Virus record (IMG/VR): IMGVR_UViG_3300030104_002091
Coordinates: 1 to 32,502 of that record
Strand: one strand, 5' to 3'
DNA: 32,502 bases
Origin: a virus
Below the pieces are notes generated by a model. It had not been told where the DNA came from and did no database searches. It saw only the letters and a program-made list of their open reading frames with translations. The translations under genes were made by a program, and so were the position numbers. This document shows positions 1 through 32,502 of this stretch, in pieces (positions within the stretch are counted from its first letter, which is position 1; each line of letters starts with the position of its first letter).

Positions 1-546
1 AGGATTTAGTGACTTCAAACAAACTTCACCCTTACCTAGGTCAGCTTGAGGATCTTGGAATACCTGCATAACTCCCATACCACCAACATAGTAATCGTCT
101 ATAATTCTTTTTAATTCTTCGTCACCACTTGATGTTTGCCATATGTATTGAAATAAATCAGAAAATACTTTTGCAGTATCTCTATCTGAATCTTCTCTAG
201 CTGTTGCTCTAAATTGTGGTGAGTTGTAAGTAAGTAAAGATTTAGCTGTTTCTACGATAGGATGAATACGATTGACTACGATTGGTGCTTGACCACGAGA
301 CTCTAATACTTCTTGTTCTTCATTAGTCCATTGAGCTCCAGCTCTAAACTCTACTGATTCTTGAAATTTTTGTGCCCAAAGTTCTCTTGAGCTTTTATAT
401 TCTGTAAATAATTCTCTTGTTAGTTCTACTTCTTCAGGTATAGTATACGCATCTATTCTACCATCTTCAAATCCAAAAACAGTTTTATTGTCTTTCTTGT
501 TCTGTCTTCTTGTCTTTGATGTCTTCTTTTGTATTGTCTTCGGCAA
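1..546 (-). CDS. Portal protein, N-terminal part (runs off the left edge)
   Basis: Portal proteins form the dodecameric DNA channel at one capsid vertex and dock the terminase. The 182 visible codons have no stop and continue past position 1. The protein has a Lys/Arg-rich start, then a region with the feel of P22-type portals: a stretch reading QAPIVVNRIHPIVETAKSLL at about residues 90-110, then NSPQFRATAREDSDRDTAKV and an aromatic helix FSDLFQYIW. No ATG lies upstream in frame before a stop. The best start is TTG at 546-544, preceded six bases away by GAGG. The gene lies just downstream of the terminase genes, as is usual for portals. It overlaps a 51-codon ORF in another frame. The family call rests on sequence feel and position, not on a search. 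Confidence 0.82.
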   Translation of the reverse strand, partial: MPKTIQKKTSKTRRQNKKDNKTVFGFEDGRIDAYTIPEEVELTRELFTEYKSSRELWAQKFQESVEFRAGAQWTNEEQEVLESRGQAPIVVNRIHPIVETAKSLLTYNSPQFRATAREDSDRDTAKVFSDLFQYIWQTSSGDEELKRIIDDYYVGGMGVMQVFQDPQADLGKGEVCLKSLNP

Positions 547-640
547 CTTTTACCTCAATGTATCCTTCTGGAATTTTTACTTGCAAGTTTGATAAAATAT
601 CCTTAATATCTAACTTATATTTATCTTTGTCGTAATCCAT
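485..640 (-). CDS. Small hypothetical protein overlapping the portal start
   Basis: This ORF encodes 51 residues from ATG to TAA. The product is very charged (many Lys, Asp and Glu), with a central stretch DILSNLQVKIPEGYIEVKV that could form a strand or short helix. Its last 62 bases overlap the portal start in a different frame, and the GAGG that serves the portal TTG start lies inside it, so the two could be translationally coupled. It follows the candidate promoter at 657-685. No strong ribosome binding site precedes its ATG. I do not recognise the protein. It may be a leader ORF for the portal or a real small protein. Confidence 0.5.
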   Translation of the reverse strand: MDYDKDKYKLDIKDILSNLQVKIPEGYIEVKVAEDNTKEDIKDKKTEQERQ

Positions 641-656
641 TTAAGTTTTATCGATA

Positions 657-685
657 ATATAATACAAAGTGTATTGACTTGTCAA
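657..685 (-). promoter_or_regulatory. Candidate sigma70-type promoter before the portal
   Basis: On the minus strand a perfect TTGACA (685-680) is followed after 17 bases by TTATAT (662-657). Transcription would start near 650 and read the 51-codon ORF and the portal. It lies in the only non-coding gap between the terminase large subunit and the portal. Confidence 0.5.
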
Positions 686-688
686 GTC
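676..688. promoter_or_regulatory. 13-bp perfect palindrome over the -35 box, possible operator
   Basis: GACTTGTCAAGTC is a perfect inverted repeat with 6-bp arms around one central base. It covers the whole -35 hexamer of the candidate portal promoter, a common place for a repressor or activator site. No regulator is identified. Confidence 0.35.
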
Positions 689-692
689 TTTT

Positions 693-2177
693 TTACAAAG
701 TTTTCCAACTTTTTCTAGGGGCTAATAAATACGAATCTTCTTCAGTGTAAACACTTTCAGCTGTATGTGCAGGTTTATAACAATTTTTATTAGCATAATA
801 GAACCCATCTAGCAAATCATCATGCTTACCCCTAGGATATAAAGTCAATTCATCTACAAGTGCTTGCATTTCTTTTTTAATAAACACTTTTTTGTTCGCA
901 AATATAGGTTGTAAACTTTCTAGTCTATATGATTTTCTAGTTCTAGGATTTTCTTTTATCTCTAGCCCAGGTATAAACATACCCATTTCCTCAGCTTTTT
1001 CTTTAATATATTGACGTAACATCTCCTGATAACCTACAGATTCTATCCTAGTCTTAGAACTTTTGTAAATTTTAAAATTATGTATGATAGCATCTGCTAA
1101 ATCTAGAGGAGTCGCCCTCTTTCTGAAATACGGGAGTACCCAACGATTATTATCACTATCAATAGCAATATTAAATATAACACTATAGTCTGCTCCTTTC
1201 TTAGTACTAGATGCGGGATCGACACCAGTAAACACGTTTACAGGTCTAATCTCATCTACTTTCTCACCATTTATGTTCGTAAGTATGAGATTCGACAATC
1301 CCTGTTCATCTTGTTCTATATATCCGTCATAATATGAAATATCTTCTGCACGAAACAAATTATCTTCATCTCCTACAATTTGACATAGATATTCTCTATA
1401 AAACACAGATAATCTGTTAATACTGTCTAATTCTTCTTTCTTTTCCTTCAATTTATCTATGGGCCATACTTCAGGCCATAAGGCAGTACCAGACTCTAGA
1501 TCTGGACTAAACTGTAAATTCTTCCAACCCTTCATATCTTTTAATGTCTCAACCATACACCGTTCATGCTGCGGAGTACCAATAACACAAATTCTACCAC
1601 GTAACGGGTCAAGTGATGGAACACCAGATTGCAAGAGCCAACGTAAGTTATATTCCATAGCTTCTGAAGTTTTTGTATTAACTTCGTCTTCTGGATCATC
1701 CAGTATAAGTAAAGTTGGTCTTTGATTCCCATGTTTGATTCCCCTGATTTGCTGTCCTGTTCCTTTGCATATAATAATACTTCCATCTTTTAGTTCTATC
1801 TCTGTATTTGTCCACTTCCTTGCGGAGTTCTGTCCCCAGTATCCAAAAAAATATCTAAACTCTTGAGAGTAGTCTAATACATCTTTTATAGTACCCATTA
1901 ACTTTGTAGCATGAGATTGTGTTCTAGATACAAGTACAATTACTTTTACTCCTTGATCCATCATCAAATGCCATAAGGGATATACCCCTGCAACTATAGA
2001 AGACTTAGCATGTCCACGTGGTGCTATAATATTAATCTGTTTATGTTCACTCTTTAATTGTTCTACAATATCGTAATGGAACCCTGGAGAGTTCTCACTA
2101 AACATATTAGGCATTACCATTCTTCCGAAAAGCAACATATCCTGCTGCATTTCTAATAATATCTTTTTTTTATCCAT
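693..2177 (-). CDS. terL: Terminase large subunit (packaging ATPase and nuclease)
   Basis: This is the motor that translocates DNA into the prohead and cuts the concatemer. The product is 494 aa, normal for TerL. The N-terminal ATPase has a Walker A-like motif APRGHAKS at residues 52-59 and a Walker B stretch LLILDDPED followed by a coupling region. The C-terminal RNase H-like nuclease begins at FTGVDPASS (catalytic Asp320) and ends with GKHDDLLDG (Asp453, Asp454, Asp457), the expected acidic triad layout. The start ATG overlaps the stop of a 36-codon ORF as TAATG. It lies between TerS and the portal, the usual packaging order. The replacement of the usual GK[ST] by AKS is seen in many phage terminases. 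Confidence 0.96.
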   Translation of the reverse strand: MDKKKILLEMQQDMLLFGRMVMPNMFSENSPGFHYDIVEQLKSEHKQINIIAPRGHAKSSIVAGVYPLWHLMMDQGVKVIVLVSRTQSHATKLMGTIKDVLDYSQEFRYFFGYWGQNSARKWTNTEIELKDGSIIICKGTGQQIRGIKHGNQRPTLLILDDPEDEVNTKTSEAMEYNLRWLLQSGVPSLDPLRGRICVIGTPQHERCMVETLKDMKGWKNLQFSPDLESGTALWPEVWPIDKLKEKKEELDSINRLSVFYREYLCQIVGDEDNLFRAEDISYYDGYIEQDEQGLSNLILTNINGEKVDEIRPVNVFTGVDPASSTKKGADYSVIFNIAIDSDNNRWVLPYFRKRATPLDLADAIIHNFKIYKSSKTRIESVGYQEMLRQYIKEKAEEMGMFIPGLEIKENPRTRKSYRLESLQPIFANKKVFIKKEMQALVDELTLYPRGKHDDLLDGFYYANKNCYKPAHTAESVYTEEDSYLLAPRKSWKTL

Positions 2178-2287
2178 TAGTCTACTATTGTTATAACAAG
2201 TTTAAAATCTTCTGATACCTGTGTAAGCACAGCTAAGAACTCTATCATATTTTCTTTCTTGCCTTCAATCTTGATTGTTTTCTTCAT
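2177..2287 (-). CDS. Tiny ORF bridging the terminase small and large genes
   Basis: This ORF of 36 codons starts inside the last 23 bases of the terminase small subunit gene, in another frame, and ends TAA sharing one base with the TerL ATG (TAATG). It fills a gap that would otherwise be empty in a genome with very few gaps. The product starts MKKTIKIEGKKENMIEFLAV and ends with a hydrophobic stretch rich in Val and Ile. It may be a real small protein or only a coupling ORF that hands ribosomes to TerL. The ribosome binding site is weak. Confidence 0.42.
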   Translation of the reverse strand: MKKTIKIEGKKENMIEFLAVLTQVSEDFKLVITIVD

Positions 2288-3038
2288 CTAATAATCTCGT
2301 TTGGGTTGCCTTTAACTTTTTAGTTTGTTTTTCATAAGTGTCAGCAATCTGATGAGACATGTCCATCTCCAAAGATTCTGTTACTTGTTTATTCTTAGGT
2401 TTCATATCTAGAAACTCAGATAATTCTTTAGCAGCACGTATCATATTAGCTGCATCTTCTTTTACCTTTGCTACACTGATAGCATCTTTTATAGTATCTA
2501 AAACAAATCCTTCATCTATTTCTTTGTCTGTAAGTATTTCTTTCAACTTATCTGTCATAATCTTTTTAACCTCTTTGGTTTTAAACAATTTACGCACTGC
2601 AACAGCTGGATTCTTCTGATCTGGCCTATATATCTTGCCAATCTTCTCAAAATCTGGCCTTTGACCCGATGTTTTGTAGGCTAAAAACGCATCTATTGCT
2701 AATTCTGCTCTATCTCTAGTAGATTCTAGCTCTGAATATGTCTTTGTAGACACATTACTGTAGTTTTTACTATGATAGTGGGGTTCGAACTCTAATTTAC
2801 CAGTCTTCGATACCCATTGCCTACCATACGGAAACACCATTTCAATACTTGTACCGTAAATGTTACGCTGTAAACACTCAGCCACATAACCATCATCACT
2901 AATTCCCCAATCACCAGGGCTACATTTGTTCCAGTGTTTGTATTTCTTACCCAGTTTCTTAAATTCTTGCTTGGGATATACTTCATAATCAGTGGATTCA
3001 AAGTTATTTGCTTTCAGTCTTCTCGTTATCTTTATCAT
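2265..3038 (-). CDS. Probable terminase small subunit
   Basis: TerS proteins recognise phage DNA and regulate the large subunit. The gene encodes 257 aa and lies directly upstream of TerL with only a tiny ORF between. The middle contains a run of charged helices (about residues 145-215) of the kind seen in TerS oligomerisation regions, including a repeated segment like TIKDAISVAKVKEDAANM followed by AKELSEFLDM. The C-terminus is Lys/Gln/Glu-rich and probably flexible. The first 90 residues are more globular, with several Trp and Tyr, which is unusual for a small terminase. The call depends mainly on position and helical pattern. Confidence 0.55.
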   Translation of the reverse strand: MIKITRRLKANNFESTDYEVYPKQEFKKLGKKYKHWNKCSPGDWGISDDGYVAECLQRNIYGTSIEMVFPYGRQWVSKTGKLEFEPHYHSKNYSNVSTKTYSELESTRDRAELAIDAFLAYKTSGQRPDFEKIGKIYRPDQKNPAVAVRKLFKTKEVKKIMTDKLKEILTDKEIDEGFVLDTIKDAISVAKVKEDAANMIRAAKELSEFLDMKPKNKQVTESLEMDMSHQIADTYEKQTKKLKATQTRLLDEENNQD

Positions 3039-3231
3039 CTAATGGGTATTTTTTTTCTAAAAATTTTATAAAGGCGTCTTTATCACCATTCATATCCATA
3101 TATTCATCTAGGGCCTTATCGCCGTTGTAAACTTGGATCTTCAACTGTTCTATCTGAACCATCAAGGCTCCGATCATCCCTGCCATCTCTTTAATAGTAG
3201 GTTTCTTAGTATTTTTTTTACCTGTTATCAT
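3004..3231 (-). CDS. Small hypothetical protein, helical
   Basis: The gene encodes 75 residues. A Lys-rich N-terminus is followed by an amphipathic helix around EMAGMIGALMVQIEQLKIQV, then an acidic region and a Lys/Asp/Glu-rich tail. It looks like a short coiled-coil protein. Its 3' end overlaps the probable terminase small subunit by 35 bases, which suggests they are read from the same message. The function is not recognised. Upstream lies the 3232-3315 control region. Confidence 0.6.
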   Translation of the reverse strand: MITGKKNTKKPTIKEMAGMIGALMVQIEQLKIQVYNGDKALDEYMDMNGDKDAFIKFLEKKYPLDDKDNEKTESK

Positions 3232-3238
3232 TTTTTAC

Positions 3239-3267
3239 TTGACATCCTCATTTTTTGTTAGTATACT
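3239..3267 (+). promoter_or_regulatory. Near-consensus plus-strand promoter
   Basis: A perfect TTGACA (3239-3244), a 17-base spacer and TATACT (3262-3267) make the best sigma70-type promoter seen in the window. Transcription would begin near 3274 and run toward the plus-strand gene at 3696. It would first cross the minus-strand gene at 3316-3528 in antisense. The gap 3529-3695 holds a second short palindrome, TTGAGATTTCTCAA at 3636-3649, and no gene. Confidence 0.6.
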
Positions 3268-3270
3268 TTA

Positions 3271-3317
3271 AGTAATACTTAGCAACTTACTTGCGTATTT
3301 ATACTATAAGTATTACT
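3271..3317. repeat. 11-bp perfect inverted repeat, possible operator
   Basis: AGTAATACTTA at 3271-3281 is exactly repeated in inverse at 3307-3317, with 25 bases between. The left arm begins where transcription from the 3239 promoter would start, and the right arm overlaps the stop codon of the minus-strand gene at 3316. It could bind a dimeric regulator or fold in RNA. It is AT-rich and lacks a U-run typical of a terminator. Confidence 0.4.
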
Positions 3318-3528
3318 AGTTCAAATCTCTAAATATTGTTACTCCCATCTGCATAGCCTCATATACAAAATCTATCTCAGCTTGTGCGTAATGCATACTC
3401 TTTAAATGAATATGGTCTTCATTACCTTCTTCAAAGCTTACTTTTATCCAACGATCTTTATCTTCATCATATCTCTGTAACTTTCCAGACATAACCATTT
3501 CAAACAACATCTTCTTTGGAATCTTCAT
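3316..3528 (-). CDS. Small hypothetical protein
   Basis: The gene encodes 70 residues, starting MKIPKKMLFEMVMSGKLQRY. A helical N-terminus is followed by a charged strand-like segment DRWIKVSFEEGNEDHIHL and a C-terminal helix. No domain is recognised. No clear ribosome binding site precedes the ATG. A weak promoter upstream would place the RNA start almost at the ATG, so a leaderless message is possible. It is the first gene of the minus-strand packaging group and lies opposite the leader of the plus-strand promoter at 3239. Confidence 0.6.
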   Translation of the reverse strand: MKIPKKMLFEMVMSGKLQRYDEDKDRWIKVSFEEGNEDHIHLKSMHYAQAEIDFVYEAMQMGVTIFRDLN

Positions 3529-3536
3529 AATTAAAT

Positions 3537-3565
3537 AATATACAACTCATTTTTTAAAAATGCAA
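3537..3565 (-). promoter_or_regulatory. Weak candidate promoter for the packaging genes
   Basis: On the minus strand TTGCAT (3565-3560) and TATATT (3542-3537) are 17 bases apart. The hexamers match consensus at four and five of six positions. The predicted start is only a few bases before the ATG at 3528, so this is uncertain in such AT-rich DNA. Confidence 0.25.
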
Positions 3566-3695
3566 CTAGAATGTATGTACGTCTTATATATAGCACCCAC
3601 CCTACCTTTTTGCTTATATTTTCTTATAAGTATGGTTGAGATTTCTCAATCATTAAGTTAAAAAACATCGGCTTATGTCGAGAAAGTGAGTAAAA

Positions 3696-4100
3696 ATGTC
3701 ACAATTAAATAACGAAACACAGAATGATTTACAAGTTCATCTTAATCAAACAACTAGTCCTTGTGAAGTTAGGTTGTTCTCAACTAATAATGGTAAAGAT
3801 GAAAAAGACTTAATTGCTAAACCTAAGGATACAGTAGTTAAGGCTATGGTTGAAGTTAAAGATGATAAGTTCGACTTGTCTAAAAAGGTTAATGGCGAGT
3901 ATGTTTATATGCGTGCCTTAATGGAATATATCACTACTGATGATAAATTTCAAACTCTTGTAGAAACGCAAGGTATGGAATTAGCAGATAGTCCTGATAA
4001 ATTTCGTTTTAGCGAAAGTTCAATCTTTAACTATGATAAGGACGCTAATAAACCTAAGAACATTGTTTGTCTAACATTCAGTTCTTCCTTATCATTCTAA
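3696..4100 (+). CDS. Hypothetical early protein, monocistronic
   Basis: The gene encodes 134 aa with no recognised domain. The N-terminal 15 residues are polar (Asn, Gln, Thr). The body mixes predicted strands and helices, and the end is a hydrophobic, Ser-rich stretch KNIVCLTFSSSLSF. It is the first gene after the strong promoter at 3239 and has its own hairpin terminator right after the stop, so it forms a separate transcription unit. That arrangement is typical of a highly expressed early gene. It lacks a Gly-Gly tail, so there is no sign it belongs with the ubiquitin-like protein downstream. Confidence 0.72.
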   Translation: MSQLNNETQNDLQVHLNQTTSPCEVRLFSTNNGKDEKDLIAKPKDTVVKAMVEVKDDKFDLSKKVNGEYVYMRALMEYITTDDKFQTLVETQGMELADSPDKFRFSESSIFNYDKDANKPKNIVCLTFSSSLSF

Positions 4101-4107
4101 TCCAATT

Positions 4108-4142
4108 AAAGGGCATTTACTTCTTGTAGGTGCCCTTTTCTC
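4108..4142 (+). terminator. Intrinsic terminator
   Basis: AAAGGGCA (4108-4115) pairs perfectly with TGCCCTTT (4131-4138) around a 15-base loop, followed by TTCTCTT. It lies 8 bases after the stop of the gene at 3696-4100. Confidence 0.75.
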
Positions 4143-4387
4143 TTGTATATTATATACCCTACAATACAATAATTGAATGATAGCGACATATCGTTGTCGC
4201 ACTCTCTCTTTTTCTGAGAACCATTCAATACGACTTATAGTGCTGGTCAAAGTCTACACTCGTAGCAATTATCAGTTAGTGGACATAGAACTTATCTATG
4301 TCATAGTATTATAAGTCGTATGATATACCATTCAATACAACAGATCAAAGCAATATAGCATGTACACGAAAGGAGTACCTATATGAG
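4143..4387 (+). other. Structured non-coding region before the second early operon
   Basis: No gene is seen in these 245 bases, but there is clear structure. GCGACA (4183-4188) pairs with TGTCGC (4195-4200) over a 6-base loop, followed by a T-rich run. ATACGACTTATA (4228-4239) pairs perfectly with TATAAGTCGTAT (4310-4321), enclosing a second hairpin GACATAG/CTATGTC (4282-4288 and 4296-4302). A shorter TGCT/AGCA pairing at 4241-4267 would give a three-way junction. It could be a leader RNA, a small RNA or part of an origin. The sequence does not decide between these. Confidence 0.5.
4220..4338. repeat. Pair of 12-bp direct repeats flanking the long stem
   Basis: ACCATTCAATAC occurs at 4220-4231 and again at 4327-4338. 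The left copy partly overlaps the left arm of the 12-bp inverted repeat, and the right copy begins six bases after the right arm. The spacing suggests a designed element such as paired protein sites. Confidence 0.45.
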
Positions 4388-4567
4388 ATGAGTAAATACA
4401 AACAAACAGAACTGTTCACTAAGAAAGAGATGAAAAAGATAGTGAAAGACGAAGTAGAAAAACAGTCATCTGATTTAGATGATACTATGAAGTCAATACA
4501 ATATAGAGCATTAGATAATGATGCAATAGAGGATAAAGTCTTAGACTTATCTGAACAGTTTAGATAA
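4388..4567 (+). CDS. Small hypothetical protein, charged and helical
   Basis: The gene encodes 59 residues, beginning MSKYKQTELFTKKEMKKIVK and rich in Lys, Asp and Glu. The pattern suggests a single helix with coiled-coil character. A strong ribosome binding site AAAGGAG lies at 4369-4375. It is better spaced for an ATG at 4383, which opens a two-codon ORF (Met-Arg-stop) whose TGA overlaps the ATG at 4388. The second ATG may therefore be reached by reinitiation. The reading frame is followed by a hairpin before the next gene. The function is unknown. Confidence 0.6.
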   Translation: MSKYKQTELFTKKEMKKIVKDEVEKQSSDLDDTMKSIQYRALDNDAIEDKVLDLSEQFR

Positions 4568-4570
4568 TCG

Positions 4571-4610
4571 GTGGCTAATAGTGCGGTGAACATTTTGTAG
4601 TAGCCGCACT
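4571..4610 (+). other. Intercistronic hairpin with two alternative pairings
   Basis: AGTGCGG (4580-4586) pairs perfectly with CCGCACT (4604-4610). The same right-hand segment TAGCCGC (4601-4607) can instead pair with GTGGCTA (4571-4577) with one G-U pair. The two folds exclude each other. No U-run follows, so it looks like a processing or stability element rather than a terminator. Confidence 0.45.
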
Positions 4611-4635
4611 TGCCTTAACAAAGAAAGGAAACAAT

Positions 4636-4881
4636 ATGGTAACATATATATCAATAGCAATATTAGTAGCATTCATAACAATACTAATATGGAAAGATGT
4701 GACTTGCACACGAACAAAAACAAGGAGTTACCTTCCAGTTCAAAGTAATATGCCTTATCAACAAGCAATAGAAAGAAAGAAAGAAATAGATAAGTTGGTA
4801 GGTGAATTACAAGAAGGTGGTTGGGATTACACCAAATATAATATGATAAGTAGTATCAGAAGGAGAGATGATGATGTTTAA
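4636..4881 (+). CDS. Small membrane-anchored hypothetical protein
   Basis: The gene encodes 81 residues with one N-terminal membrane segment (about residues 3-19, ISIAILVAFITILIW) followed by a basic, polar cytoplasmic-type tail. A good ribosome binding site AAAGGAAA precedes the ATG. The end overlaps the next gene by a few bases. It has no recognised domain. An inner-membrane protein of this size in a phage early region could act on host membrane proteins or exclude superinfecting phages, but nothing in the sequence proves either role. Confidence 0.65.
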   Translation: MVTYISIAILVAFITILIWKDVTCTRTKTRSYLPVQSNMPYQQAIERKKEIDKLVGELQEGGWDYTKYNMISSIRRRDDDV

Positions 4882-5275
4882 CAACGATGAGATTAATGAT
4901 AGAACGGTGAAAGCATTTGATGAAGTAGTTGAAGAGATAGCAGCCACCACAGAAATGAAAAAGTGGGCAGAGTTTAAATTTGCTACACTTACAAAACAAA
5001 AACTTAGGGATGGTGCATTGGAACACGAAGCACAAATCCCTATTACTCTTGTAGAATGTCTTAAAGTTAACAGAGACAACTTACAAGAAGCAATAGAAGA
5101 AGGTGTTGATATGACAGTATATGTTGAAGCAGAGTCAGTTTTACAGACTCAACTTGATAACAATACAACATATGAATACCTTAAAATAGCAAAAAAGTAT
5201 ATGTATAAGGCAGTGTTTTATTTATTGCTAGCCTTATTTCATGATACAAAACCGAAAGGAAATGAAAATGAGTAA
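4871..5275 (+). CDS. Hypothetical protein upstream of the ubiquitin-like gene
   Basis: The gene encodes about 134 aa. Three ATG codons occur in a row (4868, 4871, 4874). With AGGAG at 4861-4865, the second or third has the better spacing. The product is mostly helical and acidic, with a hydrophobic segment YKAVFYLLLALF near the C-terminus and a polar tail. Its stop overlaps the next gene as ATGAGTAA, so it is translationally coupled to the ubiquitin-like protein. That makes it a possible accessory or target of the cassette. No domain is recognised. Confidence 0.7.
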   Translation: MMFNNDEINDRTVKAFDEVVEEIAATTEMKKWAEFKFATLTKQKLRDGALEHEAQIPITLVECLKVNRDNLQEAIEEGVDMTVYVEAESVLQTQLDNNTTYEYLKIAKKYMYKAVFYLLLALFHDTKPKGNENE

Positions 5276-5585
5276 CTCAACACAAGTAGAAGAGATTCTA
5301 TATAATGTAAATAACACTGGCTTTGTCAGTGCAACAGATCAAAGAGCACTTGCATGCAGTAATGTGCAAGAGTTTGTAGATTATCTTAGGGACGCAAGTC
5401 CAGCTTTGTATGAACGCATTAATTTGTCAAGTACAAAGATAAAAGTAAACTGGGAAGACAATGCAGTCTCTGGTGAATCACCAGCTGCTAATCTTCAAAC
5501 TGAACTTACTAGAACCAGTGCTACTGACGGTAGATGTATTATTGCATTTAACGAGCACACGGTAAAAGGTGGAGACGTAGAGTAA
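5268..5585 (+). CDS. Candidate ubiquitin-like modifier with Gly-Gly-Asp-Val-Glu tail
   Basis: The gene encodes 105 aa from the ATG at 5268, which has AAGGA six to seven bases upstream and overlaps the previous stop as ATGAGTAA. An in-frame start at 5241 is less likely. The C-terminus reads HTVKGGDVE, with Gly101-Gly102 followed by a three-residue tail. Precursors of ubiquitin-like proteins have this form: a peptidase removes the tail, exposing Gly-Gly for adenylation by an E1. A JAMM peptidase and an E1 lie three and four genes on in the same operon. The C-terminal half has strand-like segments (KIKVNWED, RCIIAFNEHTV) compatible with a beta-grasp fold, but I cannot confirm the fold from sequence alone. 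The function is inferred from tail and context. Confidence 0.6.
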   Translation: MSNSTQVEEILYNVNNTGFVSATDQRALACSNVQEFVDYLRDASPALYERINLSSTKIKVNWEDNAVSGESPAANLQTELTRTSATDGRCIIAFNEHTVKGGDVE

Positions 5586-5593
5586 ATACAACC

Positions 5594-5617
5594 GAGGGGC
5601 AGTTAACGCTGTCCCTC
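5594..5617 (+). other. Intercistronic hairpin after the ubiquitin-like gene
   Basis: GAGGGGCAG (5594-5602) and CTGTCCCTC (5609-5617) form a 9-bp stem with one G-U pair and the loop TTAACG. It lies 8 bases after the stop and has no U-run. It could slow 3' decay and raise expression of the modifier relative to the downstream enzymes. Confidence 0.6.
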
Positions 5618-5637
5618 ACAACTTAAGGAGAGATTAA

Positions 5638-7644
5638 ATGTGGACAGAAGTAGAATGGGATAAATTGGATATGGACATATCTGATGTATCCTCAGAAATG
5701 ATAATAGGTCCTAAGAACATAGTAATGAGAAAGATTAATGATTTCAATAGATACTTTACTCAAAATACTTATGTAAGTGGCAATAGAACTATGGTAGAAC
5801 CATTGCCACCATTATCATTTACAAGAACATATAGGTGGAAACCTGGATATATGAAAATTGTAAATGAAATCATTAGTAGTAGATTGTTACAACTACACAA
5901 AGGTGGTAGTTTGGAAACAAAGTTTAACAGAATGGATAGAGGTCAGCATCAACTCAGACAGTTGAGATCAAGACTCTTAGATATTGACGATCTTATGCGA
6001 GAGTTAAGACTAAGAAAAGCAACTACTGATCAAGATGTAGAAGCAGCAACAGAAAATATGCAGAATGTTATGGATATATTTCAAAACAAAACTAAAGAAG
6101 CAGATGAAATGTTTTCTTTGAGAGATGATATGGAAATATCTATGGTGTTTAAGTATTGGCAACCTAATACTTCACATTTAGATGAAGATGAACAGTTGTC
6201 AAGTTCTCAAATAAACTTATTGAAGTTTCTTACTGGACATTTATGTATGGCTATACATATGAAAGATCCAGAAATGGAAATACTACATAGCAGTTTTGGA
6301 GAACGAAGACAAGTAAAATCATATGGTAAGATTAAACTTGAAAATGATATATATGTTCTGTATCAGATTCCTTTTTATGCAATGTTTCAAGCATTGTATA
6401 TGAGAAAGTTTCATGATTTGCAAGCAAAAGATATTAATAATAACTATCAATATAGAAATATGATACAAGGATATCTAGGCGGACAAAATCTGGACACTTC
6501 TTATGAAGGACATGGAAGAGTACATTACAGTGGACTATCTACTGAATTGTTAGGTTGGTGTGGTAATAGTGAAAGCGGACAAAGATGTTTTCCATATATC
6601 AGTAAGGCTAGTTCTTATGGCGACGAATCAACTGGTTCTCCAGTTTTTGGTGCGTTTGATGTAAGTCATTATCCAACAAGCACTTGTTTTGGTAATATGG
6701 ATGAACATATTAGAAATGCATTTGTAAGATTAGATTTCTTATCTATTATGCATCTATTGCAACATTGGAATAGATATGATATACACGATACAAGACCTCT
6801 AAACAACTTACAAGAAAGTTTCTATACTTTACCAAAAGATAGAATACATTCTGATTTTATTAAAGATTATACAGATCTTAATATAATTAGAATACATGCA
6901 AAATTGTTTAAAGATGTTGATACAAGACATATGAGAGGGTTTTGGGAAGATAGTTATCATGAATATAAACTAGATGAAAGAGACCACTATGGTAGTAGAG
7001 AATATCGGAAAGAACAATATGCAATGTTAGATAAGTGTTGGTTACAAGAACCTGAAGCATCAAAAATTACAGTTGGTAATAGTAATGTTACACTTCGTGC
7101 AATGTTTGGCTGGGATTTTAGTATGCAAAACTGGATACCTAACAGTTTAGTTATTCAAGAAAATCTACATCAATTATATCTAATGCAAATATTAGATGAT
7201 GATAATTGCGTTGACGATCCAAAGGAAATAAGAGATCTACACATTACTGCTTATCAAGAATATATATATTCATTGGTAGATGCAGTTAAAAGAGTATTAG
7301 ATGAAGATCAATGCTTAACAGTAGGTCATGGATTATACGCAAAGATGGAAAATCTTTTAGATTTTGTAGATAATTTAGAATGGACTGAAATAGAAAAAAT
7401 GCATAGTGCATTTCAAGAAAAAATCGAAGACATCAACAGAAGATTATCAGATTTAGATATCGATAGACAACTTCCATTTACAGAAGAAGAAGAAGATCTA
7501 TATGAATCAGGTTATGATGATGAATTTGAATTTGAGTTAAACACAGTAGATTTTCCTGGATTAAGACCAGGTGAATCACCAATAGCATATGAACGAAGAT
7601 TAAATGCTATTTCACAAACAGAAAGAGAGGATAATGATGAGTAA
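5638..7644 (+). CDS. Large protein with a candidate E2-like conjugating region
   Basis: The gene encodes 668 aa with a strong ribosome binding site, AAGGAGAG. The layout is an N-terminal globular part (1-95), a coiled coil (about 95-165), a central domain (about 200-400) and an acidic C-terminus. The central domain contains FPYIS (318-322), then SHYPTSTCFGN (343-353), and about 20 residues later LLQHWNRYDIHDTRPLNN. E2 enzymes carry a His-Pro motif, a catalytic Cys in a C-[LF]-G-N setting, and a later Leu-Leu...Asn-Pro-Leu-Asn stretch. Here His344, Pro346 and Cys350 fit that plan, with a shorter His-Cys gap than in eukaryotic E2s. The E2 assignment is my inference, supported by sitting between a Gly-Gly-tailed protein and JAB and E1 genes. 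The other parts are not recognised and could bind substrates. Confidence 0.55.
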   Translation: MWTEVEWDKLDMDISDVSSEMIIGPKNIVMRKINDFNRYFTQNTYVSGNRTMVEPLPPLSFTRTYRWKPGYMKIVNEIISSRLLQLHKGGSLETKFNRMDRGQHQLRQLRSRLLDIDDLMRELRLRKATTDQDVEAATENMQNVMDIFQNKTKEADEMFSLRDDMEISMVFKYWQPNTSHLDEDEQLSSSQINLLKFLTGHLCMAIHMKDPEMEILHSSFGERRQVKSYGKIKLENDIYVLYQIPFYAMFQALYMRKFHDLQAKDINNNYQYRNMIQGYLGGQNLDTSYEGHGRVHYSGLSTELLGWCGNSESGQRCFPYISKASSYGDESTGSPVFGAFDVSHYPTSTCFGNMDEHIRNAFVRLDFLSIMHLLQHWNRYDIHDTRPLNNLQESFYTLPKDRIHSDFIKDYTDLNIIRIHAKLFKDVDTRHMRGFWEDSYHEYKLDERDHYGSREYRKEQYAMLDKCWLQEPEASKITVGNSNVTLRAMFGWDFSMQNWIPNSLVIQENLHQLYLMQILDDDNCVDDPKEIRDLHITAYQEYIYSLVDAVKRVLDEDQCLTVGHGLYAKMENLLDFVDNLEWTEIEKMHSAFQEKIEDINRRLSDLDIDRQLPFTEEEEDLYESGYDDEFEFELNTVDFPGLRPGESPIAYERRLNAISQTEREDNDE

Positions 7645-8548
7645 ATTCGTAATGAATCAAGACGATTGGAATACTATACAACAGTACTCTAGATATGCTT
7701 ATGATGAGCATGGTTCAGAGATTGGTGGATATATGCTTGTTAAAGAAGTTGATAACAAGTTTGTATTTACTGATCCAGTAATACTTGAACAAGAAATTTG
7801 TGCAAGTAATACAGAAATAACAGCAGACGCTGTTAGTGATTACACAGTTAAAATGGAATTGAAACATGGTAAAGGAGAGTATTGGTTATGTTGGTGGCAC
7901 AGTCATCACACAATGGGTGTGTTCTGGTCTTCTACAGATCATACAGCAATCAATCAACATAAATCAGTGCTTGGTAGATATACATTTAATTTAGTTGTAA
8001 ATCTAAAACAAGAACATATTCTTAGAGTATGTGATTGGAGAACTGGTATACAAACTGATGTTCAAATGGAAATAGGTAATCATGAAATACCAGATCATAT
8101 TATCAATGAAGTTGAAGAGAAGTGTACAAAGCCTAAACCTGTAACATATAGATATTCGACTAAGAATACACCTAATACATTTAACAATATGTATGGTGGT
8201 GGATATTACAATCAAATGAATATCTGGGCTACTGATAAAACAGATGAAGAAAGAGTACAGCTTGAAGCAAAGTTAGATAATATCTTACAAGACTATACTA
8301 ATGATTCTGATTATCCAAAGTACAGAAAAGCTGTAGGAAATTTAAATAGAAAACTCGGTAGGAATAAGAGTGAACTTAAAGTTCTTATAGTAGAGCATGA
8401 ACAACTTGCATCATGTGTACATTTGCTAATGGCAGATGATTACATTTATGCAAAAGGTGCTGATAAACCAAATATACAAGAGTTAACTGATTTTGAACAG
8501 TCTTTTGGTATTTCAAGAAGTATTAGTACGAAAGGAGAAATGAAATGA
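7637..8548 (+). CDS. JAMM/JAB metallopeptidase (deubiquitinase-like)
   Basis: JAMM enzymes are zinc isopeptidases that cut after the Gly-Gly of ubiquitin-like proteins, for maturation or removal. The gene encodes 303 aa from the ATG at 7637, which has AGAGAGG upstream and overlaps the previous stop. All motif residues are present: Glu28 (SEIGGYM), and HSHHTMGVFWSSTD giving His88, His90, Ser98 and Asp101 in the exact His-x-His-x7-Ser-x2-Asp spacing. The usual Pro after the second His is replaced by His91. The N-terminal 150 residues form the JAB domain. The C-terminal half is charged and helical, with no recognised domain. The stop overlaps the E1 gene as ATGA. The likely job is to trim the Asp-Val-Glu tail of the modifier at 5268 and to remove it from targets. 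Confidence 0.92.
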   Translation: MSKFVMNQDDWNTIQQYSRYAYDEHGSEIGGYMLVKEVDNKFVFTDPVILEQEICASNTEITADAVSDYTVKMELKHGKGEYWLCWWHSHHTMGVFWSSTDHTAINQHKSVLGRYTFNLVVNLKQEHILRVCDWRTGIQTDVQMEIGNHEIPDHIINEVEEKCTKPKPVTYRYSTKNTPNTFNNMYGGGYYNQMNIWATDKTDEERVQLEAKLDNILQDYTNDSDYPKYRKAVGNLNRKLGRNKSELKVLIVEHEQLASCVHLLMADDYIYAKGADKPNIQELTDFEQSFGISRSISTKGEMK

Positions 8549-9183
8549 ATGAGAGATATTCTGGATTAGTTAATAACTTTGATGAATATGCTTATCATTT
8601 CTTGGGTTGCGGCGCTATTGGTAGTGCCGCAGCTACAACTATGGTAAGAATGGGTGCAAATATGGTACATTTATATGATATGGATCGTGTTGAAAGCCCT
8701 AATATCGGTGTATCAATATATGATACTAATGATATTAACAAACCAAAAGTAGAAGCATTGAAAGATAAGTTGATAGCAATTAATCCAAGTGCATACATTA
8801 GTACGCATAATGGTGAATTTGAGAACATATTACAAGAACCTCGTAATGTGATTATTCTTGGATTTGATTCTATGAACTCAAGATTAGATGCAGTAAAGAA
8901 TATTCTGGGCTTAGAAAAACCTGAAATACTTATTGACGGTAGAATGGGTGCAGAGTATTATCAGCAGTATACATTTGAACGACCAACTCTTAAAGAATAT
9001 ATAAAGACTTGGTACGAAGATGATACAGCAGATGATGTACCATGTAATCAAAAAGCAACCAGTTATTGTAGCAATATGACTGGTAGTTTGATATGCAACA
9101 ATGTAAAAAAGATACTGAAAGATGAACCTTATATTAAAAATTTCTCTTTCAATTTTGTTACTTGTTCATTAGATTTACATTAG
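8545..9183 (+). CDS. E1/ThiF-family adenylyltransferase (modifier-activating enzyme)
   Basis: ThiF/E1 enzymes adenylate the C-terminal glycine of a ubiquitin-like protein. The gene encodes 212 aa, a minimal single domain. The nucleotide loop GCGAIG is at 21-26. The second strand ends LYDMDRVESPN with Asp45, Asp47 and Asn53. Lys66 and Lys68 follow, then GFDSMNSR with Asp108. The C-terminal third contains VPCNQKATSYC (Cys167, Cys175), which matches the position of the ThiF/E1 catalytic or zinc Cys. The arginine finger common after the Asn (Asn-x-x-Arg-Gln) is not evident. It lacks the extra domains of eukaryotic E1s. The strong AAAGGAG binding site is 7 bases before the ATG. It is the last gene of the cassette and is followed by a large hairpin. 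Confidence 0.92.
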   Translation: MNERYSGLVNNFDEYAYHFLGCGAIGSAAATTMVRMGANMVHLYDMDRVESPNIGVSIYDTNDINKPKVEALKDKLIAINPSAYISTHNGEFENILQEPRNVIILGFDSMNSRLDAVKNILGLEKPEILIDGRMGAEYYQQYTFERPTLKEYIKTWYEDDTADDVPCNQKATSYCSNMTGSLICNNVKKILKDEPYIKNFSFNFVTCSLDLH

Positions 9184-9197
9184 TAATATATTAACTG

Positions 9198-9252
9198 GTG
9201 TGGGGGCTATATACCTCTCTATATCCACTATCAATCTCATTGGTCCCCGCAC
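9198..9252 (+). other. Intercistronic hairpin ending the ubiquitin-like cassette
   Basis: GTGTGGGG (9198-9205) pairs with CCCCGCAC (9245-9252) with one G-U pair, around a loop of 39 bases. It lies 15 bases after the E1 stop. No U-run follows, so it is more likely an RNA processing or stability element than a strong terminator. Confidence 0.5.
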
Positions 9253-9273
9253 TCTATTATGAAAGGAAAAGAA

Positions 9274-9684
9274 ATGAAATCAAATATAAGTGAACTTATA
9301 TACAATCAAGAAACACAATCAGATCATAATGATTGGGAACATAGAATGCCTTACAAAGAAATGTTCCAAAGTAAGGATATAGACTTTACAATAGAACTTG
9401 AAAACTTAATTACATTCCATCAATGTTGGGAAAAATATCACAACAATACAATATGGTGTCAATTAGGTTTAGTAAGAGATGATACAGAAAAAGTTTTAAT
9501 GGCATCACAAGGTTATCCAGTCAATGAGATAACTGATCAAAAACCATATGGTCCAAGTATGCGTATAGACATAGGCACTTTACACGAAGTTGCTATATGT
9601 GAAAAGCATTCAATACCATATGAGTTGCTATTAAAAATGAAAATCAAATATATACATGTTAAAATGAGAAGGAGAGTGTTATGA
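9274..9684 (+). CDS. Hypothetical protein after the E1 gene
   Basis: The gene encodes 136 aa from the ATG at 9274, chosen because GAAAGGAAA lies a suitable distance upstream; an earlier in-frame ATG at 9259 has none. The product has an acidic, His- and Asp-containing N-terminus, a core with Trp and Cys (CWEKYH, IWCQLGLVRDD), and a very basic end MKIKYIHVKMRRRVL. No domain is recognised. The stop overlaps the next start as ATGA. It lies after the hairpin that ends the conjugation cassette, so any link to it is uncertain. Confidence 0.68.
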   Translation: MKSNISELIYNQETQSDHNDWEHRMPYKEMFQSKDIDFTIELENLITFHQCWEKYHNNTIWCQLGLVRDDTEKVLMASQGYPVNEITDQKPYGPSMRIDIGTLHEVAICEKHSIPYELLLKMKIKYIHVKMRRRVL

Positions 9685-9884
9685 TAACAGAAGTAATACA
9701 GCCTAAGAATAAAGCAATGACGGCAAAAGAGAGGGCTCTGACAGCAGAGCTCTTTCGTAAAAGATACGGAGCATGGTATTTCTTTACTTATAAAAAGTAT
9801 AGTACCTTTCGTATAAATGGTAAAAATAAATCTTGGTTAGAAAAGTTTGACAAACAAACAACAAGAGATAGGCAAGGATGGTAG
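9681..9884 (+). CDS. Small basic hypothetical protein with an internal hairpin
   Basis: The gene encodes 67 residues rich in Lys, Arg, Tyr and Trp, for example RYGAWYFFTYKKYSTFRING. Such a composition suits a nucleic-acid or protein binder, but no family is recognised. GAAGGAGAG before the ATG and the ATGA overlap with the gene before support translation. The coding sequence carries a strong hairpin at 9730-9755. Confidence 0.6.
   Translation: MITEVIQPKNKAMTAKERALTAELFRKRYGAWYFFTYKKYSTFRINGKNKSWLEKFDKQTTRDRQGW
9730..9755 (+). other. Strong hairpin inside a coding sequence
   Basis: AGAGGGCTCTG (9730-9740) and CAGAGCTCTTT (9745-9755) form an 11-bp stem with two G-U pairs around the loop ACAG. 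It lies near the start of the 9681-9884 gene and is unusually GC-rich for this genome. Confidence 0.5.
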
Positions 9885-9886
9885 TA

Positions 9887-10177
9887 ATGAACGAGAAAAA
9901 GTGGTCAATAAAACATGAGGGTAAGTTAAATCCTAATAATATCATCTTCAATAATAAGTATAAAGAACTATACGAAAAAATGAAAAAAGTTGATGATAAA
10001 ATTAAAGAAAATAGAGAAGCAATAGAAGCAGAAGAAGATCCAGGACTGTTAGTATGCACAGTATGTAACACAGGTTCAAATCCAGCAGGACATGCTGAAG
10101 AGTTTGGAGATATATGGGTTGCATATTGCAATGGTTGTGGTGACTACGGTGAATTTATTTACGAAAAATACTTGTAA
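9887..10177 (+). CDS. Zinc-ribbon protein
   Basis: The gene encodes 96 aa from the ATG at 9887, with AAGGA upstream and just after the preceding stop. The first half is charged and helical, with a coiled-coil look (about residues 25-50). The second half has Cys57-x2-Cys60 and Cys81-x2-Cys84, with knuckle sequences VCTVCNTG and YCNGCGDYG. Such four-Cys ribbons bind one zinc ion and are found in nucleic-acid and protein-binding modules. It is not a RING finger, which needs two zinc sites, so an E3 role is not supported. It lies between the conjugation cassette and the replication genes. Confidence 0.75.
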   Translation: MNEKKWSIKHEGKLNPNNIIFNNKYKELYEKMKKVDDKIKENREAIEAEEDPGLLVCTVCNTGSNPAGHAEEFGDIWVAYCNGCGDYGEFIYEKYL

Positions 10178-10194
10178 AATTCACAACTTAGGAG

Positions 10195-10225
10195 TATATT
10201 ACAAGGCTCAATAGAGCGTAATATA
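10195..10225 (+). other. Intercistronic hairpin before the replication genes
   Basis: TATATTAC (10195-10202) pairs with GTAATATA (10218-10225), and the inner GCTC/GAGC adds four pairs around the loop AATA, with a 3-base bulge on the left. It sits in the 72-base gap between the zinc-ribbon gene and the gene at 10250. Confidence 0.55.
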
Positions 10226-10249
10226 AATAAGAAAATGAAAGGAACTTAA

Positions 10250-10828
10250 ATGAAGTTCAAAGGTAAGGAATACACAGAAGTAAAAGATCGTCTTGACGCA
10301 TTCTTGTCAGAATATCCCGAAGCAACAATAGAACCTAGATTAGTATCTGTAAATAATATTACAGACACACCATCAGGTGAAAGATGCAACGAGTATTTAG
10401 TGCAAGCTACTGTGTATCCTATGAAAGAAGACAAACCAGATTGGTTTTATGTTGGACACGCAGCTGAACGTGACAATACAGGGTTTGTTAATAAGACATC
10501 AGCACTAGAAAACTGTGAAACATCTGCAGTTGGTAGAGCCTTAGCATTTGCTGGATTCGGTGGAGGTTATTCAATAGCTTCTAAAGAAGAAGTAGAAAAT
10601 GCAAAGACTGCTCAAAAGAAATCACACGTAACAATAAAAGAACTTGAAGAGTTAGATAAGTTAGCTGCTCAAGCATCTAAATTTATGGGTGATGAACAAC
10701 ATCTAAAATACAAAAAGCAAAGACAAGATGGGTACTTTGATACTAAAGTTAGATTAGGTACTACAAAATCTTACTTTGAAAAAGTAATACAAGATGGAGG
10801 CAAAGATGACAAAAAGAAAGATGCCTAG
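10250..10828 (+). CDS. Probable ssDNA-annealing or recombination-type protein
   Basis: The gene encodes 192 aa. The diagnostic-looking stretch is at about residues 80-120: NKTSALENCETSAVGRALAF followed by a glycine-rich turn and SIASKEEVENA. A Glu/Thr-Ser-Ala-x-Gly-Arg-Ala-Leu motif of this type occurs in many phage proteins near SSB and primase genes, and recalls ERF and Sak/Rad52-type annealing proteins. I infer a role in ssDNA handling, with family uncertain. The C-terminal third is Lys/Gln/Asp-rich and probably flexible. A strong GAAAGGAAC site precedes the ATG. It opens the replication gene group and overlaps the next gene by 23 bases. Confidence 0.5.
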   Translation: MKFKGKEYTEVKDRLDAFLSEYPEATIEPRLVSVNNITDTPSGERCNEYLVQATVYPMKEDKPDWFYVGHAAERDNTGFVNKTSALENCETSAVGRALAFAGFGGGYSIASKEEVENAKTAQKKSHVTIKELEELDKLAAQASKFMGDEQHLKYKKQRQDGYFDTKVRLGTTKSYFEKVIQDGGKDDKKKDA

Positions 10829-11057
10829 TGAGCACAGAATCGAGGGCTTAAAAGAAGGTGATATACAACCAATCAGTAATGACCATGGTGATTTTGTATT
10901 ATTAAGATTACCATTAAATGATACTGATTATGGATATCAACTTATCGATACAACAAGATCTGTTGTTGCATTACAAACACATTGTGAATCTCACAATGAT
11001 ATGATGCGTGATGCTATTGCAGATAAAACTAACGAATACATGGAGGATAGTAAATAA
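10806..11057 (+). CDS. Small hypothetical protein in the replication group
   Basis: The gene encodes 83 aa. The start at 10806 is preferred because TGGAGG lies 5-6 bases upstream; an in-frame ATG at 10794 lacks this. After a basic N-terminus comes a strand-like region (FVLLRLPLND, YGYQLIDTT), then a helical acidic tail. It shares bases with the genes on both sides (23-base overlap, then TAATG), so it is tightly coupled to the ssDNA-handling genes. No domain is recognised. Confidence 0.68.
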   Translation: MTKRKMPSEHRIEGLKEGDIQPISNDHGDFVLLRLPLNDTDYGYQLIDTTRSVVALQTHCESHNDMMRDAIADKTNEYMEDSK

Positions 11058-11596
11058 TGGCTATTACAGGTACTAAATACAAAAATAGTAGTAAGAACAT
11101 TCGTAATTATTTTGTGAATGATACTACAATAACTGATGTTGAAGTGATGGACTCACCTTATACAGACATGAGTTTAAAATTGCAATTAACAGATGATAAC
11201 AATGGATATACATACACTTGTTTTGTAAATCAAAACTTTGAAAAAGATCAAAGCGGTGTTGTAACAGGTATGTCTTATCCAGATGATCTTAACACATTGT
11301 TTGTTGCAGCTAAATGTGATCTTAATGTTAGTGATGCTGGAATACTAGATACTAAATCACTAGAATCTCTAGTAGATAAACAAATATCTTGTATCAGTTA
11401 CAAATCAACAGGTAAATACAAACGTAATACTTGGGGTGTTGTATCTAATCCAGATAGTAAAGAACAACTTGAATCAAGGTTCAATCAACAAATAGCTAAA
11501 GGTTATCCTAAAGACTATGATAAGTCTACATCCGAAACTGAAGTAGTTATTGAGACTGCAAAAGAAACCTTCAAAGGTGAGGAAGTACCCTTTTAA
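11057..11596 (+). CDS. Probable single-stranded DNA-binding protein
   Basis: SSB proteins coat ssDNA during replication and recruit partners through an acidic C-terminal tip. The gene encodes 179 aa. The N-terminal 120 residues have a strand-rich pattern (TTITDVEVMD, MSLKLQLTDD, YTYTCFVNQ) compatible with an OB fold. The C-terminus is low-complexity and acidic, ending KGEEVPF, close to the DDDIPF tip of bacterial SSB. GGAGG lies upstream, with a TAATG overlap. Position beside the primase-helicase fits. OB-fold membership is inferred. Confidence 0.62.
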   Translation: MAITGTKYKNSSKNIRNYFVNDTTITDVEVMDSPYTDMSLKLQLTDDNNGYTYTCFVNQNFEKDQSGVVTGMSYPDDLNTLFVAAKCDLNVSDAGILDTKSLESLVDKQISCISYKSTGKYKRNTWGVVSNPDSKEQLESRFNQQIAKGYPKDYDKSTSETEVVIETAKETFKGEEVPF

Positions 11597-11847
11597 TGAC
11601 AGCTGAAGATATAGTTATTGCGTGGATTAAAAGTATTAAAGGTAAAAATAATATCTTTTATAGTTATGATTTGGAAGGTGCAATACCATTGTATGGTAGG
11701 TTAGCACACCAAAAAATACACACTGCAAGTACTTATGCTAGGGCATTTAGAAAGATACGTGAAAGTAATACTTTAAGAAAGCATGGCATAAAACTAGAAG
11801 AAGTTGAACATAAAAGTGGGAAAGTAAAAGGATGGAAAATAGGATAA
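11596..11847 (+). CDS. Small helix-turn-helix-like protein
   Basis: The gene encodes 83 aa. The order of helices followed by a Lys/Gly-rich end (HKSGKVKGWKIG) suggests a winged-helix fold: AEDIVIAWIKSIKG, then a loop, then GRLAHQKIHTASTYARAFRK as the candidate recognition region. It could be a DNA-binding helicase loader or regulator. It starts as TAATG on the SSB-like stop and overlaps the primase-helicase gene by 16 bases. The fold call is by eye only. Confidence 0.5.
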   Translation: MTAEDIVIAWIKSIKGKNNIFYSYDLEGAIPLYGRLAHQKIHTASTYARAFRKIRESNTLRKHGIKLEEVEHKSGKVKGWKIG

Positions 11848-13622
11848 TAGAGGTAGTTGAAGGTGGTGTACAGAAAAGAAATAAAATTTGTACATACACT
11901 GAATACTTAACAAAACAAAAAGCAAACGCTTTTAAGAAAGAGATGTATAGATCTTACTATTTGTTTGACAATACATTTCGTGATCACTTACTAAAACATA
12001 AAACAGTTAAAGGTTATAATGGATTAGTCTATCCAGATAAATTTATTATAGACCTTGACAAAGGAGATATTGATGGAGAAAACATGCAAAGCTATTTACA
12101 ACATACTTGTAATGAGTTGTTTGATTTTGGCATTGACAGTAGCCATATCAATATCTGGTTTAGTGGTAGCGGTTATCATATTGAGTTACTTAACGTATTT
12201 GGTTTTCAACCGAATAAAAAGTTACATGATAAAGTAAAAGCTACATTCAATAAACACTTTAGTTTTGGTGATAATATTTACGATAAGACAAGGATCATTA
12301 GATCCAACTGGTCGTTAAATAAAAAGACTAAACTGTATAAAGTTTGGATACCATTAGAAGATATATGGAACTTATCTTATGATGAAGTATGTTTATATGC
12401 ATCATCTAAAGAAGAGTATACAAAATATACAAAATCTAAACCAAACTTTTATGCAACATTTAATGATGAGAGTGCTTTTGTAGAACCTTATCTACAAACG
12501 TCAATAATATCAAGTGTAAACAAGAACATAGAATTAACACCAATGAGAAGCGGTGAAACTAATTCTGTTGTTACTTGTGTGCAGCATATATTTAATGAAG
12601 GACCTACTCAAGGTTCACGAAATAAAAATATGATGCGTATGGTAAGCTCTTGGAAAAGAGCTGGAATACCATTTATTGTTGCATTAAACGGAATAGCTAA
12701 GTGGTCTCAAGGAGAGTTAGATATATCTGAAATAGAACGCACTGTTAATAACGTATATGATAATCAATATATATATGGTTGTGATGATGCAATACTTATG
12801 GAGTATTGTGATCCAAAGTGTATTCATTTCAAACGTAAAGATTATGTATTAGATATTAGAGATGTTGATTCACTAGAAGATACATTCAAACAATACATAA
12901 CTAATGATCTAACCTCAAGGAGTATTAATATACAAGACATATTCGATGGTGCTCCTGATTACGTATTCAAACCAGGTGAGCTAGTAATATTTAGTGGTGA
13001 TACTGGTATGGGTAAGACTGCATTCGTTCAAAATATAGTAGCAAAAGCTAAGAAAGATACTTTATTCTTATCATTAGAGATGAATGAAATATTGATATGG
13101 AGAAGATTTGGACAGATCGCTGAAGAGAAAACAAGTGATTGGGTTATTAATCAATACAAAAATGATCCAGAGTTTTCTTTGAAAGATAAGTTAGATCATC
13201 TAAACATAATGGTGATTGCTCCTGAAATTGAAGCAGTAAAGAAAGTTGTAGCACAATATGAACCTAATGTATTAGTAGTTGATACTACTGATGAGATGCA
13301 AGTAGATAGGTTTGATGGTGATATACAAAAACAAAATGTTATTATAGATGCACTCAAACAGATTGCACAACGTAATAACACTTTGATATTTGCAATACAT
13401 CATTTGAACAAAGCTAGTGCTTCTCAAGGTACTATAGGATTACATTCCTTAAAAGGTTCATCTAATGTGGTACAAAAAGCAGATAAGGTAATTGTGATTA
13501 AAGGTAATCGTAATGAAGTATATCGTACTGTTATGTCTGAGAAATCTAGAGATGATGGTAGGTTAGAGTTTGTTACTGAATTTAATCCAAGCACTATGAC
13601 ATTTAAACGTATAGAAATATAA
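11832..13622 (+). CDS. Fused primase (AEP-type) and replicative helicase
   Basis: This bifunctional protein would lay down primers and unwind DNA at the fork. The gene encodes 596 aa. In the primase half, FIIDLDKGD holds Asp74 and Asp76, GSGYHIEL holds His116, and DKTRIIRSNWS holds Asp151 and Arg154; this is the motif order of archaeo-eukaryotic primases. A linker follows, with a Cys pair near 325-330. The helicase half has Walker A GDTGMGKT at 389-396, then FLSLEMNE, a Walker B-like VLVVDTTDEM, and AIHHLNK, the order of DnaB/RecA-type helicases such as T7 gp4. It lacks the zinc-ribbon TOPRIM primase of T7 and has an AEP primase instead. It is the largest plus-strand replication gene. Confidence 0.88.
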   Translation: MENRIIEVVEGGVQKRNKICTYTEYLTKQKANAFKKEMYRSYYLFDNTFRDHLLKHKTVKGYNGLVYPDKFIIDLDKGDIDGENMQSYLQHTCNELFDFGIDSSHINIWFSGSGYHIELLNVFGFQPNKKLHDKVKATFNKHFSFGDNIYDKTRIIRSNWSLNKKTKLYKVWIPLEDIWNLSYDEVCLYASSKEEYTKYTKSKPNFYATFNDESAFVEPYLQTSIISSVNKNIELTPMRSGETNSVVTCVQHIFNEGPTQGSRNKNMMRMVSSWKRAGIPFIVALNGIAKWSQGELDISEIERTVNNVYDNQYIYGCDDAILMEYCDPKCIHFKRKDYVLDIRDVDSLEDTFKQYITNDLTSRSINIQDIFDGAPDYVFKPGELVIFSGDTGMGKTAFVQNIVAKAKKDTLFLSLEMNEILIWRRFGQIAEEKTSDWVINQYKNDPEFSLKDKLDHLNIMVIAPEIEAVKKVVAQYEPNVLVVDTTDEMQVDRFDGDIQKQNVIIDALKQIAQRNNTLIFAIHHLNKASASQGTIGLHSLKGSSNVVQKADKVIVIKGNRNEVYRTVMSEKSRDDGRLEFVTEFNPSTMTFKRIEI

Positions 13623-13633
13623 AGGAAAACAAT

Positions 13634-13849
13634 ATGGAATATATATTCAAATACTCAAGTACAAATGAGTTGAACATAAAAGTTCACGATTTAAGATTTT
13701 TCAAGTTCTTCCGAATTGGAATGATGTTGAACAATAATCATGGACGTAGTATATCTTTATACCTAGGAGTTGGTGTTAAGCATCAATTAATCTTAGGTAT
13801 GCACAGATGGAATACAAAGTTAGACTTTGGACAACACTATGACGCATAG
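13634..13849 (+). CDS. Small hypothetical protein
   Basis: The gene encodes 71 residues. A strand-rich, aromatic product starts MEYIFKYSSTNELNIKVHDL and has His-rich turns near the end. AAAGGAAAA before the ATG is a good binding site. The end overlaps the resolvase-like gene by 11 bases. No domain is recognised. Confidence 0.6.
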   Translation: MEYIFKYSSTNELNIKVHDLRFFKFFRIGMMLNNNHGRSISLYLGVGVKHQLILGMHRWNTKLDFGQHYDA

Positions 13850-14174
13850 AAATAAAGTCCGTGGTAATAACCTTGAACGTGAAGTTGTAAACGCAGCTAA
13901 AGATGCTGGGCTCTCTGCAAAGAGGGCCTATGCCTCTGACGGTAGATCACTTGGTAAATCAGAAGTTGTAGATGTAATGGTAGAAGACTACTGTATACAG
14001 GCAAAACGTAGAAAAAGAATAGCTGAGTGGTTATATCCAGAGAATCATGGAGATGATGTAGATATAGTTGTAACTAGAATGGACAGAAAAGAAGCGTTAG
14101 CAGTAATACCATTGAAAGAATGGTTAAGATTAATTAAAATAGAAAGGGATAATAATGATGATCGAAATGAATAA
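13839..14174 (+). CDS. Holliday-junction-resolvase-like nuclease
   Basis: The gene encodes 111 aa from the ATG at 13839; a TTG at 13827 in the same frame is an alternative. The pattern fits a PDDEXK-fold resolvase of the archaeal Hjc type: NNLEREVVNAAKDAG (N-terminal helix with Glu), AYASDGRSLGKSEVVDV (Ser/Gly loop and Asp), then CIQAKRRK as the Q-x-K that replaces the usual E-x-K. The end is helical (DRKEALAVIPLKEWLRL). Such enzymes resolve branched DNA before packaging. The ribosome binding site is weak. The replacement of Glu by Gln is seen in some phage members. Confidence 0.72.
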   Translation: MTHRNKVRGNNLEREVVNAAKDAGLSAKRAYASDGRSLGKSEVVDVMVEDYCIQAKRRKRIAEWLYPENHGDDVDIVVTRMDRKEALAVIPLKEWLRLIKIERDNNDDRNE

Positions 14175-14334
14175 AGATGAAGCTACCATAATAATTAAGT
14201 TAGCTCAAAAAATTATAACAGCTCTTGAACAGGAACTAAAACAAAAACAAAACGAACAGATCAGGAAGTCAGAAGATGATAACGATTTAACAGACTTTCG
14301 TGGTTATGAGAAATGCGAGGAATGCAATGACTAA
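14155..14334 (+). CDS. Tiny hypothetical protein with a Cys pair
   Basis: The gene encodes 59 codons, starting with Met-Met-Ile-Glu-Met-Asn. A helical, Lys/Gln/Glu-rich region is followed by an end reading GYEKCEECND, with Cys-x2-Cys. The start overlaps the resolvase-like gene by 20 bases with AAAGGG upstream, and the end overlaps the next gene as ATGACTAA. The function is not recognised. A partial zinc knuckle is possible, but the second Cys pair is missing. Confidence 0.5.
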   Translation: MMIEMNKDEATIIIKLAQKIITALEQELKQKQNEQIRKSEDDNDLTDFRGYEKCEECND

Positions 14335-14497
14335 AACAACTATACATGTAGATTCAGAATTAGTATTGGTATTTTATAATCCAGCTGAAGTATTACTTAT
14401 GAAAGCAGCTTTAGTTAATTATAAGAAAGCACCGTTTGTATCTAAACAAGAGATGATTATACTAGAAGAATTACTAGATCGTGTAAACGAACTGTAA
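14327..14497 (+). CDS. Small hypothetical protein, last plus-strand gene
   Basis: The gene encodes 56 aa from the ATG at 14327, preferred because GCGAGG lies six bases upstream and the start overlaps the preceding stop. A strand-like N-terminus (TTIHVDSELVLVFYN) is followed by two helices ending LEELLDRVNEL. No domain is recognised. It ends the plus-strand group; a hairpin terminator follows. Confidence 0.58.
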   Translation: MTKTTIHVDSELVLVFYNPAEVLLMKAALVNYKKAPFVSKQEMIILEELLDRVNEL

Positions 14498-14520
14498 TAA
14501 CATATACTCCTATGTGTGAA

Positions 14521-14556
14521 GATGGAGGCGGTTTTAACTCACTTATCGTCTCCATC
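14521..14556 (+). terminator. Candidate terminator of the plus-strand genes
   Basis: GATGGAGGCG (14521-14530) pairs with CGTCTCCATC (14547-14556) with one G-U pair and a 16-base loop. AAAACTTTTCCC follows. This is a weak U-run but the right position, 23 bases after the last plus-strand stop. Confidence 0.6.
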
Positions 14557-14581
14557 AAAACTTTTCCCCTCTTATAATACG

Positions 14582-14630
14582 GCTTAAAAGGAGTCGTGCA
14601 GGTATTAAACCCTGTCTTACCTTTATAAGC
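14582..14630. other. Second hairpin in the convergent intergenic region
   Basis: GCTTAAAAGG (14582-14591) pairs with CCTTTATAAGC (14620-14630) with one bulged base, and CAGG/CCTG forms an inner stem. The whole gap 14498-14709 holds no gene. It also contains a homopolymer tract of A8-G6-A6 near 14664-14683. It separates the converging plus- and minus-strand transcripts. Confidence 0.45.
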
Positions 14631-14709
14631 AAATAATAAATTGGTTGGCAAACTAATAATAGTAAAAAAAAGGGGGGAAAAAATATTAGCCACCGATAGA
14701 AAAAAAAGA

Positions 14710-17700
14710 TTAATCTTCTGGAATAGTATCAAGCTCTTCTTCTATAGCAGCTTGCTCTTCCATTTGATCACGTCTAATTGAATGTAATCTTCTCAATGGT
14801 AATCCAGTCATAAAATCTACAGCCATAGCTGGACTATCGTAGGTCTTTTTTACGTCTCTGAACAGTCTACCAAAAGGAAAATATGTAGCAACTTGATATT
14901 TATAAAAGTTTTCCATATCACCATTTAATATAGCAGTGATAGGAGATAATACAAACCTAGCAATAGGAGGTGTTACGATCTGTAATGGTGCTAAGTATTG
15001 AGAAGGATATGAACTGAAGAATGCACGTTCTCTTTCTTTCTCATCACCAAACAATAATGCAGATGTATCTTGCAACCAGTTCATAGGCGGTGATAATGCA
15101 TACTCAAATATACTAGCAATAAATATATTACCAAGAGCTAATGCCATTAGATCTAAAGTAAATTGTCTTTCAAATCTTTTTTGAGATAATGTATCTCTCT
15201 TCCAACCTTCAAGCTTTGCATCTTTAACTATTTGTATACGTCTACCGATACTATTCCATGCATATGGTTGGAATCTAGTTAATACACGACCTAAAGATGT
15301 ATTAGCAAAGTTAGGCCTGAATGTAGCCTGATACATAAACTGTGATGTCTTAACACCTTTCATGGCAAAATCTGTAGCTACTGGACTATTAAATGGTATT
15401 CCATCAAATATTTCTTTACCTAAAATAGTTCTCATGTTTATATAGTTAGCCAAAAATGCAGTACCACGTAATCTACGTTCTGACCATTTCATTGGTAAAG
15501 CACCAGCTTCAACAATAGGTATCTCTACTTTTAGATATTCTGCTGTTTCTCTTAAAGTTCTTTTAGATTCAATATCATGTAATTCTTTAGAAGTTATTCT
15601 ACCTTCTTTATAAGACTTGTTCATACGTGATATAAACTCAACCCAAAACTTTTTAACACCCTGTCTACCAAAGTTTTTATCAAGAGAAACAAGATCTAAG
15701 AACATCTGATCATACACACCAATAGTTTCCATCCATTCATAGATTCTTTTCATACTATTTATTTGTACTTTTTGAACTTTACCATCTGGTCCAACTACAG
15801 AAAACTCTGCTTTACCTCCACCAAATAAATTTTGTATCATCCATTCAGAATCATTTGCTCTTCTAAATGCTTGCCAACCTGTATCAGATATGGTATTAAC
15901 AGTACCACCATATAAGTTAGTAATAGCTGTTTTAGGGTGTGATAATAGAGACAATAACTCAAACTTACCTTCTAAGTCACTCAACTGTCTTACACGTTGC
16001 ATAATAGCAAACTGTCTATCTTTAGCATTAGTAGGTAGTGGACCAAATAACTTACCACCAAAAGCTTTATCTATTTTATTAAAGAATCTTACTGCTACTT
16101 CATCACTTGTTAGATGATATAATGATCCATACTTACCAGTAGAGTTAACTCTTTCTACTAACTTATTAGCTCTTGAAAGTCTCAATGTTTTAATTTCTGC
16201 TTTAGTTTTTGCAACATCTCTGTTGTTTCTTTTAAATATTAACATTTGTTCATGTGGCATTACATCAATAGCTGCATCAAAATCTTTAATTAAATCTTTT
16301 TTATATCTACCAGTACCTTCTTTAGGCCCAGTCAAGCCATCTTTTATATACTGTCTTAAGAACTCTTGATCTTTCTTTTGTATACCATGTAAGTTCAATG
16401 CACGATATGTACTTAAACCCATCATATTTGTAAAAGAATCTCTCATATAGTTTGACCAATCAGCTGCCCAATCTTGACCTTTATGTACTTTGTCAAAATT
16501 TCTTAACAATATTTCAGATCTTAATCCAGCAAGATTTGTAAACCACATTTTAAATAATCCACTAGTATAAAAACGTACAGCATCTATATCTTTTTGATAG
16601 AATGGCATAAATATTTCACCTCTATTCTTAGTCATACTTGCTGCATAGTCACCAATAAATCCATCTAAATTAGGTCTTTCCATCATATCAGATATTTGTC
16701 TTTCTGCAGCTGCTTGTCCATTAGTAAGAGAAACACCTATCATTCTTTCAAAACCTGCTCTTAAATCTTTTTTATATGTTAAAGCTGCATCCATATGACT
16801 TACACCATCTATGTCCATCTTTGCTTGTAGATAAGTTGGTAGTAATTTTTTATTTTGTAATGCTAATTGAAATTTACTTTCAACATTACCTTCAATCCAT
16901 TCTGCAAGTTTGTCTTTATTAGCTTGGTATCTTCCATGTCCAAGTCTAGGGAAATAACCTTCTGCAATATCACCAACATAATATTTAGTATACTCACCCT
17001 TAGTTTTTGCTAACTCTTTTAATACAGTTTGCTTTACAATAAAAGCTTCTGATCCTTTTTGAGATACTTTACCTTTAGGATTACTAACATCAATACCCCT
17101 TGGTTGTAACATAAATTGTACTCTATCTCTTAATTCCATATGGTATTTAATAAATCTATAATCATTTACACTCATTAAATATTTACCAATATATTCTCTA
17201 TCAGTAACGTTTCTATTCATCATATCTTTATATAACAATGACACCCTTTTTTCGTTTATAATGCCTGTTTCTAGCAAGAAAGTTTGTTCAAGGTTACGTG
17301 AGTCTATATCTTTTGTTATAGAGTCTTTAAACACGCCTTTTACAACGAATGCACCATCTTTATTAGTACCATATGACAAACCTTTAACTTTCTGTAAGTC
17401 TACTAATGTTTTAGATAGTTGTTGTACGTTTGTATCTATGTATGTATTCTTAATACTTCTTAATAACTTAGATGTGTCAGATGCAATTCTGTCTACAAAC
17501 TGTTGTGGTTTTATAGGTGTTAAAGTACCATCTATATTACCCTGAGGTATATTAAATACAATTCCTTTATCTTCTAATTTTTTTATTGATGATTGAGTAT
17601 CTAAATAAGAATCTACAATATAAGTTCTTTCCCCCTCACCACCAACTTGCGTAGGAAACCTTGGTTTACCATCAGGTCCTGGATTGTATTCTATTTTATT

Positions 17701-20700
17701 TACAGCAGCTTGAAACAATAAGTCTCTATATTCTGCCATTGTTTTATCGGTAGTGTTAAAATAATAATATACACCATCAACTTTATCTTGTTGAAGTTTA
17801 TAAATAATTTTTTGGTATGTGTCAAATTTATCAATAGCTACTCTACCTGCTTCAAGAGTAGTAACAGGTACAGATATTCTCTTCTTAGATATTTCACCAT
17901 TCTTATCTAGCGTAGGTCTAGCATTAGTTTCTATTTCCATTCTATCTAAATTAAATAAATATTTAGCAGCTTGTCCGTATCCTAATGTTTGATCTATAGC
18001 ACTAGGTTTTCTAATTGCTTCTCTTTGTTTTTGAAATGCAGTTTTATTACTTAATAACATTTCTAAAGATTTATTAAACATAATAAGATCTTCGGTAGTC
18101 ATAGTCTCAAGTCTTCTTTGAACACCAGTTTGATTGTATGTTAATTCCATAAACATCTCTTCCAATCTCATTATAGTATCTGGATTTTGATACAAAGTTT
18201 CTCTAAGTTTTTTAATTTCTTTGCTAGCTCTATCTGTTAAAATAGCATTCTTATCAGACTCTACTCTAAATAAATATTCAAATTGAGGTATGAGTTCTCC
18301 TATATATCCATCTAAATTTTCTTGTTTAGTTTTTAATGTAGGAGCATCTTCTATAACTGTGTCAACTACTTTATCTTTATTACCAAAGAAATTAAACTTA
18401 ACTCTACCTTCTACTATTTCAAAGTTATTCTGATAAACTGTATTGTCAGATAAAGATCTATCAAATGCTTCAATACTAAATGTTGTTTTAAACTGCTCTT
18501 CAAATTTAATTGCATCATTATCCATAGTTTTTTCAGCTAGCTTTTCCCCAACTCTTTGTCCATTAGACTCCAACATTTTACGCATGTCAGCAAAAAAACT
18601 TTGTCTACCTTTATCACTAATACTTAGATAACTAGATATATTATCTACAACAGGTCTATACTTTGTTAGTGCTAAATTTTTAAAATATAAAGCTCTTGAA
18701 TAGTCTTCATTGTTTAATCTATCACCTTTTTTTATAAACTTACTAATTTTAGAATTTTCTTTTTCAATATCCAACAATGCAAGTTTTTGTATATCTGTAG
18801 TTGGTCCTTTTAAAGGGCTTGATTGTAACCATGTTTCTATAATAGGTTCTATATCTTTATAAATAGTAGGATATTTCTTTTTAAAATTTAATTTTATTCT
18901 TCTAATTAAAGTATTAACATCATTTCCAGACAACTCTAAATGTTTTTTACCAGGAAAACTTAAGTTATTACCTCTATCAAATAAAGACTTTATCATAAAT
19001 GTTTGATCTATAATATCTTTTACAATCATTTCAGCAGTTTCAGATCCATACTCATTAGGTTTTTTCTGTTGTATATCTCTAATAAACTGTTCTGACATTT
19101 TTAAACTTCTAAATATACCTTGATATTCAAAAACTTTTTGATGTAACAATCCTGGTTCATTAATAATTAAATTCAATGTATCTTTTGCTTCTAACTGAGA
19201 GTTGTAATTATCAGTTAATCCAAACCTTTGCAACAACGGATGATCAACTACAAGCTCTCTATATCTTAACACCAATGCTTTAGCTACATCATTAGAAGCA
19301 AAATCTTTAAAGTTTTTAGCATAAAATTTAAAAGGATTAATAACAAAATTAGGATAATCAACTAATGACTTTGCCATATGGTAGTAAAATCTATTTTGTC
19401 CTTTAAAAGTTTCTAAATATTTTTCTCCAATAGTAGTAGATATTGTTGGATCTGTTACATTTCTATTCCTATATCCAACAGAATGTATATCTTTAAATGT
19501 TTTTAATTCTGCAATTCTGTTAAAAGCATACTCATATTCATTGCTGTATCTATCAAATATATCACTTGTTTTTACTTGTTTTTCTAATCCTTTTTCAATT
19601 ACCATTTCAGGTTTACCTGTAATTTCAAAATGTTTACTCCAAAAAGTATCTAATATCTTATCATAGGTTGCTACCTTTGTAAAGTTTGCAGAGTCTGCCA
19701 TTAAATTAATACCTCTATATGTATCTAACTGCAACTCTTTTACAGAAGTTTTTAATTTTAATCCAATAGGAAACATTATACCGTCAATAAATGTAGTTAA
19801 TTTCATCTCTGGTAATCCCATAGCAGTATCCTGTTGGATAATATCAGCTATCATTTGCATACGATTAAATCCAGATACTACAAACTCAATATTCTTTTTA
19901 CCAATACGTGCATTTCTTGCTACATCAATTCTTAAATTGCTATTCATTAAATCTTCTAATGCTCTAGTACCATTTACTCCACCTTCAGATACTTTAATAT
20001 CTGGATATTGTTCAATTAGACTTTGCCATTCTTTACCCTGAGGAGTTTCAAAAGATAGTGCATCTTCATTATTTTTACCTGCTAATTCATTTTCATATTT
20101 TTTAAATACAGTCTTAAATGATTCAGGCATATTCTGATACATAAATACACTGTCAGCATCTTTATCTGCACCACCTAAATAATAATCTGTTTTAGAAGTG
20201 GTGACTACATTCATACCTCTTCTACCTGTGAATCCAACTACTTCTACAACACGTACACCACCATTACCACTATTAGGATTACGCATAATTAAAAATGTAA
20301 GACCTTCTCTTAGTTGATTTATTTCTGTACCAAACTGCTGTATATCATTCTTTATAATACTTAATCTATCAACAGCCTCTCCCAACTTCATTGGTTTTCC
20401 TGCTACAACTATAGGCATATCTCTAAAAGTTTCTCCTAATCTTATTTGATTATCTAACAATCCAGTAGCAGTTTCTGGATCAGCAGGTCCTAATTTACCT
20501 TCTACGCCATTTTTAACTCTAGGTTTTACTACTCTTCTATGACGATACTCTGTTAAACTTCTGTTAATAAAAGATAAATAAGGAGGAAATATAACTGAAC
20601 CCATATCATATCCAGTTTTAAACAAAGCATCTGGCACATCATATTTAACAAGTTGTTGTAAAGAAACATCTATTAAATCAGTAGCTTCCTGTATATTTTG

Positions 20701-23700
20701 ATGATAATCTTCACGACCTCTTTCTAATATTTTTCTTAATAGTTTTAATCCAAAAGGAGTTTTTATTTGTCCAGATTCTAACACTCTGTTTATTGAACCT
20801 AATGATATTGTATCTATATCATATTTATGAGTTAAGTCTTGTTTCGTAAAAGCTTGTTCAAAGTTTTTAGTTAAAGCAGGATCACCTATAATAGAAGATT
20901 CAATCATTCTATCGTAATCAGCTATAAAATTATCATAATCTTTACCTATCTGATCTTTATTTAACTTATCAAACATTTGTTTAGCAACTAATAAACCATG
21001 ATAAAGTTTATTAGGATTTTCATAAACACCATAGTTCAAATATAATTCTTCTGGTTTTATACCAAATGATTCTATGTTATCTTTAATAGAGTATTCTTTG
21101 GTATTATTATTCCAGTCTAATTTATGTTTCTTAATACCTAATGATGTTTTTGTTGCAGATTCAGCAGTAATAATATCAATCTTATTATCTACCATAAACT
21201 TATCCATAGCAGTAGTAGCTCTAAATGTACCAGTTTTAAATAATATAGTACCAGTTCCTTCTCTTGGAGCCTTAAAACCTACAAGCTTTAAAAAACCACT
21301 ATCTGGATCTCTGTAATTAGCTTTAGAAATAGCATCAAATACATCTTTTCTTACATAAACTACAGCATCTATAGCACTCTTAGAAGGTACTCCATCTACT
21401 TTAAATGTAGAAGGTATATCTTCTATCTGTACAACTCTCCACTCTCCGTTATCATCTAGTTTACCTTTATAATCTACGGACTCTAACTTTACTTCTTGAC
21501 CTTGAGCCAAGCTATTATACTTATTAAATTTTTGTACAGTCTCAAATAAAGGATTATCTCTAAACTTTTTTAATCCTTCGTTTAATTTCGTGTAAGTTAT
21601 TGGTTCATTAGCTTTTATATAACCAGCATCTAATAAAGAATAATAAATATTACTTGCATAATCTTCTGCTTGTATATCTGTTAGTTTATCCTGTGTAAAT
21701 AATTTATTATCTTTTAATAATTGTTTTTGTAAAGTAGTAGTAATTTCTGTGTCTGTAAATGGACGTTTGTGTAGTATAATTTCTCCAGTATCTTTAGCAC
21801 CACCATATATATAAAAACCTTGTTCTCTAGCAGAAAGGTTTAAATCGTTTAACATAGAATCTTTTAAATAATATTCAAACTTTTCATATAATACTTTTTT
21901 ATTCTTACCAGAACCTACTGTAATATCATTGTCAGAAAAATCTAAAATTTTCTTTCTACCAAATATAGGTACTTCTACTAATCCTTCTCCATCTTTTACC
22001 ATTAAACCAAACTTATGAAGTTTCTCTTGTATATAAGCTTGTCTAACAATAACACGTACTCTAGTACCACCTGCTATGTGTTCATTATATTTACTCTTTT
22101 GTCTTGGAGCACCAACTGGTTTATCTCCTATATCCTTCATAGGTTGTCTAGTAACAACTGGCTGACCACTACTAAAGTCTATCTCATAATCTTCTCTTAC
22201 TTGTACATTCTTTTTAAGTTTTAAATATGAACCTAATAATGATTCATTTACATTCTTAAAAAATTTCTTTCCATCTCCTATTTGTTGAGGATACTTTACT
22301 TTTAAAGCCTCTTTAAATTTAGGTAAACTATACTCACTTTCAACAGCAAGTCTTCCTAAGTCAACTAACAACTGATCTTGTCCTGTAGATATATTTTCTT
22401 TTCTAAGTTTTTCTACTAATGTTTTTATCTGTGGATTATTAATAGCTGGTTCATTTAAATCTTTTGCAGTAAGATTTACTAAATCAGCTAAATCCATTCC
22501 TAAGTTTTCTTTTATCTCTCTCTTAAATGCTTCCAACCCACTCTTATCTTTATCACTTAATACTGCTATATTTTCAACACTTTGCATAGCTTCTGCTATT
22601 TTAGTTTGTTCTACCTCAGTTTTAATTTGTTCCCATTGTTCACGAGTAGGTCTTGTAATACCTTTCTCGTCTAAGATAGCTTTAACTTCTGGTATTACAA
22701 CTTTAGTTATAGAAACATCTCTTTCAAATACTTGTTGTTGTATTAATGGTATTCTACTTTTTACATAGTCTCTATCAAATTTAGGTAATGATAAGAACTC
22801 TGGATCAGCTTCAAGTTCTCTTGTTAAAGTTTGTTCTGTTTTTTCTAATGAACGGAAACGTTCTGAATTTTTATTTAAATATTTAATTCTTTGTATAAAC
22901 CCTGCATCTCTAGCAGTAGCACCAAAGAAAGCTCCTAATAAATACTCATACACCTGTTCTGGTACAGGTAAATTTTGTGCAGTAGCCATACCACCTTGCA
23001 ATCCAGAACCAATAGCACCTTTAATAGCCATATTAATTCCTTCTAGTGTTCTGTCTTCTGCTGCTAACTCATCAGCTTTTCTACGAATAATCTTTTCACC
23101 AAGTTTTCTAGTCTTAGGATTAGCATATATACGTGCTACGTTTACATAATTACCAATAGTTCCAAACATACCACCTGCTATAGCACCATGTATAGCTGCA
23201 TCTGCTGCACCTTTAGCACCATCAGTCCAACTACTTACACCCATAGCTATACCTAAGTGTGCAGCTTGCTCTCCTATATCTCTAAACCTAGGACTTTTTA
23301 ATATACCCTTAGCAAGAAACCCGTCTTTTAATATACCAGCTTCTCCGAATGATCCCTTAGCCTGCTCTATAACTTTATCAGCTACCTTCATTGGTATTGA
23401 TTGTAAAGCAAAAGTATCTGTACCTATTTCTTTTCTAAATGCAGGAGGAGCTACATCACCAGCAGCACGTAAACCTTTCGTTACACCACCAGCTGCTTTT
23501 AAACTAGCACGTTTAGCTACAGCAACAGGTATATATTGACCCATAGATAGTGCACTAGCAATAACATCAGGAGCAAAACCAACAAGGTGTCCTACTTTAT
23601 TAGCTATGGATTCTATAGATGTATCAGGTTCGTCTGACCAGCCAAGCGTTGTAAAACCCTCAACTAGTCCAGATACAAATTGATTAGCAGTACTTATAAG

Positions 23701-23907
23701 ATTAGCATCAGCAACCTTTAAGTCTCTATTAAAATCAACACCAGTTTTTTTAAATTGTTTCTCTATATAATCTACTTCTTCTTCAGTAAAGGATGTAGGA
23801 TTTGCTTTATATATAGTATCAAGTTTTTGTAAAAACCTGTCTTGATTTATAATACCAACTTCAAGTTCCCTAATAGTTTGTTTTAATAATCGATTATTTA
23901 ATTTCAT
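14710..23907 (-). CDS. Giant virion protein with RNA-polymerase-like barrel motifs
   Basis: This single ORF of 3065 codons is over a quarter of the window. N-terminal residues 1-260 include Gly/Ala-rich segments typical of injected internal virion proteins. At residues 905-925 is NKIDIITAESATKTSLG, with Lys920 in an SAxK setting. At 1205-1255 is MRNPNSGNGG (Arg1209, Pro1211), then about 35 residues on, LGGADKDADSVFMY (Asp1248, Asp1250, Asp1252). This mirrors the arrangement in RNA polymerase beta-prime: Arg-x-Pro, then ADFDGD binding catalytic magnesium. The crAss-like phage virion polymerases and QDE-1-type polymerases have both barrels in one chain. The C-terminus contains SHPKTAITNLYGG (about 2650) and two hydrophobic segments (about 2910-2940 and 2970-2995) that could enter the membrane. 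The likely role is ejection plus early transcription. Polymerase activity is inferred. Confidence 0.75.
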   Translation of the reverse strand: MKLNNRLLKQTIRELEVGIINQDRFLQKLDTIYKANPTSFTEEEVDYIEKQFKKTGVDFNRDLKVADANLISTANQFVSGLVEGFTTLGWSDEPDTSIESIANKVGHLVGFAPDVIASALSMGQYIPVAVAKRASLKAAGGVTKGLRAAGDVAPPAFRKEIGTDTFALQSIPMKVADKVIEQAKGSFGEAGILKDGFLAKGILKSPRFRDIGEQAAHLGIAMGVSSWTDGAKGAADAAIHGAIAGGMFGTIGNYVNVARIYANPKTRKLGEKIIRRKADELAAEDRTLEGINMAIKGAIGSGLQGGMATAQNLPVPEQVYEYLLGAFFGATARDAGFIQRIKYLNKNSERFRSLEKTEQTLTRELEADPEFLSLPKFDRDYVKSRIPLIQQQVFERDVSITKVVIPEVKAILDEKGITRPTREQWEQIKTEVEQTKIAEAMQSVENIAVLSDKDKSGLEAFKREIKENLGMDLADLVNLTAKDLNEPAINNPQIKTLVEKLRKENISTGQDQLLVDLGRLAVESEYSLPKFKEALKVKYPQQIGDGKKFFKNVNESLLGSYLKLKKNVQVREDYEIDFSSGQPVVTRQPMKDIGDKPVGAPRQKSKYNEHIAGGTRVRVIVRQAYIQEKLHKFGLMVKDGEGLVEVPIFGRKKILDFSDNDITVGSGKNKKVLYEKFEYYLKDSMLNDLNLSAREQGFYIYGGAKDTGEIILHKRPFTDTEITTTLQKQLLKDNKLFTQDKLTDIQAEDYASNIYYSLLDAGYIKANEPITYTKLNEGLKKFRDNPLFETVQKFNKYNSLAQGQEVKLESVDYKGKLDDNGEWRVVQIEDIPSTFKVDGVPSKSAIDAVVYVRKDVFDAISKANYRDPDSGFLKLVGFKAPREGTGTILFKTGTFRATTAMDKFMVDNKIDIITAESATKTSLGIKKHKLDWNNNTKEYSIKDNIESFGIKPEELYLNYGVYENPNKLYHGLLVAKQMFDKLNKDQIGKDYDNFIADYDRMIESSIIGDPALTKNFEQAFTKQDLTHKYDIDTISLGSINRVLESGQIKTPFGLKLLRKILERGREDYHQNIQEATDLIDVSLQQLVKYDVPDALFKTGYDMGSVIFPPYLSFINRSLTEYRHRRVVKPRVKNGVEGKLGPADPETATGLLDNQIRLGETFRDMPIVVAGKPMKLGEAVDRLSIIKNDIQQFGTEINQLREGLTFLIMRNPNSGNGGVRVVEVVGFTGRRGMNVVTTSKTDYYLGGADKDADSVFMYQNMPESFKTVFKKYENELAGKNNEDALSFETPQGKEWQSLIEQYPDIKVSEGGVNGTRALEDLMNSNLRIDVARNARIGKKNIEFVVSGFNRMQMIADIIQQDTAMGLPEMKLTTFIDGIMFPIGLKLKTSVKELQLDTYRGINLMADSANFTKVATYDKILDTFWSKHFEITGKPEMVIEKGLEKQVKTSDIFDRYSNEYEYAFNRIAELKTFKDIHSVGYRNRNVTDPTISTTIGEKYLETFKGQNRFYYHMAKSLVDYPNFVINPFKFYAKNFKDFASNDVAKALVLRYRELVVDHPLLQRFGLTDNYNSQLEAKDTLNLIINEPGLLHQKVFEYQGIFRSLKMSEQFIRDIQQKKPNEYGSETAEMIVKDIIDQTFMIKSLFDRGNNLSFPGKKHLELSGNDVNTLIRRIKLNFKKKYPTIYKDIEPIIETWLQSSPLKGPTTDIQKLALLDIEKENSKISKFIKKGDRLNNEDYSRALYFKNLALTKYRPVVDNISSYLSISDKGRQSFFADMRKMLESNGQRVGEKLAEKTMDNDAIKFEEQFKTTFSIEAFDRSLSDNTVYQNNFEIVEGRVKFNFFGNKDKVVDTVIEDAPTLKTKQENLDGYIGELIPQFEYLFRVESDKNAILTDRASKEIKKLRETLYQNPDTIMRLEEMFMELTYNQTGVQRRLETMTTEDLIMFNKSLEMLLSNKTAFQKQREAIRKPSAIDQTLGYGQAAKYLFNLDRMEIETNARPTLDKNGEISKKRISVPVTTLEAGRVAIDKFDTYQKIIYKLQQDKVDGVYYYFNTTDKTMAEYRDLLFQAAVNKIEYNPGPDGKPRFPTQVGGEGERTYIVDSYLDTQSSIKKLEDKGIVFNIPQGNIDGTLTPIKPQQFVDRIASDTSKLLRSIKNTYIDTNVQQLSKTLVDLQKVKGLSYGTNKDGAFVVKGVFKDSITKDIDSRNLEQTFLLETGIINEKRVSLLYKDMMNRNVTDREYIGKYLMSVNDYRFIKYHMELRDRVQFMLQPRGIDVSNPKGKVSQKGSEAFIVKQTVLKELAKTKGEYTKYYVGDIAEGYFPRLGHGRYQANKDKLAEWIEGNVESKFQLALQNKKLLPTYLQAKMDIDGVSHMDAALTYKKDLRAGFERMIGVSLTNGQAAAERQISDMMERPNLDGFIGDYAASMTKNRGEIFMPFYQKDIDAVRFYTSGLFKMWFTNLAGLRSEILLRNFDKVHKGQDWAADWSNYMRDSFTNMMGLSTYRALNLHGIQKKDQEFLRQYIKDGLTGPKEGTGRYKKDLIKDFDAAIDVMPHEQMLIFKRNNRDVAKTKAEIKTLRLSRANKLVERVNSTGKYGSLYHLTSDEVAVRFFNKIDKAFGGKLFGPLPTNAKDRQFAIMQRVRQLSDLEGKFELLSLLSHPKTAITNLYGGTVNTISDTGWQAFRRANDSEWMIQNLFGGGKAEFSVVGPDGKVQKVQINSMKRIYEWMETIGVYDQMFLDLVSLDKNFGRQGVKKFWVEFISRMNKSYKEGRITSKELHDIESKRTLRETAEYLKVEIPIVEAGALPMKWSERRLRGTAFLANYINMRTILGKEIFDGIPFNSPVATDFAMKGVKTSQFMYQATFRPNFANTSLGRVLTRFQPYAWNSIGRRIQIVKDAKLEGWKRDTLSQKRFERQFTLDLMALALGNIFIASIFEYALSPPMNWLQDTSALLFGDEKERERAFFSSYPSQYLAPLQIVTPPIARFVLSPITAILNGDMENFYKYQVATYFPFGRLFRDVKKTYDSPAMAVDFMTGLPLRRLHSIRRDQMEEQAAIEEELDTIPED

Positions 23908-24698
23908 TAGTTAGTTAATTGTTTATAATAACCTTCTAATTCTTTAATAGTATTATCTATTAAAATTACTTCATCTCTCATCTTTCTTTGACCTGCACTA
24001 GAAAAATTTTTAATTGCTTCTTTATTAGATTTTAATAAATTAATATCTTTCATTATACCATTAGCAGCTACATCAAATGCAGCATTATCACCTAATACAG
24101 ATTTTTTCATAAGCATTCTTTGAAAACTATCTCCAGCTTGAGCATAACCATCTGTTACCGCTTTAACTTGTTCTCTTACAGCATCTTCAGCTTGACCTAT
24201 CTTAGGTCCAAAGATTTGACCTCCACCTCTAAGAATACCAGCTTGACCTGTTGTAAACGCTGCAAATGCAGGGTTGTCCATTAAGTCAGGAACTGGAACA
24301 GAACCTACTGTAATTCCTGCTTCTTCTAAAAGTGTTTTATCTGCGTATGTTTCTGCTCTACCTTCTTTTTTCTTTGCAAATTCATCTTCTATTCCAAGTT
24401 GTGTTTCATAATCTTCCATAGCTCTATCTTCTGCAGCTTTTGTTCTATCATCTGCTCTCTTTTCTGATCTTATAGCTCTAGCTTCTGCTAAGACATCACT
24501 ATATTCAGTTACTCCAACTTGTATTGCAGCACTTGTAATTTTATTATTTAAATCAGCCTCTGCTTTAAACTGTGCTAATAAAACATCTTTAGCAGCTGCT
24601 GTTGGATCAATATCATCTTTAGTAAAATAATCTGCTGTAGCTCTTCCTACTTGTCCAAACATTATTAAAGAATCTATTAATGATTTACTATACGACAT
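23907..24698 (-). CDS. Internal-virion-type helical protein
   Basis: The gene encodes 263 aa, mostly helical, with a Lys/Arg/Glu-rich coiled-coil region at about 70-115 (SEKRADDRTKAAEDRAMEDY) and an Ala/Gly-rich middle. The stop overlaps the giant gene start as TAATG, so the two are coupled. Composition and position resemble ejection proteins of T7 (gp14, gp15) or P22 (gp7, gp20), which leave the virion with the DNA. No family is recognised. Confidence 0.62.
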   Translation of the reverse strand: MSYSKSLIDSLIMFGQVGRATADYFTKDDIDPTAAAKDVLLAQFKAEADLNNKITSAAIQVGVTEYSDVLAEARAIRSEKRADDRTKAAEDRAMEDYETQLGIEDEFAKKKEGRAETYADKTLLEEAGITVGSVPVPDLMDNPAFAAFTTGQAGILRGGGQIFGPKIGQAEDAVREQVKAVTDGYAQAGDSFQRMLMKKSVLGDNAAFDVAANGIMKDINLLKSNKEAIKNFSSAGQRKMRDEVILIDNTIKELEGYYKQLTN

Positions 24699-24707
24699 TT
24701 CTATCTC

Positions 24708-25403
24708 CTATACGTTATCTAATACGTTAATCTTACTACCAGTATACTGAGACAACTCTAATAAATTATTCTGTATACTTCTTAATTGACTTTCTTCAGA
24801 CTGGTCTAATCTAAATTGTGCTTGTTGTTCTTGTAGTTGTAAATTATCTGCACTCATAGCAAACCTATTATCTAATTGTGACATAGTTGTATCTACTGCT
24901 CCAGAACCAGCTAAGTTAGTAGCACCTAAATTATATTGTGTTCTTTCTCTAACTCTTTCAAAATTATCTACAGCTCCTTGTTGTCTTAAACCTACAGACT
25001 GACCAAGAAAATCTCTTTGAACTCCAAAGTCTTCTCTTACTCCTCCAGCTGCTTCTACTAATCTTTGTTCAGCTTGTAATGCTTTTTGTTTTCTCTCTCT
25101 AAGCATTTTTCTTCTTTTACGTCTTGCTTTTCTTGCAGCAAAAAAACCACCAACTAAACCTATAGCTCCTAATGCAAATCCTAAAGGATTAGCTGCTGCT
25201 GCTCCAGCAAGTTTACCACCAAACTTACCCATAGCACCACCAAGTCTAGGCATAGCAGGACTTATTCTACTTCCCATGTTAGCAAAACGTGAACCAAATC
25301 CTGATCCAGCACCTATACCACTACCTATACCACTTGATGCAAAAAATTGTGCAGTATCAAAACCAGTCCCTCTATATTGCAAATCATCATAATTATCACT
25401 CAT
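24708..25403 (-). CDS. Ejection-protein-like membrane and helical protein
   Basis: The gene encodes 231 aa. A Gly/Ser/Ala-rich start leads to a membrane-like segment (about 68-90, NPLGFALGAIGLVGGFFAAR), then a run of basic residues KARRKRRKMLRERKQK, then a long Gln-rich helix ending in a short tail. This order (membrane helix, basic patch, Gln-rich helix) is the plan of T7 gp14-type ejection proteins that build a channel through the cell envelope. AGGAG lies before the next gene. The role is inferred from pattern and context. Confidence 0.6.
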   Translation of the reverse strand: MSDNYDDLQYRGTGFDTAQFFASSGIGSGIGAGSGFGSRFANMGSRISPAMPRLGGAMGKFGGKLAGAAAANPLGFALGAIGLVGGFFAARKARRKRRKMLRERKQKALQAEQRLVEAAGGVREDFGVQRDFLGQSVGLRQQGAVDNFERVRERTQYNLGATNLAGSGAVDTTMSQLDNRFAMSADNLQLQEQQAQFRLDQSEESQLRSIQNNLLELSQYTGSKINVLDNV

Positions 25404-25810
25404 TATACAATCTCCTCTCCTCTTTCATCGAAAGATACATACTCCATACCAAGTAAATCCATTGCTTCTGGTAATCCAAAGTTATATGCATATCTTTTTG
25501 AAGCTTCTTTTTTTGCTATTTTTAATTTTATAAAATCATCATTCATAGAGATAGGTTCCATACTAGGTTTTTTAGGCGTACTGTCTAGCTCACCAGGTTG
25601 ACCTGTTCCTCTTAACATTGGATCTTGTTTATCTCCAAATTTATTTTGATCTTTTATTACAGCATCAACACTATCCTGTTGTGCTTGCATTGCTCTAAGA
25701 AAATCTGGATTAGGTGTTGGATTACCTCCATCACTTCCCATTATTTTTTTCTCAGATAAAAAGGGTAGCATTAAATCTTGAGCTGTACCTTTCTTCTTAT
25801 CTTGTGCCAT
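25403..25810 (-). CDS. Hypothetical virion-region protein
   Basis: The gene encodes 135 aa. The N-terminus is basic and polar; the middle is Pro/Asp/Gln-rich and probably disordered (NPTPNPDFLRAMQAQQDSVD). A short helical, ordered end contains YAYNFGLPEAMDLLG. It is coupled on both sides by TAATG overlaps. No domain is recognised. It could be a scaffold-like or linker protein of the ejection complex. Confidence 0.62.
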   Translation of the reverse strand: MAQDKKKGTAQDLMLPFLSEKKIMGSDGGNPTPNPDFLRAMQAQQDSVDAVIKDQNKFGDKQDPMLRGTGQPGELDSTPKKPSMEPISMNDDFIKLKIAKKEASKRYAYNFGLPEAMDLLGMEYVSFDERGEEIV

Positions 25811-26304
25811 TATACACTCTCCTTAATATTCTCTATTGCCTCTACAAAATCTTTTACTCTCACTGGTGTTTGTTTATACCACCTTGAATATCTTTCTTCT
25901 TCTTTATCAGCATACATAATCTCATCTATTGCTTTATCATATTGTTTATGACATAACGCTTTCCACGCTGACGGAAACTTTCTAAACCATTTAGTACCAA
26001 GTTGAAAGTTTACTGACGTTAAAGCTATTTTAAAATCTATGTCATGTACATTTAATATTTTACATTGGTCATTACAGGCATCTAACGCTTTCTGTATATC
26101 GTTATCATACCATTCTCTAATAACAGATTCTTTTAATAAACAACCTACTGGATATATTTTTTTCTCTTCAGAAGATAATAAATGTCCTATACCACCTGTA
26201 GGTTTACTTAATGTATCTAAATATACTACGTTCTTATAGCCTTCACGCAATTTAATGTGATTATATAACTTTTGCCTAAAACTAATATCTGTAGGTATTA
26301 TCAT
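25810..26304 (-). CDS. T4-type lysozyme (endolysin or virion muramidase)
   Basis: The enzyme cuts the N-acetylmuramic acid-N-acetylglucosamine bond of peptidoglycan. The gene encodes 164 aa, the length of T4 lysozyme. The catalytic triad is spaced exactly as in T4 (Glu11, Asp20, Thr26): here Glu21, Asp30 and Thr36 within LREGYKNVVYLDTLSKPTGG, followed by IGHLL. The C-terminal half has NFQLGTKWFRKFPSAW and SRWYKQTPVRVKDFV, matching the T4 helices. No signal peptide is visible, so release would need a holin or delivery in the virion. The gene sits among virion genes, so it may be an entry enzyme rather than the lysis endolysin. Confidence 0.95.
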   Translation of the reverse strand: MIIPTDISFRQKLYNHIKLREGYKNVVYLDTLSKPTGGIGHLLSSEEKKIYPVGCLLKESVIREWYDNDIQKALDACNDQCKILNVHDIDFKIALTSVNFQLGTKWFRKFPSAWKALCHKQYDKAIDEIMYADKEEERYSRWYKQTPVRVKDFVEAIENIKESV

Positions 26305-26774
26305 AAATTTACCTGAAAATAATCTGCTGGTACAAATTGTTCTGTGCTTTGTAAAAATATATCTACCAAACTTTCATCGGGTATAGGTATACCAAACTCG
26401 TTTCTTTTTTTATTAGCACCTGATTCAAGACCAGATAAATATTTTCTTACTGCAGAAAAATCATTATCAAATCCATATGCTTTTTTCAATTTCTCTTTTT
26501 GCTCTTGTGGTATTTTGTCTATAAAAGTATTTATTGTTTCAGCATTTTTTGTAAGAGTGTCTATACCTTTTGCAAACCTCTGTTCTGGTGTCATCATAAA
26601 GTTTTGAACACCAGTTACCATTCCATGCACTCCAGTCATTGTACTCAGTCCTGCAGAAAAATCCATTAAACCAGCTCCAAATCCACTTAAACCAGCAAAT
26701 TGATCTTTTACTGCTTGACGTTTTCCAACCATGCTAAATTCTTTCATAACATTACTTGCTTGTGATACACTCAT
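26301..26774 (-). CDS. Hypothetical virion-region protein, Gly/Met-rich start
   Basis: The gene encodes 157 aa from the ATG at 26774, which has GGAGG five bases upstream and overlaps the preceding stop as ATGA. A start 27 bases earlier lacks such a site. The first 65 residues are Gly/Met/Phe-rich (FAGLSGFGAGLMDFSAGLST), a membrane-active look. The rest is helical and charged. The end overlaps the lysozyme start as ATGA. It could help the lysozyme reach the cell wall, which is speculation from position. Confidence 0.6.
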   Translation of the reverse strand: MSVSQASNVMKEFSMVGKRQAVKDQFAGLSGFGAGLMDFSAGLSTMTGVHGMVTGVQNFMMTPEQRFAKGIDTLTKNAETINTFIDKIPQEQKEKLKKAYGFDNDFSAVRKYLSGLESGANKKRNEFGIPIPDESLVDIFLQSTEQFVPADYFQVNL

Positions 26775-27010
26775 ATTTCCTCCAATTTTGTTTTCATCCA
26801 TCTATTCTCTACTTTTATGTAGAGATAATGTTCATCCTGTTCTTTTACTACCATTCTATCTCCATCCGAACCTTCAAAGTTATTAGGTTTATTTTTTTTG
26901 GTAGCTATATGTGTAGTGAATTGTTGTTTAACATTATCAACTTCTTTATCTAAATCTTTTGTTTCACTCAATGATTCTACTAATGTCTTTAAATTAAGCA
27001 TCTCTTCCAT
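26771..27010 (-). CDS. Small hypothetical tail-region protein
   Basis: The gene encodes 79 residues. The N-terminal half is charged and helical. The C-terminal part reads GSDGDRMVVKEQDEHYLYIK and then ENRWMKT. A Gly-Asp pair followed by a strand, a turn and a Trp is common in small phage tail and fibre-associated modules. It overlaps the large gene upstream as TAATG and the gene downstream as ATGA. The family is not certain. Confidence 0.6.
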   Translation of the reverse strand: MEEMLNLKTLVESLSETKDLDKEVDNVKQQFTTHIATKKNKPNNFEGSDGDRMVVKEQDEHYLYIKVENRWMKTKLEEI

Positions 27011-29439
27011 TATCTATACACCTTATCTCTATATACAATCTGTATATCATTAACTTCAAATCCAGCGTTTACGGCCCCTGTACTCTTCAAGGCTATACCA
27101 AAGCTAACTAAGTTCTTAAAATCATCAGGAAGGACCAATTTAAGCGTTTTTAAGCTACTTGTAGTGTTTGTTAATGCACCAATATCAGTTAAAGGTAATG
27201 GTGTATTATCTCTTTTTGTACCAAATCCTTGCAATGTTATGTTTGCTGTTTGTTTACAATTTATATAAATAGTATTAATGTTTTTATTTACCATAGGAGT
27301 ACCAAAATCAAACTCCTTAGACTGCATTATAACTCCTGTCTTTGTAAAAGTTGTAGGAGTATTACTCCATTTTTTTAATTCGCCATCACCAGATACTACT
27401 TCTAACCAATTTAGATCACCGTTTTCTCTTGTAATAATATTAGTAATATCGTTTGTAGTTCCTATATCACCAGTTGTCCATGACTCAGATTTAATATCGT
27501 ATAACAATATATTAGCAGGAAAATTATTATTTACAGTTTGTTTATTTCTAATATATATTTGTTTAGTTTTAGGTATATATCCTATAACATTATTATCGTG
27601 ATAATATTTTTCTCCCCAATCATCAAACTTTGGTTGTCCATTTTTACCTAAAGTAATATCAACAATTCTTTTACCTGTATAAAGAAAAACTCCATACTTA
27701 TTAAACCAGGCTACAAATCCTTCACCTTTCATTACATGATATTCTTTTTCACAACCTTTATAATCATATGCTCCTTCTAAAAATTCTATATTTCTACTAG
27801 TATTTATAATAAATAAATTACGTTTTTTAAATTGTAACAACTTACTACCTAATGACTCTAGCCTTATAATGCTATCACCATCTTCAACTTCCACATCTAT
27901 AAAAGAAGTTTCTGGTATTACATCAAACTTGCCAGTTCTAGACTTTAATACTCTATCAGATTTAGTAACAAGATTGTTATCTTTATCATAGTATTGAACA
28001 TTACCAACATACAATCTTCTATTCATTACTGTATGTGTTTTAAATCCTGTGTTAGCCCTACCTATAACAGATGTATCATCATCTATAAAAGGTTCTGCTG
28101 TTGATAAACGTGTTACTACTTTACCATCCCCCGAAGTATCTGTAGCATTTGCAAAAAAATTAGTAGGGAACATAAAATTATGTTTACTGTTTGCTTCTAT
28201 AAGACTAAAAGCACTATAGTCATTACTACCAGCCATTCTTATTCCTTCTTCAAAATCTACTTCACAAAATAAATATTTTGCAGTTACTGATCCACTATGT
28301 CTATCTGTCCCTTCTACAAAATCATTAATTAATCCCCAATATATTTTTATACCACAATAGTTATGAGCCCTATCACCCATTCTTCCAATTAAAGCAAATC
28401 TTAATTTTTGTTGTATATCATTAGAACTTGCATTTTGTGGTGCAATACCTAAGAATGTTACATTAGATTCTTGTTCTGATGTAGTATTATAATTTTTATA
28501 AACTTTAGTAGCCCAAAAACCATATCTACTTTCCTGTGTTAATGTAATTGTAGAATCGTTATCATCATTATTGTTGTTAGGAAAGTAAGCTAAAAATGCC
28601 ATAGAGCCATCTCCATTTATATCATAAGCATTGCTAGAAAACGTTTCATAACCATCTAACTCTTGCTCTAACCAATCCTGCATACTTCCAGAAGTATATT
28701 GAAACTCTGTACCACTTATACTACCTAACACATTTGCTCTTGGCATATAAACTTCACTACCAAACTCTGGTTTAAATAAATTTATATTTTGTCCACCAGC
28801 ATCAGGAGTAGCATGATTATATAAAGCATCTATATCATAACTATATGGAGCAGCTGCACTACCACCACGTATAGGTGCTACAAACATATCTACCACTTTA
28901 TATGTACCTGTAGTTAAAACACTTCTAATAACTTCTGTAGTACTAGCTCCTAACATTCTTGTATATTTGTAATATGCTAAAGTCTTTGCTTGATTATTTG
29001 CACTACCATAATGTGGAACTACTCTAACCACACCGTCAATAGTATACATATTCAACAAAGCATTATCACTACCATAGTCTATATCAAAAGCAGAAGATTC
29101 TAAAGCATGTCCTCCTCCAGATAGATCTAATGCAACAACTTTTGTATTTGGTTTATCATGTATAAATAAATACTCTGTTTCAGCTACAGTCTCAGCACCG
29201 CTTAAATTTCTATCAAAGTTTGTATTATGTATTCCATTCCCATAGTTTACAGAACTAAGAGCATCTAAAGCATTAGCTGTTAAATTTTCAGCTGCATTAC
29301 CTATCAATTTAATTTTACCAGGCACTTCATTATCTAAATTTAATAGCGTTTGAAACTCATTATCCATTAAATCTCTTGGTGATGTATTGTTGTTAAGACC
29401 ACCACTAAAGTTTGTAATGTTAATTGTTTTCTTAGGCAT
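27010..29439 (-). CDS. Large tail-type protein (hub, tube or stabilisation)
   Basis: The gene encodes 809 aa from the ATG at 29439, chosen because AGGAAA lies upstream and the start overlaps the preceding stop as ATGCCTAA. An in-frame ATG 17 codons earlier is less likely. It opens TINITNFSGGLNNNTSPRDL, then MDNEFQTLLNLDNEVPGKIK, the type of start seen in podovirus tail tube and stabilisation proteins. The remainder is strand-rich and Asn/Thr/Gly-rich, with many short repeated turns, compatible with a beta-propeller or beta-sandwich assembly. No membrane segment or signal peptide is present. The exact tail role is open. Confidence 0.72.
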   Translation of the reverse strand: MPKKTINITNFSGGLNNNTSPRDLMDNEFQTLLNLDNEVPGKIKLIGNAAENLTANALDALSSVNYGNGIHNTNFDRNLSGAETVAETEYLFIHDKPNTKVVALDLSGGGHALESSAFDIDYGSDNALLNMYTIDGVVRVVPHYGSANNQAKTLAYYKYTRMLGASTTEVIRSVLTTGTYKVVDMFVAPIRGGSAAAPYSYDIDALYNHATPDAGGQNINLFKPEFGSEVYMPRANVLGSISGTEFQYTSGSMQDWLEQELDGYETFSSNAYDINGDGSMAFLAYFPNNNNDDNDSTITLTQESRYGFWATKVYKNYNTTSEQESNVTFLGIAPQNASSNDIQQKLRFALIGRMGDRAHNYCGIKIYWGLINDFVEGTDRHSGSVTAKYLFCEVDFEEGIRMAGSNDYSAFSLIEANSKHNFMFPTNFFANATDTSGDGKVVTRLSTAEPFIDDDTSVIGRANTGFKTHTVMNRRLYVGNVQYYDKDNNLVTKSDRVLKSRTGKFDVIPETSFIDVEVEDGDSIIRLESLGSKLLQFKKRNLFIINTSRNIEFLEGAYDYKGCEKEYHVMKGEGFVAWFNKYGVFLYTGKRIVDITLGKNGQPKFDDWGEKYYHDNNVIGYIPKTKQIYIRNKQTVNNNFPANILLYDIKSESWTTGDIGTTNDITNIITRENGDLNWLEVVSGDGELKKWSNTPTTFTKTGVIMQSKEFDFGTPMVNKNINTIYINCKQTANITLQGFGTKRDNTPLPLTDIGALTNTTSSLKTLKLVLPDDFKNLVSFGIALKSTGAVNAGFEVNDIQIVYRDKVYR

Positions 29440-29614
29440 TTGCTTTTTTCCTAAGTTGTGTACAGAATACATTACCTCTAGTAATTTCATCCATAGATAC
29501 AGGTTTCCCTTTCTTTTTAGACGTTGTTTTTAAAGTATACTTTCTTCTACTATCATTTATAGAAGTTCCTTTAAATTCTTGTCCTTTACCAGTTGATGTA
29601 TTAAATATTCCCAT
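29432..29614 (-). CDS. Small basic hypothetical protein
   Basis: The gene encodes 60 residues, very basic, with runs such as KTTSKKKGKP and LRKKANA. The start overlaps the phosphoesterase gene by 14 bases and the end overlaps the large tail gene by 8, so translation is coupled. It could be a small structural or DNA-binding protein. The function is not recognised. Confidence 0.6.
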   Translation of the reverse strand: MGIFNTSTGKGQEFKGTSINDSRRKYTLKTTSKKKGKPVSMDEITRGNVFCTQLRKKANA

Positions 29615-30368
29615 CTATTATCTCTCCCCATAAAGATGTTTTACCATCTATTATCTCCACTACTTCTACTTTAAATTCACCATTGCTATACCAATCTACA
29701 ATAGCAAATGCATGGCCCCAGTTATGTAATCTACCTTTTAGCCATTTATTATGTTCATGTGACATATCTTTTAAACAACCCATTGACCAAGCACCAATAT
29801 TGCCATTAAGCTTTGTTAGTGTATGTCTCTGTATATCGTGTGTATGTCCATACATCACATTCTCTCCATAGGTTTCTAAATGTTTCTTTGCATGATATGT
29901 TGTAGCAAATGCTCCATGAAAGAATGTTAGCTTACCTATTTGTATTGGTAGGTTGTATTCGGTATATGTATACCCTCTTTCTTTTATTTTACACGCTTTA
30001 AAAAAGCTGTAATTAGTAAGATAGGGATACTTGTTAGAAAAATTATCCAACCAGAGATCGTGATTGCCTTGTAATAAATACTTCTTTTTACACTTGACTT
30101 CATCTAAAACCTCATCCCAAACATCCAACCCTTCATTAACCAATCGTATATCTTCATTTACAATAGGTAATTGAAACTCAAGTGGCGGTAGTTTCTTATC
30201 TTTATATCTCCATGCAGATACTGACTCCCACTCACCAACATCCCCAAGATTAACAAATACATCTGGTTTTATTTTACGTATAGCTTTCACTACACAATTA
30301 ACTGCAGCCTTATCTTCTAACGGATAATGCTGGTCTGGTATTACTATACCACGTTGCTTAAGTTTCAA
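29601..30368 (-). CDS. Calcineurin-like metallophosphoesterase
   Basis: This metal-dependent phosphoesterase acts on nucleotides, nucleic acids or phosphoproteins. The gene encodes 255 aa. The five family motifs are clear: PDQHYP (Asp12, His14), NLGDVGEW (Asp43), QGNHDLW (Asn102, His103), FFHGAF (His151) and MYGHTHD (His175, His177). No signal peptide is present, so it acts inside the cell or in the virion. It lies among late structural genes rather than with the replication genes, which is unusual for a simple nucleotide-metabolism enzyme. The substrate cannot be read from the sequence. Confidence 0.9.
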   Translation of the reverse strand: MKLKQRGIVIPDQHYPLEDKAAVNCVVKAIRKIKPDVFVNLGDVGEWESVSAWRYKDKKLPPLEFQLPIVNEDIRLVNEGLDVWDEVLDEVKCKKKYLLQGNHDLWLDNFSNKYPYLTNYSFFKACKIKERGYTYTEYNLPIQIGKLTFFHGAFATTYHAKKHLETYGENVMYGHTHDIQRHTLTKLNGNIGAWSMGCLKDMSHEHNKWLKGRLHNWGHAFAIVDWYSNGEFKVEVVEIIDGKTSLWGEIIDGNI

Positions 30369-30377
30369 TGGTACCTC

Positions 30378-30536
30378 CTATTTTTTACTTAGAGCTTTTT
30401 TAACTTCAGCCCATAGTTTATCATCTAATTTATTTGATGATTTACTTACTAAGAAATCACCTAAATGTAAGATGATTGCTTTCAACAGTTTCTCAGTTCC
30501 TAAACTAGTTAGTAACTTTCCTAATATTGGTCCCAT
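30378..30536 (-). CDS. Tiny protein with a hydrophobic helix
   Basis: The gene encodes 52 residues, starting MGPILGKLLTSLGTEKLLKA with AGGAG upstream and a TAATG overlap with the gene before. The N-terminal 30 residues form an amphipathic or membrane helix, and the C-terminus is Lys-rich. It has the size and shape of a small holin-like or membrane-attached phage protein, but this is not proven. The stop is close before the phosphoesterase gene, whose ribosome binding site AGGAGG follows it. Confidence 0.62.
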   Translation of the reverse strand: MGPILGKLLTSLGTEKLLKAIILHLGDFLVSKSSNKLDDKLWAEVKKALSKK

Positions 30537-30733
30537 TATTTTTTCTCCTCACAGTTTTTATCGCAAGCTTCAAGACCTTTCATATAACCTTGATGCTCAA
30601 TGATCATTTGTTTTACTTCTCCTAGCCTAGCATTACCTTCTTGAATTTGCCCAGCAAGTTCATTGTGTTGCTCTACTAGTGATTCCATTTTACTTTCTGC
30701 TTCTTTGCGAAGATCGACTTTTTGTTTAGCCAT
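30536..30733 (-). CDS. Small coiled-coil protein
   Basis: The gene encodes 65 residues from the ATG at 30733, which has AAGGAG at the right distance; the longer frame upstream has no support. The whole protein is a charged heptad-like helix (KEAESKMESLVEQHNELAGQ) with a Cys pair near the C-terminus (ACDKNCEEKK). It overlaps the next gene as TAATG. It may be a component of the lysis or virion group. No family is recognised. Confidence 0.66.
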   Translation of the reverse strand: MAKQKVDLRKEAESKMESLVEQHNELAGQIQEGNARLGEVKQMIIEHQGYMKGLEACDKNCEEKK

Positions 30734-30761
30734 TACTTCTCCTTCTTTTGTTAATAAATAT

Positions 30762-31385
30762 TTAAAGTTGCCCTTTTCTTTTCTTAGCATCCATAGCCTG
30801 TTTAAGAAATGGAGCAAAAGCACCAACTAAGTCTAGCACACCTACTCTAGGAAACTTTAAAATTGTTTGTCCTGTTTTTTTTGCTGTGTCCTTAACTATT
30901 TGTGTTGCTATTTTTTCTTTACCTGGTAAACCAGTAACAGTTGTGTTAGGTTTTCCAATATTCTTCATAGCTTGTTTTGCTAAATCATCATTATATACAT
31001 TTGTATTAGGTGTTTTACTTCTAACTGTATCACGAATAATTTTACCAGATGTGTTTGGTTGATTAGCTGGTGTTTTAACCTTAATATTAGATGTAGATCC
31101 ACCACCTATATCTGCTGGTGCTGTAGTTGCTCTACCTTTTTCAAAATATTTTCCAAAAGTACCACCTGTATCTTGACCTCTTATTACCGAAAATGCACTT
31201 TGAAGTAAACCATAACCAGCACCCGTAGGTGCACCAGTAACAGCTTTAGCAACATTAACTGCTGCCCCCAAAGCTGATCTACCTGGACCAAATGCCAAAG
31301 CCCCTAAACCAGTACCAGTTGCTGTAAGTTTTCTACGTCTTTTCTTGTCAGCTGCTTCCTGATTAGAATTAAATTTAAATGCCAT
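30762..31385 (-). CDS. Hypothetical virion protein, Gly/Ala-rich and basic
   Basis: The gene encodes 207 aa. A Lys/Arg-rich start (KKRRRKLTATGTG) is followed by a Gly/Ala-rich segment that is weakly hydrophobic (LGALAFGPGRSALGAAVNVA). Then come a Thr/Asn/Pro-rich linker of low complexity and a short helical basic end (LKQAMDAKKRKGQL). The composition resembles the ejection-type protein at 24708-25403. A strong GGAGGCG site precedes the ATG. A virion or DNA-ejection role is inferred. Confidence 0.6.
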   Translation of the reverse strand: MAFKFNSNQEAADKKRRRKLTATGTGLGALAFGPGRSALGAAVNVAKAVTGAPTGAGYGLLQSAFSVIRGQDTGGTFGKYFEKGRATTAPADIGGGSTSNIKVKTPANQPNTSGKIIRDTVRSKTPNTNVYNDDLAKQAMKNIGKPNTTVTGLPGKEKIATQIVKDTAKKTGQTILKFPRVGVLDLVGAFAPFLKQAMDAKKRKGQL

Positions 31386-31405
31386 AACGCCTCCTAATTT
31401 ATATA

Positions 31406-31783
31406 TTATTTTATTTCTTTCCTAATACTTTCTAAAACAGATTGTTCATCAAACTTCATAGAAATACCAGGTTCAAATCTTTTTACTTCTTTACCATCCT
31501 GAAATATAATAATAGTTGGTACTACCTTTATACCCCATTCTTTTTGTATTACTGCACCAATAGTTTTATTAGTTAAGTCTACTTCTGCTATATAACAATC
31601 TTTTAACTTAGCAATATCTAATCTATTAGCATAGTTCCAAGAAGCATTTACTTGTACAACAGCACATTCTTCTAGGCTCATTAGTTGTATTGCTTGAAAA
31701 CTATTTAAGTTAACTGACTGTGAGTGTAGCCATGTAGACGATAGTCCAAGCAATAAGCATAATGATAATATAAACTTTCTCAT
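31406..31783 (-). CDS. Exported thioredoxin-fold protein lacking the CxxC site
   Basis: The gene encodes 125 aa. An N-terminal signal peptide (RKFILSLCLLLGLSSTWLHS) is followed by a thioredoxin-like domain: a strand VVQVNASW, then EVDLTNK, then VVPTIIIFQDGKEVKRFEPG with the cis-Pro at 89. The place of the Cys-x-x-Cys site is NASWNYAN, with no Cys, so ordinary disulfide exchange is not expected. Export by Sec would place it in the periplasm or outer membrane space. It may be a chaperone, a binding module or a host-lineage gene captured for lysis or entry. It lies between two small membrane or coiled-coil genes. Confidence 0.82.
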   Translation of the reverse strand: MRKFILSLCLLLGLSSTWLHSQSVNLNSFQAIQLMSLEECAVVQVNASWNYANRLDIAKLKDCYIAEVDLTNKTIGAVIQKEWGIKVVPTIIIFQDGKEVKRFEPGISMKFDEQSVLESIRKEIK

Positions 31784-31792
31784 GATTCATCC

Positions 31793-32089
31793 TCATTTGT
31801 TATTCATATCTATTAGAGTTTCAGTAATAGCTCTAGTATCTTCTTTAATATCATCTACTTTTTCTTCAAGCTTATCTACTTTACCCTCTGTGTTTAATAT
31901 AGAATCACGAATCATTTGATCTTTCAAATCATATTCCATACGTGAAACCTCAGGCTCTGGTAATTCTTTAGCAAGCTCAATCTCTGCTTGTAATGAATAC
32001 CACATACCTATAATCATACCTACAGTAACTAAGATGCTAATCCCAGTTTCTAAAGATAGTGTAAATTTAGTGTCTTTACCTACTTCCAT
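31793..32089 (-). CDS. Membrane-anchored coiled-coil protein, spanin- or holin-like
   Basis: The gene encodes 98 aa. One membrane segment (about residues 15-33, ISILVTVGMIIGMWYS) is followed by a long charged coiled coil (about 40-95, KVDKLEEKVDDIKEDTRAI). This is the plan of inner-membrane spanins and of some holin-associated proteins. The neighbours include an exported protein and a Hint-domain gene. The function is inferred from shape only. Confidence 0.6.
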   Translation of the reverse strand: MEVGKDTKFTLSLETGISILVTVGMIIGMWYSLQAEIELAKELPEPEVSRMEYDLKDQMIRDSILNTEGKVDKLEEKVDDIKEDTRAITETLIDMNNK

Positions 32090-32090
32090 G

Positions 32091-32502
32091 TTATTCCCCT
32101 ATCTCTGAGTGTACTAATACGCCACCTGCGTAAAAGTTATTGTTTTTCGTTAATATAGTATATGTAGTATCCTTATCTGCCATATACTCAAATCTATGTA
32201 TTTCTTTTGTACCGTCAATCATCTGTATAGTATTACCTACTTCTAATTGATTTGCATCTAAATCATATAAATCTTTTGTTCTTTGTGGTCTATAACTAGC
32301 CATAGAACCATTTGCTAAATATATAGGGTGATCCCTAGTAACTATTATATTTTTTAATTCATCATTATCATCATACATAACTTTAATTAAATTATTATGT
32401 GCTACAAATAATGTATCTAATATTGGTACTTCTTCTATACTTTCTGTTTCAAAGTTGTAAGAATAAATAATATCACCATCATCTAAATCATATATACTTT
32501 TC
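32091..32502 (-). CDS. C-terminal Hint (hedgehog/intein) domain of a larger protein
   Basis: The frame is open to the right edge, so the N-terminus is outside the window. The visible 136 residues hold a Hint-type module: DLDDGDIIYSYNFET, then IIVTRDHPIYLANG with the Thr-x-x-His block B pattern (TRDH), then LEVGNTIQMID, then a final NNNFYAGGVLVHSEIGE. The last part matches intein block F-G up to the His, but the Asn that inteins cleave is Ser here and no extein follows. Hint domains at the end of phage structural proteins are known. If block A with its Cys or Ser lies outside the window, the domain may self-cleave at its N-terminal side only. The host protein is probably a tail or fibre protein. 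Confidence 0.75.
   Translation of the reverse strand, partial: KSIYDLDDGDIIYSYNFETESIEEVPILDTLFVAHNNLIKVMYDDNDELKNIIVTRDHPIYLANGSMASYRPQRTKDLYDLDANQLEVGNTIQMIDGTKEIHRFEYMADKDTTYTILTKNNNFYAGGVLVHSEIGE

Follow-up and report, generated by a model that had tools for sequence, protein, structure and literature searches.

The stretch of DNA analysed here (the window; IMGVR_UViG_3300030104_002091, 32,502 nt) derives from a marine virus infecting bacteria, and its plus strand carries four neighbouring genes that read, in order, as a ubiquitin-like modifier, an E2-like protein, a JAMM peptidase and an E1. All four open reading frames that a preliminary description had reported at 5268-9183 were confirmed with the coordinates and strand it gave, as was its attribution of the set to a phage. 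The cassette, its active-site features and two neighbouring genes are laid out as follows.

5268-9183, plus strand: probable ubiquitin-like conjugation cassette (modifier, E2-like, JAMM peptidase and E1 genes, in that order)
5268..5585, plus strand: ubiquitin-like modifier, 105 aa, C-terminus ...TVKGG followed by the three-residue tail DVE
5638..7644, plus strand: E2-like protein, 668 aa, with an N-terminal coiled-coil region and a C-terminal extension
6589..6600, plus strand: HPN-like motif FPYI, residues 318-321 of the E2-like protein (family H/F/Y-P-Y/F-I; P319 in 43/43, I321 in 39/43)
6685..6687, plus strand: candidate catalytic Cys350 (STCFGN) of the E2-like protein, invariant in 43/43
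6793..6804, plus strand: RPLN, residues 386-389 (family NPLN/NPYN; P387 in 43/43, N389 in 38/43)
7637..8548, plus strand: JAMM/JAB metallopeptidase, 303 aa (Pfam Prok-JAB, 4e-6)
7718..7720, plus strand: JAMM glutamate E39, numbered from 7604, in 61/61 homologues
7898..7939, plus strand: JAMM motif HSHHTMGVFWSSTD, residues 99-112, with H99, H101, S109 and D112 each in 61/61
8545..9183, plus strand: single-domain E1 of 212 aa, an adenylating enzyme of the ThiF type (Pfam ThiF, 1e-18)
9043..9045, plus strand: candidate catalytic Cys167 (DVPCNQKATS) of the E1, in 72/72
11832-13622, plus strand: primase-helicase, a neighbour of the cassette
13827-14174, plus strand: RusA-like resolvase, a neighbour of the cassette

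The modifier was taken to start at the ATG at 5268, within a longer reading frame that opens at 5241; the JAMM reading frame opens at 7604, and homologues begin at the equivalent of its MSKF, near 7637. An ATGA overlap joins the JAMM stop codon to the E1 start and the E2-like and JAMM genes overlap by a few bases, so these genes are probably co-translated. All four are under purifying selection (dN/dS 0.11-0.37). The location in the plus-strand replication region was also as previously described, with the structural genes on the opposite strand; the flanking minus-strand genes are those for a P22-like portal, the large terminase subunit and an endolysin-like protein, together with a 3065-aa ORF and further genes of the structural arm. 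The 3065-aa ORF (14710-23907, minus strand) has no Pfam or PHROG match and probably encodes a virion protein. A 135-aa protein (VECLKVNRDNLQEAIEE; 4868-5275) immediately precedes the modifier, and we place it outside the cassette because a homologue is present in L124, a phage that lacks the cassette.

The identities of the peptidase and the E1 are certain, as Pfam matches (Prok-JAB, ThiF) and conserved active-site residues bear out the motif-based calls made earlier. The JAMM motif (E and HxHx7Sx2D) is complete, all of its metal ligands are invariant across 61 homologues, and the closest solved structure to the family profile is that of the proteasomal deubiquitinase RPN11 (E=1.5e-5). In the E1, the GxGxxG motif (G21, G23) and residues R4, K68, D108, R113 and C167 are retained in 71-72 of 72 homologues, and the family profile matches MccB, UBA5, UBA6, ThiF, MoeB, BubCD and Cap2 in the PDB. 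This E1 is built without a separate Cys domain, a feature that we counted against a conjugation reading.

The 105-aa protein had been proposed as the modifier on the strength of its C-terminal end, which reads ...FNEHTVKGGDVE, and family-level evidence for a beta-grasp fold, together with the conserved Gly-Gly, now sustains that call. The window protein alone returned nothing meaningful in Pfam, PHROGs, NCBIfam and PADLOC searches. The first match of the family profile in the PDB is MoaD (E=0.0037), Pfam ThiS is matched by 13 of the 41 members with E<=0.1, the lowest value being 5e-5, and nearly all homologues are single domains of 65-105 aa, many of them 65-75 aa long with a MoaD/ThiS-like pattern. 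Among the top 50 Foldseek matches of the AF2 model (pLDDT 74.7) in the PDB, nearly all are ubiquitin-like beta-grasp proteins, including ubiquitin, SUMO, UBX, LC3 and FAT10, at modest E values of 0.03-0.1. Gly-Gly followed by a tail of 0-21 residues is found in the 41 homologues of alignment A5, 20 of which end exactly at Gly-Gly. Because modifiers beyond the nearest 13 were chosen partly by Gly-Gly, its presence in all aligned members is not independent, and the fair figure is the 41 of 43 loci with sufficient sequence that have a Gly-Gly ORF just upstream of the E2-like gene; 2.7% of other ORFs carry GG within their last 10 residues. Assignment of the 105-aa protein as a ubiquitin-like modifier with a predicted beta-grasp fold is thus well supported. 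Two variations occur at this position: in L059 and L063 the E2-like, JAMM and E1 genes are intact and a short Cys-rich ORF occupies the upstream position, where no recognisable modifier was found, a point against the conjugation reading, and some close relatives of the window carry a 75-aa ORF (MAEKVKTCGINKEKGYLYYLNI...; L001:7790-8017, L005:7368-7595), absent from the window, between the modifier and the E2-like gene.

Assignment of the 668-aa protein relies in part on its active-site pattern, which in the family reads (H/F/Y)P(Y/F)I, then C(L/F/V)(G/D) after some 10 to 65 residues, and P(L/Y)N after a further 37 or so. In an alignment of 43 proteins P319, C350 and P387 are invariant despite a mean column identity of 15%, and members other than the two closest relatives are 14-36% identical to the window protein. 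Residue 318 is H in 24 of the 43, and Y or F takes the place of the N of HPN. Canonical E2 enzymes carry HPN(I)...GS(I/V)CLD and, later in the chain, DPLN. The shortest-loop form of the family, HPYIAVRGYDYGSVCLDKY in L079, resembles this pattern, and RPLN of the window protein is comparable with its DPLN. The corresponding motif is SHPHDASSDGSCRMCLG in L104, a MAG contig with identical gene order, and NPHIYYNRCLG in L103. In the AF2 model (pLDDT 79.5), DSSP assigns a helix at 189-199, four strands within 201-245, then the Cys and a helix at 352-363, a predicted order compatible with a UBC domain but with an insert before the Cys.

Searches for known relatives of this protein gave a different picture. 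A UBC fold in the predicted 668-aa structure had been named beforehand as a test, and Foldseek did not see one: the full model returned noise from the PDB (E>=0.8), and against BFVD its only significant matches were six unnamed viral proteins. Family profiles of the full length and of the cores found no known E2 in the PDB or Pfam, and Pfam, PHROGs, NCBIfam and PADLOC searches with the window protein alone were empty. Support for the earlier E2 call comes from the active-site motif, from the secondary structure predicted for the protein and from the place of its gene. Because of these Foldseek and profile results we continue to infer the E2 identity, and consider the 668-aa protein probably an E2-like enzyme. 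A further cysteine, C559 (LDEDQCLT), is conserved in 42 of 43 members within the C-terminal extension, and is possibly a second catalytic or a structural Cys.

The undetected UBC fold, together with a modifier profile nearest to MoaD/ThiS and a single-domain, ThiF-like E1, could also be accommodated by a sulfur-carrier pathway, in which adenylation by the E1 would allow sulfur to be loaded on a ThiS/MoaD-like carrier, the JAMM peptidase would trim it, and the 668-aa protein would be a sulfur acceptor or an unrelated enzyme. We consider this unlikely, as the neighbouring proteins searched contain no match to rhodanese, cysteine desulfurase or ThiG/MoaE, the large Cys protein, with its HPYI...C, keeps its place between the modifier and JAMM genes, and the JAMM peptidase is nearest to RPN11.

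The reading of the four genes as one unit, already suggested from the window, is upheld by their distribution. A related E1 is encoded in at least 298 IMG/VR stretches, a lower bound from a scan with two peptide patterns. The JAMM gene lies immediately upstream of the E1 gene in 71 of 72 distinct loci, the contig ending at the 72nd, and the pairing is therefore far beyond chance. An E2-like gene precedes JAMM at 50 loci; marine loci that lack one end at or near the JAMM gene, and within the marine family of the window it is there at every locus with sufficient sequence. The order E2-like/JAMM/E1, with genes overlapping or abutting, is conserved across highly divergent phages. Loci that are distant in one of the four proteins tend to be distant in the others (Spearman 0.41-0.66 between pairwise distances), and none of 500 permutations reached any of the observed values.

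The cassette itself is an accessory module, since near relatives of the window phage lack it. One terminase family is common to all 14 of the long contigs with the cassette, which suggested that the cassette might be core to this phage group; a terminase-anchored survey rejected that possibility, with an E1 in only 2 of 14 terminase-selected contigs having >=7.5 kb on the right side, some of which are incomplete. L124, whose terminase is 81% identical to that of the window, has homologues of both cassette flanks with other genes between them. The E1 is about 50-57% identical to the window E1 whether terminase identity is 80% or 33-37%, a sequence comparison that fits with phages having exchanged the cassette.

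The resemblance to the Bil system noted in the preliminary description is retained for gene content and order and is lost for domain make-up. Bil (BilABCD) shares with the window a set of four genes in the order modifier-E2-JAB-E1 (the window E2 being putative), with the Bil order read from the letters A-D and its contents from PMC11354881. In Bil, the modifier BilA contains two Ubl domains, BilD combines an inactive and an active adenylation domain with a Cys domain, and BilB has a CEHH motif (PMC11354881). The window modifier, in contrast, has one Ubl domain, and the 212-aa E1 has one ThiF domain, with neither a second adenylation domain nor a Cys domain. The window cassette further differs in the HPN-like motif before the Cys, the 668-aa length of the E2-like protein and its carriage by a phage, and the homologues show no conserved E or H after C350, where CEHH has E, H and H at +6, +8 and +13 from the C.

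Among the type 6 operons (6a-6e), described in bacteria and not in phages (Iyer et al. 2006; PMC1779556), type 6d shares with the window a standalone Ubl with a C-terminal Gly, an E2 with a conserved Cys, a JAB and an E1. It differs in an extra conserved helical enzyme-like gene, in a JAB N-terminal domain, and in an E2 that has no upstream His, a downstream His serving in its place (PMC1779556). The E1 adenylation domain of type II CBASS (Cap2/Cap3) is detectably similar to the window E1; Cap2, however, combines E1 and E2 in one fusion protein and acts on a CD-NTase, whereas the window E1 is unfused, and no CD-NTase Pfam domain was found among the neighbours searched. The E1 profile matches Citrobacter BubCD of the Bub system at 2.6e-5. 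Against the PRTRC ThiF model TIGR03736 the E1 scored 13.8 bits, below the cut-off of 144.75.

Phage-borne Ubl and JAB proteins also co-occur in lambda/T1 tail clusters (PMC1779556), and a set of the lambda-type tail-assembly kind (TAPI/TAPK) might account for these two genes in the window. The lambda/T1 sets lack an E1 and an E2 and place the JAB in TAPK, often with NlpC/P60 (PMC1779556), in a tail-assembly context. The window cassette has an E1, has neither tail-gene context nor a JAB-NlpC TAPK, and sits, within the early replication arm, on the strand opposite to the structural genes. Such a tail-assembly role is very improbable, and the contrast drawn earlier with these proteins is justified.

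Within a phage collection, most E1 homologues belong to crAss-like phages (in the records examined, Steigviridae) and to Flavobacterium phages such as FpV4. crAss001 gp79-gp78-gp77-gp76 follow the cassette order, with primase and uracil-DNA glycosylase genes nearby, and in both crAss001 (gp76-gp79) and FpV4 the JAMM and E1 genes are homologous to those of the window and keep their order. The marine profiles detect both crAss proteins, the JAMM at 2e-9 to 6e-5; tblastn searches of the phage collection with the JAMM and E2-like proteins of the window gave no match. Upstream of JAMM and E1 in crAss001 and FpV4 lie genes for a protein with GYMHSH...C(T/L/I)G and for a beta-grasp-like one whose first domain ends KSGA/KSGG. 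In crAss phages, proteins with compatible motifs occupy the E2-like and modifier positions; hhalign comparisons of the marine and crAss families at these two positions were not significant. Unlike the window modifier, the crAss modifier-like proteins continue beyond KSGA in a long C-terminal extension, towards the end of which an MF is conserved. The crAss001 and FpV4 records, from gut and fish-pathogen phages, annotate these genes as thiamine biosynthesis, metalloprotease or hypothetical, the crAss001 E1 (L013) being named thiamine biosynthesis protein ThiF. Literature searches linking crAss phages to ThiF or ubiquitin turned up nothing relevant, and the main text of Yutin 2021 and of the crAss001 paper is silent on the crAss cassette.

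Taken together, these data favour, with a probability of about 0.72, a complete phage-encoded pathway of ubiquitin-like conjugation and deconjugation, probably productive, that is carried as an accessory early-region module. We infer its catalytic steps as follows. The JAMM peptidase would trim the variable modifier tail and expose Gly-Gly, with about half of the modifier homologues apparently encoded already mature. The single-domain E1 would adenylate the modifier Gly-Gly and may hold the modifier on Cys167, from which it would pass to Cys350 of the large E2-like protein. The extra N- and C-terminal regions of the latter probably choose the target and stand in for an E3; the modifier would then be attached to protein amines, from which the JAMM peptidase could remove it.

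The same genes could instead serve counter-defence, with modifier, JAMM and E2-like protein jamming or reversing a host Bil, CBASS-type or Bub system and E1/E2 activity either unneeded or used in making decoys. Bacterial conjugation systems do counter phages (PMC10097602; Bil as cited in PMC12135933), and the cassette occupies an accessory, swappable site adjoining early genes. The E1 catalytic residues and C350, however, are all invariant, exceeding what a decoy needs, and the four genes co-vary. Because every step of conjugation and removal is encoded and the active sites are strongly constrained, we find a productive pathway likelier than a decoy; counter-defence is slightly less probable than sulfur transfer. 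For the productive pathway, the accessory nature of the cassette and its place in the early arm favour a function in conflict over an essential one. Host or competitor proteins met during infection rank first as the presumed target class, at somewhat under even odds; the phage's own replication proteins are a considerably weaker candidate, and a host conjugation defence is weaker again. More speculatively, and with the balance tilted against it, the marine tailed and crAss-like phages may share a lineage of ubiquitin-like conjugation peculiar to phages, with a minimal single-domain E1 and a large, target-picking E2-like protein, a swappable weapon that would tag proteins of the host or of rival phages in the course of infection.

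A literature search, mainly of open-access journal papers, found no paper describing the phage cassette. Bacterial ubiquitin-like conjugation has been described mainly as cellular machinery and, recently, as anti-phage defence. A conserved full conjugation set in phages turns this usual direction, of bacterial defence against phages, around. Its function is directly testable, since crAss001 and FpV4, with homologous E1 and JAMM genes in a matching arrangement, have cultured hosts.

Related sets also occur on two MAG contigs. The contig filed as a Vicingus MAG (L104:2921-6072) carries modifier-like, E2-like, JAMM and E1 genes in the order of the window, its modifier-like ORF ending GIKGNL without Gly-Gly. 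On a Betaproteobacteria MAG contig (L103:3243-4265), the E2-like, JAMM and E1 genes precede an ORF resembling a reverse transcriptase (YADD motif).
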